A program made the translations under genes and the position numbers. A stretch of 55,448 nucleotides of DNA from a virus: the IMG/VR virus record IMGVR_UViG_3300027747_000926, positions 1-55,448 of that record. One strand, written 5' to 3'. Positions 1 through 55,448 of this stretch are shown one piece after another (within the stretch, counting starts at the first letter, position 1; the number at the start of each line of letters is the position of its first letter). The notes under the pieces were generated by a model that saw nothing but the letters and a program-made list of their open reading frames with translations, ran no database searches and was not told the origin of the DNA.

Positions 1-141
1 AACACATAGAGGGCTCGGAAGTTCTGAGATGCACCCTTCATGTTGAAGTTAACTGTCAATTCTTTGACGTATTTTGCAGCTTTCTCATCAGCCCAACCAT
101 TCTTAATAAGGACTTTAAACATAGCTAGGCGAGGCGCAGTT
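1..141. repeat. Terminal overlap, left copy
   Basis: These 141 bases recur at 55308-55448 with a single difference at position 15 (T here, G there). The change turns Arg codon CGA into CGC in the minus-strand gene crossing it, so it is silent. Reading frame and protein are continuous across the join on a 55,307-bp circle. The simplest reading is an assembly overlap from a circular or circularly permuted molecule, not a biological terminal repeat. Confidence 0.93.
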
Positions 142-3100
142 TCCATTGGCATACTCATGAGTTCCATCAGGTCGCCAACTCCTTCTAGCTTGTCCTGAAC
201 ATTCTCAAGCACCCCTTGTGGGCCATACATGTGACGATTCAACTTCTCTAGGGAAGCTTCTACACCCTTGCGATCTAAGAAGTAGGTCTGAGCACCAGCA
301 TCTAAGTAACGCTGATAGATCTTGGCTTCCTCAGGATCAATGGGCTTTTTCTTTTTTTGACTATTTAAATATTTGCCCATGAAACCAGACTTAGTATCAG
401 CCTGATCAGCTACTAGGTAACGGAAAGCAGTAGACAAAGATGGATACCAATTCTTAAGCATCTCTTTTGCCATAGCTGGACCGATCTCTGGGTCAGCCGC
501 CGCATTGGAGAACGCTAACTGAGCATCTCGCCAGCCGTTAGGAATAATCCAAGCGGGGTTCCAGCTAGTAACCATCTGACTAAACAATCTATTCCATGCA
601 CCTACGGCATTAACTAGATCAGATCTTGTTTCACGACCACCTGAGATTGACTTAACAAACTCTTGACCCCTGTCTGTAAATCTCATGACAATAGGTACGC
701 CATCACGACGAGCAATCAAAACATTGGGATCACGCAGTAGATTAGCATCTTCTACCATGCTGACGTATCCATCTGGCGAAAGCCTGCCTGACATGACGGC
801 CTCTTCAGTTACCTTGCGGTTAGCGGCAATAGCTTCTGCTGGGGTAATATCCCTACGCTTTTCTGCATCTGAGATACGTTTCAGTAACTCTAGCTGTGCA
901 GCATCGCCATCTTTAACGCCATCCTTTAACTCTTGTTTGAGCTTGTCAAGGAACTGGTGTCCTGAGGCTTCTGTAGGTTTATCGCCAATCGCTTTAAGAA
1001 TCTTACGATCTGATATTAGCTTCTCTAGATTCAGCTTTTTCTTCTCAACGATAGGATTGATCTGAACATAGGTAGCATCAGGATTAGACTCAAACATAGC
1101 CAATATAGAACGCTGAACAATAGCCTTCTGACCACGAATCAAGGTTGAAAGGTAAGCATTCATTGTGTTCTGAATAATGTCTACTGGTTCTGTTCCGCGC
1201 CCTGTAGCAGTCTTAACCTCTTTGCCTTTGAAATTAAATCCATTGGGTCCAAGATTGGTCTTGTCATATTCATCTAACTTCAACTCATTGTTACCTGAAA
1301 GGTTTACATAATTGTCGTAGTTATTTAAGGCGTTACCAGTAGCCTCATTAATTAACCCGGTCTTGACCATATAAGCTACGTGATTGGCGCTCATGCGATC
1401 CATTAGAGAACCTAGCTTATCTAAGTCTTCACGATAACTTGTCCATAGACCATCACTGTTGCTAGACATTAATTCTTTTGCCAGCTTAGTTGACATGCCA
1501 GAACCGCTAGGATTCTTAGGGTTGATTTTATGGATTTGTTCGTTACGCTCTGGCGCATGACGAGCCAATAGGAATCGGTCTGCCTGCTCTACGCTTCCAC
1601 CCTTATCGCCTATAGATTTAAGTATCTTTTCTAGTGGCTCTTGGAATTCCTTACGCATGCCTTCAATCAACGGCGCTGTACGACCTTCATACAGAACAAG
1701 ATCATCAACTACAGTATTTTCCTTGCCATTCTTAGATAGGAATTTGGCTACCTCCATCACTGGTAGGTATTGGTTTTGGAAAGCAATGACTGAATCCCGC
1801 AAGCGCTTAGACCAACCTTTAACATCATTAAATGCTGGGATCTGCAACACTTGGTCTGGGTTTACTTCTTGTCTTGATGAACGATCTGTGGCACGGAACG
1901 GCTTACCAACTTTATCTAGTAGTGCTTTAGCTTGAGCATAATCATCTACTGCAATAGCACCCCACTCGCCCTTGTCGTTCTTAGTGAAGACTGTCCAGTT
2001 ACTTTGGATAGGGTTGATGCGGGCATAGCCTGTGGTTTGACCATCACGAGTAGCAAAGATCTCTACGGCTGGCTTGTTGTATGCATACTTAACAGACTCA
2101 GGCGCCCCATTCATAGGTGAGATGCCGTTTGTCTTGGCGGCTTTCTTGGCTTGGCCTAAAACATAGGCTAACTGAGAATCGCCAGTGCTATCAATCCACT
2201 CAGCAACAGCATTAAAGCCATTCTCACGTAGCCACTGCGCCAGCTTCCCAATGATCTCTCTAAAGGTATTGCCATCACCCTTGGCGGCTAAATCTGAAAT
2301 GGCTTCTTCGATAGACTCAAGACGAGTCATAGGCTGGTTATTATTCTGAGCTTCTGCAAATGAGGCATCCGCTAACTCACGTACTTTTTTATTCAGTTTG
2401 TACTGGTTCTCAAGGAATGAATTAAGTTTCTCACCTAAGAAAGCTTTTAATCCCCAGTGACCATAGAGTTCATGGAACATAACAAACTCAGCATCCTGTA
2501 CTGATTCCATCATCTCAGAGAACAGGTAGATGTGTCCTGTCTTAGGGTCGATAGCACCCTTAAAGTTGCCATGCTCTAGCACTGAGGTAAATCTTTCAGC
2601 TACATCTGTAGGTAACATACGAGAACTACTTAGTACTGTATAGCTAGGCTTTACATCCCACTTGGAGAAGATCCTTGTTAGGAATTCTTGGATGGTCATC
2701 GATGGAACTACATTGGAGTAGCGCCCACGCTTAAACCGAGGGGGATCTTGGAAGGCTACGTCTAATGGAACTTCACCTTCAGCCTCAACATTTGCTTCAG
2801 ACTCTTCATTTAACCTAGCTAGTTCTTCTGGGTTAATTGACCAGCCTTCATCTTGCATCATGATGCGTGACATCTGATAGTCAATGGTATTGGTTGGGTC
2901 AGCACCAGCAGCAATAGCAGCTTCCGCGCGGTCATTCATCTCGGATGCTTCATGCAAGATGGCTGACAATTCACGTTCATCAGCTAGGCGAATGTCTGCC
3001 TGATACTGGTAGTACAGGTCTGGACTGAGGAAGCGTAGTTGGTTTAACTGAGAATAGGCAGGAGATTTAACCATCATCTCAGCCGCTCTCTTGTCTGCCT

Positions 3101-6100
3101 CTAGTTTACGTAGGGCAAACTCCATGACTTCATTCTTATCTGAAGGGGTAAGGTTATCCATTACCTCAGCTTTAAAGTCAGGTCTGATATTCATAATATC
3201 CAGAACATCTTGCTTCCAGGCGGCAACTGGATCTGAGAATAGATCGGTAATAGTTGAACGCATAGGCTCAGGCAATAAGTTTGGATTCTTCATCTCATTC
3301 AATGTGTAATGCACAAAGAGAGAGTTCGGGAATACATCCTCGTAGCTAGTAAAGACCTCAGATTCTTCTGTGCTATTGGCTAGACGATTGAGATAGTTCT
3401 CACGGTTCTTTTTCCAACCAGCATAAAAGGTCTTCTCAGATTCAGTCAGCGTATTTTCAAACTGAGCCAGTTGCGCTGGAGTATTAGCCAAGTCATTAAG
3501 CGTGGAGTCCAAAGACTTCATCCACTGTTCTCTAGCTAATGCAGTATCACCTTTGCTGATATAGTCAGCCAGCCTAAAGTTCACAGCTAAGCGGCCAGAT
3601 AAATCAATCTGAGTTTTAGTAACCTCAATACCCTTACGTCTTAAGGCATCCATGAGATACATATATCCAATACGCTCTTGGGCTACCTGCTTAAGGGCTT
3701 CCTCCATGTTTAATTCACCCTTGCTAATAGCATCAGCTAGTTGAAGAGCGGCTACTTGTCTGTCATTCTCAAGGTCAAGACCACCTTGGGTAGCATCATT
3801 ACCCTCTGGCAATTCAGTTGCATCACCCTTCTCAATGGTTGGCTCTGAGATATAAGTAGTGTCATCAGCCAATTGTTCTTTAGTCAGATTGATTAACTCA
3901 TCTTGCTGGGCTTTTAGGAAATCCTCTACCGATCCTACTGTTGCATCAATCTCTGAGTCTTGTGCGCCATTGGACTTCATCTCATTACGAACGGCCTCTA
4001 ATTCAGCAAGCTTTTCGGATACCTGAGAATCCATCCTACTCTTGATTTCTTCTACTTTCTTCTTGGCTTCAGCACTTTGAGCAGCAGTCTTATTCTCTTT
4101 TCTTTTTAACTCAGCCGAAGCATCAACCCCCATAGCGCCTGATCGCGCCAGATTGCCCATAACACCACCAGTATCATCAGCAAACATACCAGTCTCTGAT
4201 TTAAATGGCTTCTTGAAAGCGGCTTGTTTGTCTGCATCTGCTTTTTTTTGTCTATCAAACTCATCGTTTATCTTTTGTTGTTTAGCGCTTACTGGAGTAG
4301 GTGAAACTTTCTCAACTGGCTTAGCCTTAGGTTTATTTTGTTTGACTGCTATGTCTAAACTATCCTGACCTTTGCCAGCCTTGCGTAATTGAAGATCGCC
4401 AAGCTTGCCAACGGACTGCATCATCGTGCCACCCTTAGTGGTGATAAATGATTGCGCTCCATCAATGGCGCCCTTAGCATTCTTAAAGGTGTACCAAGAA
4501 TCCTTGCCCTTAGCTGTAGTAGAGAATACTTTCCCAACTACTTCCCCAGCCTTATTCACTAGGCTGTAAGCAAGGGTAGCCTTAGCTCCAAATCCAAGAC
4601 CTTTTTTATCGGTAGCCTTGTCAATAATGACAGCTGCCTTGGTATCTGAGAATGGCTCTGCGGCAAACTTCTTCTGATTGTCAACGGCTCTTTGCTTGGC
4701 CTCTTTAGCCATAGATTCGCTTTGCTTAACATCAGGAGCAACATCTTTTGGCGCTGGGTTGGTGCTGCCAACATATACGTTAGGGTTGCCTGACTTACCA
4801 AGGACATCAGTTTCTTTGCGATTAGTTGGCTCTGAGTTCTCTCTTGGGTCATAGCCATACTGAATTGATTTTGTATTACCATCAGCATCAGTAACATTTT
4901 TGTTACCTTGCAAGGTGCTGGCAATCTCCTCATCAGTTAATCCATAGCCACGAAGGTCTTCAGCATATCCCTTTAAGGTATTAGATATGTCATTGAGTGG
5001 AAGTCCTGAGATTGATTGTGCCTTCTCCTGAAACAGCGAAATGTATTCAGACTTTTGCTCTGGAGTGATACCAGTAGATTGTTGCTTTACCGCGGGGGAA
5101 TGCTTAACCTCAGGTTGGTTATTGGAAACTTCTTGTTTTGGCGTAATAACTTTAATGCTAAGGCCATCAATCACTTCTTGTATTGCGGCAAAATCCTCAG
5201 GCGTTGAAGCCTCTCTTCTTGTGGCTTTGGGTGATGGGTTCTGAACTGTGGGAGGCTGGCTATTAATACGTGTCTCAGCCTGAGATAACTGCTCTAAGTT
5301 ACTAGCCTGTGGTGGGATATTGATCTGCTCAGATGGGGCTTGAACTACTGCCTCTGGTTTCTTAGTCTCTAGGTTCTTGCTGGTGAGTTTACCTTCGGCT
5401 ATTAACTGTTCTTCAACAGCCATATCTTTAGCTAGGCGAATCTGCTCTTCAATAGGAACTGGGTTCTTTGGGGGATTGCTAATATCAACAGTAGATGGCG
5501 CTTGATCTCTGGACTTGGTGCGCTCATAGAACTGGCCTAGGCGCTCTTGGAATTGTCCAGCAATAGTCGGGCTTACGTTAATAATCTTCTCGCCCTGTGA
5601 TACCAATGATTGGTTCTTGGAGGCAGACTCTAGGTCTAACTTCATACCAGTCTTGGTAACGTAGTTCTGAATCTGAGCTTTGGTGGAGTCATCTGACCTG
5701 GCATACATAGCCGCCAAGAAAGCAGAACCTTCTTTGACTTTTTGAATACCAAAGAACTCTTGATCTGTCATGCCAAAACTTGGTGTATCGGTAGGCTTGG
5801 CATCTTCTAATTGAGTAGTGTCAGACGGTGCTTTTGGAGGGATGGTTTCTTTAGGTTTCTTGATAGCGCTAGAGCCAGTAGCTAATTCAACTGGGGCAAA
5901 CGCGGCCTCACCTAACATCTCAGCAATTAACTCACCACGACCAGCGGGATCACCGACTGCTTCGCCAGCTTGGTATGCACCTAATGCACCACCAGTACCT
6001 TGAACACCAGCTTGGAATACGGCATTACCTACATTAGAGCCAACAGGATACTTACCTGCAACTTTAGCCAAAGGGTTGACACCCATAAATAAGCCTGCGA

Positions 6101-6947
6101 CAGCATTTGCCGGGACTTCGGAAACTGTTTTAAGGGTTGCATAATCTTTTGCTGCATCCCTGTCGCCTTTAAATTTATCTAAACCTTCTACATAGTTTGT
6201 TCCCAAAGAACCCAGAACTACGGCAGAGGAATTAGTAGCGGCTCCAAATCCAGCCATACCTACAGCTTCGGCAGTAGCTCCCTTCAGCGCCGTCTTGGTT
6301 GCTATTCCAGTAGCAATACGACCACCTACCCCACCCAAGGGGATTGAAGCGGCCATCGGTGCGGCTTGTTCAGCTAGGAAGTTAACGCCCATACCTGGGT
6401 TATCAATCAGGTAACCAAGCATTGCTTTAGTTGCAGAGTAAGTATCAGGTGCATCGTTACCTAGACGGATGAATTCCTGAATCTTAGGGTCAGAGGCAAT
6501 GTTCTTGTACTCGTTAACACTCTTCTCTAGGATAGGAGCGGTATCAGTTTCCTTGCCAGTAACAGCCTTCTCTAGCTTATTAGCCAAGAAGTCCCAAGTT
6601 ACCATCACGCTCTTGTAACCCTTCTTCAGAGAATCCATAGTAGATGGATCAGCAACAGGCTGTGAAACTGGCTCTACTGGAGCAATAGGTTTACCTGAGA
6701 GATAGGCATCCATCACTGGATCACCAGAGCCTTGCGCCTCAACTGGCTGAGATGGTGTGTTGGCTATGTAAGCATCCATTACTGGATCACCAGAGCCTTT
6801 AACAGGTTGAGGTGTTGGCTCAGGTGGAGGTGCTATACCTCTAGCTGGGGTGACTGGCTTAGGTGCATCGGTAGGAACTGTTCCTGTTTGACCAGCACTT
6901 CTTACCTGTGACCCTGCTTCTGCGGATGTCTTATAGAGTTCGGCCAT
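1..6947 (-). CDS. Giant polyvalent internal virion protein, N-terminal 2,315 residues
   Basis: ATG at 6947, three bases after the upstream gene's stop; the frame stays open to base 1 and continues at 55307-54083, giving 2,723 residues on the circle. The N-terminus is Pro-rich and carries a duplicated GSGDPVMDAY motif. Long low-complexity Gln/Lys/Pro stretches follow. HELYGH near residues 1492-1497 lies in a local context (MF before, WGL after) like zincin metallopeptidases. Near residue 2129, the segment around TSWNPAWIIPNGWRDAQ resembles large polyvalent protein-associated domains (LPD38/PLxRFG type) of phage ejection proteins. By family knowledge such proteins are packaged in the head and enter the cell with the DNA; cleavage or modification of host targets is inference. 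It is the last gene of the leftward structural operon. Confidence 0.88.
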   Translation of the reverse strand, partial: MAELYKTSAEAGSQVRSAGQTGTVPTDAPKPVTPARGIAPPPEPTPQPVKGSGDPVMDAYIANTPSQPVEAQGSGDPVMDAYLSGKPIAPVEPVSQPVADPSTMDSLKKGYKSVMVTWDFLANKLEKAVTGKETDTAPILEKSVNEYKNIASDPKIQEFIRLGNDAPDTYSATKAMLGYLIDNPGMGVNFLAEQAAPMAASIPLGGVGGRIATGIATKTALKGATAEAVGMAGFGAATNSSAVVLGSLGTNYVEGLDKFKGDRDAAKDYATLKTVSEVPANAVAGLFMGVNPLAKVAGKYPVGSNVGNAVFQAGVQGTGGALGAYQAGEAVGDPAGRGELIAEMLGEAAFAPVELATGSSAIKKPKETIPPKAPSDTTQLEDAKPTDTPSFGMTDQEFFGIQKVKEGSAFLAAMYARSDDSTKAQIQNYVTKTGMKLDLESASKNQSLVSQGEKIINVSPTIAGQFQERLGQFYERTKSRDQAPSTVDISNPPKNPVPIEEQIRLAKDMAVEEQLIAEGKLTSKNLETKKPEAVVQAPSEQINIPPQASNLEQLSQAETRINSQPPTVQNPSPKATRREASTPEDFAAIQEVIDGLSIKVITPKQEVSNNQPEVKHSPAVKQQSTGITPEQKSEYISLFQEKAQSISGLPLNDISNTLKGYAEDLRGYGLTDEEIASTLQGNKNVTDADGNTKSIQYGYDPRENSEPTNRKETDVLGKSGNPNVYVGSTNPAPKDVAPDVKQSESMAKEAKQRAVDNQKKFAAEPFSDTKAAVIIDKATDKKGLGFGAKATLAYSLVNKAGEVVGKVFSTTAKGKDSWYTFKNAKGAIDGAQSFITTKGGTMMQSVGKLGDLQLRKAGKGQDSLDIAVKQNKPKAKPVEKVSPTPVSAKQQKINDEFDRQKKADADKQAAFKKPFKSETGMFADDTGGVMGNLARSGAMGVDASAELKRKENKTAAQSAEAKKKVEEIKSRMDSQVSEKLAELEAVRNEMKSNGAQDSEIDATVGSVEDFLKAQQDELINLTKEQLADDTTYISEPTIEKGDATELPEGNDATQGGLDLENDRQVAALQLADAISKGELNMEEALKQVAQERIGYMYLMDALRRKGIEVTKTQIDLSGRLAVNFRLADYISKGDTALAREQWMKSLDSTLNDLANTPAQLAQFENTLTESEKTFYAGWKKNRENYLNRLANSTEESEVFTSYEDVFPNSLFVHYTLNEMKNPNLLPEPMRSTITDLFSDPVAAWKQDVLDIMNIRPDFKAEVMDNLTPSDKNEVMEFALRKLEADKRAAEMMVKSPAYSQLNQLRFLSPDLYYQYQADIRLADERELSAILHEASEMNDRAEAAIAAGADPTNTIDYQMSRIMMQDEGWSINPEELARLNEESEANVEAEGEVPLDVAFQDPPRFKRGRYSNVVPSMTIQEFLTRIFSKWDVKPSYTVLSSSRMLPTDVAERFTSVLEHGNFKGAIDPKTGHIYLFSEMMESVQDAEFVMFHELYGHWGLKAFLGEKLNSFLENQYKLNKKVRELADASFAEAQNNNQPMTRLESIEEAISDLAAKGDGNTFREIIGKLAQWLRENGFNAVAEWIDSTGDSQLAYVLGQAKKAAKTNGISPMNGAPESVKYAYNKPAVEIFATRDGQTTGYARINPIQSNWTVFTKNDKGEWGAIAVDDYAQAKALLDKVGKPFRATDRSSRQEVNPDQVLQIPAFNDVKGWSKRLRDSVIAFQNQYLPVMEVAKFLSKNGKENTVVDDLVLYEGRTAPLIEGMRKEFQEPLEKILKSIGDKGGSVEQADRFLLARHAPERNEQIHKINPKNPSGSGMSTKLAKELMSSNSDGLWTSYREDLDKLGSLMDRMSANHVAYMVKTGLINEATGNALNNYDNYVNLSGNNELKLDEYDKTNLGPNGFNFKGKEVKTATGRGTEPVDIIQNTMNAYLSTLIRGQKAIVQRSILAMFESNPDATYVQINPIVEKKKLNLEKLISDRKILKAIGDKPTEASGHQFLDKLKQELKDGVKDGDAAQLELLKRISDAEKRRDITPAEAIAANRKVTEEAVMSGRLSPDGYVSMVEDANLLRDPNVLIARRDGVPIVMRFTDRGQEFVKSISGGRETRSDLVNAVGAWNRLFSQMVTSWNPAWIIPNGWRDAQLAFSNAAADPEIGPAMAKEMLKNWYPSLSTAFRYLVADQADTKSGFMGKYLNSQKKKKPIDPEEAKIYQRYLDAGAQTYFLDRKGVEASLEKLNRHMYGPQGVLENVQDKLEGVGDLMELMSMPMETAPRLAMFKVLIKNGWADEKAAKYVKELTVNFNMKGASQNFRALYV
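6706..6797 (-). repeat. Duplicated 26-bp coding motif (GSGDPVMDAY)
   Basis: Positions 6706-6731 and 6772-6797 are 26-bp copies differing at one base. Both encode GSGDPVMDA(Y) in the proline-rich N-terminus of the giant protein. A repeated short linear motif this close to the N-terminus could be a docking or packaging signal; that function is inference. Confidence 0.85.
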
Positions 6948-6949
6948 AG

Positions 6950-7972
6950 TTAGTTCTTAGGTTTTAATCCTAGTGGTTTGGTATCAATGCCTTGTGCTGT
7001 AAAGGTCATCTGCTGTGCGGCATCCAAAGCTTTATTTGGGGTGAATCCTTTTTCACGTACAAGGTATTCAGCACGACTCATAATTTCACCCTCGATCACA
7101 TTACGGCGATCTGACTCAAGCCCAGCCATAGCGTTTCTGCCAAGAGTAGTGAAGCGGGTTTTAGCCATTTCATTGAGATCATCAATGTCTTTTCTGGCAT
7201 TAGTTACCCTTAACTTTTCGAGATCAGTAGCCCTACCAATTAATGCTCGGTTATTTGCCCCACCTTCTGAGATAGCTGTGCGGTTATTAGCGCCCTGCTG
7301 TTCCATCTCAGTCTTTTTAAATTCAGTCATCGTTTTAGCGTAGGCTTCAGCACTCATGGATGGCATGATGATGTCTCTAAATCCATCAAAGACTTGTTGC
7401 TTTTGACCATTAGCTCCAACTCTATATCCAACAACAGTCGGACCAAACATGCCTTGCTCGATACCAACCTGAACATCCTTACCCAATTTGACATCGCCCT
7501 TCTCGTTAAAGATCTTGCGGATACCTTCTTGGTCTTGAGGATTAGTCATGGCATAGCGCATTGCTTCCATAGCGCCCTCGCCCTTAACCTTCTTGCCAAA
7601 CTCCATAGATTGATTCAGCATTTCTAGGTTGACTTTGCCGTATTTAAACGCAACTTCCTTAAGCGTATCTGCCGCCTTTTGTTGAAGTAACAACGGGTCC
7701 ATTCCAGGGCGCTGAGTGACTTGACCTGTAGCTGGATCTGTAACTTCAATAGGCTTAGATTGCTGTGCTAACTCAGACATACTCCTTGCTAGGTCATCCT
7801 TATATGCGATGTCCTTTTGCTTCTCGCTTAACTCAAGCTGAGCGTTCTGCATGGCAATACCATGAGCTTCACTCTCTCGTTTATCTTTAGCTTGAAGCGT
7901 ATTGATCTTTACCTGAGAGTCATAACCCTCACCCATACCTTGGGCAAATGCGCCAATTCCTAAAGCACTCAT
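6950..7972 (-). CDS. Putative internal virion protein
   Basis: 340 residues. Starts MSALGIGAFAQGMGEGYDSQ and is followed by long charged, Gln/Ala-rich helical stretches (for example EKQKDIAYKDDLARSMSELA) with no cysteine-rich or catalytic motif that I can see. Its ATG overlaps the stop of the upstream gene (TAATG) and its own stop lies two bases before the giant gene, so the three are translated as a set. Position between the stabilisation-like protein and the giant ejection protein suggests an internal core or ejection protein, as in T7-like and related podoviruses. Assignment is by context; the family is not recognised. Confidence 0.7.
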   Translation of the reverse strand: MSALGIGAFAQGMGEGYDSQVKINTLQAKDKRESEAHGIAMQNAQLELSEKQKDIAYKDDLARSMSELAQQSKPIEVTDPATGQVTQRPGMDPLLLQQKAADTLKEVAFKYGKVNLEMLNQSMEFGKKVKGEGAMEAMRYAMTNPQDQEGIRKIFNEKGDVKLGKDVQVGIEQGMFGPTVVGYRVGANGQKQQVFDGFRDIIMPSMSAEAYAKTMTEFKKTEMEQQGANNRTAISEGGANNRALIGRATDLEKLRVTNARKDIDDLNEMAKTRFTTLGRNAMAGLESDRRNVIEGEIMSRAEYLVREKGFTPNKALDAAQQMTFTAQGIDTKPLGLKPKN

Positions 7973-9150
7973 TATTTTTTCCCTTTCAATGCTTTGCGTC
8001 TTTGCTCAGCGGCAGGCGTGTGTGTTTTCTTAACTACTTTGTCTAGCTTCTTGACACCTATCTTCTTAACGGTATCAGCTGGTAATACGTACTCACCATT
8101 ACTTAGCATGGCTGGGATCTTGTCATCTACTGGACCGCCTGGGCCACGAATAGCGCCGCCTCCAGCTCGATGAACTGGACCACCATCGGCTGATTTCATT
8201 AGCCCACCAGCTGCTAATGAAGCTCCACCAGTCATATAAGCCGCACCAAGACGACCAACTAAACCACCGATGCCTGACATCATGGAACTATTAGCTTGTT
8301 GATTAGCTTGATACCCTTGCATACGACCATTAAATTCTTGGCCATAGATATTGCCTGCTGTTCCATAACCACCAATAGCCCCATTGTTAGCTGAGATACC
8401 AGTGTTAAATCCTTGTTGCATACCAGCGCCTGAGGATTGCATAGCTCCTGTAGCCGCACCCCCAGCATTGATAGATGTCCCATAAGCAGCAACCGAGTTA
8501 CCAGCCAAACCATTTCCAATTGCGGCGGCGTCCATCTTCTTGGCATAACCTAAGTTTTCTGCGTTTACTCTGGCAGTATTTTGTGCGCCAGCTTTACTTA
8601 AAGCTTCTTGAGTTAATAAGTCATTATTAAGAGCGGCAAATCTACCTGAGTCTGGGCGAATACCAGCTGCGGCAAATTGTCTTTCTTGCTGTTGCCGGGC
8701 TACGCCAAAGGCTTGGGTAATATCACCTGATGCTTGGGTGGCAAGACGCTCTCTGTGACCTTCTGTGTCATATGCTTTAGCATCATCAACGATCTGCTGT
8801 TGAAGCGGCTGAAAAGTATCTCTTTGAAAATCGTTGTAGCGCTTTGCGTTTTCTGCCGTAGCTTTCTGAGTCTCTGTATCAGAAGCCACAATCTGGTCGT
8901 ATAAGGGCTTCATTTCAGCATACTGTTGCTTGGCAAAATCTAATGAGTTCTTAGCAATCTCACGCTGTGCATCAGCAGTTTCTTTAGCCGCTTGAGCAGA
9001 AGCTAGCATTCCTGGATTTGGATCAGGAGCGCCTCCGCCTTTACCACCGCCGCCCTCTAAAGTCATGCCGCGTGCAAATGGACCAGTACCTCTAGGTTGG
9101 AATGCTCTTTCAGGGAGCATGTCAAAATCAGTTATATGCCATCTAGACAT
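7972..9150 (-). CDS. Virion structural protein with GPGGPxDDxIPAxLSxGEYV motif
   Basis: 392 residues. Residues about 40-200 are charged coiled-coil-like helix (AQAAKETADAQREIAKNSLD onward). The middle is Gly/Ala/Asn-rich with repeated GxG and NGxxGG patterns. The C-terminus holds the phage-typical sequence AIRGPGGPVDDKIPAMLSNG followed by EYVLPADTVKKIG, seen in many internal or tail-hub proteins, then a very basic tail (RRKALKGKK). Coupled by TAATG to the next gene. Likely internal or tail-associated virion component; exact role unknown. Confidence 0.72.
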   Translation of the reverse strand: MSRWHITDFDMLPERAFQPRGTGPFARGMTLEGGGGKGGGAPDPNPGMLASAQAAKETADAQREIAKNSLDFAKQQYAEMKPLYDQIVASDTETQKATAENAKRYNDFQRDTFQPLQQQIVDDAKAYDTEGHRERLATQASGDITQAFGVARQQQERQFAAAGIRPDSGRFAALNNDLLTQEALSKAGAQNTARVNAENLGYAKKMDAAAIGNGLAGNSVAAYGTSINAGGAATGAMQSSGAGMQQGFNTGISANNGAIGGYGTAGNIYGQEFNGRMQGYQANQQANSSMMSGIGGLVGRLGAAYMTGGASLAAGGLMKSADGGPVHRAGGGAIRGPGGPVDDKIPAMLSNGEYVLPADTVKKIGVKKLDKVVKKTHTPAAEQRRKALKGKK

Positions 9151-9161
9151 CTTTGTTACCT

Positions 9162-9584
9162 TTACTTAGCTTGTAAAATAAAGCGGCACTCATCTTTAAA
9201 CATTCGATAGATGATCACATCACCGCCATCTCGAGCTGCGCTTGCAAGAACTGCCTCAGGTGTAAACCCAAGGTGTTCATCGAAACGTCTAGCCTCGGCA
9301 TTGCTTACTTCAACCCATCCTGATACACGTTGACAGTTGAGTTGAATAAATGGATAGGAAAAACAAGCCCTCAGAAACATTCTGTTAAGCCAAGTCTTTC
9401 CTGGTTTTGCTGCTACATGCATCCAGATATTGGAGCCGTTAAAGCCTTCATATAAAACACCTGCGATGATCTCACCATCTTTGACAAGACCAATTCCTTG
9501 CTGACACTCTGATCTAGGCACTGGCATGAACCCAGTTACAAAGTCATAGACTGGTTGTGCCTCTAAGATCAGCTGTGTTGTCAT
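9162..9584 (-). CDS. GNAT-like protein (T7 gp13-like position)
   Basis: 140 residues. The order of elements fits a degenerate GNAT acetyltransferase fold: a small beta region (IGLVKDGEIIAGVLYEGFNG), a helix with a run of large residues, then VSGWVEVSNAEARRFDEHLG and a closing IIYRMF strand. The acyl-CoA pyrophosphate loop is not clear, so catalysis is uncertain. Phage internal protein genes near the giant ejection protein often carry this fold (T7 gp13 type). Its ATG overlaps the upstream stop (ATGA). Confidence 0.68.
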   Translation of the reverse strand: MTTQLILEAQPVYDFVTGFMPVPRSECQQGIGLVKDGEIIAGVLYEGFNGSNIWMHVAAKPGKTWLNRMFLRACFSYPFIQLNCQRVSGWVEVSNAEARRFDEHLGFTPEAVLASAARDGGDVIIYRMFKDECRFILQAK

Positions 9585-9772
9585 GCATTTAACCTATTAA
9601 TAACTTCATTTAGCTTGCTAATAACATCACTCAATGTAGCAGTCGTAGATACTTTTGTTAAGCTACCTGCACGCACACCGTTCATGATTTCAATGTTCTC
9701 TTTAATCGGTCTGAGTAATGCGGCAACCTTAGGATCATCAGCACTAACCGCTGGGATAGCTGGCTTTTTCAT
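9581..9772 (-). CDS. Small conserved phage protein
   Basis: 63 residues, MKKPAIPAVSADDPKVAALL at the start and a C-terminal helix ending SKLNEVINRLNA. Overlaps both neighbours by ATGA junctions, so it is co-translated with the stabilisation-like protein and the GNAT-like protein. A short proline-rich head followed by an amphipathic helix suggests a binding peptide or oligomerisation helix. Function not known. Confidence 0.75.
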   Translation of the reverse strand: MKKPAIPAVSADDPKVAALLRPIKENIEIMNGVRAGSLTKVSTTATLSDVISKLNEVINRLNA

Positions 9773-11571
9773 AGGGCTTTAAGCTCCTTAGATGTTTCTG
9801 CCATCTTGATATATCTCAATTCGATATTGCCGTTAATTTTTACAGAGAAGATCTGGCCTTTGAATCCTGATGGCAGTCTATAAACCCCACGTTTGGTGTA
9901 TTGACTAGTGTTGATGAGCTTGTCATCGCAGTAGACGGATACCAGAACATAACGATCGTCGATAATCCCTGGCAATGCCTGCAATATCGAGCCGTTGATG
10001 TTGTAAGTATTCATTGAGGTAGCATTTAATGCACCCTTTAAATTACCATTAGCAGAAAACAAAGCTTGATTAACCAGTGCTAGTTGAGCAATACGATTTT
10101 GAATGGCAACCGCATCCCCGATACCATCAAAGTTTGCCTCTACTTCAATTGACCCTAGATTGGTTGGAGCTGTAAAGACAAAGTTCTTAGAGCGCCATTC
10201 GTATGGAAGGGTATTGTTCTCATCGCCTTCCCAAGACATGATCTCAGTGCCTTGGACTAGGAACATATTAGCGGTCTCAGAGTCTACAAAAGTAGCAACT
10301 GAATTCAAACTGGTGATGGTTAAGGGCGTTCCTGAAATATTACTATCGAGAATAAAAGCGCCTGTAGTAACGTCGCCAGTTCCCGCATCAAAGAATCCAA
10401 AGTACTTACCAGCAAAGAAAGATGCCCTGATAGATGCTGGGTTGTACTTGGCAAAGTCATCTCGAAGCATGACGTTCCCCGTTAATAACCCTACGCTTGG
10501 GTTAACTAGCCCGTTAGGGCTAGCATAGGTCACACCTGTTGCGGTAGAAACAATAGATCTTTTTGAGATACATGGTTCTAAAGTTGGGATCTTTTCAACC
10601 GACATTGATGCTGGAGTAACACCGCTTACTATATGTGGATACCCACTAGTCATCACTGCAACAGATTGACCAAACGCGGCAATTCCTACGATGTCTGTAC
10701 CAATACTCAGCTGATAGGATACGGGCCATGCATGCGGTGCATTGACTTCGGAGAAGCATAAAGTCTGTCCAAAGAACCCAGCCAAGAACCCGTTGGGAAG
10801 GGCTATAACACCCTTTAAATTAGATGGTGGCTCAGACCATAGCTGGCTGGTTAAAGTCTCTCCTAAGCCAGCAGATAGTACGTTATCGGTAAATGTCGTA
10901 GTTGCGATTGGGATCTCTGCTACAAACTGAAACTGTGTAGAGCTTGTTCCTGAAACTGATCTATAAATCCTACGCTTGGTAATGTTATAACCCGTTGTCG
11001 GGACTGTCTCAAAACCACTTACAGTAACTGTATCACCCGATCCACATAGCACTAGAGCGGATGCTGGGCTTGGCATGCTTTGTTCTTCGATATCACCGTA
11101 CGTATTAACGTACGTATAGACATACACCCGAGTCTCAGGGGTAGTACCAGATCCAACTCGAGTGACCGTTGGGGCTACTGCTGGACCCTTAACGCCCATA
11201 TATAGGTAGGATGCTGGGGCTGTACCATTGGTGCTACCCGCTAAGGTAGAGTTGGTTTTCTTGGGTACGCCATCGCCTGTGTAGAAGATGTTCATGTACT
11301 GAGATCCCAAGATGGGACTTTTAGCTACATCCACATCTGTATTCCATGCGATCCAGCGCACATCACTTGAGGTATTTTTACCGCGATAGATAGTTTGGGT
11401 ATCTGATGGGACAAATACTCTAGGCACTAATTGCCCTGGCTTTTTCCAAGACTGCAATGATCCTGAATAGAGCTTTGCATTTAGGGCTTTTTGCGCCTCA
11501 TTATCATTTAATAGATGTGGTGCTACCCGGGGGACAAATCCCCCATACGTCATGATCTTTAAACCTGACAT
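9769..11571 (-). CDS. Head-completion/tail stabilisation-like structural protein
   Basis: 600 residues, beta-rich throughout with few charged helices. Begins MSGLKIMTYGGFVPRVAPHL and includes ETRVYVYTYVNTYGDIEEQS and GYNITKRRIYRSVSG, which recur in podovirus proteins annotated as stabilisation or tail-hub proteins (P22 gp10-like position). SD AAAGAG lies six bases before the ATG. Placed between lysis genes and internal proteins in the leftward virion operon. Structural role is well supported; the specific P22 comparison is inference. Confidence 0.66.
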   Translation of the reverse strand: MSGLKIMTYGGFVPRVAPHLLNDNEAQKALNAKLYSGSLQSWKKPGQLVPRVFVPSDTQTIYRGKNTSSDVRWIAWNTDVDVAKSPILGSQYMNIFYTGDGVPKKTNSTLAGSTNGTAPASYLYMGVKGPAVAPTVTRVGSGTTPETRVYVYTYVNTYGDIEEQSMPSPASALVLCGSGDTVTVSGFETVPTTGYNITKRRIYRSVSGTSSTQFQFVAEIPIATTTFTDNVLSAGLGETLTSQLWSEPPSNLKGVIALPNGFLAGFFGQTLCFSEVNAPHAWPVSYQLSIGTDIVGIAAFGQSVAVMTSGYPHIVSGVTPASMSVEKIPTLEPCISKRSIVSTATGVTYASPNGLVNPSVGLLTGNVMLRDDFAKYNPASIRASFFAGKYFGFFDAGTGDVTTGAFILDSNISGTPLTITSLNSVATFVDSETANMFLVQGTEIMSWEGDENNTLPYEWRSKNFVFTAPTNLGSIEVEANFDGIGDAVAIQNRIAQLALVNQALFSANGNLKGALNATSMNTYNINGSILQALPGIIDDRYVLVSVYCDDKLINTSQYTKRGVYRLPSGFKGQIFSVKINGNIELRYIKMAETSKELKAL

Positions 11572-11581
11572 TTATTTCTCT

Positions 11582-12007
11582 TTATGAATAGATTCTGGTG
11601 CCGCTTTTATCAATGATTAAGGCTTGATTGCGGGGCTTGTCGTAATATGAATTTGCTACGCTAATGTGAACCCATGAATTAAACTCACGGATCAGTTGAT
11701 CGTATGGCAGACCTGCTGATATAACTGCTTTAACTACCTCGTCTGGTGTCATGCCGATAATATGAAAGTCTGCGGCGCACCCTAAGCGGTGTTGGCTAGT
11801 GTCTTTAGACCCCACTGAATCGTTTACTTGTTTGGATCTATAACCGCTGTTAATCAACATTGGCTTGTTTATGACTGTTCTTACCTTCTCTAATAGTCCA
11901 GCCAAGCGGGTTAAGTTGGCAATAGCGGATGCTGGTGGAGTATTGTCAAACTCTCTATGAGAAGTGGCAATGAGCTCTTCTAAAGTAAAGTTTGGAGAGA
12001 GGTTCAT
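11582..12007 (-). CDS. Endolysin, M15-family D-Ala-D-Ala peptidase
   Basis: 141 residues, the full size of a single-domain Peptidase_M15_3 enzyme. Metal ligands are visible: His73 and Asp80 in SQHRLGCAADFHI and His114 in SWVHIS; NSGYRSKQVN is the family's conserved strand. It would hydrolyse the peptide cross-bridge of peptidoglycan. There is no signal peptide, so export depends on the holin encoded immediately upstream, with which it shares an ATGA overlap. Confidence 0.92.
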   Translation of the reverse strand: MNLSPNFTLEELIATSHREFDNTPPASAIANLTRLAGLLEKVRTVINKPMLINSGYRSKQVNDSVGSKDTSQHRLGCAADFHIIGMTPDEVVKAVISAGLPYDQLIREFNSWVHISVANSYYDKPRNQALIIDKSGTRIYS

Positions 12008-12498
12008 TTAATAGGGGCGCTCTCAAATAACATCTGATCCTTCTTCTGACTACCATTGGTAGAGCCAAACCAAAATGCCACTACCGAAATCCAAGCAGTT
12101 CCTAGGCTACCCAACATGATCAATACAGGTTGGTTTTCATGGACTTGTCCTGACATGAATCCAAAAAGAATGCCAAAGAACCCAATAGTAATTCCGTATG
12201 ACAGAATTGCTGGCACGCTAGACTTGACTACTGTCTGCATATCTCTAGCAGACTTGCGATCTTCTACTGCTAGTTGCTCAAAGTTCAGACCAAGCGCCTG
12301 AGTTTGTTCTTTAAATTTAATCTCTTCTATTTGCAGTGCAGCTAACTGATCTGCTGATAACTTGTTACTAGCAATCAAGTCCTTAACTTCATTAGGCGCA
12401 ACGCCAAAGAGTTTGGATAAGGCTGTAACAGCCAGTCCAGCCAATGGGCCACCAAGACAAGTAGCAATGGTAGGCGCTATTTGTGTGAGCCAATCCAT
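12004..12498 (-). CDS. Holin (3-TM superfamily)
   Basis: 164 residues. A hydrophobic N-terminal stretch (IAPTIATCLGGPLAGLAVTA), a charged middle (QIEEIKFKEQTQALGLNFEQ), then two membrane segments, about ILSYGITIGFFGILFGFM and LIMLGSLGTAWISVVAFWFG. This matches the Holin_3TMs layout. It would form the inner-membrane lesion that releases the endolysin. Its ATG overlaps the stop of the basic microprotein gene upstream (TAATG), and its stop overlaps the endolysin start. Confidence 0.88.
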   Translation of the reverse strand: MDWLTQIAPTIATCLGGPLAGLAVTALSKLFGVAPNEVKDLIASNKLSADQLAALQIEEIKFKEQTQALGLNFEQLAVEDRKSARDMQTVVKSSVPAILSYGITIGFFGILFGFMSGQVHENQPVLIMLGSLGTAWISVVAFWFGSTNGSQKKDQMLFESAPIK

Positions 12499-12653
12499 TA
12501 CTTCGCCTTTTTCTTGGCTACTTTCTTTAAAGCCATTGGTGCTTTTTTAGGGCGACCACGCTTTGGTGCTGGGAAATCAGGTGCTACAGAAGTTGGCGCT
12601 ATTGGGGTAGTGATAAAGAACTCTTTAATAGAGTTGATCAGTTTTAAAAACAT
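12498..12653 (-). CDS. Basic microprotein with AT-hook-like core
   Basis: 51 residues, not previously obvious because of its length. ATG at 12653 has AAGGA seven bases upstream, and TAA overlaps the holin ATG. The N-terminus is a short hydrophobic helix (MFLKLINSIKEFFITT), the middle Pro-rich, and the tail carries PKRGRPKKAP followed by LKKVAKKKAK. The RGRP core flanked by Pro/Lys is the DNA minor-groove AT-hook pattern. It could be a DNA-binding or membrane-active peptide tied to lysis; function is inference. Confidence 0.72.
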   Translation of the reverse strand: MFLKLINSIKEFFITTPIAPTSVAPDFPAPKRGRPKKAPMALKKVAKKKAK

Positions 12654-12664
12654 TTTTAATATCC

Positions 12665-13606
12665 TTAAATTAATACTTGTTTGCCACGGAAGTAAGCCTT
12701 CTCATTCACCACAAAGCAAAACTCAGGGTGCAATAAAACGCCATCTTCAATTGTGAGTACTACAAAACCAGAGCAATGATTGGCTGGGTTATCTTCCCCA
12801 TAATGCATATGGTCGCCATGCACCTCGCCTAATGTTCCGCAGTCGATACCCCAACGTATACCGCCATAGTCATTCAATAATGTCGCCTGCAATCGGTGCA
12901 AGTGACCCGTGCAAATATTGACCCCGCTATAGAGGGTGTTGTTCCAGGTTGCATGAGTGCCATTACGAAAACGGTGCTTGATCATGAGACTGTCATTCAC
13001 AAATAAGCTAATGCTCATGTTCCAGTCTGGAAATTGTTCTTGTAGGGTGAATCCTTTTACGCCCTCAAACTCAGGCACCTGATTACACAACTTCATTTCG
13101 TAGCGCATGTCGTGATTACCAAGCGTCCACCAAGTTTTTGCGCTACCGGCTGCTTGCTTAATTTCAAACAAGCGATCGGTAACGGCATCTAATTCTTCCT
13201 TCACGGAAGGGGTTCTAAGCCAAGATGATTTGGGGTATCTGCTGATATTGGAGCCATCAAAAAGGTCTCCGTTCATGACTACTAATTCAGGTTTTAATTC
13301 TTTTATTACTTTTACAAATGCTTTATGAGCGGTACTGATAATGCCAGGCCAGTAATGCGCATCTGATCCTACGATGATGGTTCCCGATTGCATATTGCAG
13401 TCAACTCTAGGGGAGTGTTCTCTTCGCACAAAGGTTGGTGACAATGGGCTTAATGACGTAAGATTAATTCCATACTTTTGCTCAATACCTTTTCTTCGTC
13501 GATGCACCTGGCGAAGGTCTAGATCTAATTTCTTAGCAACATGCGCGGCGTTTTGAAGTTCGTTCCATGTTTTAATAAAAACATCATCAGTGACTTTAGT
13601 TGACAT
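12665..13606 (-). CDS. Metallophosphoesterase with N-terminal HTH-like segment
   Basis: 313 residues. Calcineurin-like metallophosphoesterase motifs appear in order: SDAHYW (Asp82, His84), NGDLFD (112-117), GNHD (163-166) and TGHLHR (233-238). Together they form the di-metal site. Residues about 10-45 (WNELQNAAHVAKKLDLDLRQ then VHRRRKG) look like a helix-turn-helix, which would place the enzyme on nucleic acid. Substrate unknown: nuclease, cyclic-nucleotide or nucleotide phosphatase are all possible. It overlaps the upstream gene by 11 bases and lies just before the lysis genes. Confidence 0.88.
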   Translation of the reverse strand: MSTKVTDDVFIKTWNELQNAAHVAKKLDLDLRQVHRRRKGIEQKYGINLTSLSPLSPTFVRREHSPRVDCNMQSGTIIVGSDAHYWPGIISTAHKAFVKVIKELKPELVVMNGDLFDGSNISRYPKSSWLRTPSVKEELDAVTDRLFEIKQAAGSAKTWWTLGNHDMRYEMKLCNQVPEFEGVKGFTLQEQFPDWNMSISLFVNDSLMIKHRFRNGTHATWNNTLYSGVNICTGHLHRLQATLLNDYGGIRWGIDCGTLGEVHGDHMHYGEDNPANHCSGFVVLTIEDGVLLHPEFCFVVNEKAYFRGKQVLI

Positions 13607-13895
13607 AACGTGTAATTGCTTTTTGAAGTGTGGTTATTTTGATAATCATTCCTTTTGGGATGATCAAAGTTTGCGCATGGTTCTCATTAGAGAATGTTTG
13701 GCAGACTTTTACTTGAGTCTTGGTAGACTTTAATATCCAACCAACAGTTAGGCAGTTAAGGACGGAATCTTTTTCGTCAATATCATTGCCATCCTGCCAG
13801 CCAAATTCATGCTCGGCATCTAACCATTCAATCAACACAATCTCTGGTGTTTTGATTGAGGGTTTCTTTACAGGTTTCACAGCCTTGGTATCCAT
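13596..13895 (-). CDS. Small conserved phage protein (IEWLDAEHEFGWQ)
   Basis: 99 residues. A basic Lys/Pro head, then IEWLDAEHEFGWQDGNDIDE, CLTVGWILKSTKTQVKVCQT and LIIPKGMI, giving a compact beta-rich domain. I recognise the pattern as common in phages but know no function; it may be a small SH3-like or regulatory fold. AAGG lies about ten bases before the ATG within an AT repeat (TATATATATATG). Confidence 0.78.
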   Translation of the reverse strand: MDTKAVKPVKKPSIKTPEIVLIEWLDAEHEFGWQDGNDIDEKDSVLNCLTVGWILKSTKTQVKVCQTFSNENHAQTLIIPKGMIIKITTLQKAITRYVN

Positions 13896-13952
13896 ATATA
13901 TATACCTTATTAATTGACGGTTAAGTATGAATGATTATTGATCAAGTGTTAA

Positions 13953-14144
13953 CTATTTAGGTAGGGACCAACCATGTGAGGTGATCCAAAGATAGCCAAT
14001 AGCAGCAACAAAAAGATAAAAGATTGTCTTAATGGAGAACCAACCAAACTGGGTTACCTTTTCATTAAGCCACTCTTTAATTGCTTCTTTCACTATGTCT
14101 TTATTGAGAGAGCCATCTTCAGGAAGATTATCCAAAGAAGTCAT
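13953..14144 (-). CDS. Small single-pass membrane protein
   Basis: 63 residues. An acidic soluble N-terminus (about 35 residues) and one membrane segment near WFSIKTIFYLFVAAIGYLWI, with a short tail. AGGATT lies six bases before the ATG. It is the first gene after the rho-independent terminator at 14171-14191 and is near the lysis genes; an antiholin, second holin or spanin-like role is possible but unproven. Confidence 0.72.
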   Translation of the reverse strand: MTSLDNLPEDGSLNKDIVKEAIKEWLNEKVTQFGWFSIKTIFYLFVAAIGYLWITSHGWSLPK

Positions 14145-14170
14145 TTTTTAATCCTAGATTAATGGGCGTA

Positions 14171-14191
14171 AAAATACCCGCCGTAGCGGGT
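14171..14191 (-). terminator. Rho-independent terminator
   Basis: On the minus strand the stem ACCCGC/GCGGGT with loop TACG is followed directly by ATTTTTA. It separates the tail-fibre/cupin group from the membrane protein and metallophosphoesterase genes, so it probably reduces rather than stops read-through into the lysis region. Confidence 0.85.
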
Positions 14192-14214
14192 TGTTAATTT
14201 GATTATTTAAAAGG

Positions 14215-14496
14215 TTACTGCTTGCCTTGTGCAAATACATTTACAAAAACTGTGCCATCTTCTAATGCTTCTATTTCATGCCACTCACCAGCAGGCAAAT
14301 TTAAAGGTTGACTATCTTTATTAATAGTATGGCTGCGACCTTCAAGACTTACTAAACAACTTCCAGCATTACACATACAGGCGTGAGCATAAGAATGACT
14401 ATGACTAGGCAATCCTTCACCTTTGTCTGCATGGTACACATTTAACTGAGCCCCATCGTAGGTAAAGCTATGTCTAAGATTTGCTGGGTTTACCAT
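14215..14496 (-). CDS. Cupin-domain protein
   Basis: 93 residues from the ATG at 14496, which overlaps the upstream stop (TAATG); a longer in-frame start at 14562 is less likely. The first cupin motif is GLPSHSHSYAHACMCNAG (histidines as metal ligands) and the second is PAGEWHEIEAL. It would be a single-domain small beta-barrel binding a metal. Its place next to tail-fibre genes is typical of phage cupins, whose role (fibre assembly or sugar modification) is not established. Two cysteines sit inside motif 1. Confidence 0.82.
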   Translation of the reverse strand: MVNPANLRHSFTYDGAQLNVYHADKGEGLPSHSHSYAHACMCNAGSCLVSLEGRSHTINKDSQPLNLPAGEWHEIEALEDGTVFVNVFAQGKQ

Positions 14497-14780
14497 TATG
14501 CAGATTGTGTGCCAATTGTTATTGGCTGGTCTTGTGCTTGTACGGGAATTGGAGGTGTCCAAGCGTTATAAACATCTACACAATTAGTAGCCCAAACTGG
14601 TAATTCTGTAATAGTTTCATTCTGGGGTTTTGGTCTGCCATTAAACTCTACTTCACCTTCTGTTTCATACCATTGCACAGCATGAATATTTGCTGGAATA
14701 CCACATTGGCTTAAATCTAAAATACGGCTAGAACCATCAACATATACTGCGTTGTCATCAACAATAATAGTTAATTTCAT
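14496..14780 (-). CDS. Tail-fibre-associated small protein
   Basis: 94 residues, MKLTIIVDDNAVYVDGSSRI, then IPANIHAVQWYETEGEVEF. A beta-rich domain followed by a Pro/Gln tail. The sequence type occurs beside tail-collar genes in phages and prophages, sometimes annotated as tail or chaperone protein; I cannot name a function. Coupled by TAATG junctions on both sides. Confidence 0.75.
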   Translation of the reverse strand: MKLTIIVDDNAVYVDGSSRILDLSQCGIPANIHAVQWYETEGEVEFNGRPKPQNETITELPVWATNCVDVYNAWTPPIPVQAQDQPITIGTQSA

Positions 14781-15091
14781 TATTCATTCTCCAAAATCAT
14801 TTTTTGTGTGTGTTGTGGGATACCAGCAGTTGCTAGTAATACTCTTTGTCCTACTTCATTATTCTTAACCATTTCATTTCTAAATGATTCAACGGCAGCA
14901 GCAGTACTATGTTGTTGTCTTGCATTTTCAATTAACATCATCGGCATCATTGCCATAGAGCAACCCCAATCCTTTAAAGGTTCTCCAGTATTCGGATGTG
15001 TTCCATGAATTTCAATAAACCAAGCGCAATCTAATTGCTTGCAAGGCTCAAAATTATTTAAAGGGCAGTTGTTTTTAGGTTCAATTTTCAT
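14780..15091 (-). CDS. Small Cys-containing phage protein
   Basis: 103 residues. The N-terminal half has spaced cysteines (CPLNNFEPCKQLDCAWFIEI and a later WGCSMAMM), which could bind a metal, and the C-terminal half is helical (ESFRNEMVKNNEVGQRVLLA). TAATG coupling to the collar gene upstream. A recurrent neighbour of tail-fibre genes in aquatic phages to my knowledge; function unknown. Confidence 0.76.
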   Translation of the reverse strand: MKIEPKNNCPLNNFEPCKQLDCAWFIEIHGTHPNTGEPLKDWGCSMAMMPMMLIENARQQHSTAAAVESFRNEMVKNNEVGQRVLLATAGIPQHTQKMILENE

Positions 15092-15987
15092 TAGTTTTTA
15101 GAACAGATGATTATGTTAGCGTAACGAACATTTAAAGTAACAGCAGACGATGTACCTGAACCTGAGCCAGAAAAACTATGGGTATGAGAACCGCCACCAC
15201 CAGTACTATTTGTATAGTAGGTAAATTGCGGATTGTATCCTTGAGAACCATTCCAAGAGGGATAACCACTAGAACATCCTGTATTGTCTAATGAATAAGA
15301 ATGGTTGTGACTAGGCATCTGTGCAGTAGAAAGCGTTGTTGCCCCAGTAGTTCCACTTATTGAAACAGTTGTAGATACAGTTTGATTAGTAAATACAGTT
15401 GAGTAAGCAGTAGTACCACCAGTAGTTCCACCAGTACCAGACACTAATCGCAAAGCATAATCATCAAGTGTTGTTACTTGTGTCCAACCAGTAGGTGCGG
15501 CTGCTTGATAGAATAAAAGAACTGTGCCAGTTGGAAAAACACCAGTAGTATTGCCTGTTCCGCCTTGAGCTACAGAGAGTGGTGTAGTTAAACCACTTAG
15601 AGAAGTAATGTTAGAGTTGGCACCAGATGTTGCAATTCCAGTCACCGCACCAGTTGATCCATTAACGGATTGAACGCCACCGTTGTTATTAACATCCGTT
15701 AAGCCTTGTGCGGTTACACGCAATTCAATCTTATCTCCAGCGGCATAAGCTCTAGCGGCTGTACCGTCTTGACCTCTTACTACCGTTAAGGTATCTGATG
15801 ATCTCGCTGTAACCTTAACTATTTCTAGGTTATTACTAGAGTCAATCAAAGTAGCATAGAAATAATCACTAGCTGTCAGCGCTGGAAAGTAAGCGCCCTG
15901 CCCAGCCGTGACATAGATCGTAGTTGATGATGCCGAGATAGACGAAGCTAAAGCACCAACTGCATTGTTGGTAAATTTAATACCCAT
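15091..15987 (-). CDS. Tail fibre with collar-like C-terminus
   Basis: 298 residues. The N-terminus (GIKFTNNAVGALASSISAS) is a repeat-like virion attachment domain. The middle has the common fibre motif LSVAQGGTGNTT. The C-terminal domain starts FPTGTVLLFYQAAAPTGWTQ and contains MPSHNHSY, GGGSHTHSFSG and LNVRYANIIICSKN, the phage tail-collar pattern with metal-coordinating HxH pairs. Likely receptor-binding tip or its base. AGGAG lies six bases before the ATG. Confidence 0.87.
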   Translation of the reverse strand: MGIKFTNNAVGALASSISASSTTIYVTAGQGAYFPALTASDYFYATLIDSSNNLEIVKVTARSSDTLTVVRGQDGTAARAYAAGDKIELRVTAQGLTDVNNNGGVQSVNGSTGAVTGIATSGANSNITSLSGLTTPLSVAQGGTGNTTGVFPTGTVLLFYQAAAPTGWTQVTTLDDYALRLVSGTGGTTGGTTAYSTVFTNQTVSTTVSISGTTGATTLSTAQMPSHNHSYSLDNTGCSSGYPSWNGSQGYNPQFTYYTNSTGGGGSHTHSFSGSGSGTSSAVTLNVRYANIIICSKN

Positions 15988-16053
15988 TTTTACTCCTATT
16001 TAAGTTAATTCAAATACTATTTAATAGTAAATTCTTATGGCTCTTAGAATTTT

Positions 16054-19000
16054 TTAGGCTGCTTTTTTATAAACATAAAAATCTAATTTTTCTGCCGATG
16101 CATAAATTCGATCAACATCTATATCAAATCTTATTGATCCATCAAGAACCTGAATAGCTAATGAATTTATTGGTTCATCACTAAATCTTGTGTAATGCAG
16201 TTTTCCATCAATTGATATAAGTACCGGAACATTTCCAAATAATGGGTTGTAATTAATAACCCCAAAAACTGAAGACTTAGATGGCGCCGATCCATTTAAT
16301 GGAACGATATCTGCTAAGTAACTTGATGCACTTGATTTAGATTGAACTGCACTAGAAAGAATAATTTGTTGAGGTGTAATTAGAACGCTACTAGCTAATG
16401 AGCTAATCTTTATTTCACCGTTCAAATTAACAACATGCTGTAATGCTTCAATCGTTTTCGAGTTAACTACTGCCAAACAATCTAGTAACTTATTTATTAG
16501 CAAGCTACTACTTGTTGTGACACTAGCTGAATTGCTAGATTCTATAGAAACTATTTTATTGATTGATGCTGATGCTAAAGAAACAGCGTTAGTGCTTGAT
16601 GCAATTGTTGCTACTTTTGAAACCAAAGCATTAAAACTTGTGACACTAGTTACAGCAGAAGACAGTTTATAACTTACACTAGTATTTGCAGTTATAACAT
16701 TAGTAACCGCAGCAACACCTGTAAGTGCAGCTAGTGGAACAGTATCGTAAAGACTACCATTTATAAATACAATACTATTAGTTGTAGAGGATAACGGAGT
16801 TACTTTAGAAACCGATCCAGCAGAATTGTTGCTTACAAATCCTGAACCAGCCAATGGAATAACATTGTTAATATTTGCAGAGTAAGCAACAGTTGTAGCT
16901 ACTAAACTGGTTAAAGAAATACTATTTTTAATAGTACTCGAGCAGTTGCTAATTACGGCTACTGAACTTGCTAACGATACAACATGGTCTATTGATGCAG
17001 ATGAGCTGCTAATTAATCCTATCGAAGCAGCTAATGGGCTAGTATCAGAGATAGATCCGGCAGATGTGCTTGTTGAAAGTATTAATCCAATTAATGGAAT
17101 AATCCTACTATCAGAACCGACAAAAGTACTATATACAAACAATGACCCTGAAAGAGGAATTCTATTTGTAATGGCGCCAGTAGAATTATTCGTTACTGCT
17201 ACTGCGCTAAGTAAGTTAACTACATTTTTTAAAGCTGCTGAGCTATCTGCATTAACATTGGTTAATGATGATAAAGCTATGGTATCAACAACAGAACTAA
17301 TACCAATCGAATTTACTGCGGAGCTTCCAGATAAATAAACAGTTGATAGGAAATTACCAATAGCATAAGTATTTACAGATAAATTACTATCAAGGACAAC
17401 AATATGGCTTAAGGCAGAAGTAGTTGCAACAAGTCCAACTGCCGAGCTAGATAGTGGAGATACATCGGTAATGCCCCCAGTGGAAATACTAGTTACAGCT
17501 GCTGAACTAGCCAGAGGGGATACATCGGTAATAGCTCCAGTAGAGGTAGATACTGCGTTAACACTTGATGCAAAACTATAAGCAACGCTGGTATTTGCTT
17601 TCACAACATTAGTAACTGCAGCCACGCCTGTAAGTGCAGCGAGCGGAATGGTATCGTAAATACCTGCAGTACCAGCAACGGCAATATTAGCTGTAACAGC
17701 TAGCGGAATATTGTCGGTAATAGCTCCAGAAGCTGTTGAGGTTGATAAACCACTTCCATACAAAGAAATGCCAATTAGAACAGCTCCATTGGCGCTAACT
17801 TTTACCGAGACTCCAGATGGTTCACTATTAATAGCAGCTGAGTTAAGGGTCTGTAAACCCAAAGTTCCATAGGAGTAGTTGCTATTTAGAGTGACAGCTT
17901 TATTAATATTAGCCGTGACTGTATCTATTGTTGTACCTGAACCAACCAAAAAAATGGTGTCGGTAATGGCTCCGGTGGAGAAACTGGTCGCTACTACAGA
18001 ACTAGCTAATGCAGCAACTTTAGTAATAGCTCCAGTAGAATTAACTATTGACCCGATACTTGAAGCAAATTTATAAGCTACGCTAGTGTTGGCTGTAACT
18101 ATGTTTGTTACTGATGCCGTACCAGCTAATGATGCCAGTGGTATTAAATCTAATAAACTAGATGAACTAGTCACATAACTATTAGAAGATGCAGATAAAA
18201 CATTAACTTTATTTAATAAAGCCGATCCTGTGGCATTAACTGTAACACTGCTAGTCAATACATTGATTTTAATTAAAAGACTGGCGGAGCTTACAATTAC
18301 ACTAGCAGAGGTCAACCCATTATTAATAGCGCCAGAGTTCAACAGCGTTGTATTTAATGGGCCTGTGGTGAACCATGAATCTAGATTTACTACATGATTT
18401 AATGCTTGTGATACGTTATTACAAACGACATATGCATTAGATGCCAGAGTAATTGAATTATTAATCGCTCCAGCTGAATTGCTAGTTACACCTATAGAGC
18501 TAGCTAGTGGGGATACATCGGTAATATCTCCAGTGACAGTACTGGTTACAACTGCTGAGCTAGCTAATCGAATGACATCGGTAATAGCTCCAGTGGAAGA
18601 GCTAGCTATAACCGCTGAACTAGCTAATCGAACTACATCGGTAATAGTTCCAGTGGAGGTACTAGTTACAACTGCTGAGCTAGCTAGTGGGGATACATCG
18701 GTAATGCCCCCAGTGGAGGTAGCTAATGCACTGGTGTTTGAAGCAAATTTATAAGCAACGCTGGTGTTGGCAGTTACCAAGTTAGTAACAGCGGCTACCC
18801 CAGAGAGTGTAGCTAGCGGGATAATATCGTATAGGCCAGCAGTACCAGTAACAGCTATGTTAGATGTAGCTCCTAAGCTTGCAGTTTTAGCAATAACTCC
18901 AGAAGCATTTGAGGTAGCTACTCCATTTCCGTAAATAGCATTGACAATTAGAGCAGTACCCAAAGCTGACGAGCTTACCGCCCCGCTGATAACGGAATTA

Positions 19001-19548
19001 TTTAACGCTAGTGTATTTAAAGGTAAGGCATTAACTACTCCAAGTGAAGTAGTGTTGTCTACATTTACAATCCTGTAAATAGTAGCTTGCGAACTCGCAG
19101 TTACTGTTATTTCACCAGTCAAAACATAGCTAGTACTAATTTGTGATGCTGATGCGCTAGTACAGTTAATTGATCCTGCTAATAGAACTTGATGATAAAG
19201 ATCAGAAGTTGCTGTAGCAGACGAATTTGAACTAGACGCAATCTTATAAGAAACGCTAGTGTTGGCTATAACAGAGCTAGTGCATAATAATGAGCCAGCC
19301 ATGGGAGCTGACCCACCAAGCAAAGAAGCGCCAGCTACTACTACTTGTGCAGTTGCATTTAAATTTACTACATGCAGAATAGCCCCTGAACTTGATGAGA
19401 CTGCTGCTATAGACGAAGCTAATATTGGTGTTAGACCCAGGGAACTACTAGAAGTAGTTATGCTGCTAGCAGATGTACTGAGCTGTTGTAAAACTCCAGC
19501 TGTGCCGTTTAAAGCAACGGTGTTTAATGCCGCCGCGTTAAGCAACAT
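16054..19548 (-). CDS. Giant Ser/Ala/Thr repeat protein (fibre or adhesin)
   Basis: 1,164 residues, built almost wholly of short beta-strand-like repeats. A 20-residue unit (for example SSAVVTSTSTGTITDVVRLA) is repeated in tandem. A larger module ending GVAAVTNxVxANTSVAYxFAS occurs about four times, and a block like PLNTLALNNSVIS occurs at the N-terminus and three more times. The last ~70 residues (PVLISIDGKLHYTRFSDEPI onward) form a non-repetitive charged cap. Composition and neighbours suggest a fibrous virion protein, probably beta-helical. Expansion or contraction by recombination is likely. Confidence 0.8.
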   Translation of the reverse strand: MLLNAAALNTVALNGTAGVLQQLSTSASSITTSSSSLGLTPILASSIAAVSSSSGAILHVVNLNATAQVVVAGASLLGGSAPMAGSLLCTSSVIANTSVSYKIASSSNSSATATSDLYHQVLLAGSINCTSASASQISTSYVLTGEITVTASSQATIYRIVNVDNTTSLGVVNALPLNTLALNNSVISGAVSSSALGTALIVNAIYGNGVATSNASGVIAKTASLGATSNIAVTGTAGLYDIIPLATLSGVAAVTNLVTANTSVAYKFASNTSALATSTGGITDVSPLASSAVVTSTSTGTITDVVRLASSAVIASSSTGAITDVIRLASSAVVTSTVTGDITDVSPLASSIGVTSNSAGAINNSITLASNAYVVCNNVSQALNHVVNLDSWFTTGPLNTTLLNSGAINNGLTSASVIVSSASLLIKINVLTSSVTVNATGSALLNKVNVLSASSNSYVTSSSSLLDLIPLASLAGTASVTNIVTANTSVAYKFASSIGSIVNSTGAITKVAALASSVVATSFSTGAITDTIFLVGSGTTIDTVTANINKAVTLNSNYSYGTLGLQTLNSAAINSEPSGVSVKVSANGAVLIGISLYGSGLSTSTASGAITDNIPLAVTANIAVAGTAGIYDTIPLAALTGVAAVTNVVKANTSVAYSFASSVNAVSTSTGAITDVSPLASSAAVTSISTGGITDVSPLSSSAVGLVATTSALSHIVVLDSNLSVNTYAIGNFLSTVYLSGSSAVNSIGISSVVDTIALSSLTNVNADSSAALKNVVNLLSAVAVTNNSTGAITNRIPLSGSLFVYSTFVGSDSRIIPLIGLILSTSTSAGSISDTSPLAASIGLISSSSASIDHVVSLASSVAVISNCSSTIKNSISLTSLVATTVAYSANINNVIPLAGSGFVSNNSAGSVSKVTPLSSTTNSIVFINGSLYDTVPLAALTGVAAVTNVITANTSVSYKLSSAVTSVTSFNALVSKVATIASSTNAVSLASASINKIVSIESSNSASVTTSSSLLINKLLDCLAVVNSKTIEALQHVVNLNGEIKISSLASSVLITPQQIILSSAVQSKSSASSYLADIVPLNGSAPSKSSVFGVINYNPLFGNVPVLISIDGKLHYTRFSDEPINSLAIQVLDGSIRFDIDVDRIYASAEKLDFYVYKKAA
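17441..18730 (-). repeat. 60-bp tandem coding repeats
   Basis: Four copies in exact 60-bp register span 18481-18720; each contains ACATCGGTAAT followed by CCAGTG and GAGCTAGCTA-like segments. At least two more copies lie near 17441-17560, and diverged copies near 17941-18060. They encode 20-residue units of the fibre protein. Period and frame are both conserved, so these are protein repeats rather than a CRISPR or iteron array. Confidence 0.88.
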
Positions 19549-19552
19549 TTAC

Positions 19553-19990
19553 TTAGTTATCAATTTGAATAGATAAAGAAGCCGCAGGGAATGTAACTGT
19601 ATCGCCTTGGTTAATCGTCTTACTGATTGATAAGTTTCCGTAAAACAATAAGTTACCAGCAGAAGCCGCATCAAATAGTCCGAATGCAACTACTGTACCC
19701 CAACTAGCTGATGGTGTAGCGAAGGTAATAGAGGCATTATTTGAAGTCGTACCACTAGTTCCAGTAGATGCAGTAGTGCTGGCGCTTGATTGTGTACCAG
19801 CCCAGTTTGCAAGGCTGTTAGTTACAGAAACACGGGAATAGTTATTGCCTGAAATTTCTGTTCCGCCAGAAGCGTCTGAAGGGGATACTGAGTAAAGACC
19901 TACATAAAGAGTTGTTGGGAATGAATAAGCCTGACCACGAAATACTTGGTCGATAATTTTATTCTCTAGATAGTCTGACATTGCAGCCAT
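19553..19990 (-). CDS. Tail-fibre-type virion protein
   Basis: 145 residues. SDYLENKIIDQVFRGQAYSF followed by PTTLYVGLYSVSP is a sequence type found in many phage tail or capsid-decoration genes. The rest is Ser/Thr-rich beta structure ending TVTFPAASLSIQIDN. The SD AAGGAG eight bases upstream fixes the ATG at 19990. It sits between two giant fibre-like genes and may be a shared base or decoration subunit. Confidence 0.77.
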   Translation of the reverse strand: MAAMSDYLENKIIDQVFRGQAYSFPTTLYVGLYSVSPSDASGGTEISGNNYSRVSVTNSLANWAGTQSSASTTASTGTSGTTSNNASITFATPSASWGTVVAFGLFDAASAGNLLFYGNLSISKTINQGDTVTFPAASLSIQIDN

Positions 19991-20017
19991 GTGCTTCTCC
20001 TTTTTAAAAAATTAAAC

Positions 20018-23000
20018 CTAAGCAGCAATTGCCATAGGCGTGTATATAAGTTGAGCAGTCATCTTGAAGTATGAAATACTGATAGAAGCGCTCACTATAT
20101 TTGGGTTAACATCTAGATATATTTTTTTAATATCAATAGATGATGATTGTTCTAGTAATTCTGCGGTAGCTGAAAGCTCATTAACATACATGTCTGCATT
20201 CATGCCACGCTGTTGTACTGCATTTACATCAATCAATTGCGTTTTAATAAGCAATCCAATTAACTGAGCTTGACTGTTAGCAGAGCTTTTAACAACATAT
20301 AAAGCATTGTTACTTGTTTGATCTGTTACAAATCTTGGCTCAACTACTTGTACGTTATAGATTGATGGCGCCACATTGTATTGATCTAGTACTTTAGACG
20401 GCTCTTGAACCTGGGCGACTGCAAAGTTCAGTACGGTAGATGCGTCTATTCCAGTTGATGATTCTGCAATATTAGCTGGCCTTACTATAATCCTGTTTGA
20501 TACTTCTGTTAATGAACTTGCTTCATTAATATAGACAATAGTATTTAAAGCATTGAATACTAGGTCTAATAGACTAGAAGATTCCTTAATGCTTTGATTG
20601 ATAATGAAGGTAGCAGATACAGTATCTAAGACAGAATGTAGCTCTAGGACTAATACATTAGCTATGTAATTAGCTTGTGTGCTATCTATGGCAGCTCCAG
20701 ATTCCTGTCTGGATACTAGTTGTGATGCAAAGTTATCCAGCTTATCTAGTAGTGTTACAGATTCAGACTGGTTTGCTGCGGTTTTATAAAAATAATCGTA
20801 CTGGTCTGCGGCTGTCAGAGAATCTAGTACTAAGCCAATAGCGGTTAATAAGGTAGAAACAGTATCGGAACTATCGCCAGACTCTTGGGTGTCTGCCGAA
20901 GTAGAGATGACATTAAAAGTCTGGTCGTTTGCACTGCTTGATTCCGTCAGATCTTTGGCAGACGCTAGTGTTTTATTTGTCTCATCTAAAGCGTTAACAG
21001 ATTCAGACAAGAAGTTAACTAAAGATAGTTGATTAAATTGCGAGTCATTAGTAGCTACAGGTTCATTAACAGCATCGTAGTAATCATATAACCAGCCTGA
21101 GTTATTACCAGCATTAACTGAGTTAGCCGCTCTCCATGTTGCACCACCTGTAGCATTACTATCTTGTATGCTTAAATACTGAGCGTTCACTGATCCAGTA
21201 GTTTTACTAATAGTAGCCTGTGTACCTGCAGTAGTGCTATTAAATGTTACTAAATTACCAGCCGTACCTGCCAAGTTAAAGTTTGTTATTCCAAGTATGC
21301 CAAACCCCGAAACTATTGAAACAGTACAAGGTGTTACAGTATTGGTTAATGTAGTTATATTAGAGTTACCACCAGAAACACCTAAAATTAATTGACCTGA
21401 ACCGCTCATGGTTACTTGAGATATATATCCAGCCGCAGTTCCTATGTAATAGTTTGTGATAGATGCCGTTGTAAATATGACGTTTAACCCTGTAACATTG
21501 TACGTTGTTCCTGTACTACTACCAACAAATCCAGTAGAAGATGTTCCTCCAGTAACTGTAACAGTACTATTGGTTAAAGTAAGTGTTTTAGTGCTGGCAG
21601 TATTGTAGTTAAATGTATTGCAGGTAATGTTTTTACTATTACTGTTAAGTACGCCAGAAGTTAAATTAAATTGTCCAGTACTTACAGAGGAAGTAAGGTT
21701 AAGGTCTCCAGCTAACTGCAACGTACCTGCACCAGACCTTGTAATGGTAGTATCCATTGGATAACCGTTGGTAGTTAATATCTGTGTAGCTGATGCAGAA
21801 CCAAAATTAAGTCCATAAACACTTGATGCTAGCCAACCTGGAGAAGCTCCTGCTGCTGGCATAGTAAAGTTGCCATATATGGTTGCGCTACCTGAGCTAA
21901 TAGAAGCTAATGAAACATATCCTGTGAAGCCAGTAAAGTCTATATTTTTATATTGCCTACTACCTTGAATAGCAAATATATCTGAACCAGAAGGTATATT
22001 AAAACTTAATGCGTTAGCTTCTGTTGTTATTATGGATGCTATTAATCTTGTTCCTGTTGAACCACTATAAGTGCAGTTTACTATTCCTGTGCCTGTGTAA
22101 GTAAATGGATTTGCGGAACCACTTGAGTTAGTCCAAACTGTTAAGTTACTGCCTGTAACATTAATTTGAGCAGTACCAAATAAAATACTGTGCGATGAGG
22201 TATTGGTAGCTGTAAAATTACCACAAGAAAATGTTTTATTGTTAAGGTCCAAAGTATTGCCACCACAATTAAAAGCCCTTGTAGAACCTAATGTAAGAGC
22301 ATCTTGAAGCTGAAACGTAATACCTTGGGTTGTAATACTACCCGCAACAGTTTGTGCTCCTGTGGTTGTATTGGCATAGGATACCGAAGTTAATGATGAA
22401 GCTGTTACTGTATATGTTCCGTTGTAACCTGTTGGTGTCATACCTGTTACAAAAATAGTTGAACCTACTGCTGGATATGAACTAGTTGATGGAAAGGTTA
22501 ATGTTGCTACTGAACCTGTACCAGATGCTGCTGTAGAGGTTGTACTGAATCCAAAACTTATAGGAAAATCTAACAGTTGCCCAGCGGATGTAATGTTTTG
22601 TTGTGTTGTTAAACTAGACATGAAGCTAGTTGTATTTGCTCCACCAGTTACAGTCATACCCGAAGATAAGACTAAACTACCATATATAAGTCTTTGAGAA
22701 AGTGATAATGTTCCATTAAACCCAGTAAAGTCTAAATTTTTTAAAAAACTAGCGGTAGTTGTAACAACAACATCTGAACCCGCAGAAATATTGAAAGAAA
22801 CACTAACTGTTTCGCCACCGCCTGCTGTTGCCCCATGATTTATTGTGCGTGTTCCAGTAGAGCCTGAATAAGTACAATTTACTGTTGGTGTGCCTGTGTA
22901 GGTAAACCCTGTTAGAGTTGCCATGCTCCATATTGTTGTGGCACTACCTGTTAGCGTAATGTTACCTGTGCCAAATAATATAGAGCGTGTGTTTGTATTA

Positions 23001-23746
23001 GATGAACTAAAAATACCAGCAGTTAGCGTCTTGTTGTTTAAACTTAGCGTTCCACTAGTTAGTATTAGTGATCTTGTTGAACCTATTGTAAGGTCATCTT
23101 GTAACTGATAAGTAGCAGTTCCAGCAAAAGTAATGGGGAAATCTTGTGTTTGCCCTGCTGAAGTAATTGTTTGTGTTCCGCTTGTTGCCGCAAAAGTTGT
23201 TATAGCCCCACCAGCATTAATAGTCATTCCTGAAGCAAGAGTTAAATTTCCATATATTGTTTTAGTAGTATTAATTAAAGTTCCAGTAAACCCTGTGAAA
23301 TTAAGACTTTTTACAGACATATTTGCTGAAATAGTCACTTGTCCTGTGCCAGCGCTAATATTAAAACTAATAGAGTTGGCTTCTGTAGTTGCGGCAGGAC
23401 TTATTGTTCTTGCAGCAACAGAGCCTGAATAAGTGCAATCAATTAATGGTGTTCCTGTAACTGAAAAAGTAGTAGCTCCTGTATAAATTGTTCCACCGCC
23501 AGCTATTGTGATGCTGTTTGTTCCAAAGGCTATTGTCCCTGTAAAACCTGTCATGGTAAGTTGATTACAGGTTGCAGTTCCAGCGCCAATGGTTACAGTA
23601 TTAGCGCCTGAAGCGGCATCAAAAAACACATTGTCCGCAGAAGTAGGCACAGCTTGACCGCCAGCACCGCCAGAAGTCAATGCCCATTTAGAACCAGCGG
23701 TAGCATCCCATGTGCCTGTACCGCCAACCCAATATCTGTTAGCCAT
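20018..23746 (-). CDS. Large repetitive adhesin-like tail protein
   Basis: 1,242 residues. It opens MANRYWVGGTGTWDATAGSK, a head seen in phage surface proteins. Residues up to about 880 contain at least four diverged ~130-residue repeats with FTGFTGTL, CTYSGSxGTR and SFNISAGS-like strands, consistent with a right-handed beta-helix. The last ~350 residues change to a helical, acidic region rich in ESxxxxD repeats (SVTLLDKLDNFASQLVSRQE). Likely a receptor-binding or spike protein. The two halves may be separate domains joined by fusion. Confidence 0.8.
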   Translation of the reverse strand: MANRYWVGGTGTWDATAGSKWALTSGGAGGQAVPTSADNVFFDAASGANTVTIGAGTATCNQLTMTGFTGTIAFGTNSITIAGGGTIYTGATTFSVTGTPLIDCTYSGSVAARTISPAATTEANSISFNISAGTGQVTISANMSVKSLNFTGFTGTLINTTKTIYGNLTLASGMTINAGGAITTFAATSGTQTITSAGQTQDFPITFAGTATYQLQDDLTIGSTRSLILTSGTLSLNNKTLTAGIFSSSNTNTRSILFGTGNITLTGSATTIWSMATLTGFTYTGTPTVNCTYSGSTGTRTINHGATAGGGETVSVSFNISAGSDVVVTTTASFLKNLDFTGFNGTLSLSQRLIYGSLVLSSGMTVTGGANTTSFMSSLTTQQNITSAGQLLDFPISFGFSTTSTAASGTGSVATLTFPSTSSYPAVGSTIFVTGMTPTGYNGTYTVTASSLTSVSYANTTTGAQTVAGSITTQGITFQLQDALTLGSTRAFNCGGNTLDLNNKTFSCGNFTATNTSSHSILFGTAQINVTGSNLTVWTNSSGSANPFTYTGTGIVNCTYSGSTGTRLIASIITTEANALSFNIPSGSDIFAIQGSRQYKNIDFTGFTGYVSLASISSGSATIYGNFTMPAAGASPGWLASSVYGLNFGSASATQILTTNGYPMDTTITRSGAGTLQLAGDLNLTSSVSTGQFNLTSGVLNSNSKNITCNTFNYNTASTKTLTLTNSTVTVTGGTSSTGFVGSSTGTTYNVTGLNVIFTTASITNYYIGTAAGYISQVTMSGSGQLILGVSGGNSNITTLTNTVTPCTVSIVSGFGILGITNFNLAGTAGNLVTFNSTTAGTQATISKTTGSVNAQYLSIQDSNATGGATWRAANSVNAGNNSGWLYDYYDAVNEPVATNDSQFNQLSLVNFLSESVNALDETNKTLASAKDLTESSSANDQTFNVISTSADTQESGDSSDTVSTLLTAIGLVLDSLTAADQYDYFYKTAANQSESVTLLDKLDNFASQLVSRQESGAAIDSTQANYIANVLVLELHSVLDTVSATFIINQSIKESSSLLDLVFNALNTIVYINEASSLTEVSNRIIVRPANIAESSTGIDASTVLNFAVAQVQEPSKVLDQYNVAPSIYNVQVVEPRFVTDQTSNNALYVVKSSANSQAQLIGLLIKTQLIDVNAVQQRGMNADMYVNELSATAELLEQSSSIDIKKIYLDVNPNIVSASISISYFKMTAQLIYTPMAIAA

Positions 23747-23748
23747 TA

Positions 23749-23922
23749 TTAAGCTGCTTCTAATTCATCCACTAGAAAGAAACGCTCTTGAGCTATACCT
23801 TCTGCATCTTCAAAAGAAACACGTAATAAGAAATTAGAATCCTCATCTACTGCGGCACCTTGAACTACGCCAGCCACTAAAGAGTTTTTTACTTTAATTG
23901 CATCACCTGTTTTAAATGACAT
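23749..23922 (-). CDS. Small structural-region protein
   Basis: 57 residues: MSFKTGDAIKVKNSLVAGVV, then an acidic EDSNFLLRVSFEDAEG and ending DELEAA. AAGGA lies seven bases before the ATG at 23922, and the stop abuts the adhesin start. The opening resembles a small SH3-like strand set (GDxxKVKxSLVAGVVQG). Function unknown, but the start signal and tight spacing support a real gene. Confidence 0.72.
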   Translation of the reverse strand: MSFKTGDAIKVKNSLVAGVVQGAAVDEDSNFLLRVSFEDAEGIAQERFFLVDELEAA

Positions 23923-23931
23923 GATTATTCC

Positions 23932-24480
23932 TTAGACTGAAGCTGTGTAAGTTACGTTTAGAGTATCGCCGTTGGCTACTGATTTGTTGCCGCCAGTAAA
24001 TGAACCTGCTGAATACAAAACGCCTGTTGTTCCTGATTTAGCATTACTAGCAGTTAAAAATGTTCCTGCAATTGTTGCTGTACCATTAATGTTAAATGCA
24101 GTAGCTGTTGTTGCTTTTGATGCAGATGCTGCAGAATTCCAAGCTGGAGTTGGGCGATTAGTATTCGAGTAAGCTACGTTCTCAGTCCAGCCTGTATGAC
24201 TGGCAGCTGTATCTGTAAGTGCATAAGTCGGGGTTGATGCTCCGTCTACTAAGCCAACATACCAAGCGGCTGTATAAGCTGAGCCAGTAAAGTATTTATC
24301 TAATAAGTCGTTCTTACCTACAGTAGTAACTAGGTTTTGAATGGTATCTTCCCACTTTATCTGACCATCAGGACCTGTACAAGTGACGTGATAAGTACCA
24401 GTGGCCATTACTAATTCTTGTGAACTACTTGACTGAGATACCCCAGCACCAGTAAATTCGTTTGCGTAAACCTTTTCCAT
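23932..24480 (-). CDS. Fibre/decoration protein
   Basis: 182 residues, mostly beta-rich and Thr/Ala/Ser-rich. The segment ATGTYHVTCTGPDGQIKWED, then NLVTTVGKNDLLDKYF and AAWYVGLVDGASTP, is a pattern I know from phage head or tail decoration proteins. AAGGAAACAATATG fixes the start. In the same operon as the connector genes just upstream, so it may sit on the capsid or at the fibre base. Confidence 0.72.
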   Translation of the reverse strand: MEKVYANEFTGAGVSQSSSSQELVMATGTYHVTCTGPDGQIKWEDTIQNLVTTVGKNDLLDKYFTGSAYTAAWYVGLVDGASTPTYALTDTAASHTGWTENVAYSNTNRPTPAWNSAASASKATTATAFNINGTATIAGTFLTASNAKSGTTGVLYSAGSFTGGNKSVANGDTLNVTYTASV

Positions 24481-24493
24481 ATTGTTTCCTTAA

Positions 24494-24817
24494 TTAAAAT
24501 TGTGCGCGAACACTAAACTTCAAGATGTCATAAACCGTAGCAATGTCGTTACCAAAGTTAATCTCTACTTCACCCTCGTAAGATCCAGGTGGCACGCTCA
24601 AGGTAGTTCCCGGGAAATTGAAGATCACTACGCCATCAGTACCACCATTGGTCTTTGAGCAAGTAATAGTTGAAAGTGTTTGTGTTGTGCCAGCGGCTCT
24701 AAATTTCACAACGACTGTAGCTGCGCTTACGTCAACTGGTGTGTTATCCGAATTTTTAAGGGACAGTCTGATATAGGGTCTGTTATCGCCTTGTACTAAT
24801 TTGATTTTGTCAGCCAT
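24494..24817 (-). CDS. BppU-like beta-sandwich protein
   Basis: 107 residues. KIKLVQGDNRPYIRLSLKNS followed by VDVSAATVVVKFRAAGT and VPPGSYEGEVEINF is the Ig-like pattern of the N-terminal domain of phage baseplate upper (BppU) and head-fibre proteins. It overlaps the upstream connector gene by TAATG. Probably an attachment domain for the following fibre genes. Confidence 0.78.
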   Translation of the reverse strand: MADKIKLVQGDNRPYIRLSLKNSDNTPVDVSAATVVVKFRAAGTTQTLSTITCSKTNGGTDGVVIFNFPGTTLSVPPGSYEGEVEINFGNDIATVYDILKFSVRAQF

Positions 24818-25464
24818 TAGATCCGCCTAAATTGAACTTGTTTGCTAGAACGTACGTACCCCTTGAGTGCTCTGTCTCTAGCTACGTTTACTCCAGCCAT
24901 ATATTTAGCGGCACTCATAGCAGATTGCTGGGCGCTTGAATATGGTTTACCTGGAGAAATGAAAAGTCTTGAGGTGGCCCCGTGTCCAATAATCTCGGCG
25001 TACTCTTCGTAGATAAGGTCGTCGATTGTGGAAGCTGACCGAGTTGGCTTTAGAGCCACCCGCAAGGTTAATGATTGTGAATCGGTATTTACTGGAACTG
25101 GATACAAGGAGAATGATCTAAGATCTTTTTGAATATAAAACTGTGGATCTGCTTTCTCTACTACTGCTCCAGAGTTCTGGTTATAGATAGATGGGGTGTA
25201 AACAGTATCAGGCGCCCTTGGATCTAGAAGTTTTCCTTTAAACCATAAGCGCATGATCTTTACTATTAAGGTATTGGATGGGGGGTCTAAGTCGTAATCA
25301 ACTATCCCCGCAACTGAAGTCACAGGATCATGATCAACTTGGAGGATTAGAGTCTTCTCACAAAAATCAATGATGGTGTTCTCTATCTCCATTAGCGCCA
25401 TCTCATTTGTGCAACCTGGCACATGAGGCAATACATAGTCTAAGAAAGCTGTGTAATTGGTCAT
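24817..25464 (-). CDS. Head-tail connector / tail adaptor protein
   Basis: 215 residues with an N-terminal helical half (FLDYVLPHVPGCTNEMALME) and a beta-rich middle (FYIQKDLRSFSLYPVP). Position after capsid and small connector genes, and length, fit the podovirus adaptor that joins portal to tail (P22 gp4 or T7 gp11 functional position). The sequence is not close enough for me to name a family. ATGA overlap with the preceding gene. Confidence 0.68.
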   Translation of the reverse strand: MTNYTAFLDYVLPHVPGCTNEMALMEIENTIIDFCEKTLILQVDHDPVTSVAGIVDYDLDPPSNTLIVKIMRLWFKGKLLDPRAPDTVYTPSIYNQNSGAVVEKADPQFYIQKDLRSFSLYPVPVNTDSQSLTLRVALKPTRSASTIDDLIYEEYAEIIGHGATSRLFISPGKPYSSAQQSAMSAAKYMAGVNVARDRALKGYVRSSKQVQFRRI

Positions 25465-25787
25465 GATTTCAATTCCGATACAAACAGATTCATCAATGCA
25501 GCGGCGCGACCATCTTGTGAATACTCGTCATCACGCAACTCAGCTCTTGCTGAAACGTAATGGATCAATAGCATTTGATACTGCGCTGGCAATGGCACTG
25601 TGTCAGTTAGGCCATAGACAGGCGTTGCAGTGGTATAAGTCCCAAGACGAAAGTCAGGACGCTTACGAAATGCTCCCTGAATACCATCGTTTGCAAAGCC
25701 GAGTAACTGGCTATTGGAATATCGAATGGCATCGGCGTCTTGCAAGTCAACGCGAACGCTATTAATGACGTCTTGTAATGTAGACAT
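25461..25787 (-). CDS. Small head-tail connector (DUF6682-like)
   Basis: 108 residues, MSTLQDVINSVRVDLQDADA, then YSNSQLLGFANDGIQGAFRK and a C-terminal helix with RAELRDDEYSQDGRAAAL. All-helical layout is typical of phage connector subunits that sit under the portal. I relate it to DUF6682 from memory. TAATG junction with the gene before and ATGA with the gene after. Confidence 0.72.
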   Translation of the reverse strand: MSTLQDVINSVRVDLQDADAIRYSNSQLLGFANDGIQGAFRKRPDFRLGTYTTATPVYGLTDTVPLPAQYQMLLIHYVSARAELRDDEYSQDGRAAALMNLFVSELKS

Positions 25788-25996
25788 TATTCTGTGGTGT
25801 TTTGTTTAGGTTGTTTTTTTAATAAAACAGTTCTTGCCATGTCTTTAATATCTGGCTCAGCAACTTCTTCGATTGCTGGTTCTGGCGTGACAACTTCTTG
25901 AGCTGTCTCGGTGTACTCTTCCATATCTTCTTGCTTAGCAAGCTTTTCTGTCCAAGTGTAAATACCGCCGGTCTTTTTATTTTTTAATATTTTCAT
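25787..25996 (-). CDS. Small acidic structural-region protein
   Basis: 69 residues. A basic head (MKILKNKKTGGIYTWTEKLA) followed by a Glu/Pro-rich, probably disordered middle and a basic end (LLKKQPKQ). The pattern is common directly downstream of phage capsid genes. No good SD is adjacent; a GAGGT about 20 bases upstream lies inside the hairpin at 26004-26027, which may tune its expression relative to the capsid. Confidence 0.68.
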   Translation of the reverse strand: MKILKNKKTGGIYTWTEKLAKQEDMEEYTETAQEVVTPEPAIEEVAEPDIKDMARTVLLKKQPKQNTTE

Positions 25997-26003
25997 AGGT
26001 ATT

Positions 26004-26027
26004 GGGGGAAAGTTTTACCTCTCCCCC
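26004..26027 (-). terminator. Hairpin after the capsid gene
   Basis: Stem GGGGGA/TCCCCC lies just after the capsid stop. On the minus strand no uridine run follows, so it is more likely a partial attenuator or mRNA 3'-end protector that lowers expression of downstream genes relative to capsid. Confidence 0.55.
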
Positions 26028-26035
26028 TCAATTAA

Positions 26036-26989
26036 TTACTTCTTAATGTAGGCTGTTACTAATGCTTCTGGCTTAACAACTTGATAGCCATAAACATTCA
26101 AACCACGAACTACGTTGCCAAATGTAGACTGACTACGGATGGTTTCTACGTTAGTGATTTGTGATGCAAAAGAAATTGCATCGCGTGTACCAGCAATGAT
26201 GTTCAAACATGTGTTTGCACCGTCTGTAACTCTTGTGAAGTTATTAGATACATACAATGTGAAACGATCGATCATGCCTAACTTACCATTGCGCAATGGA
26301 GACTCGTTATCACCAGTCAAGTACGCTTGCTTCAGATCAGAGTTCTTGAGCTTAGCGGCAACTGCTGGAGGAATAACTAACCAACGACCATCTTCTGGTA
26401 CGTTTTGCTCATCCAAGCACTGACCCATGTTCAAGATCAAATCGAGAACAGAAGTTGTGCTAGATGCGCCATCTTTGGTAACTGTCAATGGAGATCCAGC
26501 AACACCTAAGTTGATGTTGCCACTATCCTTACCAGCTGTCGTACCATAGTTACCTGTGGCGGCAGAGCTGTAAACAGAACCAAGAACATCACCGTCAATA
26601 GCGATCTTCATTTGCTCAGATGCATCACCTGTGAACATGTCCATCAAGCGAACATCAGCCTGTACTTCATCAACGTCGTCAACTACAACGGCAAAGTATT
26701 TACCCTTGCTGATGTTTAACTCGATTGGTGTAGATGTTGGAACTTCAGTGGTGAGGTTCAAGCCTTTGGTGTAATCACGGATAGTGATGGTTGGGATTGA
26801 ACGGATACGGACTTTATCGCCAGAACCTTTGATCTCGCCTTCCCAATCGTTATTGGTGATTTCGCCCAATACGGTGGATTTATAAAATTTGACTTGCAAC
26901 TTACCAGACCAAATCTCTGGAATAAATTGTGCGCCGCTTGTGTTGCTATACGAATACTGGGTATACCCAGATGAGACTGCTATAGACAT
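26036..26989 (-). CDS. Major capsid protein
   Basis: 317 residues. The sequence runs through features of HK97-fold phage coat proteins: IPEIWSGKLQVKFYKSTVLG, a long beta-rich stretch with EVPTSTPIELNISKGKYFAV, a helix with DVRLMDMFTGDASEQMKIAI, and a late domain with EDGRWLVIPPAVAAKLKNSD. Position after a scaffold-like gene and before connectors confirms it. Strong SD (AAGGAAACAAAATG). A TATCAGTAGCG element lies just upstream. Confidence 0.92.
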   Translation of the reverse strand: MSIAVSSGYTQYSYSNTSGAQFIPEIWSGKLQVKFYKSTVLGEITNNDWEGEIKGSGDKVRIRSIPTITIRDYTKGLNLTTEVPTSTPIELNISKGKYFAVVVDDVDEVQADVRLMDMFTGDASEQMKIAIDGDVLGSVYSSAATGNYGTTAGKDSGNINLGVAGSPLTVTKDGASSTTSVLDLILNMGQCLDEQNVPEDGRWLVIPPAVAAKLKNSDLKQAYLTGDNESPLRNGKLGMIDRFTLYVSNNFTRVTDGANTCLNIIAGTRDAISFASQITNVETIRSQSTFGNVVRGLNVYGYQVVKPEALVTAYIKK

Positions 26990-27004
26990 TTTGTTTCCTT
27001 ATAT

Positions 27005-27023
27005 ATATTAACGCTACTGATAT
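27005..27023 (-). promoter_or_regulatory. ATATCAGTAGCGTTAATA element before capsid
   Basis: On the minus strand this 18-base element differs at one base from the one within the primase-helicase promoter (45424-45451). Here it lies between the scaffold stop and the capsid SD and is followed by TATATATAA. A capsid-specific promoter or regulator site is likely; direct evidence is only the repeat and its position. Confidence 0.5.
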
Positions 27024-27030
27024 AGGAGAT

Positions 27031-27987
27031 CTAACGAATTCGACCTTCTACCGTAGCAAGATGTATTTCTGATTCGACGGAAACCATATCAGCATTTGAT
27101 ACTTCTCCACGCCTTGCACGCTGATAAAAATCAGCAATCTCTGCGCGAGTAAAGAATCGTTTTGTCTGCGGTGGAGTGACAACCTTATTGGTGTCAGGTA
27201 CCACTTGTGCGGCCAATGCTTTATTGGTTGTTGTCGTACTTACCTGCTGTTGACTTTTCCATGTTCCAAAGAACCGGGCAACTCTATCGGCGTCTCTAGA
27301 ATTCTCAGCATCTGAGAGAAGGTCTTGGCGGCGCTTACCTGTGAGTGCATCATATTCATCTAGCCATTTGAGGAAGCTTGGATCATCATTAATTGCTACC
27401 CAATCAGGCATCATTTGAGATAAGCGATCATAGAAAACAACTTCTGCATTCTTAGCGGTATCCGTATGGACATCATCTAATCTACGCTTGAGCTGTTCAA
27501 TCTCACTATCTTTTGCTGATACTTGTTCTTGGGCAGAACGCTTGATTACATCCAAGAGATCATCGCCATACTTCTCGCGATCCTCGGCACTAATGAGTGG
27601 TGTACTTGGTGTTGCGGCCTTACTCTTAAAACTCTCAAAATCTTGCGTGAGTCCTTCTAGCTTTTGACGCAGTTCCCGATTTTCAGCAGCGAGTCTTGGC
27701 ACCTCAGCACGATACTTCCCTTCCATTACCTTGTACTTGTGTTCCCAAGGATCTTCCTTAACTTGCTGGTCTGGCAGCTCACTGTTAGGTGGAACTACAG
27801 CATCATCTACTGGTTGATCTTGTAGACCTTCCGGTAGATTTGGAGGATCACTAGGAGCTAGCGCTGGGTCTGGTTGAGGGTCGGCTTGAGGCTCTTCATT
27901 CTTCTGCTCATACAGTTGCTTATGAAGTGCTTCTGCTCGTTCTTCTGCTTCTCTTACTTTTCTTGGAATTGCCAAAATATTCTCCAT
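27031..27987 (-). CDS. Scaffolding protein
   Basis: 318 residues, highly charged. The first half is Pro/Asp/Glu-rich and probably disordered; residues about 95-190 form coiled coil (LAAENRELRQKLEGLTQDFE and DSEIEQLKRRLDDV). The C-terminus has a short basic helix (TRAEIADFYQRARRGEVS), the usual coat-binding element. No catalytic protease residues are evident. Directly before the capsid gene, as in P22- and T7-like phages. The start could also be a nearby downstream codon. Confidence 0.84.
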   Translation of the reverse strand: MENILAIPRKVREAEERAEALHKQLYEQKNEEPQADPQPDPALAPSDPPNLPEGLQDQPVDDAVVPPNSELPDQQVKEDPWEHKYKVMEGKYRAEVPRLAAENRELRQKLEGLTQDFESFKSKAATPSTPLISAEDREKYGDDLLDVIKRSAQEQVSAKDSEIEQLKRRLDDVHTDTAKNAEVVFYDRLSQMMPDWVAINDDPSFLKWLDEYDALTGKRRQDLLSDAENSRDADRVARFFGTWKSQQQVSTTTTNKALAAQVVPDTNKVVTPPQTKRFFTRAEIADFYQRARRGEVSNADMVSVESEIHLATVEGRIR

Positions 27988-28048
27988 GAGCTACATAGAT
28001 GTGCGTAAGCCTTGCGGTAATTGCGCAATCATTTGCAGTCTTCGATTT

Positions 28049-28067
28049 CCCGACTCACCCAGTCGGG
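28049..28067. terminator. Intergenic hairpin
   Basis: Stem CCCGACT/AGTCGGG with loop CACCC in the 99-bp gap before the scaffold gene. Neither side has a clean uridine run. Either a weak terminator/attenuator or a processing signal. A second near-palindrome (TAGTCCTAAGGACTA) overlaps the upstream stop codon. Confidence 0.5.
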
Positions 28068-28086
28068 TTGGGTTTAGTCCTAAGGA

Positions 28087-28317
28087 CTAGAACTTGCGTA
28101 GAGTTTCTCTAGCTTCTGAAGCCTTACTAAGAAACTCTGTAATAGTTTGACTAGCACCTTGATACCAGCGAGTTTGAATCTCGTCTTTGGTATAGGGTTC
28201 GTCATGTTGTATTTGAATTAATGTTTCTTTAAGCCAAAGTTTAATTTGCTCAAAGTCAGCATCACCATCTAATGTGGCTAATGCTTGAATAGTTCTTTTG
28301 GATGGTTGCTCTAGCAC
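28087..28317 (-). CDS. Small helical protein
   Basis: 76 residues with a GTG start at 28317, two bases after the previous stop. MLEQPSKRTIQALATLDGDA, then DFEQIKLWLKETLIQIQHDE and a C-terminal helix ending SKASEARETLRKF. The pattern (EQPSKRT...ALATLDGDxxF) is known to me from phage structural operons without a function. Confidence 0.7.
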   Translation of the reverse strand: MLEQPSKRTIQALATLDGDADFEQIKLWLKETLIQIQHDEPYTKDEIQTRWYQGASQTITEFLSKASEARETLRKF

Positions 28318-28319
28318 GA

Positions 28320-29012
28320 TTAATCGTCTTTAGATTTATTGGCTGCTTTAGTGCGCTGTGACTGTGATCCAACTAATTTTTTAAAGAATGAACCTGCTGG
28401 ACTTTCAGCGTCATCTCGATATTGTCGCATTCCAGTATTGTTCTTTGGAATGTCAATATACTTTTTAGACTCTTTTGCTGGAGCAGATGGCGCCGCTGGA
28501 GCGCGTGCTTTCATGCGATCATCCGAAGCCTTAGGTGAAGTAGTTCCGTCATCAGGTGCATCAAAGTCTCTTGATGAGCTTGCTGTAGATGATGGCTTAG
28601 GTGTGGATTTAGTGTAGCTAGGTTTAGCATCACTCGACTTAGGGCTGGTAGATAAGTTAGGGCCAGCATCAAAGTCTCTGCTTGGGGTTTTAGCTGAGGT
28701 ATCAATATCCATTCCAGCATCGCTATCACGATCTGAGGATACGGTGTCCTTAGTAAACTTAGAGCGTAAATCATTACCCTTGTCATCGATCTGATTCATG
28801 CGGTACTTGACGATCTCATCATCGCCGCTGTACTCACCCATCGTTTCGCCTTTAATGTTTACGTCCCCGCCATCGGCAAATTTCTGCTTAGGCGCATTAT
28901 GAAACAATTCTCTACTAACAATTCCATACTTGATTCCTGATGGGGCGCTATCCGAAGAAGTGGTAGAGTTTTTGGCGTGATTGGCACGCAACCAGTCTGG
29001 TACATATCCCAT
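28320..29012 (-). CDS. Low-complexity acidic structural-region protein
   Basis: 230 residues. A short ordered N-terminus (MGYVPDWLRANHAKN) and FADGGDVNIKGETMGEYSGD are followed by ~120 residues of Ser/Asp/Lys/Pro low complexity with SRDFDA twice and TSPK twice. The FADGG element is shared with other virion proteins of this phage (MADGG in the portal and the next gene), suggesting a common binding motif. Function unknown. Confidence 0.7.
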   Translation of the reverse strand: MGYVPDWLRANHAKNSTTSSDSAPSGIKYGIVSRELFHNAPKQKFADGGDVNIKGETMGEYSGDDEIVKYRMNQIDDKGNDLRSKFTKDTVSSDRDSDAGMDIDTSAKTPSRDFDAGPNLSTSPKSSDAKPSYTKSTPKPSSTASSSRDFDAPDDGTTSPKASDDRMKARAPAAPSAPAKESKKYIDIPKNNTGMRQYRDDAESPAGSFFKKLVGSQSQRTKAANKSKDD

Positions 29013-29014
29013 TT

Positions 29015-29281
29015 TTATTTCCCGTAATCTTGCATTGATCTACGTCCGCCAGTGCAATATCCGCCATCAGCCATCTTTTTTGACTCTTTATTTGCATATG
29101 CATTGGCAGTCATTTTTCCTGATTTGATAGCGTTGGCATTCTTTTTAGCTTCTTTTGAGTCTTCGCCCTCAGACTTTTCACCAGCGATGTACTGAGCTTT
29201 GCTTATTTTCCCAGACTTAAGACCTTTTGCCTCAGCCATTTCTTCTGCTTTATCGTCTTTACCACCGAACATTTTTGCCAT
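29015..29281 (-). CDS. Small basic structural-region protein
   Basis: 88 residues, very Lys/Ala/Glu-rich (MAKMFGGKDDKAEEMAEAKG), with KMADGGYCTGGRRSM near the C-terminus. AGGAAAACAAATG start signal. The MADGG motif recurs in the portal C-terminus immediately upstream. Possibly a head or DNA-packaging accessory protein; not identified. Confidence 0.72.
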   Translation of the reverse strand: MAKMFGGKDDKAEEMAEAKGLKSGKISKAQYIAGEKSEGEDSKEAKKNANAIKSGKMTANAYANKESKKMADGGYCTGGRRSMQDYGK

Positions 29282-29289
29282 TTGTTTTC

Positions 29290-31410
29290 CTATAGAGCGT
29301 CATACGCCATGAGTTCATCTTGTAATGCCTGTGTATACGGCCCAATTGGTCCGCCATCAGCCATCTTGATTGGTTGCATCGTGTTTGCTGCTTGCCCACC
29401 AGCGGGTTCACCCGAGGGTAATTGGGCTTGTGGTGCTGGAGGTTGCGGCGCTTGTGACATCGCTTGCTGTGGTTGGGCTTGCTGTGATAATTGCTCTACC
29501 ATTTGCTGTGCTAAGGCTTGTGCCTTTGATTGAATTTGCATTTGCTGAAGGCTATCATCCGATGGGACAATTTTTTCAGTATCCATTTGCAGACCCCTGG
29601 CTACCTCACGCAAGATGTATGCGCGCCCCTCTGTTCCAACAATCTGAGAATCAAGAGGATTGGCAGTAGCTATAAGGAATTCATTACGGCGTAACTGGAG
29701 AGCTTCTTTTTGAATTAAGCCGATTGCGCCTTTGGCAACCACTTTGAAATCACCCTTAATGTAAGGGTCATCGTCGTACATCATATTGTGCAGATATAGT
29801 CTCTGTACAATACCAGATACTATTTTATCAATGTTTGCTACTCCTTGCTTGATACCCTTACTGGCATTGTCCATAAGCATAGATAAACCACTTGCAGTGC
29901 GTCCAGCTCCGCTTACAGCACTACTACCGTATACATAATTAGGTATACCAGTAATCTCATCAGCCTGTTTTGCAAACTGTGCATAGACACCCATCAAGAC
30001 ATCGGCATTCATATTGGGCTGGAAGAAGCGAACAGCAGGTTGTCCACCACCAGTACGATCAGTAGTGACTTGCCAAATCTTCCAAGGATAGATCTGAGTT
30101 AAGTCTTCACCATCAGGCAATCGGTCTACTGTGACTTCGACCTGTGGACCTGAAGCAATACCCATGTTGTTAGCTAATGACCGAGCCGCTGCGTTACACA
30201 TTGTTTGTGAATCACGCATAACCTCAGGCAAGGCTACACCCCAAAAACTATGGGGAACTTCTTCCCAGCTACTAATATTATATGGACGAGCGCCCAATGG
30301 ATCAGGGTTAATAATGCAACGGAATAAGACATTGGCTGTCATCCAAGCTGTGACCTCATACTCCTGGTCTTCCTGAATCATTTTGTCTTTCATGCCCCAC
30401 TGCAATAACCACTCACCACGCACAGAACCCCAGAACTCAATAGCTTCAATCAGGTCATTATGCAAAGGCCCACGGAAGGGCTTTCCCTCAAGCACACGGC
30501 GCTCATTGTCACCTTGCTGGAATGATGTATACCCTGTCTTTCCATAGCGTTCTAAGAGCGTTTCAACGGCTTCATCATCGGTGCCTTCAATTCCCTTCAT
30601 AGAAGACAATGCTTCACGGGTGAACTTATGGCGCTGGATTAAGAAGCCATCATTTACATCAACCGAAGAAGGGGCTGGGAAAATATCATAAGGAGATACG
30701 CGCTCTACCTCACGAACAAACTCTGTGACTACAATAGGCTCAAAGTTAGGACCCCATTGCAAAGCTTTGCGACGCTTAACTACTGGACCCTTAATGATTG
30801 CCGTTGGAAATGTAACGAAATCAGTAATGTAATTCTTGAGTTCTTCAGTAAACTTTCCTTGATTAAGTTGGTCTTGAATCTTATCTGCCATACGACGAGC
30901 GGCATCGACTGATTCTTGTTGCAACTTTTTCATGATTGCTTCATGAACTTCTTCCATGCGGGCGCGAAATGCCTCAGGATGGAGCTGTTGTCCCTGGGAG
31001 ATATACTCCATTGCCTCTTGTTTAACTAGGTCAATGATTGCCATCTTCATCTCAGCTGGTAATACTGGGCTACTAGCTGGGTCTAATTCAAAGACACGCT
31101 CTTGTTGACTGAGCATCACGTCTTTAATCCACGCTTCAGCTGCCCTACACTTCACATCAGTCACCATCATGAAGATGTCAGAGCCACCAGTCTTAGTAAT
31201 CTCAGACATTTTATCGGGGTCATATTCCCCACGGCGCTGGCGTTCACACTTTAATAAACGCTCAGTGATCTGATTCTTAGCAGTTCTAGCCTGATCCCAA
31301 CACTTTTTTACATAGGCCGATAGGTTTGTCTCAAGCAATAGGTTCTCTTGACCATTACTATCCTCTTTAACGTCTACTTCTACTGCGGGTTTTTTATACG
31401 TATAACTCAT
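29290..31410 (-). CDS. Portal protein
   Basis: 706 residues from ATG 31410 (TAATG with the terminase stop); 709 from 31419. Features of large podovirus portals: an N-terminal helical head (TARTAKNQITERLLKCERQR region), SPYDIFPAPSSVDVNDGFLI, an APxxxxxxQG-like core (GIPNYVYGSSAVSGAGRTAS), and a C-terminal Gln-rich barrel region (QALAQQMVEQLSQQAQPQQA). Would form the dodecameric DNA channel at one capsid vertex. Ends with a Pro/Gln tail and a MADGG motif. Confidence 0.9.
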   Translation of the reverse strand: MSYTYKKPAVEVDVKEDSNGQENLLLETNLSAYVKKCWDQARTAKNQITERLLKCERQRRGEYDPDKMSEITKTGGSDIFMMVTDVKCRAAEAWIKDVMLSQQERVFELDPASSPVLPAEMKMAIIDLVKQEAMEYISQGQQLHPEAFRARMEEVHEAIMKKLQQESVDAARRMADKIQDQLNQGKFTEELKNYITDFVTFPTAIIKGPVVKRRKALQWGPNFEPIVVTEFVREVERVSPYDIFPAPSSVDVNDGFLIQRHKFTREALSSMKGIEGTDDEAVETLLERYGKTGYTSFQQGDNERRVLEGKPFRGPLHNDLIEAIEFWGSVRGEWLLQWGMKDKMIQEDQEYEVTAWMTANVLFRCIINPDPLGARPYNISSWEEVPHSFWGVALPEVMRDSQTMCNAAARSLANNMGIASGPQVEVTVDRLPDGEDLTQIYPWKIWQVTTDRTGGGQPAVRFFQPNMNADVLMGVYAQFAKQADEITGIPNYVYGSSAVSGAGRTASGLSMLMDNASKGIKQGVANIDKIVSGIVQRLYLHNMMYDDDPYIKGDFKVVAKGAIGLIQKEALQLRRNEFLIATANPLDSQIVGTEGRAYILREVARGLQMDTEKIVPSDDSLQQMQIQSKAQALAQQMVEQLSQQAQPQQAMSQAPQPPAPQAQLPSGEPAGGQAANTMQPIKMADGGPIGPYTQALQDELMAYDAL

Positions 31411-32837
31411 TAAGTCCATCCATTCGCGGATTTTTTAACCAATTGCCTAGCCCTTGGAGGGGTTAAGCCGCTTCTGACCCGTAAGCATGCGTACTGCAAA
31501 GCATCTTGAATATGTGACGACATGTCTTTAACGGGTCTGTCTTTAAATCTTGCAGCGCCTGCTACTTTTAAACGCTCATATTTATATCTGCCAGAGAAGC
31601 CTTTTCTCAGGTTGGTGCATCGTGGGTTTAATGCAAATGCAGGGTCGCCGTCTGCCAACTTAGTCAGAAAGAAGGCTACCGATTCTCTACGTGGAATAAA
31701 GTCATTGGTTGGCGCTGGTTCTGTGGTGATTCCAGCTTCCAATAATTCTTGAAGACAGGTTCTTTCATCAGTTTGCGCCCTAATGTTTCCAGCTGGGTCG
31801 CCTGCTGAATACCATGTAAATCCACTGTACTTGTTTACTAGATGTGGCTTAACCATCTCATTAGTAAACTGTCTAATACCCATATCTTCAGAAATAATTT
31901 CATCAAGAATGATGATCTTGCCCCTGGCGGTAACCTGAAGGATTACACATGCTGGGGTTAATCCAAAGTCCCAGCCCAATACAATCGGTAGACCACGCTC
32001 TGCTTCCACATTCTTTGGAAGACAGTGAACTTTGTCGTTGTACTCTGGATAAACAGGCTTACCTGTGGAGGTTGACCCGTAATTTCCTAGAAGGAAGACG
32101 TTAATCCAGTCATCCGTCTTGGACGCTAACTGACGTAAGTAGTAATTGTGTCCGTCAGGCAGATTAATAATGTTCTCTGCGTCAGGATTGGGTTTATATT
32201 CCTCGCCTTCGCGATATAAGCCACCCGGCTGGCGGAAAAACAACCAGTCCTCAGGCTTTTCTTCCTCGGCTACCTTGTAATACCAGTGATCATCATCGGG
32301 AGGATTGGTGTCAAGGATGATCCCAGACCAGCTAGGGCCACCTTGCAGCTTGGAAGGGTAGCGACCGACACGCTGAGTAACCATATCGAATATTTCTTTA
32401 GGGATTTCAGATGCTTCATTAATCCATGCTCCAGTAAGTTCCAAAGATCTCAATTTCCCCGTTTCAGTGGGTCGATCGAGCGCCATAAATAACACTTCTA
32501 ATTCCATTCCAGTACCATCGCCAATGTCATTGATCTTCATCGTGGAAGTAATGGGCGTATCCCACTTAATCGGGGCTACGTTAGATGGAAACCAAGTTTC
32601 CCAAGTCTTAATCGTGGTCGATTTCAACTCAGGATAGGTATTACGAATGATCAGCCAGCGGCTTTTACGTATGCCATCGTTAGCTGGTCTTTGTCTTAGC
32701 GCCCTACCAACGATTTCTACACAGCAAGAGGAGGATTTTCCAGAGCCAACAGGCCCCATTAGTCCTCTAACGAAGTTATCAGCGATATGAAACTCTCTTG
32801 CGACTGGTCCAGGTGGTGAGTATTTGACTAATTCCAC
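31410..32837 (-). CDS. terL: Terminase large subunit
   Basis: 475 residues. ATPase Walker A is GPVGSGKS (28-35); Walker B is likely in LELTGAWINEASEI (132-145) with the catalytic Glu next to it. The nuclease domain starts near VLGWDFGLTPACVIL, with the first metal-binding Asp in WDFG. It packages DNA by ATP hydrolysis at the portal and cuts concatemers. Directly follows the small-subunit-like gene and precedes portal. Confidence 0.93.
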   Translation of the reverse strand: MELVKYSPPGPVAREFHIADNFVRGLMGPVGSGKSSSCCVEIVGRALRQRPANDGIRKSRWLIIRNTYPELKSTTIKTWETWFPSNVAPIKWDTPITSTMKINDIGDGTGMELEVLFMALDRPTETGKLRSLELTGAWINEASEIPKEIFDMVTQRVGRYPSKLQGGPSWSGIILDTNPPDDDHWYYKVAEEEKPEDWLFFRQPGGLYREGEEYKPNPDAENIINLPDGHNYYLRQLASKTDDWINVFLLGNYGSTSTGKPVYPEYNDKVHCLPKNVEAERGLPIVLGWDFGLTPACVILQVTARGKIIILDEIISEDMGIRQFTNEMVKPHLVNKYSGFTWYSAGDPAGNIRAQTDERTCLQELLEAGITTEPAPTNDFIPRRESVAFFLTKLADGDPAFALNPRCTNLRKGFSGRYKYERLKVAGAARFKDRPVKDMSSHIQDALQYACLRVRSGLTPPRARQLVKKSANGWT

Positions 32838-32842
32838 GGGAT

Positions 32843-33076
32843 TTACTTCTTACCTAGGTCAAGTTGGAAGGTAATTGGCTGAGAATCTACTTCCATACGT
32901 ACATCGGATAGGTCAGGAAGGATCTTGCGGAGCAAAATTTCAATTGCTCGTACCTGAGTTGGGGTCAAATCTACTGCGCCATTGGCATGTCCAGTCAATC
33001 GGTTGATCAACTGAGCTGCTTGAATCTTTTTACGGGTGTCTTCGTCGTGGCGAATCTTCTTAATTCGTGCGGCCAT
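32843..33076 (-). CDS. Small terminase-like protein
   Basis: 77 residues, helical. MAARIKKIRHDEDTRKKIQA then LTPTQVRAIEILLRKILPDL resembles the compact DNA-binding part of small terminase-type proteins common before podovirus TerL genes. AGAGGAACACAATG start signal. Overlaps the previous gene by 17 bases and lies five bases before TerL. Assigned by sequence type and order. Confidence 0.75.
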   Translation of the reverse strand: MAARIKKIRHDEDTRKKIQAAQLINRLTGHANGAVDLTPTQVRAIEILLRKILPDLSDVRMEVDSQPITFQLDLGKK

Positions 33077-33326
33077 TGTGTTCCTCTGCTTTATCGAACG
33101 CCTGCAAGATGGCTTTTGCCAATCTCATGCAGTCATCATGGGTTTTGAAATCGTTTAGATTGATTTCGGATTCAAAGTAATGCGGTTCTCCGTGGATATG
33201 GATTGCTCCCGTTAACAGCATGAGCTGAGGTGCGATCTGTTTAGATAAACCTTCTGGGTAAACCACAGAAATTCCACGTAATGATTCAAATTGATTTAAA
33301 AACTTCTCTAGTTCTTTGCCTGTCAT
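33060..33326 (-). CDS. Hypothetical protein downstream of the tRNA
   Basis: 88 residues: MTGKELEKFLNQFESLRGIS, then HIHGEPHYFESEINLNDFKT and a C-terminal helix. Small alpha/beta domain with several His. Starts 13 bases after the tRNA 3' end, so the mRNA 5' end may be created by tRNA processing. Function not recognised. Confidence 0.68.
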   Translation of the reverse strand: MTGKELEKFLNQFESLRGISVVYPEGLSKQIAPQLMLLTGAIHIHGEPHYFESEINLNDFKTHDDCMRLAKAILQAFDKAEEHNGRTN

Positions 33327-33339
33327 AGCTTTTCTTAGT

Positions 33340-33414
33340 TGGTTGCGGGGGGTGGGGTCGAACCACCGACATCTGGGTTATGAGTCCAGCGCTCTTCCAC
33401 TGAGCTACCCCGCG
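33340..33414 (-). tRNA. tRNA-Met (CAT) with C1.A72 acceptor mismatch
   Basis: 75 nt cloverleaf with encoded CCA. Acceptor CGCGGGG pairs with CCCCGCA except C1.A72. D-stem GCTC/GAGC, anticodon arm CTGGA-CTCATAA-CCCAG (CAT at 34-36, A.C at the last stem pair), T-arm GGTGG-TTCGACC-CCACC, discriminator A73. The acceptor equals bacterial tRNA-fMet, but the 11-24 pair and the TTCGA T-loop are elongator-like. It could serve as initiator-like, elongator Met or, if lysidine-modified, Ile(AUA). It lies four bases after the DUF6321-like stop, so it must be excised from the operon transcript. Confidence 0.93.
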
Positions 33415-33418
33415 ATTG

Positions 33419-33673
33419 TTAACATTTCCAGCGTTTTAGTGCAGCTGCTTTACGAGTTGGTTTACCGTTCTCATCTTTCATGGGGCCGGGCATGCCACCC
33501 ATCCGAGCGCAGAATGAATCCCGCCTTGGACCACCCTCAGGTTGTGGTGCTTTTAGGTTAGATCCAGTAGCGGCGTTGTATTTCGCTCGACCCTTGGCGG
33601 TAAGCCCAGCACCCTTGGATACGGGAAGCTTCTCGCCACGACCTACAGATAGGTTTACTTTTTTAGTTGCCAT
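33419..33673 (-). CDS. DUF6321-like small protein
   Basis: 84 residues: VNLSVGRGEKLPVSKGAGLT, then NLKAPQPEGGPRRDSFCARM and a C-terminal TRKAAALKRWKC. This highly conserved phage protein type is one I associate with DUF6321, from memory. Basic, two cysteines, no known role. First gene of the leftward packaging/structural operon, with AAAGAGAG before the ATG; just upstream is the repeat-rich control region. Confidence 0.82.
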   Translation of the reverse strand: MATKKVNLSVGRGEKLPVSKGAGLTAKGRAKYNAATGSNLKAPQPEGGPRRDSFCARMGGMPGPMKDENGKPTRKAAALKRWKC

Positions 33674-33696
33674 GATCTCTCTTTGTTATCAGCAGA

Positions 33697-33778
33697 TTGG
33701 TTGACAATATGTAGGGTAATCTGCACTTTGGTTGACAGTTTTGTACAGAATGAGAAACAAACTGCACTTTGGTTGACA
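33697..33778 (+). repeat. Three direct repeats with TTGGTTGACA
   Basis: CTGCACTTTGGTTGACA occurs exactly at 33721-33737 and 33762-33778 (41 bp apart), and the shared core TTGGTTGACA also at 33697-33706. Although TTGACA matches a sigma-70 -35 box, none has a good -10 at normal spacing, so regulator or initiator binding sites are more likely than simple promoters. Confidence 0.8.
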
Positions 33779-33922
33779 TGGCTTATAAATAAGTCATTAA
33801 GTAGATAATGAGTTATTAATGAATCATTCTTAAGCTGTTAACATACTTTTTTACGATTAACATACAGCGTGTTATAGGAATGTTATGTAGGTTTATCCTT
33901 TTTACATAACCTTACAAAATAC

Positions 33923-33990
33923 CCCGATCGGGAATATTTTTATACATTTGCCTACTTTTTCATCAAAATTGCCCGTTCGGGAAACTTTTT
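33923..33990. terminator. Tandem GC hairpins with flanking T runs
   Basis: CCCGATCGGG (33923-33932) and CCCGTTCGGG (33972-33981) lie 49 bp apart. On the plus strand they are followed by AATATTTTT and AAACTTTTTT; on the minus strand by GTATTTTG and CAATTTTG. The stems are short, so efficiency is uncertain, but the paired arrangement suggests bidirectional insulation of the two arms. Confidence 0.5.
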
Positions 33991-34128
33991 TATTTACTTT
34001 GTTATCGTCGCCAAATTTACTTGGCTAGTGTCAGCTGACCTTTTGCCCAATCGCCCGGCAACTCAATAGTTATATGGCGCAATCATGCAAACATGAGACA
34101 TCGTTGTCCGAAATTTGTATATCTTTTT

Positions 34129-34175
34129 CAACCTATAAGTAACAAATTTGTTAACAATCTAATACCTATAGGTTG
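34129..34175. promoter_or_regulatory. Nested inverted repeat
   Basis: CAACCTATA (34129-34137) and TATAGGTTG (34167-34175) form perfect 9-bp arms. Between them TAACAAATTTGTTA (34140-34153) is a perfect 14-bp palindrome. Nested symmetric sites in AT-rich DNA fit an operator or an origin-binding site. Confidence 0.65.
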
Positions 34176-34231
34176 TAAAACTTTACAAAAAAATATTTTC
34201 ACTTTACAAACACACCCCCATAGGGGAAAAA

Positions 34232-34402
34232 TTATTGGTCCAGCGTAGTACTAGCCAATACAACCTGCGGCGAAGTTTGCTCAACGATCTTTAAAGTGAG
34301 CTTACTAGGAGCCGCACCACTCAAAGTTAAGCGTCTCTCTAGCAAAGTAATACGCGCTTCTAATGTAGCGATACGTATCAATAGCGATTCGTTATTAGTC
34401 AT
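34232..34402 (-). CDS. Possible small coiled-coil protein
   Basis: 56 residues: MTNNESLLIRIATLEARITL then LERRLTLSGAAPSKL. Residues about 5-27 have a heptad pattern of Leu/Ile, giving a short coiled coil. No clear SD precedes the ATG, which lowers confidence. A rightward ORF on the other strand here looks less protein-like. If real, it is an oligomerising microprotein beside the control region. Confidence 0.42.
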   Translation of the reverse strand: MTNNESLLIRIATLEARITLLERRLTLSGAAPSKLTLKIVEQTSPQVVLASTTLDQ

Positions 34403-34759
34403 ATATGAATGTGATGAGTTAGGTAAAAAAATTAGATTGAAGACCCGTGTGTGTGAAGGTAATACAGTGGAGCCTCAACCCCCCAGTGTTGCACTTCGTG
34501 GTCCCGTGCCACCCCTGTTAACTATCAGGGTTCTAACCACTAAAGACAGTTCAACTGATCGGTAATCCGTAGCTCAACCCTGTATCTATTAGGTCAGAAG
34601 GCTATCTGTGACTAGCTTGTGACTTTCCTTCGATAACTTCTCCCTCAGTTTGGGTATCAGCGTGTCCCTCTTTTCTTCCTACGGAAGGGGACAGCGCTTA
34701 TGTGGTGTTGATCAACTCTTTCATTTCATTGACTTTTTTCCCACTGACTAGGAGCAAAC
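34403..34759 (+). promoter_or_regulatory. Long leader of the rightward early genes
   Basis: 357 bases without a convincing gene. The segment 34460-34530 is C-rich with several short complementary stretches (CACTTCGTG, GTGCCAC) and likely folds. TATCAG occurs at 34523-34528 and 34655-34660. It ends with the bulged hairpin at 34663-34693 and a pyrimidine run before AGGAG and the first ATG. A regulated 5' untranslated region is the best reading. Confidence 0.5.
34663..34693 (+). promoter_or_regulatory. Leader hairpin 1 (5' pyrimidine bulge)
   Basis: Outer stem TGTCCC/GGGACA, unpaired TCTTTT on the 5' side, inner stem CTTCC/GGAAG, loop TAC. Same architecture as hairpins at 34996-35025, 37941-37970 and 45519-45542. 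It lies 66 bases before the ATG at 34760. Confidence 0.65.
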
Positions 34760-34900
34760 ATGCCTACTTATCAAGAGTATCTATATCACGCAGCTAAACA
34801 GGGTTTTCAACCTTGGTCTGAACCTACCTTCAATGCATTACTTAAAGCTCGGTTTAACCCGATTACTTCTGAATACATCAGAGGAGGTAAACATGCTTGA
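34760..34900 (+). CDS. Early microprotein
   Basis: 46 residues, MPTYQEYLYHAAKQGFQPWS then FNALLKARFNPITSEYIRGG. AGGAGCAAAC gives a good SD. Aromatic-rich helical peptide; not recognised. Its stop overlaps the start of the next microprotein, so both are co-translated. Confidence 0.68.
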   Translation: MPTYQEYLYHAAKQGFQPWSEPTFNALLKARFNPITSEYIRGGKHA

Positions 34901-34976
34901 GCTTATCTCTCACGTATTCATCGTTGTATCTGCTGTAACTGCTGTTGTTGCTTTGTATCTCTCTAAGGATTTCTAA
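34893..34976 (+). CDS. 27-residue membrane microprotein
   Basis: Starts with a strong SD (GAGGAGGTAAACATG) inside the end of the previous gene. Residues 8-23 (VFIVVSAVTAVVALYL) are one continuous membrane segment flanked by His and Lys/Asp. Tiny single-pass membrane peptides in early phage regions often modulate host membrane enzymes or exclude superinfection; no specific role can be assigned. Confidence 0.66.
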   Translation: MLELISHVFIVVSAVTAVVALYLSKDF

Positions 34977-34995
34977 GTCCTTTAACCAACGGTTA

Positions 34996-35025
34996 TTTCC
35001 CTCTCTCCTTCTACGAAGGGGGAAA
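34996..35025 (+). promoter_or_regulatory. Leader hairpin 2 (5' pyrimidine bulge)
   Basis: Outer stem TTTCCC/GGGAAA, 5' bulge TCTCT, inner stem CCTTC/GAAGG, loop TAC, followed by a pyrimidine tract (CAACCTCTTCTTTCTTTTTT) and then the SD of the gene at 35079. Could be a leaky terminator or a translational control hairpin. Confidence 0.65.
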
Positions 35026-35078
35026 CAACCTCTTCTTTCTTTTTTAACTACGTCTTACCTTTTACTAGGAGAATTACT

Positions 35079-35414
35079 ATGTCTACTATCACTGCTAAAC
35101 CTGCTTCACCTGCTCAAATCAAACGTATTGGCTATGCCGTTGAGTATGGTCTCTTGCCTGCCGACTTTGTTGTTCCTGGCGATTCTTACGCTTGCTCAGG
35201 GATTATCGGCAACTTACCCGCTAGTAAGCGTGACAAACAAGCGTTGATTGACGCTGGTGGTTCTGTTAAACCCAAGATGACAGCACGTGAATGTGAACGT
35301 GCCATGTTGGTTATTAAGTCTGTGAATGCTATCGATGCTTCAGGTGTTAAATCTGAGGCTGTGATTGCAGCTATCCAAGAACTTCGTAAAGAGTTCTTCC
35401 GTAAGCAGTCTTAA
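35079..35414 (+). CDS. Early hypothetical protein
   Basis: 111 residues. STITAKPASPAQIKRIGYAV then ADFVVPGDSYACSGIIGNLP, PKMTARECERAMLVIKS and a helical C-terminus. The mix of small helices and a GDSYACSG loop suggests a compact alpha-helical domain; the PASPAQIKRI opening recalls small phage recombination/annealing accessory or antirestriction-type proteins but is not diagnostic. Good SD (AGGAGAATTACT). Confidence 0.72.
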   Translation: MSTITAKPASPAQIKRIGYAVEYGLLPADFVVPGDSYACSGIIGNLPASKRDKQALIDAGGSVKPKMTARECERAMLVIKSVNAIDASGVKSEAVIAAIQELRKEFFRKQS

Positions 35415-35724
35415 TACATAGGCAGGCATGAGGCTAACTACCTTGTGTCTGCCTAACCTTTTTTTATCAGGGTTACTGCGGTATCCGATCGGATGTTCTT
35501 TCCGTGCCTTACGACTGAGATTGCAGTGAACGGTCTGGCGGGTGTAACCAGGCCAGACGGTGAACCAATCTCAGGAAGTAATCCTGTTGTCTAGTTTCCC
35601 CGCGAATGAATAGGTAGCTCCCTAGCTGTAACGACATCCTCACTTGTGAGGTGGAGTGAAAGCGTATGGGGAGCAGCCAGTGAATGAGTGGGTTTATCCA
35701 GCTGTATATCAATCAGGAGGTGTT
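35415..35724 (+). ncRNA. Structured leader RNA, putative
   Basis: 310 bases with no convincing gene. CTGAGATTG (35515-35523) pairs perfectly with CAATCTCAG (35566-35574), enclosing a 7-bp stem GTCTGGC/GCCAGAC (35533-35539, 35552-35558) whose loop can close further by GGT/ACC. Near-identical AGTGAAC and GGTGAAC lie on either side as an internal loop. A second hairpin CCTCAC/GTGAGG lies at 35638-35651, and CCGATCGG at 35485-35492. Matches no RNA family I can name; could be a riboregulator or small RNA before the next coding cluster. Confidence 0.5.
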
Positions 35725-35901
35725 ATGTGTTTCCCTAAAGAGTATTACGCATTACTTAATGATCTCAGAGAGTCAGGTGAGATCAATATGTTTGCTGCTG
35801 GTCCTTACTTGCAGTCTGAGTTTGGATTAGATAAGCAAGAGGCCAAGCGTGTAGTTCTGCATTGGATGTCTACCTATAAACAACATCAGGAGGTTGCATG
35901 A
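35725..35901 (+). CDS. Early small protein
   Basis: 58 residues from ATG 35725 preceded by AGGAGG; a longer GTG start at 35656 is less likely. CFPKEYYALLNDLRESGEIN then MFAAGPYLQSEFGLDKQEAK and a C-terminal helix. The layout (FGLDKQEAKRVVLHWM) looks like a small helical DNA- or protein-binding domain. ATGA overlap with the next gene. Confidence 0.7.
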   Translation: MCFPKEYYALLNDLRESGEINMFAAGPYLQSEFGLDKQEAKRVVLHWMSTYKQHQEVA

Positions 35902-36110
35902 GAACTTATCAATGTTGTCAGGCTAAATTCTATCCTCTGGACTTTTGTAATACATACATCAGGCTAAAGGATTTGAAAGATCTCTTTGACTTCAAACGAG
36001 AGATCAACCCTAAGGGTTATGTCCTTTGGGTTAAGCGTTATCCATACGATCTGTTTAATGTATGTGCTGGCGGAACCTCTGTTCGCTACACGGTGAAGGA
36101 TCAATCATGA
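35898..36110 (+). CDS. Early small Cys-containing protein
   Basis: 70 residues: MRTYQCCQAKFYPLDFCNTY, then LKDLFDFKREINPKGYVLWV and FNVCAGGTSVRYTVKD. Four cysteines in a basic/aromatic domain. Overlaps both neighbours by ATGA. Function unknown. Confidence 0.68.
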   Translation: MRTYQCCQAKFYPLDFCNTYIRLKDLKDLFDFKREINPKGYVLWVKRYPYDLFNVCAGGTSVRYTVKDQS

Positions 36111-36199
36111 TCAATCAATACTTTAAACAATGCAGTATCTGCGGCAAGCCTGGTGTTAGCCGTTGTCATCAATGTTCTAAATACATAAGGAGTAATTAA
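36107..36199 (+). CDS. 30-residue zinc-knuckle microprotein
   Basis: MINQYFKQCSICGKPGVSRC then HQCSKYIRSN. CxxC-x8-CxxC spacing is a minimal zinc ribbon. It fills the gap exactly: ATG overlaps the upstream TGA (ATGA) and TAA overlaps the next ATG (TAATG). One of the smallest plausible zinc-binding phage proteins in this operon; partner unknown. Confidence 0.7.
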   Translation: MINQYFKQCSICGKPGVSRCHQCSKYIRSN

Positions 36200-36441
36200 T
36201 GCATCTTATCGAACATAAAGCAGTAGCCTGTTACCTATCTGACTGGAATCCAAAAGCTAGTTACGACCAGATCATTGATGCTTTGAGATCTAGCCCTCGT
36301 GAACATGGCTGGATTGATGCGCATGACATCAGCGTTTGGTATCCATTTGAGAACGAGTTCTTAGAAAAGGTAGCGGACTACATCGAGCAAGAGTTTTCAT
36401 CTCTTACTGTAATTTTTAACCATTTAAAGGAGCAGTCATGA
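36199..36441 (+). CDS. Early small acidic protein
   Basis: 80 residues: HLIEHKAVACYLSDWNPKAS then YDQIIDALRSSPREHGWIDA, DISVWYPFENEFLEKVADYI. Helical domain with conserved-looking Trp and aromatic residues. AAGGAG lies upstream, inside the previous gene. No family recognised. ATGA junction with the next gene. Confidence 0.7.
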   Translation: MHLIEHKAVACYLSDWNPKASYDQIIDALRSSPREHGWIDAHDISVWYPFENEFLEKVADYIEQEFSSLTVIFNHLKEQS

Positions 36442-36764
36442 ATCTATCTCAATTTACAGGTACTGAACAATGGTATCGCCATCCCTTTAGTAAGGTTACA
36501 TATACCGATGGGGTTAAGTACTTTGCTGATCAAGCGGGCGCCTATTGGTTTCTAGATATTGCTGTTTGCCTGCCAATGGAATTCCCTAACGAAAAGTTCT
36601 ACTCTGTTTGCCTTGATGTATCAGATGGTAAAGCTAAGCTCGTTGTCGATGATGGCAACGATAACGTACTCATGAATAAGGACATTGACTTTACTGACTG
36701 TCCCAATGGCGAGTACCGTTTCTTTCTAACCAATGATGTTTTGATGCTTACTTCGGAGTACTAA
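36438..36764 (+). CDS. DUF6876-like protein
   Basis: 108 residues. FTGTEQWYRHPFSKVTYTDG followed by VKYFADQAGAYWFLDIAVCL is the pattern I associate with DUF6876, found in phages, plasmids and integrative elements. A beta-rich C-terminus (DGKAKLVVDDGNDNVL) completes it. No known function. Embedded in a string of small coupled genes. Confidence 0.78.
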   Translation: MNLSQFTGTEQWYRHPFSKVTYTDGVKYFADQAGAYWFLDIAVCLPMEFPNEKFYSVCLDVSDGKAKLVVDDGNDNVLMNKDIDFTDCPNGEYRFFLTNDVLMLTSEY

Positions 36765-36766
36765 TC

Positions 36767-36940
36767 ATGTCTAAATTCAATGAAGACTTACTCGAAGAGT
36801 TGTACGAGCTAAAGACTTACATCCCTGTACCAGCTAGAGCTTTTGCTCTGGCATCAGAGGCTAAAGAAGATGACTACGAATGTATGTCTATCTCAGACGC
36901 CGCTGATTTAATCATTGCACTATCTCAAGTAAAGGAGTAA
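36767..36940 (+). CDS. Early microprotein
   Basis: 57 residues, strongly acidic: MSKFNEDLLEELYELKTYIP then EAKEDDYECMSISDAADLII. Two bases after the previous stop. A charged DNA-mimic-like composition is noted, but it is too short to infer a role. Confidence 0.65.
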   Translation: MSKFNEDLLEELYELKTYIPVPARAFALASEAKEDDYECMSISDAADLIIALSQVKE

Positions 36941-36942
36941 TC

Positions 36943-37176
36943 ATGCAACCCAGTATATTAGATCCCCGCTTTAAATATGTACCCTCAGCTAAGACCAATA
37001 TCGCTAAGACTTTTAAAAGAATCAAGCGCGAACTTGCGTCTAACTATATCAGCAATGTTGATAACGCTTCACAAATACACATATCTTCTGCAATGTTAGG
37101 TGCCGCAGATGAAGATGAACTTGTGGAGTGTCAGCGTTTGCTACGTGACGATATGTTTTTTAACTACCCTTACTAA
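36943..37176 (+). CDS. Early small protein
   Basis: 77 residues: MQPSILDPRFKYVPSAKTNI, AKTFKRIKRELASNYISNVD and an acidic C-terminal half. AAAGGAG lies upstream. The N-terminal segment resembles short phage peptides that follow RFKYxPS and then a basic helix. Function unknown. Confidence 0.68.
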   Translation: MQPSILDPRFKYVPSAKTNIAKTFKRIKRELASNYISNVDNASQIHISSAMLGAADEDELVECQRLLRDDMFFNYPY

Positions 37177-37184
37177 GGACAACC

Positions 37185-37517
37185 ATGAAACCTAAATTTA
37201 TTGCAGATTTAGAAACCCGCATTAATGAATCCATGAATAGCATTCGTGCTATCAAAGGAGAAAAGTTTGCGGCTGCTACCCACTGCTTATTTCGTGGAAC
37301 CCACGCCACATCCAACCTGAATCTCCTGCTAAGCCATTCTGACATTGATGCATCTATCCGTGCCAAGATGACTGACCAGTTGACCAGCTGCATGTCTACT
37401 CATATGAATCTGATCGTTAACCTTGGCGAGTTAAATGATGACGATGTTCTTGAGATGATGAACTGGGTTGATGTCCTACATAAACATGTTCATACCGCAA
37501 TGGAGGAGGCATTATGA
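37185..37517 (+). CDS. Early helical protein
   Basis: 110 residues, all helical: KPKFIADLETRINESMNSIR, then LLLSHSDIDASIRAKMTDQL and LNDDDVLEMMNWVDVLHKHV. Several Met/His-rich helices, no catalytic motif. AAGGACAACC upstream; ATGA overlap with the next gene. Confidence 0.7.
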   Translation: MKPKFIADLETRINESMNSIRAIKGEKFAAATHCLFRGTHATSNLNLLLSHSDIDASIRAKMTDQLTSCMSTHMNLIVNLGELNDDDVLEMMNWVDVLHKHVHTAMEEAL

Positions 37518-37834
37518 GTTGGCATAACGCTTTCGAACCCTGGGAAATTTATGAATTTACCTCTGAAGTAAATGAATTTATCAGATCATTTGGGTTTAAC
37601 ACCGTTGTTGACGATGACGGTGACTGTTCTTGGATTGCCTACATTGAAGATGAGAATGGCGATGACATCTACGACAGAGATAACGGTAGTGAATGGACAG
37701 AAATTGACCGGTATTTACCTGATGATTTGCTGGCCCTGCTAAACGCTGTTCAAGACTGGAGTAACCCAGCTAGTCGTATCTTTAAGAAACGAAAAACCGT
37801 AGTAGGTGCTATGGCTATCCTTCCCCTGCCTTAA
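37514..37834 (+). CDS. Early acidic protein
   Basis: 106 residues with a strongly acidic middle (VVDDDGDCSWIAYIEDENGD then DIYDRDNGSEWTEIDRYLPD) and a basic end (IFKKRKTVVGAMA). The acidic surface could mimic DNA or bind a basic partner. Last gene before the amidoligase leader. Confidence 0.7.
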   Translation: MSWHNAFEPWEIYEFTSEVNEFIRSFGFNTVVDDDGDCSWIAYIEDENGDDIYDRDNGSEWTEIDRYLPDDLLALLNAVQDWSNPASRIFKKRKTVVGAMAILPLP

Positions 37835-38003
37835 TCATGTCCATATATATCAGTAATGGTGATACATGTGCATAGTTAACGCTATTTTATTAGTAATAGT
37901 AACACAGTTGTTTGCTTTTAATAGTCATCAACCAACGTCTATCGCCTCTCTTTCCTTTAGGAAAGGCGATTGACTTTTCTTTTTCTCAACCTCAGGAGGT
38001 TTT
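37835..38003 (+). promoter_or_regulatory. Amidoligase-cassette leader
   Basis: 169 bases without a gene. TATCAG at 37848-37853 is followed by GTTAACGCTATTTTATTAG, a partial resemblance to the TATCAGTAGCGTTAATA element. Then comes the bulged hairpin at 37941-37970 and a strong SD (AGGAGGTTTT). I do not see a good sigma-70 promoter. Confidence 0.5.
37941..37970 (+). promoter_or_regulatory. Leader hairpin 3 (5' pyrimidine bulge)
   Basis: Outer stem ATCGCC/GGCGAT, 5' bulge TCTC, inner stem TTTCC/GGAAA, loop TTTA, then TGACTTTTCTTTTTC. Ends 33 bases before the amidoligase ATG. Confidence 0.68.
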
Positions 38004-39503
38004 ATGTCCAGTAAATTGTATTTTTATGCAAGAAAACGGGTGTATCGAGATGATATGGGTGGCAATGAGTTCGTCCGTATCCTCGTAAAGCGTGTCCTTA
38101 AATCAGTAGCTCGGTCTACTGGCGGTAGGATTCACACCAACCGTTGGCTCAGGTTAATCAATGAACTAGCAGCTGCTCACCCAACAGATGGTGAAGGTCA
38201 GAAGTTTATGGAAAACCTGACAGCCTATGTCATGTCATTTAAAAAGACTCATCCATTAACAGTGGTTCGGATGGCCTTGATGCTTGACATTATTAAAGGT
38301 CGTGTATTTACCCGTGAAAATGATTCGTTTGATTACGGCGCATTACTTCAGTCTCACTTAACCTTGTTTGAAACAGTCAATGATGTATCTTGGATTGATT
38401 CTGTTGGCGTAAAAATGGGCATAGATAGAGCTGGTTGCGGTCACTTTGCTATGGTAACTAACACGTTGTTTGGCGATGATGACAGCGTTACTGCTAGATC
38501 TACTGTATGTTCGCATTGTACAAACCAATTAATAGATGATGGCACTCGTCAAATGGCTAGTGATAGCACGCTAATACTATCTAAGTATGCAGTATCTTAT
38601 CTAGATCCAAGCAATCATATACGTATCGCTGATCGACGCAGGGATTACCTTCGTCAGTTAGATGATGGCCGCTGGGTTCACATTGACTGGACTCCATATC
38701 GCGGCCTGGTTGCTGGCTACCACAGTAGCAAGTCTAAAGGGTTTGACGTCATTGATAGCCCTTGGTTTAGACAGAATCGCCGTGCCTTTGGTCTTGAGTT
38801 AGAAGTTCAGGTGACATCTGGCTCTGCAAACTTAGATGCAATGGCTGGCCGGGTTCATGATCTGTTTAATCCTAACGGTGCAGTTGGTGAGTACTGCTTC
38901 TTCGAGCGTGATGGTTCTATTGGTCATGGCTTTGAGATTGTTACTCAACCAGCAGGCATGGACATACACCGAGATAAGTTTGCATTGTTCTTAAACAATC
39001 CTGAAACTAAAAAAGGTATGCGTTCTCATGAAGGTGGTAGCTGTGGTTTGCACATACACGTAGGTAGACAGTACCTTACGCAAGCTCAGATCTTTAGAGT
39101 TCAATCCTTTCTCAACGATGTCAGAAACGAAGGGATTATTCGTATGATTGCCCGTCGTTATGGTGCTGGTTATTGCAGGGTTAAACCTGAGATGGCTAAG
39201 TTCACACCTTACAACAAGCAAAACGGAGATCGTTACGAGATGCTGAACATTCAGAACAGAGATACCGTTGAGTTTCGTATCTTCAGGGGTTCACTGCGTT
39301 ATGAATCTGTGATGGCAGCTCTTGAGTTCTGTAATGCGCTGCTTACTTTCTGTCAGCCAGGTGAGGTGTCATTCACCCAGTTCAATGCTGTTGGTTTTAA
39401 GACTTACATTCAGAGTCAATCAATGAAGCAAGACACTAAGTTCTTGCGTAGTTATTTACGCATGAGTGAAGACACCGACAACGAAAGGCAGGTTGCTGCA
39501 TGA
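38004..39503 (+). CDS. Amidoligase (COOH-NH2 ligase family)
   Basis: 499 residues. The C-terminal ~240 residues show amidoligase motifs in order: FGLELEVQ (262-269), ERDGSI (301-306) with GFEIVTQP (309-316), SCGLHIHVG (346-354), and RDTVEFRIFRGSL (419-431). These belong to the glutamine synthetase-like ATP-dependent COOH-NH2 ligases, which form an amide between a carboxylate and an amine. The N-terminal half is separate: helical, then a probable zinc site (CGH at 145-147, CSHC at 169-172). Substrates are unknown; peptide, peptidoglycan or nucleobase side chains are all possible. The next large gene is an amidotransferase, giving a natural ammonia-handling pair. Confidence 0.88.
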   Translation: MSSKLYFYARKRVYRDDMGGNEFVRILVKRVLKSVARSTGGRIHTNRWLRLINELAAAHPTDGEGQKFMENLTAYVMSFKKTHPLTVVRMALMLDIIKGRVFTRENDSFDYGALLQSHLTLFETVNDVSWIDSVGVKMGIDRAGCGHFAMVTNTLFGDDDSVTARSTVCSHCTNQLIDDGTRQMASDSTLILSKYAVSYLDPSNHIRIADRRRDYLRQLDDGRWVHIDWTPYRGLVAGYHSSKSKGFDVIDSPWFRQNRRAFGLELEVQVTSGSANLDAMAGRVHDLFNPNGAVGEYCFFERDGSIGHGFEIVTQPAGMDIHRDKFALFLNNPETKKGMRSHEGGSCGLHIHVGRQYLTQAQIFRVQSFLNDVRNEGIIRMIARRYGAGYCRVKPEMAKFTPYNKQNGDRYEMLNIQNRDTVEFRIFRGSLRYESVMAALEFCNALLTFCQPGEVSFTQFNAVGFKTYIQSQSMKQDTKFLRSYLRMSEDTDNERQVAA

Positions 39504-39610
39504 GTATCAGAACAGATGCAAAAGTTTGGACAAATCTCACCGAGGCTGAGGCTTCATCTCTCATCAGTTGTTTAGTGGCTAATCGTATTAGCTATGCTAT
39601 TTTAAATTAA
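39500..39610 (+). CDS. 36-residue peptide between ligase and amidotransferase
   Basis: MSIRTDAKVWTNLTEAEASS then LISCLVANRISYAILN. Its ATG overlaps the amidoligase stop (ATGA). Amphipathic with one Cys. A peptide encoded between a ligase and an amidotransferase could be a substrate or carrier, but that is speculative; it could also be a minor accessory subunit. Confidence 0.58.
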   Translation: MSIRTDAKVWTNLTEAEASSLISCLVANRISYAILN

Positions 39611-39624
39611 GAAAGGTAATAATT

Positions 39625-40656
39625 ATGTGTATATTAATTCACCATCCAGTAGGTTCTGTATTAACTGACGCTCACTTTGAGGACTTCTATGATCGTAATC
39701 CTGATGGTTTTGGCGCCATTGTTAACAACGCTCATGGTGTAAATGTCATCAAGCATGTCGGTACATTAGAAGAAGTTCAACAGTTATATCGTGACCACGT
39801 TATGGGTTTTGATGCGGTTATCCATATGCGCTGGCGTACTCACGGCGATGTCAATCTAGATAACTGCCACCCTTATGAGGTTGTTCCTGGCATGTGGATG
39901 TCTCACAATGGGATACTTAGTACGGGTAATGCAGCTGATCAAACTCGATCTGATACTTGGCATTACATTCAGAACTATCTGCGACCTTTGCTGCTAGAAA
40001 ATCCAGAGCTTATTCATATACCAGCATTTCAGGCTTATGTTGGTAGCCATATTGGTTACAACAATAAGTTTGGCTTTATGACAGAGGATGGTCGTAGCGT
40101 CATCATCAATCGCAGTGCTGGTATCGAGCATGAAGGTGTGTGGTTTTCTAATACCTATGCTTGGACTCCTCATAAGTTTGGCTACAGAACAGCGTATCAG
40201 TATGGTTCATCACCTAATTATGCTACGCAAACTACGTATGCCAAGCCTACCACCCAAGCTGGTTTTGACTTTACCAAGCCAGCCAAATACCAAAAGCCTA
40301 AAGCTAAATCCAAGACAGCTAAGAAAGCTACTACCAAGAAATCTATAGCCAATGCTATAGGAAAGATCAGTGAAGATTCTTACAAGAGAATCATTCGATC
40401 TTGCTTTAATGAGATTGAGTTGGATGGATTTCACGGCGCCTTGCGCTGGTGTACTGACAATCCAATGAAAGCTATGCACTTTATCTATAACGGTATGCCT
40501 AGCGAAAATCCTCAGGAAGTTTCTGACATGGTAAATGAGACGCCTGATTTAGCTGCCGACCACATCATGGAGATCTGGGATATGTATGGCGAGGACTTAG
40601 CTGAGATGGCTGGCATTCAACAATCTTTTACAGGAGTTAATTACTATGATATTTAA
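39625..40656 (+). CDS. Class II glutamine amidotransferase-like Ntn hydrolase
   Basis: 343 residues. Cys2 follows the initiator Met (MCILIHH), as required for the N-terminal nucleophile. NPDGFG (25-30), MRWRTHG (68-74), NCHPYE (80-85) and SHNGIL (93-98) match GATase class II active-site and glutamine-binding segments. It would release ammonia from glutamine or act as an amide hydrolase/transferase. A Lys-rich linker (about 220-245) leads to a C-terminal helical domain of ~100 residues. No synthase domain is fused, so the partner is probably the amidoligase upstream. AAAGG lies nine bases before the ATG. Confidence 0.87.
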   Translation: MCILIHHPVGSVLTDAHFEDFYDRNPDGFGAIVNNAHGVNVIKHVGTLEEVQQLYRDHVMGFDAVIHMRWRTHGDVNLDNCHPYEVVPGMWMSHNGILSTGNAADQTRSDTWHYIQNYLRPLLLENPELIHIPAFQAYVGSHIGYNNKFGFMTEDGRSVIINRSAGIEHEGVWFSNTYAWTPHKFGYRTAYQYGSSPNYATQTTYAKPTTQAGFDFTKPAKYQKPKAKSKTAKKATTKKSIANAIGKISEDSYKRIIRSCFNEIELDGFHGALRWCTDNPMKAMHFIYNGMPSENPQEVSDMVNETPDLAADHIMEIWDMYGEDLAEMAGIQQSFTGVNYYDI

Positions 40657-40975
40657 TCAGAGAATCAATCGTACCTTTGCTGAATTTAACGCAAACGACT
40701 ACGACTTTAATGAGTTCAAGCGTGCCTTGAATCTTTCAAGGTCAGGCACTGACATTACTCTGGGCTATTCTGACAAGGTATTTTTTCAAATACCAGACAG
40801 TGTATTTAGATGTCAGACAGATGATCAGCAAAGGGTACTTGGCATTTCAACCAGTAGCTTTATGAAGTTTGCTATGTATGCATACCTTCAAGAGCTGGGT
40901 AAGGTCAATGACTTTATGAACTATGCCAAGCGTCATGGCTACTCGGTTCGCAATACTGCAAGTAGTTTCTACTAA
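40646..40975 (+). CDS. Cassette protein, unknown
   Basis: 109 residues: NQRINRTFAEFNANDYDFNE then FKRALNLSRSGTDITLGYSD and a helical C-terminus (YLQELGKVNDFMNYAKRHGY). Overlaps the amidotransferase end by 11 bases with a good SD (CAGGAG). Small mixed alpha/beta protein that may be an accessory subunit of the cassette. Confidence 0.7.
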   Translation: MIFNQRINRTFAEFNANDYDFNEFKRALNLSRSGTDITLGYSDKVFFQIPDSVFRCQTDDQQRVLGISTSSFMKFAMYAYLQELGKVNDFMNYAKRHGYSVRNTASSFY

Positions 40976-41031
40976 ACCAATGGGGTTGGTATGCCTATGC
41001 GTATCAGCCCCGCTAATAAAGGAGTTGTTAT

Positions 41032-41202
41032 ATGTCTAAGTATAAATATTACCTCATAGAAAAAACCGTCTTACACGTAACGGTGGAAGCCAACGATCGT
41101 GATGAGGCAGATGAAAAGGTCGAAGGTATCTTGGAAGATGATCCCGACTGGGGTATGGGTGGCATGGAAGTTACCTATGAATTTGCGGGGGAGGAATCAT
41201 GA
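41032..41202 (+). CDS. Small acidic cassette protein
   Basis: 56 residues: MSKYKYYLIEKTVLHVTVEA, then NDRDEADEKVEGILEDDPDW. A short beta hairpin and one acidic helix in the style of small phage proteins with a (beta)VEAxDxDEAxE core. AAAGGAG upstream; ATGA overlap downstream. TATCAG lies at 41002-41007 in its leader. Confidence 0.68.
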   Translation: MSKYKYYLIEKTVLHVTVEANDRDEADEKVEGILEDDPDWGMGGMEVTYEFAGEES

Positions 41203-41465
41203 ACGCAATCGAAGATCATGTTGAAGTATTCCAACGTAGGAAAGGTATGAAGGTTTACCTTGACACCGTTGATAATGGAACTCATCAGTATATTCACCTA
41301 TGCTTTGATGATGACCTTAACGAAACCTGTGGTGGCTATGTTTCAATCAAGCTTGATGACGATGGAGTTATCGTGGATATCATTAATGAAGGGGATGTTC
41401 TTAGTTCATCTTGGGTATCATATGATGAATTACTACCGCCATCCATGAGAAAGGAGTCTGTATGA
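41199..41465 (+). CDS. Small acidic cassette protein
   Basis: 88 residues, beta-rich and acidic: KVYLDTVDNGTHQYIHLCFD, then VSIKLDDDGVIVDIINEGDV. Overlaps both neighbours by ATGA. No family recognised; its coupling to the cassette suggests shared expression. Confidence 0.68.
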   Translation: MNAIEDHVEVFQRRKGMKVYLDTVDNGTHQYIHLCFDDDLNETCGGYVSIKLDDDGVIVDIINEGDVLSSSWVSYDELLPPSMRKESV

Positions 41466-41737
41466 AATTTCTATTTATTCTTTTTGCATTGATCAGTCTG
41501 CAAGTTAACGCTAAAGCTATTGGAGAACTTCCCAATAACTCGGGTGGCAAGATCATATTTACTGATGATGTATGTCAGTACCACCCCGCTGCGAGAAGGG
41601 TTTATTCTTATAGCGGGACTGGTAATACTATGGAAGGATGCTGGTTTATCGAAGATGAAACAGTAGTTGTTCGCTACGAAGATATCAAGCAACCATATCG
41701 ATACCCTTTAAATAAAGTATTAACCCCATCTAAGTAA
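41462..41737 (+). CDS. Secreted small protein
   Basis: 91 residues. Residues 1-18 (MKFLFILFALISLQVNAKA) form a Sec signal peptide with a cleavage site near VNA-KA. The mature part is about 70 residues with two cysteines (likely one disulfide) and GGKIIFTDDVCQ / YSYSGTGNTMEGCWFIED, a pattern found in small exported phage and prophage proteins. It would act in the periplasm or envelope. Last gene of the rightward cassette. Confidence 0.78.
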   Translation: MKFLFILFALISLQVNAKAIGELPNNSGGKIIFTDDVCQYHPAARRVYSYSGTGNTMEGCWFIEDETVVVRYEDIKQPYRYPLNKVLTPSK

Positions 41738-41743
41738 CTAGTC

Positions 41744-42226
41744 CTATGCACTGTGCAAGTTTGGTTCCAGCCATTCCCACAGTGCATCCATCAATCTATC
41801 CTGTATCGGACTCAGGATCTCGGCTAACTCACCTCTGAGTTTCCACGCTTTGTTCGTGGATATGCCAGCTATCTTTGCAGAATCCCTGCTACTTCTCCCA
41901 AGCAATACATTTCTGAGTTGTACTTTATCTAAACCATATTTAGATAGGGTTCCCCTATGTTTTTTCACGATAAGATTGGCGGCCAGTTTTCGTTCCCGCA
42001 TATTTCCGTACACATAAAATGCATACAGCTGCAGATCCTCAGGTTGCCTTGTTAGAAAGTTAAAGATCATTCCTACCTGGGCATGCATGTCATATGAGGT
42101 CAGCCTATCGCTGGTACTTTGGTTGTCTATCTTGTTTGCAAGGTAGGTAGATGATGGCAAGCTAATCACATGACTGTGACGCATACGAAATGCAAATCTT
42201 AAGGCATGCTCAGGTGAGTTAAACAT
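41744..42226 (-). CDS. HTH regulator, antiterminator-like
   Basis: 160 residues. The C-terminal part has an HTH (SRDSAKIAGISTNKAWKLRG) preceded by KYGLDKVQLRNVLLG, all helical and basic. It is the last gene of the leftward replication operon. The position before late functions, and the size, recall Q-type antiterminators or late activators of temperate phages, but homology is not obvious. Confidence 0.62.
   Translation of the reverse strand: MFNSPEHALRFAFRMRHSHVISLPSSTYLANKIDNQSTSDRLTSYDMHAQVGMIFNFLTRQPEDLQLYAFYVYGNMRERKLAANLIVKKHRGTLSKYGLDKVQLRNVLLGRSSRDSAKIAGISTNKAWKLRGELAEILSPIQDRLMDALWEWLEPNLHSA
41746..41787. terminator. Long-loop hairpin at the convergent gene ends
   Basis: ATGCACTGTG (41746-41755) pairs perfectly with CACAGTGCAT (41778-41787). 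It follows the secreted-protein stop by nine bases and lies inside the 3' end of the HTH gene. It could stop or protect both converging transcripts; there is no T run. Confidence 0.55.
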
Positions 42227-42614
42227 TCCAATCTTCCTTGACTAAGTGTGCAAACAACTTCAGGGATATCTCAGATGTCCATTCATATTCATCCCCATAC
42301 CCCATTGTTACTACCGCCCTCCACTCTCTTCTGTCTTGTCTAAAGACGAGCGCGGGTCGTTTCGCATCGTTCCGTGCCTGAGTTAATGTCTGCTCCCAGA
42401 ATCTTTCCATGTCAGCAGGTTTAATCTCAGCATACCTTTTCACCTCAAGCGCCCAGTTACCTAAGCCTAGGATGTCATGTCCACCATCTCTGGTCTGGTC
42501 AAGGTTTCGGGTCAGTTCAGATGTCATCTCAGGTGGCAATAGCTTCTTGAGTTCATCGATTACTTCTCGCTCTCCAGCCTTACCCTTAGCTCTGCTATTG
42601 ATCTTGCCCATCAT
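42219..42614 (-). CDS. PD-(D/E)XK nuclease, Holliday-junction-resolvase-like
   Basis: 131 residues. KGKAGEREVIDELKKLLP then RDGGHDILGLGNWALEVKRY gives the fold's Glu and the D-x(n)-ExK active site. This small resolvase-like enzyme would process branched recombination or replication intermediates before packaging. ATGA overlap with the gene before and an 8-base overlap with the HTH gene. Confidence 0.82.
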   Translation of the reverse strand: MMGKINSRAKGKAGEREVIDELKKLLPPEMTSELTRNLDQTRDGGHDILGLGNWALEVKRYAEIKPADMERFWEQTLTQARNDAKRPALVFRQDRREWRAVVTMGYGDEYEWTSEISLKLFAHLVKEDWNV

Positions 42615-42946
42615 TCATTCCAATTCATAATCGCATCACCCTTAACAGCCCTACTCCAAAAGCGACTGACATTTGATACGCCTATTACTTCAGTCTCCCC
42701 ACTTCTGCTGCGCCAGATAACAAACCTCGTCTCAGGATGGGCGCATCTACCTTGACTCATCATGTCCTCTTTGTGAGATTGCACACAGTCAATGCAGTAC
42801 CCGTTGTCTTGTGGTGAATTCGATTGCTTCATCAGCCAAAGGTAATCACGGTATTGTTTTGAATCATTGAAACAATCAGGATGAGACTCTCCATGCGGTG
42901 CATTTAGCACTTTGCGTGGGTCGGTATGATTCATCTTATGTGCCAT
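42611..42946 (-). CDS. Small Cys-rich protein
   Basis: 111 residues from ATG 42946, overlapping the upstream gene by 11 bases; a start at 42970 is possible. CIDCVQSHKEDMMSQGRCAH looks like a zinc site, followed by FVIWRSRSGETEVIGVSNVS. Basic, probably nucleic-acid associated, in a nuclease/helicase operon. Not recognised. Confidence 0.68.
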   Translation of the reverse strand: MAHKMNHTDPRKVLNAPHGESHPDCFNDSKQYRDYLWLMKQSNSPQDNGYCIDCVQSHKEDMMSQGRCAHPETRFVIWRSRSGETEVIGVSNVSRFWSRAVKGDAIMNWNE

Positions 42947-43280
42947 AGACTTTCTTCTCTGCACGCTCATCTGCCTTCATCGTTCGCCATGCTTCAAAGG
43001 CCATCTCATCTGCCTTCATGTCATATCTGAGGCGCTCTTCCTCTTCTACCGCAGCAAGCACACCCTCTAACATTGTCTTGTGATACATCTCAGATGCATA
43101 TGCCTCGCGCTCCTGGGCCGCAGCAGTCTTGTAACCCTGCACCTCAGCCTCACGCATGAGCATGGCAAACTTAGACTTCTTAAACTCTTCTAGGTAAGTG
43201 CGTCTTGCCCTAGCCTTAGCAAACAATGCGCCCTTCTCTCGGTACTCTTGAAGCAACAGCTCAATATCTCTTTCCATCAC
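42936..43280 (-). CDS. Conserved helical phage protein
   Basis: 114 residues, almost entirely charged helix: ELLLQEYREKGALFAKARAR then YLEEFKKSKFAMLMREAEVQ and AAAQEREAYASEMYHKTMLE. This sequence type occurs widely in temperate phage replication regions without assigned function. Coiled coil likely. One base after the preceding HNH stop. Confidence 0.8.
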   Translation of the reverse strand: MMERDIELLLQEYREKGALFAKARARRTYLEEFKKSKFAMLMREAEVQGYKTAAAQEREAYASEMYHKTMLEGVLAAVEEEERLRYDMKADEMAFEAWRTMKADERAEKKVYGT

Positions 43281-43571
43281 TTATCCTTTCGTTTTGATTA
43301 AGCCCTTGTCCCACAACCTCATATAAGTTCTGCTAATAGCGGTGAGCATGAGTTCTCGTCGCTCTTCTTTTGTCTGATTCTTTCCTTGATCTAACTCAGC
43401 GTGACATCGATAGCACAACCACGCATGCATTCCATCGTGAGCCTTCATCCCTCTGCCCTTGCCATGCTCTAGCAAATTAGAATGAGCGGCAACCACAGTA
43501 CCGTCATCTGAGTCACACATGACACACGCTTGCCCTCTTGCAAAGGCGAGGAGCTTAGGCGATCTAAACAC
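43281..43571 (-). CDS. HNH endonuclease, YbcO-like
   Basis: 96 residues with a GTG start. CVMCDSDDGTVVAAHSNLLE, then GMKAHDGMHAWLCYRCHAEL: two CxxC pairs flank the His motif in the layout of the lambda-region YbcO recombination nuclease family. Likely cleaves recombination intermediates. Its start lies inside the end of the membrane microprotein gene. Confidence 0.83.
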   Translation of the reverse strand: MFRSPKLLAFARGQACVMCDSDDGTVVAAHSNLLEHGKGRGMKAHDGMHAWLCYRCHAELDQGKNQTKEERRELMLTAISRTYMRLWDKGLIKTKG

Positions 43572-43689
43572 TAAACACCAAGCTGATGTAATCCATCAAC
43601 TCAAACAGAAGGTGGGCAAACAAAACACCAAGCAATGAAAATAAACAGACAATACCTACTGAATAAATTATTTCTTTATATGCACTCAT
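43564..43689 (-). CDS. 41-residue membrane microprotein
   Basis: MSAYKEIIYSVGIVCLFSLL then GVLFAHLLFELMDYISLVFS. One or two membrane segments cover most of it. TAGGAATCATATG gives a good SD placed at the helicase stop, and its stop overlaps the HNH start, which explains an otherwise empty 125-base gap. Function unknown. Confidence 0.68.
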   Translation of the reverse strand: MSAYKEIIYSVGIVCLFSLLGVLFAHLLFELMDYISLVFSV

Positions 43690-43696
43690 ATGATTC

Positions 43697-45388
43697 CTAT
43701 CGGATGTAAACAGAAGAAAGTTCTGGTATGTTGAATTGACCTGAGTTCATATCCCACTCGAGCTTAGTCACACCTATCTGACCTAACCAGCGGCTGCGAA
43801 TCTTTTGAATATGAATCTCAGAATAGGCATACGGATCTGACTTATCTCTATGTACGGCAATGATGTTGTCTGCCTTATTAAAGAAGTGAGCCGAACCTGC
43901 TACGTCATAGCCTGTAGGTACTGGGTACTTGCCATCCATTCCCTTTTGCAACTTTGTTGGGTGCGCCACTAACCAAATGTGTACGTTAAATTCCCGTGCA
44001 AACCCACGTATTCTTGCTAAGAAATCTGAGACGTACTCAGTCTCGGAGATACCTTCCTTGCGATTGGTATGGGTGATCTCGTTATAAGGATCAACTATTA
44101 ATCCCTTCATGCCATAGCGTCTGACTAATAGCTTGGCTTTTGTCAGTAAGGAATCTAAGGTTCTGTCCTCAGGTAAGATAAATTTAAAGAACGCATTGAC
44201 CCACTCCTTAGCCTCAGCAAATTCCTCAGGTGACATCTTGTTGAGACGCTTGCCAATATACTTTTCCATCAGCTTAGTCGCGTGATATGAGACAGGCTGG
44301 TTCTCAGGTGAGCATACCCCGATGACCCAACTGTTGTGCTTGGTCAGGTTCATGGCTAAGGCATCGAGCCACTCAGATTTACCCATGCCTGGAACACCAG
44401 TTACCAGAGTCCACTGCCCCTCAGATGGGCGATAGAATTGATCTACGTTTTCCCAGCCAGTAGGGATGCCAACAGGTAGACCATCCTCATAGATAGTATC
44501 GAGTTCACTATTGAAATCTTCTAACTGATATACACCATCAACTGGATAGGGTTTTGCAAATGAGATGACATCACGGAGAATGTCAGGTCCGTGCTTAAGC
44601 AATGTGTCATTAGCATCCTTGCATCCCTCAGGCCACGTTACCCGCCAGCATCTATCCTTGCCAAGCCTTCTCGCAAGTTCCTCTTCTAATCTTTTGCCGG
44701 GTAGATCGTTGTCAACTGCAAGAACAAACTTCTCTACGTTCTCAATGAACGGATCTTCTACATCGATGTAGGTAAATTTATTTTCTAAGTTCTTTGACTG
44801 AGGTGTTGGCGCCCCATCAGGCACTGAAATGGCATGACGAAGACCAGCAACCTCAAGGGCTAGAGCATCGAACTCACCTTCGGTAATGATGGTGCATTTC
44901 GGATCGATGTCGTCGTACTTATACCAACACTTTTCTGCGCCCCCTTCTTGGGTGAAATATTTATTGCGATCACGGTACTTGACATTGACAACTACGCCAT
45001 CCTTAATGAATGGGAATGCCATGCAAGTCACCTCTTCCTCACGCTGAGGCATATAGTGCGTGGTCATTGTGATCTGGTTACGAGCTGCAACCTCAGGTGT
45101 AATACCTCTATCCGCTAGTACATCTAAACCCTTCTGTTCTAAGGGTGCGCTACGAAATTCTGGGCGACGATATTCCTTTTTCGCCGTGATTGGCCGCATA
45201 TAGTTTCCTTTTTTTATTGACCCTGACCAACCGCAATGCCAGCAGTTGTAGACACCAAGATCTAGGCTGACGTTCAAACAGGGGTATGATTTCTTTTTGC
45301 GTGTGTGTGAGCAATTAGGACAGATCGTCTTGATCTCGCCTGATGTTTGGTTTTTCACATCGATGTTAAGTTCACGCCAACTTTGCAT
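43697..45388 (-). CDS. Primase-helicase (T7 gp4-like)
   Basis: 563 residues, the usual length for fused phage primase-helicases. N-terminal zinc ribbon: Cys23, Cys26, Cys49, Cys52. TOPRIM domain: Glu170 in IITEGEFDALAL and DND at 226-228. DnaB/RecA-like helicase: Walker A GVPGMGKS (331-338), then IVDPYNEITH and a histidine-bearing WLVAHPTKLQKG segment. It would unwind DNA and lay down primers at the fork, using the host polymerase, since no phage DNA polymerase is visible. Confidence 0.92.
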   Translation of the reverse strand: MQSWRELNIDVKNQTSGEIKTICPNCSHTRKKKSYPCLNVSLDLGVYNCWHCGWSGSIKKGNYMRPITAKKEYRRPEFRSAPLEQKGLDVLADRGITPEVAARNQITMTTHYMPQREEEVTCMAFPFIKDGVVVNVKYRDRNKYFTQEGGAEKCWYKYDDIDPKCTIITEGEFDALALEVAGLRHAISVPDGAPTPQSKNLENKFTYIDVEDPFIENVEKFVLAVDNDLPGKRLEEELARRLGKDRCWRVTWPEGCKDANDTLLKHGPDILRDVISFAKPYPVDGVYQLEDFNSELDTIYEDGLPVGIPTGWENVDQFYRPSEGQWTLVTGVPGMGKSEWLDALAMNLTKHNSWVIGVCSPENQPVSYHATKLMEKYIGKRLNKMSPEEFAEAKEWVNAFFKFILPEDRTLDSLLTKAKLLVRRYGMKGLIVDPYNEITHTNRKEGISETEYVSDFLARIRGFAREFNVHIWLVAHPTKLQKGMDGKYPVPTGYDVAGSAHFFNKADNIIAVHRDKSDPYAYSEIHIQKIRSRWLGQIGVTKLEWDMNSGQFNIPELSSVYIR

Positions 45389-45423
45389 ACACCCCTTATC
45401 TTTATATCAATAATAATAATACT

Positions 45424-45451
45424 TTATTAGCGCTACTGATATTAGTGTAAA
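45424..45451 (-). promoter_or_regulatory. Leftward sigma-70-type promoter
   Basis: On the minus strand: -35 TTTACA (45451-45446), 16-base spacer, -10 TAATAA (45429-45424), about 36 bases before the primase-helicase ATG. TATCAG lies in the spacer, so a repressor bound there would block transcription. Confidence 0.6.
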
Positions 45452-45518
45452 CCCTTGTTTGCCCTATAGCAATAGGATGTAACAAGTTTTTTATTAGTAA
45501 TTATTAGGGTAAACAGAA

Positions 45519-45542
45519 CCCCCTTTTCCCTTTGGGCGGGGG
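45519..45542 (+). promoter_or_regulatory. Bulged hairpin 4
   Basis: CCCCC, unpaired TTTT, CCC, loop TTT, GGG, C, GGGGG. Same layout as the three leader hairpins at 34.7-38.0 kb, here followed by ATTGACC. No gene begins close downstream on the plus strand. Confidence 0.6.
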
Positions 45543-45858
45543 CATTGACCTGGATGTTTAGTAACAATATGTAACTAGTAATTATGTTTACCTTAGATCC
45601 GAACGTACCTCCCCTATCCTACCTAGAAAGAGAGGTTCGTTCAGCATGGGCTTTACCTTGAGTCCATTAGCACCCGACAGACTTTCACACTAGAGGTTCT
45701 ATCTTCCCCGCCTCTTCTCGCATTACAAGTGTTTATCCCGTGGCTCGAGTAACTACAAGAACTGACGCCACCGTTGTTGTACCCGTCCATCAATTCTTGG
45801 AAAGATATTAGCACAACTAATATTGTATTTGCAAACATTGATTTGTTCACACTAACTA

Positions 45859-45887
45859 TTGACTATCAGTCATTAGGTTGTTAGTAT
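45859..45887 (+). promoter_or_regulatory. Rightward promoter for the repressor
   Basis: TTGACT (45859-45864), 17-base spacer, TAGTAT (45882-45887). TATCAG (45864-45869) overlaps the end of the -35 box. The transcript would start near 45894, with a leader of about 105 bases that contains both palindromes. Confidence 0.68.
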
Positions 45888-45900
45888 GTAGGCGTTAGTG

Positions 45901-45922
45901 TTACTTCATATGCATGAAGTAA
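45901..45922. promoter_or_regulatory. Inverted repeat TTACTTCAT-ATGC-ATGAAGTAA
   Basis: Perfect 9-bp arms around a 4-base centre, just downstream of the predicted start site of the repressor transcript. A typical dimeric-regulator operator layout. Confidence 0.7.
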
Positions 45923-45966
45923 TTTTTATAAGTATTTAACAATCTTAGATAGCATTAAACAATAAT

Positions 45967-45980
45967 CTATCAGCTGATAG
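45967..45980. promoter_or_regulatory. Palindrome CTATCAGCTGATAG
   Basis: A perfect 14-bp palindrome six bases before the repressor's GGAGGG SD. Its half site TATCAG recurs at both divergent promoters and beside the ERF promoter, so autoregulation by the repressor is a reasonable inference. Confidence 0.7.
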
Positions 45981-45998
45981 AATATGGAGGGTACAAAA

Positions 45999-46655
45999 AT
46001 GATCGAAAGATATATGGATGAACAGTCATTAGCCGATGCAAAGCGTCTTAAAAAACTATGGCTAGAAAAGAAAGATGAACTTCATCTATCTCAAGTCAAG
46101 GCTGCTAAAGAGTTCGGTTACAGTAGCCAAGGAGCAGTCTCACAATATTTAAATGGTAAGGCCGCATTAAACATGAGTGCGGTTGCTAAGTTTGCTCAAT
46201 TACTAAAGGTCAATGTTGCTGATATTTCTCCACGCTTTGGATCTATGGTTGCCAATCAAAAGCCCACCCCATTAGATAGCTATTGCGCCCCTGCCATAGG
46301 TTCTATTAATGGTCGTAATACCGACATCTGCCTAGACTGGTTTGCGTTCTCCAAAGGATTTCTGAAATCAATTAACTCCAATCCTGAGCATATCAAAACA
46401 GTGCGCCTAGACGATGGATCATTTAATGAATACCCAACTGGTACTTTGTTGATGGTAGATGACAGCCACCAATCATCCCCTAAGGATGGAGTCTATCTAA
46501 TGGAAATGAATGGCGGAATTGTGGCGCGCAGAATTCATGTGGTGTCAGATGTCATCACCATTTCTGGTGGGAAGAAAGATATCAAGGTCAGCGCAGATAC
46601 ATTTGAAATGCTACGTATATTAGCTAAAGTGATCTTAGTGTTAACCCCAGTATAA
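45999..46655 (+). CDS. CI-like repressor (XRE HTH + S24-like domain)
   Basis: 218 residues from ATG 45999, chosen for GGAGGG seven bases upstream; an ATG at 45984 is inside the SD. HTH: LSQVKAAKEFGYSSQGAVSQ then YLNGKAALNMSAVAKFAQLL. The C-terminal half resembles the S24/LexA dimerisation domain: RLDDGSFNEYPTGTLLMVDD and KDGVYLMEMNGGIVARRI. Where self-cleaving relatives have V-K-R, this has A-R-R, so the catalytic lysine seems to be missing and induction may use another route. It controls lysogeny from the divergent region upstream. Confidence 0.85.
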   Translation: MIERYMDEQSLADAKRLKKLWLEKKDELHLSQVKAAKEFGYSSQGAVSQYLNGKAALNMSAVAKFAQLLKVNVADISPRFGSMVANQKPTPLDSYCAPAIGSINGRNTDICLDWFAFSKGFLKSINSNPEHIKTVRLDDGSFNEYPTGTLLMVDDSHQSSPKDGVYLMEMNGGIVARRIHVVSDVITISGGKKDIKVSADTFEMLRILAKVILVLTPV

Positions 46656-46689
46656 ATATATAAGCAGTAAAAATATTTGCTGATATGTA

Positions 46690-46717
46690 TTGACTCTGCT
46701 AATAATTTAGATATACT
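46690..46717 (+). promoter_or_regulatory. Promoter of the ERF operon
   Basis: TTGACT (46690-46695), 16-base spacer, TATACT (46712-46717), followed 38 bases later by the ERF ATG. CTGATA (46680-46685), the complement of TATCAG, lies just upstream of the -35 box. Confidence 0.75.
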
Positions 46718-46755
46718 CCTAGATATGCACTACCGCATATTGATTGAAAGGGTAT

Positions 46756-47412
46756 ATGGAAAACACAAAGCCAACACAAGTTCTTGTAGGAATCCAGCTT
46801 GTCACCGCCGCCTTCTCGAAGGATGGGATTAGCAAGAGTCACAAGAACGAATCACAAGGTTTTGCTTTCCGTGGAATTGACGATGTTCTTAATCGCATGT
46901 CCAAGGAATTGGTTGAAGCAAACCTTGTCATCATCCCAAAGGTGACATCAAGAGAAGTTCACGAACGAATTAATTCTCGTGGCAATCCCCTATTTTATGT
47001 AGTCCTTACTGTTGACTACACCATCGCATCATCACTAGACGGATCATCTGTGGTCTGCACTGTGGTCGGTGAAGCTATGGACTCAGGTGATAAGGCAACC
47101 AACAAAGCCTTGTCTATCGCCTACAAATACATGGCGTTTCAGTTGTTCAGCATTCCAATTGCTGAAGATCCTGACCGCACAACACATACGCTTGAACCCA
47201 ACAAGCCACCCGAGCAAAAGAAGAAGTTAAGTCAGACAGACATAGGATCAATTGAAACTCTAGCTAATCAAGCAGGGATTACGAGTGAGTTCATCTGCAA
47301 CCTATACAAGATTGAAGACATAACGGAGTTGCCACCTTCTAAATTAAATGAAGTGATAACTAATTTGCAAAAGAAAATCAAAGTTAAATCTAAAGAAAAG
47401 GAAACTGTATGA
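46756..47412 (+). CDS. erf: ERF-family ssDNA-annealing protein
   Basis: 218 residues from ATG 46756 (AAAGGG before it); an in-frame TTG upstream is less likely. GFAFRGIDDVLNRMSKELVE then VLTVDYTIASSLDGSSVVCT, GEAMDSGDKATNKALSIAYK and YMAFQLFSIP follow the ERF signature closely. It anneals complementary single strands for circularisation and recombination. The C-terminal ~70 residues are a separate basic helical domain. Works with the exonuclease encoded 600 bases downstream. Confidence 0.93.
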   Translation: MENTKPTQVLVGIQLVTAAFSKDGISKSHKNESQGFAFRGIDDVLNRMSKELVEANLVIIPKVTSREVHERINSRGNPLFYVVLTVDYTIASSLDGSSVVCTVVGEAMDSGDKATNKALSIAYKYMAFQLFSIPIAEDPDRTTHTLEPNKPPEQKKKLSQTDIGSIETLANQAGITSEFICNLYKIEDITELPPSKLNEVITNLQKKIKVKSKEKETV

Positions 47413-47639
47413 ACGAAGCACAAATTGCATTACGAAATAAACCAATTGTTTTCAGTGAGGTCTACTCAAACCCAATAGCTCAAAAGATTGATGTTCTTTT
47501 TGATGCGCTGGTTGATGAGTGGTGTCACTCCCAAGGAATTAAAGAAGATGATTTAGATGGTGATAAATCTTTTATTTTGGACAGCCTCTACAGTGCGTTG
47601 AAATTATTTAAAAAACTTGAAGAAGAGGAAACTGTATGA
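47409..47639 (+). CDS. Small acidic protein
   Basis: 76 residues, helical and acidic: NEAQIALRNKPIVFSEVYSN then ALVDEWCHSQGIKEDDLDGD. ATGA overlaps on both sides, between ERF and a small beta protein. Function unknown. Confidence 0.7.
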   Translation: MNEAQIALRNKPIVFSEVYSNPIAQKIDVLFDALVDEWCHSQGIKEDDLDGDKSFILDSLYSALKLFKKLEEEETV

Positions 47640-47872
47640 GCCAGTACAACAACATCTCCGTATTTAAAGCCAAGCCTAGCGAGAACCCAAAGGCACCAGC
47701 ATTTAACGTCATCATTGAGATGGCTAATGGTGAGAAGTTTCGTGGTGGATTGTGGAAAAAAACATCTGCCAAAGGCACGGACTATTTAGCTGGGGCATTA
47801 GAGCCTGACACAGGTGAGTCCAAGCAACGTCAGCCAAAGCCTGAGCCTAAGCAAGACTTGGTTGACTGGTAA
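47636..47872 (+). CDS. Small recombination-region protein
   Basis: 78 residues. YNNISVFKAKPSENPKAPAF then NGEKFRGGLWKKTSAKGTDY, LAGALEPDTGES: one beta-sheet domain with a Lys/Gln/Pro tail. The GLWKKTSAKG...LAG pattern is found next to phage recombination genes. Possibly ssDNA-associated; unproven. Confidence 0.7.
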   Translation: MSQYNNISVFKAKPSENPKAPAFNVIIEMANGEKFRGGLWKKTSAKGTDYLAGALEPDTGESKQRQPKPEPKQDLVDW

Positions 47873-48030
47873 AAAATATTTGGCTGTGCATCCATATTGC
47901 AGATGTGGCGCACCGATAAAAAGGTGCGAGTAATACCTCCTTGAAGGCGACTTCATAACAAATCTAACGTCAAGATAATCTGCTGGGGCGTGACAACGGA
48001 GAGAGATCCGTTCTAATTAAAGGACATTGT
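47873..48030 (+). ncRNA. Structured intergenic RNA segment, putative
   Basis: 158 bases with no gene. CGCACC/GGTGCG pair around an A-rich loop (about 47909-47928), and AACGGA/TCCGTT pair around GAGAGA near 47995-48012. The second hairpin ends just before the exonuclease SD (AAAGGACATT). Could be an attenuator or leader control of the exonuclease gene. Confidence 0.45.
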
Positions 48031-48903
48031 GTGAACTTAACTAACTTGCATGACCTACCTGAGGCTCTCGTTCTAGCAGTATCGAATGACCCTTACACAG
48101 GTGGCGGTGACATCTCAGTTACCAAACTAATAGACTCACCTCAGATACGTTTACTACGTGCTGAATATAAAGATGCAATCGTAGAAGATGTAAGCGATCG
48201 TATTTGGTCTTTGCTTGGTCAGGCTACTCACACAATTCTAGAGAGAGCTGGATCAGCTACCTCAGATGTGCAAGAGGAAAGACTGTATGCCGAGGTCGAT
48301 GGCTGGAAATTGTCAGGTCAGTTTGACCGCATGGATTTACGAGTCAAGACTTTAGATGATTACAAAGTCACCAGCACCTACAAAGTATCGGGAGACCATA
48401 CAGATTGGGAGCGCCAGTTAAATGTATTGCGTTGGCTTGCCATTCAAAACGGATATGAGGTTGAGCAGTTAAGAATCGTTGCCATCCTTCGGGATTTTAG
48501 TAAGGCAAAGGGATTGCGCGATCCTGATTATCCAAAACGACCTGTTGCTGTTATCCCAATAACGGTGTGGCCGCTTGAGGAAACGTATCAGTACATCAAA
48601 AGTCGTATCAGCATTCACCAATCTGCATCAGCAGGAGAGAAGATTGAATGCACTGATGATGAGCGTTGGTTCTCAGGTGACAAGTTTGCATTAATGAAGA
48701 AAGGCGCTAAGAGAGCGATCAAATTATATGAATCAAAAGACGAACTTCCGAATCCCCTCCCTGACGGAACTTTTATTGAGCAGAGACCAGGAGTGTACCG
48801 TCGGTGCGCAGAGTATTGCGAAGTCGCACCATTCTGTGAGCAGTATCGACCAATTAGGGAAGCGATTTCTGCTTCCGTCTGGGAGAGTGCTGACAGTGAT
48901 TGA
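48031..48903 (+). CDS. Cas4/RecB-like PD-(D/E)XK exonuclease
   Basis: 290 residues, GTG start with AAGGA seven bases before. Active-site segments: GQATHTILE (His67), LSGQFDRMD (Asp99) and LDDYKVT (Asp110, Lys112). Near the C-terminus YRRCAEYCEVAPFCEQY has three closely spaced cysteines as in Fe-S Cas4/AddB-type nucleases, although the fourth ligand is not evident. Likely resects DNA ends to give single strands for the ERF protein. Confidence 0.84.
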   Translation: MNLTNLHDLPEALVLAVSNDPYTGGGDISVTKLIDSPQIRLLRAEYKDAIVEDVSDRIWSLLGQATHTILERAGSATSDVQEERLYAEVDGWKLSGQFDRMDLRVKTLDDYKVTSTYKVSGDHTDWERQLNVLRWLAIQNGYEVEQLRIVAILRDFSKAKGLRDPDYPKRPVAVIPITVWPLEETYQYIKSRISIHQSASAGEKIECTDDERWFSGDKFALMKKGAKRAIKLYESKDELPNPLPDGTFIEQRPGVYRRCAEYCEVAPFCEQYRPIREAISASVWESADSD

Positions 48904-49051
48904 AGACACAGGGTATGACAGTTACCTATGCGTGTATGACATGCCTGATATGAAAGATGTAAAGGGTCTTAATAAAAAAGAGATCGAAGAAATCAGGCAA
49001 GTGGAGTTTAGAAAATCTTTTATTTGGAAGTATGGAAAGGAACAAATGTAA
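48836..49051 (+). CDS. Small beta-rich protein
   Basis: About 71 residues if the GTG at 48836 is used; the frame is open back to 48728 inside the exonuclease gene. LGKRFLLPSGRVLTVIEDTG then YDSYLCVYDMPDMKDVKGLN. The real start is uncertain because no clear SD is present. Stop overlaps the next start (TAATG). Confidence 0.6.
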   Translation: MSSIDQLGKRFLLPSGRVLTVIEDTGYDSYLCVYDMPDMKDVKGLNKKEIEEIRQVEFRKSFIWKYGKEQM

Positions 49052-49236
49052 TGGATTCAAAACCGATGGACATCAAAGAGGCGGCAACCTATCTTGGTTT
49101 GTCAGTATTTACAGTAAGGAAGCTAGCAAAAAATAAGGGGTTACCAGCCGCAAAGATTGGCAGAGCGTATCGCTTTATTAGAGACGACCTAGATTCATAT
49201 ATTCGCACTCAGTATAAAAATGCAGAACCAGTCTAA
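49051..49236 (+). CDS. Excisionase-like HTH protein
   Basis: 61 residues from ATG 49051 (AAGGAACAAATG before it). MDIKEAATYLGLSVFTVRKL then GLPAAKIGRAYRFIRDDLDS is a MerR-type HTH_17 winged helix as in excisionases and small phage DNA-binding proteins. It could direct excision with the integrase, though it lies 2.6 kb upstream of it, or repress an early promoter. Confidence 0.8.
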   Translation: MDSKPMDIKEAATYLGLSVFTVRKLAKNKGLPAAKIGRAYRFIRDDLDSYIRTQYKNAEPV

Positions 49237-49468
49237 GCAAGTACGTTTAGAGGAATTTATTTTAGCGTGGGTTAAGCACACTGTTGAGAACCCTGACATC
49301 ACACTAAATGATTGGCTTAAAACATTTGGTGTTTTGACTGGGGTGGCAATGAACTTAGCAGATGTAAATGGAGAGCTTGTTGATAAAGCAATTCATTCAG
49401 TTGGAGAGGTAGCAAAAAAATCGTACCTTGATTCTAAGGATCATATTAAACCGAGTACTTTGCAATAG
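49220..49468 (+). CDS. Small helical protein
   Basis: 82 residues: QVRLEEFILAWVKHTVENPD then LNDWLKTFGVLTGVAMNLAD. Helical, two tryptophans, no known motif. Overlaps the excisionase-like gene by 17 bases. Confidence 0.66.
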   Translation: MQNQSKQVRLEEFILAWVKHTVENPDITLNDWLKTFGVLTGVAMNLADVNGELVDKAIHSVGEVAKKSYLDSKDHIKPSTLQ

Positions 49469-49476
49469 GAAAAATC

Positions 49477-49674
49477 GTGGCGAAATTTACTTTAACAATA
49501 GAAGATTTACCTGAAGGCAGTGAAGATCTTTTGACTATTAAGATGGATGTAATCGAGAAGTCTGATGATGAGACTCCGACACCAGCAGAATATATCACCT
49601 GTCTTATCTTAGAAATAGTTGACCAAATTCAGAAAGGGGCTTCAATTGATTCCCTGTCAGAAGTGCAAAACTAG
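49477..49674 (+). CDS. Small acidic protein
   Basis: 65 residues with GTG start and AGGA upstream: MAKFTLTIEDLPEGSEDLLT then DETPTPAEYITCLILEIVDQ. A beta hairpin plus helix, like other small phage regulators of this size. Overlaps the zinc-ribbon gene by 29 bases. Confidence 0.66.
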   Translation: MAKFTLTIEDLPEGSEDLLTIKMDVIEKSDDETPTPAEYITCLILEIVDQIQKGASIDSLSEVQN

Positions 49675-49978
49675 AACTGATGTATATGACTCTCGCTTTA
49701 ATCATGAAGGTTTGATCAGGCGTAAAAGAATTTGTGGTGGGTGTGGGTTTAGATTTGCCACGCTTGAAATAATGGATAACGAAAACACCTTGAGTCAGGT
49801 AAAGCGTATACCAAAACCTAAAGTGGTTAAGCCTAAGGTAAACCGCAAACCTAAGCCAGCAAAGGCGCAGAGGGTTGCTAGTAAATCTGTCATGGCAAAT
49901 AACTTTATGGATGACTTTGAAAGTTTTGAAACCGATAGCGATGTTCAAGAGTTTATGAAAGGGATTTCGCTTGACTAA
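49646..49978 (+). CDS. NrdR-like zinc-ribbon protein
   Basis: 110 residues from the TTG at 49646 (AAGGGG six bases before); a TTG at 49619 is also possible. PCQKCKTRTDVYDSRFNHEG then GLIRRKRICGGCGFRFATLE is the NrdR N-terminal zinc ribbon with two CxxC pairs. The NrdR ATP-cone is absent; instead there is a Lys/Pro linker and an acidic tail. It probably binds DNA, perhaps NrdR-box-like sites, or mimics NrdR. Confidence 0.77.
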   Translation: MIPCQKCKTRTDVYDSRFNHEGLIRRKRICGGCGFRFATLEIMDNENTLSQVKRIPKPKVVKPKVNRKPKPAKAQRVASKSVMANNFMDDFESFETDSDVQEFMKGISLD

Positions 49979-50001
49979 GCGTATCAGCACAGGAGATATA
50001 T

Positions 50002-50580
50002 ATGACGTCAGTTGATAGAGGAACAGAAGCAATACATGATTTTGTAATGGAAGTTGCAAAACAAATGGATGAGAAAGATCGTTTGATTTGTGAGTTAAGG
50101 GCTGAGCTGCAAGATGTAGAAAGTCTGTATCTACATGACAGATTTAAACCGGCAAGTGACTCTAAGGCTACCAATCCAAAGGATATTGTTGGCACACAGA
50201 AAGCACCGATGAGTACGGTATCAGCGCCAGTTATGGCAGAGGTGGGTGTAGCTATGTTAGAAGGTGCTTGTAAGTATGGGCGCCACAACTATCGTGCAGT
50301 AGGTGTAAGAGCATCTGTGTATTACGACGCTACGATGCGCCACCTGATGAGCTGGTGGGAAGGTGAGGACATTGATCCTGATAGTGGCATGAGCCATGTA
50401 ACTAAGGCCATAACATCGTTAGTCGTATTGCGTGATGCCATGATTCAAGGAATGGTAACGGATGATCGCCCTCCTTCCAGTGTCCAGTTTTATCACTCAT
50501 TAAATCAGACTGCCTCTGAAATTATTAATCGCCACAAGGACAAGAGTCCTAGGCACTACACCATTGAGGATTCATTATGA
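50002..50580 (+). CDS. dATP/dGTP pyrophosphohydrolase-like protein (DUF5664 type)
   Basis: 192 residues. TNPKDIVGTQKAPMSTVSAP, then GACKYGRHNYRAVGVRASVY and MRHLMSWWEGEDIDPDSGMS match the MazG-like phage family known to me as dATP/dGTP diphosphohydrolase (DUF5664). The family removes pyrophosphate from dNTPs. No PurZ-like gene is present, so diaminopurine synthesis is not implied; pool control or defence evasion is more likely. The N-terminal ~45 residues are an additional helix. Confidence 0.75.
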   Translation: MTSVDRGTEAIHDFVMEVAKQMDEKDRLICELRAELQDVESLYLHDRFKPASDSKATNPKDIVGTQKAPMSTVSAPVMAEVGVAMLEGACKYGRHNYRAVGVRASVYYDATMRHLMSWWEGEDIDPDSGMSHVTKAITSLVVLRDAMIQGMVTDDRPPSSVQFYHSLNQTASEIINRHKDKSPRHYTIEDSL

Positions 50581-50729
50581 AAAAAGAAAAGCCAGGTTTG
50601 TATGCCAACATCGCCGCAAAGAAAGAGCGTATTAAGGATGGGTCAGGCGAGAAGATGCGTAAGGTAGGTACCAAGGGAGCGCCCACTAAGCAAGACTTTA
50701 TTAACTCCGCAAAGACTGCAAAGAAATGA
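50577..50729 (+). CDS. Small basic phage protein
   Basis: 50 residues: MKKEKPGLYANIAAKKERIK then GSGEKMRKVGTKGAPTKQDF. A widespread small phage protein type with no known role, perhaps nucleic-acid binding. ATGA overlaps with both neighbours support translation. Confidence 0.8.
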   Translation: MKKEKPGLYANIAAKKERIKDGSGEKMRKVGTKGAPTKQDFINSAKTAKK

Positions 50730-50980
50730 GTCAGTCTAAGTATGGAAGTTTAATTGAGGCGGCGGCACATACTTGCATTGGTTATGTTCTCAGTTTAGGT
50801 GTGCAACTTATTGTCTACCCGATTTATGGGGCAACCTTTACGGTCATGCAAAACATTGAGATTGGTTTGATCTTTATGGTGGTCAGCTTGGTGCGGGGTT
50901 ACGTTATCCGCAGATGGTTTGAGGCAAGGATTCATCGGGCGGTAGAAAAGTTTGCGGGTGGTGATGAGCGACCTGTTTGA
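50726..50980 (+). CDS. Two-TM membrane protein (DUF7220-like)
   Basis: 84 residues. Membrane segments near HTCIGYVLSLGVQLIVYPIY and IEIGLIFMVVSLVRGYVI, then an Arg-rich amphipathic helix. I associate the pattern with DUF7220, common beside the preceding small basic protein. Possible membrane effector of lysogeny or lysis; unproven. Confidence 0.77.
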   Translation: MSQSKYGSLIEAAAHTCIGYVLSLGVQLIVYPIYGATFTVMQNIEIGLIFMVVSLVRGYVIRRWFEARIHRAVEKFAGGDERPV

Positions 50981-51224
50981 ATCTGAGTTAACACAAGAGC
51001 AGCGCTGGAGTTTAGAGATTAAAGAATGTCAGATCAGAGTACAAATGCGGGTCGAGCAAGCAATAGCAACTCGGAGTAAAGTAAAACGTAAGGACTTGTA
51101 CAAGTCGTGGCGTCAGGTTTACGGCGATGATATTGCAAGGGAATCTGCAAAGTTGGCTGAGTTAATCTTGACAGGAGCAAGACCTAGACCCAAGTGGTTT
51201 GAAAAGAAGTATGAAATTTATTAA
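50964..51224 (+). CDS. Small helical basic protein
   Basis: 86 residues from ATG 50964: MSDLFESELTQEQRWSLEIK then RSKVKRKDLYKSWRQVYGDD. Helical and charged, overlapping the membrane protein gene by 17 bases. Not recognised. Confidence 0.68.
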   Translation: MSDLFESELTQEQRWSLEIKECQIRVQMRVEQAIATRSKVKRKDLYKSWRQVYGDDIARESAKLAELILTGARPRPKWFEKKYEIY

Positions 51225-51230
51225 GGAGAG

Positions 51231-51539
51231 ATGATGAAAAAACTAATGTTCGCACTAGCTTTCTACTCTGCCCTATCTCAGGCGCAGGTATATAACTATA
51301 GCGGTACCTATAGTAAGACTACCCCTGCCCCAGCTGAAACTACCGGGCGCACAACTACCTACACAGATAAGTTCGGTAGACCAACTGGCTATGCCAATAG
51401 CTACGGCTCTACTACTTACTATGCTGATAAGAATGGCAACAGCACAGGTTCAGCAACGACCTACACAGCACCTGTTGGTGGCACGGTTAGCCCTACTTAC
51501 GATCCTTACCTAGTAGCCCCCGCAAGACCTCTTAAATAA
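51231..51539 (+). CDS. Secreted Tyr/Thr/Gly-repeat protein
   Basis: 102 residues (ATG at 51231 or 51234; AAGGAGAG upstream). Signal peptide KKLMFALAFYSALSQAQ with likely cleavage after AQA. The mature part has two repeats of the TTYxDKxGxxTGxAxxY form (TYTDKFGRPTGYANSYG and YYADKNGNSTGSATTY), typical of small exported proteins. It lies just before integrase, so it may be expressed in the lysogen as an envelope-modifying product. Confidence 0.76.
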   Translation: MMKKLMFALAFYSALSQAQVYNYSGTYSKTTPAPAETTGRTTTYTDKFGRPTGYANSYGSTTYYADKNGNSTGSATTYTAPVGGTVSPTYDPYLVAPARPLK

Positions 51540-51672
51540 GGGTTTTTGTGTGGGATATTTATCGACTAGGAGTATCAGCAGTGCTACTTAACTATATATT
51601 TACTAATTACTATTGCCTTTTACTACTACCTAAGGTAAGCTACTTGTGCGTGGCCTTGCTTAAGGAGGTTGT
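51540..51672 (+). promoter_or_regulatory. Gap upstream of integrase
   Basis: 133 bases. TATCAG lies at 51573-51578, and TACCTAAGGTA forms a near-palindrome close to 51630. TTAAGGAGG is the integrase SD. I do not see a strong sigma-70 promoter. Confidence 0.45.
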
Positions 51673-52746
51673 ATGAATATGTATAAGCGAGGTGATGTAT
51701 GGAATGCTTCTTGGTATGTAGATGGCAAGCGGTTTCGATACAGTTCAAAGACATCGGATAAGAATGAGGCGAGAGAGTTTTTCGCCAACCTGTATGCCAA
51801 GTCTTTGGATGTGCGTGGCATGGACAGTAAAGTCAGGCGCACGTGGATCGAAGCGGCAACTCGGTATATTGAAGAGCATCAGCATTTGAAGTCGATCGAT
51901 ACGTATGAGCATCAGTTTGCGTGGTGGAGTCAAGCATTTCACGCCGAGCGGATTGTGTACTTAGATCAGATTTCACCTGATGTAGTCAAAGATATTCGAG
52001 ATAAGGAGTTACAACGCCCTCTCTCACGTTGCAAGGACAAGCGTCGTAGTCCTGGTGATGTGAATAACAAGTTGTCTTTCTTGCGTGCAGTAGTGAATGC
52101 AGCTTGTCGTGAGTATCGCTGGATAGATGTGGCGCCTTTGTATCGGTTCTTACCGCATAACGGAGAGCGTCGCAGATGGTTAACTCCTACCGAACTCAAT
52201 CGTTTGTTACAAGCTTTGCCTGAACCCTACAGTTCGATGGCGGAGTTCTCGGTAGCAACGGGTTTACGACAGGCAAATGTTTTGGGTTTGCGCTGGGGTG
52301 ATATTGATCTTCAGAACAGGACTGCGACATTTAAGGATAAGGTCATGAAGAACGGAGAACCCTTCTCCATTCCTTTAAACCAAACTGCATTGACTGTACT
52401 GCGTCGCTGGTTAGGCAAGCATGAAGAGTTGGTCTTCCAAAGAAGTGATGGCAAGGAAGCAAAAGGTGTGCCATCAAAGACCTGGAGTACGGCAATTGCA
52501 AAGGCGGGAATTGATAATTTCCACTGGCATGACCTGAGACATACCTGGGCCAGTTTGCTGCGGCAGTCTGGCAAAGTAGATCTCAGTTTGTTGCAAGAGC
52601 TAGGTGGCTGGAAGAGTGCAAAGATGGTGCAGCGGTATGCCCATTTGTCAGTTGAACATCTGTCTTCTTCGGCGGACATTCTAGACAGTGTATTATCTGT
52701 GTCTGGACAAAAACCGCAGTTGGTTCAGATACAATCGAGCGCTTAG
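51673..52746 (+). CDS. int: Tyrosine-family site-specific integrase
   Basis: 357 residues. Catalytic residues are in place: Arg199 (ATGLRQANVLGLRW), His286 and Arg289 (WHDLRHTWAS), Trp313 (GGWKSAKMVQ) and Tyr322 (RYAHL). The N-terminal 60 residues are the beta-rich arm-binding domain (KRGDVWNASWYVDGKRFRYS), followed by a SAM-like core-binding domain. It recombines attP with a chromosomal attB, here probably tRNA-Asn. attP lies directly downstream. Confidence 0.95.
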   Translation: MNMYKRGDVWNASWYVDGKRFRYSSKTSDKNEAREFFANLYAKSLDVRGMDSKVRRTWIEAATRYIEEHQHLKSIDTYEHQFAWWSQAFHAERIVYLDQISPDVVKDIRDKELQRPLSRCKDKRRSPGDVNNKLSFLRAVVNAACREYRWIDVAPLYRFLPHNGERRRWLTPTELNRLLQALPEPYSSMAEFSVATGLRQANVLGLRWGDIDLQNRTATFKDKVMKNGEPFSIPLNQTALTVLRRWLGKHEELVFQRSDGKEAKGVPSKTWSTAIAKAGIDNFHWHDLRHTWASLLRQSGKVDLSLLQELGGWKSAKMVQRYAHLSVEHLSSSADILDSVLSVSGQKPQLVQIQSSA

Positions 52747-53098
52747 TCACAGTTTGGTCACAGCAGTAGGTTTTATTGGCAGTGTGAATAAGTTTTGATT
52801 GTGGTAAGTTGTTGATTTACAAAGGTTAAATTTTCAATTCCTCGATAGCTCAGTCGGTAGAGCGCCGGACTGTTAATTTTTCCAGAGCGTATTAACAACG
52901 CAACACTAAAGATAAGTAAGTGCTTTTAAATTAACTTTTAACAGGCTCGGTCACGCAACTTACAAGGCTTTGTGTAGCTTTAGATACCATTTGCTTTGGT
53001 CACAACTTAGTCACACTTTTAGCAAATTTTAGAACGACGGATTGTCGGTAATTTTTTGCTCAGTCACAGTTTAGACACAGATTTTGAGCGACGGATTG
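52746..53098. promoter_or_regulatory. Integrase arm-site array
   Basis: GTCACA occurs in pairs 11 bp apart at 52746/52757, 52999/53010 and 53063/53074 (last one GACACA), with a single GTCACG at 52950. Pairs lie on both sides of the tRNA-like core, the layout of arm-type integrase sites. ATTTTRGARCGACGGATTG-like repeats at 53026-53044 and 53081-53098 may bind an accessory factor. Confidence 0.72.
52839..52877 (+). other. attP core: 5' half of tRNA-Asn(GTT)
   Basis: These 39 bases match the start of a betaproteobacterial tRNA-Asn through acceptor 5' strand (TCCTCGA), D-arm, and anticodon loop CTGTTAA plus one stem base; homology then stops. No 3' half exists, so this is not a functional tRNA gene. 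It is best explained as the attP identity block. Since the 5' half is carried, integration would place phage DNA upstream of a rebuilt tRNA gene, so a phage promoter would be needed for it. Confidence 0.87.
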
Positions 53099-53127
53099 CT
53101 GATCATCCCCCTCTAAGGGAGAAGTGT

Positions 53128-53391
53128 ATGACTGCAATTCGGTTTGATGACATAGTTTTTATTAAGTGGGCTGGAACAATCCTATGCCTGATAGGGATTG
53201 GATTAACTAGCTGGAATATCTATCCGTTAAATATTATTTTTGGGTTGGTTGGCTCTGGCCTATGGGCTATGTCAGGCTACGCTCAGGATGATACCCCCCT
53301 GTTCTTGGTGGAAATCGTAGCGGCATCCCTGTATTTATTAGGGCTTGTATCTTATATCTACCAAGCGCTAAGACTTTGGGGTATTTTTTAA
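53128..53391 (+). CDS. Small multi-pass membrane protein
   Basis: 87 residues from ATG 53128 (AAGGGAGAAGTGT before it). Three hydrophobic segments: WAGTILCLIGIGLTSWNIYP, LNIIFGLVGSGLWAMSG, and LVEIVAASLYLLGLVSYIYQ. Located after attP on the accessory side, a usual place for superinfection-exclusion or other lysogenic conversion genes; function unknown. Confidence 0.75.
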   Translation: MTAIRFDDIVFIKWAGTILCLIGIGLTSWNIYPLNIIFGLVGSGLWAMSGYAQDDTPLFLVEIVAASLYLLGLVSYIYQALRLWGIF

Positions 53392-53510
53392 TGAGCTTCA
53401 CTATCACTACGCATGAAGGCATGAAAGTGATTCAATGGTTTAACTCTATTGATGATTTACTAAAGTCAATCTTAGCAAACCCTAAAGATAGGTATTGGAG
53501 GAACACATGA
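53391..53510 (+). CDS. Accessory microprotein
   Basis: 39 residues: MSFTITTHEGMKVIQWFNSI then DDLLKSILANPKDRYWRNT. TAATG overlap with the membrane gene and ATGA-type overlap with the next. Function unknown. Confidence 0.66.
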   Translation: MSFTITTHEGMKVIQWFNSIDDLLKSILANPKDRYWRNT

Positions 53511-53689
53511 ACAATGAACCAGTAGCGTTGATGACTGCATATGGAATACACCCATTGTATGAAGGTGCATTACAAGAAGGCATGTTTCTCTACGCTCATC
53601 CAGCAGAACACGACTTGGGAATTGCTGAAGCGATTGGGTTTGAGAAAGGGTATAACGCTGGTTTAAGAAGGGTAAAAGATAATGATTGA
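53507..53689 (+). CDS. Accessory small protein
   Basis: 60 residues from ATG 53507 (GGAGGAACAC before it): MNNEPVALMTAYGIHPLYEG then YAHPAEHDLGIAEAIGFEKG. A pattern common in phage accessory regions (EPVAL...LYxxP), function unknown. Confidence 0.7.
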   Translation: MNNEPVALMTAYGIHPLYEGALQEGMFLYAHPAEHDLGIAEAIGFEKGYNAGLRRVKDND

Positions 53690-53843
53690 AGCCTTGGTAA
53701 AGCCGCAAGCTTTGGATAATGACATAGCAGTGATGAAGATTCTGCAACTAATGGGGCAGATAAGTCTTAACGATATTCAATATGTGTTACAAATTACACA
53801 AAAAATTTATGGGGAGGTGAAGGCAAATGACAGCATTAACTGA
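53682..53843 (+). CDS. Accessory small helical protein
   Basis: 53 residues: MIEALVKPQALDNDIAVMKI then QMGQISLNDIQYVLQI-like helices (actual order LQLMGQISLNDIQYVLQITQ). Overlaps neighbours by 8 and 17 bases. A small two-helix protein; not recognised. Confidence 0.62.
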   Translation: MIEALVKPQALDNDIAVMKILQLMGQISLNDIQYVLQITQKIYGEVKANDSIN

Positions 53844-54138
53844 CGCTTATGCAAAGGCGCGCATCGAAGGACAGATGGCAGAAGACGAAGCTAAAGTCAC
53901 CATATCTCACATGAAAGTAGATCAACTACGTGAGGAATGGGTTAGCTTGATGGGGATGGTTGCGTACTACTCGAAACTGGAACGGTTGCTGTACTCCAAC
54001 CCCCGTAGCCAGTTCGATAAAGCAAGGGAATACTTAGAACTTATTGAAAAGAACCCTGATAACTGGGAAGCTATACAAGGTCTTATTCTTCTAGTTCAGG
54101 GGATGGTTGACTACGAGCCAAGCGACCAATCTTATTAA
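53827..54138 (+). CDS. Accessory helical protein converging on the giant gene
   Basis: 103 residues, all helical: ALTDAYAKARIEGQMAEDEA then LREEWVSLMGMVAYYSKLER and a C-terminal helix. GGGGAGGTGAAGGCAA provides the SD. Its last 56 bases overlap the 3' end of the giant minus-strand gene, a convergent overlap with no room for separate terminators. Confidence 0.7.
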   Translation: MTALTDAYAKARIEGQMAEDEAKVTISHMKVDQLREEWVSLMGMVAYYSKLERLLYSNPRSQFDKAREYLELIEKNPDNWEAIQGLILLVQGMVDYEPSDQSY

Positions 54139-55448
54139 GGTTAGATCCGTCTGTGCCGTTAGAGATAATGGCATCACGGAAACCAGCCCTTAATGCGGCA
54201 TTGACCACTCGGTTCTGAATCAACTTCTCCTGCTCTGCCACCTTATTTCTGGCGGCAGTCTTGTAATCATCTGTGTATCTTGGGTTAGATTCAATAGCTT
54301 GTAGACCGATACGCATCTGTTTAATCATCTGATCTGCACCTGAGATGATGGCTTTTGCCCCGCCCAGATTAGGATGTTCAGTCATGATCTCTCTACGTCT
54401 TGCCTCAGATGTAGCTGGTGACATCATTTCACGGTACTTAGTCTGCACAACCTCAGCGGCATTGCGCATAGCTCCAGCATCGTAGCCCTCAGGGATTTTG
54501 GCTGTTAGGCGATCAACTAGTGGGATTGCCATATCCTTAGTCTTCTCACCTCTAGCTGCTTGAATCGTTATTCCCGCGCCCTTATAGAGTTCTGAGAATA
54601 GTCCAGGCAAGTAGGACTGTATGAAGTAATCTGCCTTGCTAGGGTTGATGTCTAAGATTCCACTACTGTATTGGCTACCTCCAGTAGCTGAGTTCAATCC
54701 TCTGAATACCCCAACTGAGATTGGATTGGCAGTCTTAAAGTTCATGTAAGCCTGAGCCTCTTTGACATCACTAAAGGCGCTATCACCCTTAGATATTGGG
54801 CCACCAAAGCGGTTCTCATTAGCGCCTAACTCATAGATAGGAACCAACGGTGAAGGCAGTATGGTTTTTAGTAAGGCGCCAGTCGTTGTCTTAGACTCAG
54901 CACCTGAGCCTACTGGGGCAAAAGAATCAAAGGCGACTGAGAGTACTCTGCCAGCAGCTTCTTCCGCTTTGAGCTTACCGCCCCATACATCAGCTAAGTA
55001 GTGACCCATAGCAAATGGTACGTTCCATCCATAGGCAATAGGGATAGCGCCGCCAGGAACATCAGGGGCAAATATCAAAGCAGTAGCTCTCTTGTAGTTT
55101 GGAATCATGTCTAGCTTATCAATGCCAGGCTTATCATCATCCTCGCCGCCGATAGCCCTAGCCATCATGTTGCCCATCATGCCAAGTACCATCCATACGC
55201 CAGCAGTAGCGGCAAACTGGTTGCTAGGTAAGAACTTAGCAATGCCCTCCTCACCCCGACTGTAGTTCTGGAACATACGGAAAGTACCTTGGATTGCTGG
55301 GTTAGCAAACACATAGAGGGCGCGGAAGTTCTGAGATGCACCCTTCATGTTGAAGTTAACTGTCAATTCTTTGACGTATTTTGCAGCTTTCTCATCAGCC
55401 CAACCATTCTTAATAAGGACTTTAAACATAGCTAGGCGAGGCGCAGTT
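54083..55448 (-). CDS. Giant polyvalent protein, C-terminal part
   Basis: This is the continuation of the gene at 1-6947. Its first in-window ATG (55429) is internal and equals residue 2276 of the full protein. It holds a membrane-like segment FAATAGVWMVLGMMGNMMA (about 2347-2366) and LPSPLVPIYELGANENRFGG, ending in GPI (about 2466-2487), the PLxRFG-type signature of these phage proteins. The end is a charged helical tail (DDYKTAARNKVAEQEKLIQN). The bases 55308-55448 duplicate 1-141. Confidence 0.88.
   Translation of the reverse strand, partial: TAPRLAMFKVLIKNGWADEKAAKYVKELTVNFNMKGASQNFRALYVFANPAIQGTFRMFQNYSRGEEGIAKFLPSNQFAATAGVWMVLGMMGNMMARAIGGEDDDKPGIDKLDMIPNYKRATALIFAPDVPGGAIPIAYGWNVPFAMGHYLADVWGGKLKAEEAAGRVLSVAFDSFAPVGSGAESKTTTGALLKTILPSPLVPIYELGANENRFGGPISKGDSAFSDVKEAQAYMNFKTANPISVGVFRGLNSATGGSQYSSGILDINPSKADYFIQSYLPGLFSELYKGAGITIQAARGEKTKDMAIPLVDRLTAKIPEGYDAGAMRNAAEVVQTKYREMMSPATSEARRREIMTEHPNLGGAKAIISGADQMIKQMRIGLQAIESNPRYTDDYKTAARNKVAEQEKLIQNRVVNAALRAGFRDAIISNGTDGSNLNKIGRLARSQPSPELEE
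55308..55448. repeat. Terminal overlap, right copy
   Basis: Copy of positions 1-141 with G at 55322 where the left copy has T (position 15). See the left copy for interpretation. Confidence 0.93.

What the first reader, a model, noticed from the sequence alone, without database searches (positions are those of the whole stretch)
37835..41737. Amidoligase plus class II glutamine amidotransferase cassette in a phage
A 499-residue amidoligase is followed, after a 36-residue coupled ORF, by a free-standing Cys2 glutamine amidotransferase-like enzyme and then three small proteins and one with a signal peptide. The pairing of COOH-NH2 ligases with GATase-II domains is known from comparative genomics of amidoligases (peptide tagging and cell-wall chemistry), but products in phages are uncharacterised. 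This cassette has its own leader hairpin and strong SD. It may add amides to a peptide, peptidoglycan precursor or DNA base, and the secreted partner suggests an envelope target. The extra N-terminal zinc site in the ligase is also unusual.
Basis: partly seen in the sequence, partly recalled or inferred. Interest (0 to 1): 0.78.

Follow-up and report, generated by a model that had tools for sequence, protein, structure and literature searches.

The report
Phage glutamine-fed amide-ligase gene pair
A bacterial virus carries a two-gene enzyme pair that probably uses glutamine and ATP to put an amide on some carboxylic acid; the pair is widespread and already described in phages, but here the gene just before it, and several unrelated small genes in sister phages, end in the same short peptide tail, which may point to what the enzyme recognises.

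Summary
A 499-aa amidoligase (PF12224, above its curated cut-off) is followed by a class-II glutamine amidotransferase (GAT) with Cys2 and the glutamine-binding residues intact. The pairing is not chance: 167 adjacent, same-strand, same-order pairs in 166 related loci. Most unpaired genes sit at contig ends. The pair is known: phage amidoligase-GAT genes are reported from OM43, LUZ24-like and RIO-1-like phages, usually assigned to cell-wall modification.

The downstream small genes and the signal-peptide gene do not travel with the pair, so the 'secreted partner' is no evidence for an envelope target. The N-terminal cysteine site is a family feature, not unusual. No DNA-base-modification pathway was found.

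What is new lies upstream. The gene just before the ligase (37514-37834) ends in a tail, roughly [VI/T]G-x(2-4)-[KIR]-[LIV]P[LF]P. In this phage lineage that tail ends the gene before the ligase in 18 contigs, on fast-diverging or unrelated bodies, and other unrelated small proteins carry it too (19 sense hits; shuffles 0.38). The tail's function is unknown; I suggest docking to the ligase's fast-evolving N-terminal region.

The parts
37514..37834 (+). 106-aa protein encoded just upstream of the ligase; ends in the shared C-terminal tail (KTVVGAMAILPLP*)
   Evidence: Tail found before the ligase in 18 lineage contigs on divergent or unrelated bodies
37835..38003 (+). Leader with terminator-like hairpin (37941-37970) and a hydrophobic 35-aa micro-ORF (37866-37973)
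   Evidence: Fold z -2.7; block and peptide shared with L089/L103, peptide also with L098; absent in L090
38004..39503 (+). Amidoligase (PF12224), glutamine-synthetase-like catalytic domain about 250-485, variable N-terminal region with conserved C-x-H...C-x2-C
39500..39610 (+). 36-aa ORF in ATGA overlap with the ligase; only in the nearest relatives
   Evidence: 60 % identity over 30 aa in L089/L103
39625..40656 (+). Class-II glutamine amidotransferase with catalytic Cys2; C-terminal region after about residue 190 poorly predicted

Best explanation
The two genes encode one glutamine-dependent amide-forming enzyme made of two proteins. Inferred mechanism: the GAT uses Cys2 (exposed after Met removal) to hydrolyse glutamine and release ammonia; the glutamine-synthetase-like ligase activates a carboxylate with ATP as an acyl phosphate, and the ammonia (or another amine) attacks it to give an amide. 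Shown here by computation: both folds, intact active-site residues, near-obligate pairing in fixed order. Inferred: the reaction, transfer of ammonia between the proteins, and the substrate. Most likely substrates are a peptidoglycan stem peptide or precursor (about 0.35), as proposed for phiEco32/RIO-1-type cassettes, or a protein or peptide carboxylate (about 0.3). In this lineage the upstream tail-bearing small protein is also conserved; that its tail docks on the ligase is a suggestion, not shown.
For: PF12224 above cut-off; predicted fold matches glutamine synthetase, Dop and PafA. GAT matches GlmS by sequence and fold; C2, R69, T72, G74, H94-N95-G96 and D110 invariant in 34 relatives. 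Ligase G263, E265, E267, D303-G304-S305, E311, G348, H350, R385, N415, E423 and R425 invariant in 43. 167 adjacent pairs in 166 loci, always ligase first, found from either gene.
Against: No biochemistry here or in the papers read. The GAT is below Pfam's curated cut-off. The ligase model is only moderately confident (pLDDT 68.9) and TM-scores are low. An interface or ammonia tunnel could not be tested. At least three ligases lack a detected GAT away from contig ends (L007, L134, L165).
Confidence: 0.72

Rival explanations
1. Envelope modification: the pair amidates, or ligates an amine to, peptidoglycan stem peptides or precursors, blocking superinfection or adjusting the wall for the phage's own lysis enzymes. 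This is the substrate-specific version of the best explanation.
For: Published proposal for related phage gene sets (PMC5498523; PMC11945000; PMC10580990). The window encodes an M15-type peptidase, a candidate lysis enzyme acting on wall peptides.
Against: The other enzymes of the published cassette are absent from the window.
Confidence: 0.35
2. Protein or peptide modification: the ligase amidates or conjugates a protein carboxylate, with tail-bearing small proteins as substrates or adaptors.
For: Shared tail on at least five kinds of small protein, always on the gene before the ligase in 18 contigs. Ligase region 1-235 evolves much faster than the catalytic domain. Fold kinship to PafA/Dop.
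Against: Distant pairs show no such tail. The tail has no conserved carboxylate residue and its distance from the C-terminus varies. No lineage member without the pair exists to test the link.
Confidence: 0.3
3. Metabolic gene: the pair supplies nitrogen compounds or a small-molecule amide during infection, as claimed for Phage-ZRK32.
For: Growth effects attributed to phage genes including amidoligase and GAT (PMC10945688).
Against: That study did not isolate the effect of these genes in the passages read; the GAT consumes rather than makes glutamine (own knowledge).
Confidence: 0.12
4. DNA-base modification: the pair amidates a hypermodified base.
For: Only the general precedent of amide-bearing phage bases (own knowledge).
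Against: No thymidylate-synthase-like, base-kinase, queuosine-type or similar enzyme among the Pfam families of 53 window proteins.
Confidence: 0.03

Closest known systems
Amidoligase (PF12224) + GATase genes of OM43 phages MEP401/MEP402 (PMC10580990)
   Same: Adjacent ligase then GAT in the early region; homologous by sequence (ligase about 30 %, GAT about 30 %)
   Different: Different phage family; no tail-bearing upstream gene seen
Pair in Caudoviricetes sp. ctgrD200 (MW202733)
   Same: Closest annotated phage: ligase 38.6 % over 52 % of the query, GAT 38.1 % over 53 %, adjacent, near an integrase
   Different: N-terminal region of the ligase unrelated by simple alignment; no shared tail found
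phiEco32/RIO-1/LUZ24-type peptidoglycan modification cassette
   Same: Amidoligase and class-II GAT in podoviruses (PMC5498523, PMC3890496)
   Different: Those sets also have ATP-grasp, gamma-glutamyl cyclotransferase and a second ligase (PF14395); none found in the window
Marvin-type mycobacteriophage gp105/gp106
   Same: Ligase homologue followed by GAT homologue
   Different: Far diverged; ligase annotated there as a GAT-domain protein
Pupylation enzymes PafA/Dop
   Same: Glutamine-synthetase-like fold
   Different: No sequence match to PDB ligases; no Pup-like conserved terminus; an extra GAT is present
MurT/GatD
   Same: Works-like analogy: ligase plus separate glutaminase that amidates peptidoglycan (PMC3267633)
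   Different: Mur-ligase and class-I GAT folds, unrelated (own knowledge; folds found here are GS-like and class II)

Membership tests
Amidoligase_2 (PF12224) | Profile match above the curated cut-off | tested here: met
   29.3 vs 22 bits
Amidoligase_2 (PF12224) | Glutamine-synthetase-like fold with conserved metal/ATP residues | tested here: met
   Fold search; invariant E265, E267, D303, E311, H350, R425. Assignment of residues to metal or ATP is inferred.
Amidoligase_2 (PF12224) | ATP-dependent amide bond formation | not testable with these tools
   Needs biochemistry
Class-II glutamine amidotransferase | N-terminal catalytic Cys and glutamine-binding residues | tested here: met
   C2, R69, T72, G74, N95, G96, D110 invariant in 34 relatives; aligned with GlmS
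Class-II glutamine amidotransferase | Curated Pfam cut-off (GATase_4) | tested here: not met
   15.4 vs 23 bits; fold and PDB sequence matches nevertheless clear. Read as a divergent member.
phiEco32/RIO-1-type peptidoglycan modification cassette | Amidoligase plus GAT | tested here: met
phiEco32/RIO-1-type peptidoglycan modification cassette | ATP-grasp enzyme, gamma-glutamyl cyclotransferase and second ligase (PF14395) | tested here: not met
   None among Pfam families of 53 window proteins. Not filed as a member.
phiEco32/RIO-1-type peptidoglycan modification cassette | Acts on peptidoglycan | not testable with these tools
   Needs muropeptide analysis; unproven in the published sets as far as read
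Pupylation-type tagging | Small tag protein with a conserved terminal residue that is ligated | tested here: not met
   The tail is conserved but what follows it varies in length and sequence

The most novel reading that the evidence does not exclude
The shared C-terminal tail is a recognition tag: unrelated small phage proteins carrying [VI/T]G-x(2-4)-[KIR]-[LIV]P[LF]P are brought by it to the amidoligase-GAT enzyme (probably to the ligase's N-terminal region), which modifies them or uses them as adaptors to reach a host target. This would be a tail-guided phage protein-amidation system.
Probability: 0.17. Interest if true: 0.82.

Novelty: new variant of a known kind. Interest (0 to 1): 0.52.

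Why it matters
Amidoligase-GAT pairs recur in very diverse phages, and the papers read here still only guess at their substrate. This lineage offers a minimal two-enzyme version without the usual extra genes, plus a candidate recognition peptide that can be tested for binding directly. Whether or not the tail binds the ligase, a short C-terminal module that moves between unrelated phage proteins needs an explanation.

Tried and rejected
Distant blastn of the cassette DNA against phages: no match. Single-protein ligase scan of viral contigs: none confirmed; solved with an alignment query. Small downstream genes as cassette members: rejected. DNA-base modification: rejected for lack of partner enzymes. 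Rfam families in the cassette: none. Tail as a DNA-level element (promoter, recombination site): disfavoured, because identical residues mostly use different codons (327 synonymous vs 92 identical codon pairs) and several tailed genes are not next to the ligase. The two 'VGLHVVPFPY' hits were discarded as ORFs antisense to the primase gene. Unguided search for shared tails in other ligase groups: no convincing case. Literature search for a shared tail: nothing. The 2009 amidoligase paper and the Marvin paper are not held; their claims are cited only through later papers. One fetch from genomes failed on region length.

Full report
WHAT IS THERE. The window is a virus record of 55,448 bases with podovirus features: head-tail adaptor/portal, internal virion protein and terminase, and an integrase, a CI-like repressor and a primase-helicase, so probably a temperate podovirus. 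Its portal is distantly related to those of Rhizobium, Roseobacter and Sinorhizobium phages (26-35 %).

THE PAIR. The ligase passes PF12224 (29.3 vs 22 bits) and matches a PHROG amidoligase family. No PDB protein matches convincingly by sequence, but the model, whose catalytic part is the best predicted region, retrieves glutamine synthetases, a GCS2-type ligase, Dop and PafA (best E 1.5e-4, low TM-scores). The GAT is below Pfam's cut-off, yet it matches GlmS by sequence over RWRTHG and HNG and GlmS, PurF and EgtC by fold. Cys2, R69, T72, G74, H94-N95-G96 and D110 are invariant in 34 non-redundant relatives, and H73 is kept in 31. From established knowledge of GlmS, these correspond to its nucleophile and glutamine-binding residues, which favours a working glutaminase.

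CONSERVATION OF THE PAIR. Searching with the GAT, with the ligase profile, and in bacterial genomes gave 167 adjacent same-strand ligase-then-GAT pairs in 166 loci; about a dozen loci repeat a contig, leaving roughly 150 contigs. Most exceptions lie at contig ends; L007, L134, L165 and L005 do not. Some phages carry two pairs: L133 and Acinetobacter phage vB_AciJM_313. The bacterial-genome hits are mostly Burkholderiales, and neighbours there include integrase, terminase and phage DNA polymerase families, so at least some are prophages.

WHAT IS NOT PART OF IT. In 178 loci, the 109-aa gene after the GAT is found only in the two nearest relatives, the 56- and 88-aa genes nowhere, and the signal-peptide gene once (L091, 31 %), upstream of the pair. 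The envelope argument from the 'secreted partner' falls. The 36-aa ORF is probably real in the nearest relatives (60 % identity, same ATGA overlap) but was not found elsewhere. The Cys/His site of the ligase is a family feature, not an oddity.

THE LEADER. The 169-nt leader holds a terminator-like hairpin and a hydrophobic 35-aa micro-ORF whose stop codon lies in the 3' arm of the hairpin. L089/L103 share the block and the start of the peptide (59 % over 22 aa), and L098 a similar peptide (67 % over 18 aa). It could be an attenuator or a small membrane peptide; neither was tested. L090 lacks it.

THE TAIL (new). Comparing the genes just before the ligase showed that in this lineage they end in the same short tail: window KTVVGAMAILPLP*, L090 SVGKFTKLPLPKD..., L093 AVGKYTILPFPKD..., L101 SVGSYTKIPFPKV..., L098 DVTGSAAALPLP*, L100 DITGQSTRLPLP*. 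The window protein's homologues are only 19-31 % identical to it. In L098 and L100 the body looks different; for L098 the similarity to proteins of other phages stops before the tail (residues 104-107 of 117). The tail also ends other small proteins in the same genomes: Api92-like proteins (PF18406) in L091 and L098, where for L098 outside matches stop by residue 156 of 200; a weakly DpnD/PcfM-like protein in L100, whose counterpart in the window (41032-41202) has no tail; and two unclassified proteins in L094 and L100.

CONTROLS FOR THE TAIL. Across the window and 15 relative records, 3,911 ORFs gave 21 tail hits, 19 after removing two ORFs antisense to the primase gene; shuffling the last 40 residues gave 0.38 on average (maximum 2), and only 2 matches were internal in 358,098 residues. 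I built the motif from some of these proteins, the records are related, and some hits are orthologues, so this contrast is partly circular and the hits are not independent. Two checks reduce the worry. An unguided comparison of all C-terminal ends within each locus put the tail pairs of L098 and L091 at the top in this lineage. A scan of 2.9 million viral contigs for two narrow DNA versions of the tail gave 18 hits; all 10 that end a lineage protein lie directly before a ligase, and the other 8 are internal, very short or unassigned. Conserved residues mostly use different codons (327 vs 92), so selection acts on the peptide. Of 22 lineage contigs examined, 18 have the tail before the ligase, L104-L106 have a degenerate form (SSIGSLAKPNLP*), and L107 has none.

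HOW THE TAIL RELATES TO THE PAIR. Within the lineage, ligase region 1-235 is far less conserved (roughly 14-58 %) than the catalytic domain (55-76 %), as expected if the N-terminal region binds fast-changing partners. But every lineage contig long enough to judge has the pair, so presence and absence cannot test the link, and more distant pairs show no shared tail. The link is a hypothesis, about 0.17.

MECHANISM AND VERDICT. Best supported is a glutamine-fed, ATP-driven amide-forming enzyme of two proteins. The substrate is open: peptidoglycan is the published guess for related sets, proteins are an alternative that the tail makes more plausible, and DNA is unlikely. The pair itself is already known in phages (OM43 phages, PMC10580990; tf and LUZ24-like phages, PMC3517423, PMC3890496). 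The reduced two-enzyme set with a conserved tail-bearing upstream protein is a new variant of that kind.

Noticed in passing
37514-37834; L091:4385-4984; L098:4551-5153 and 5500-5853; L100:4627-4950, 5427-5834, 9327-9554; L094:3681-4058: Unrelated small proteins of one phage lineage share a transferable C-terminal tail, roughly [VI/T]G-x(2-4)-[KIR]-[LIV]P[LF]P; the gene before the amidoligase nearly always has it.
   Followed up: partly
37866-37973: Hydrophobic 35-aa micro-ORF in the ligase leader whose stop codon lies inside a terminator-like hairpin; similar peptides in L089/L103 and L098. Possible attenuator or membrane micropeptide.
   Followed up: partly
37185-37517 and 36438-36764: Two small genes upstream (110 aa and 108 aa) are kept in many lineage relatives, better than the genes downstream of the pair.
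   Followed up: no
window, gene not pinned down: One window protein matches PF18909 (dATP/dGTP diphosphohydrolase, N-terminal) and others match Peptidase_M15_3, Metallophos, ERF and LPD38.
   Followed up: no
L133; PX050566.1 (L003, L004); L134; L165: Some phages carry two ligase-GAT pairs, or a second ligase without a detected GAT, hinting at more than one substrate.
   Followed up: no
L005 (Stenotrophomonas phage StenR_269): Large amide-chemistry cluster annotated as gamma-glutamyl cyclotransferase, GAT, glutamine-synthetase-like protein, D-Ala-D-Ala-ligase-like protein, amidoligase and a second GAT within about 8 kb.
   Followed up: no
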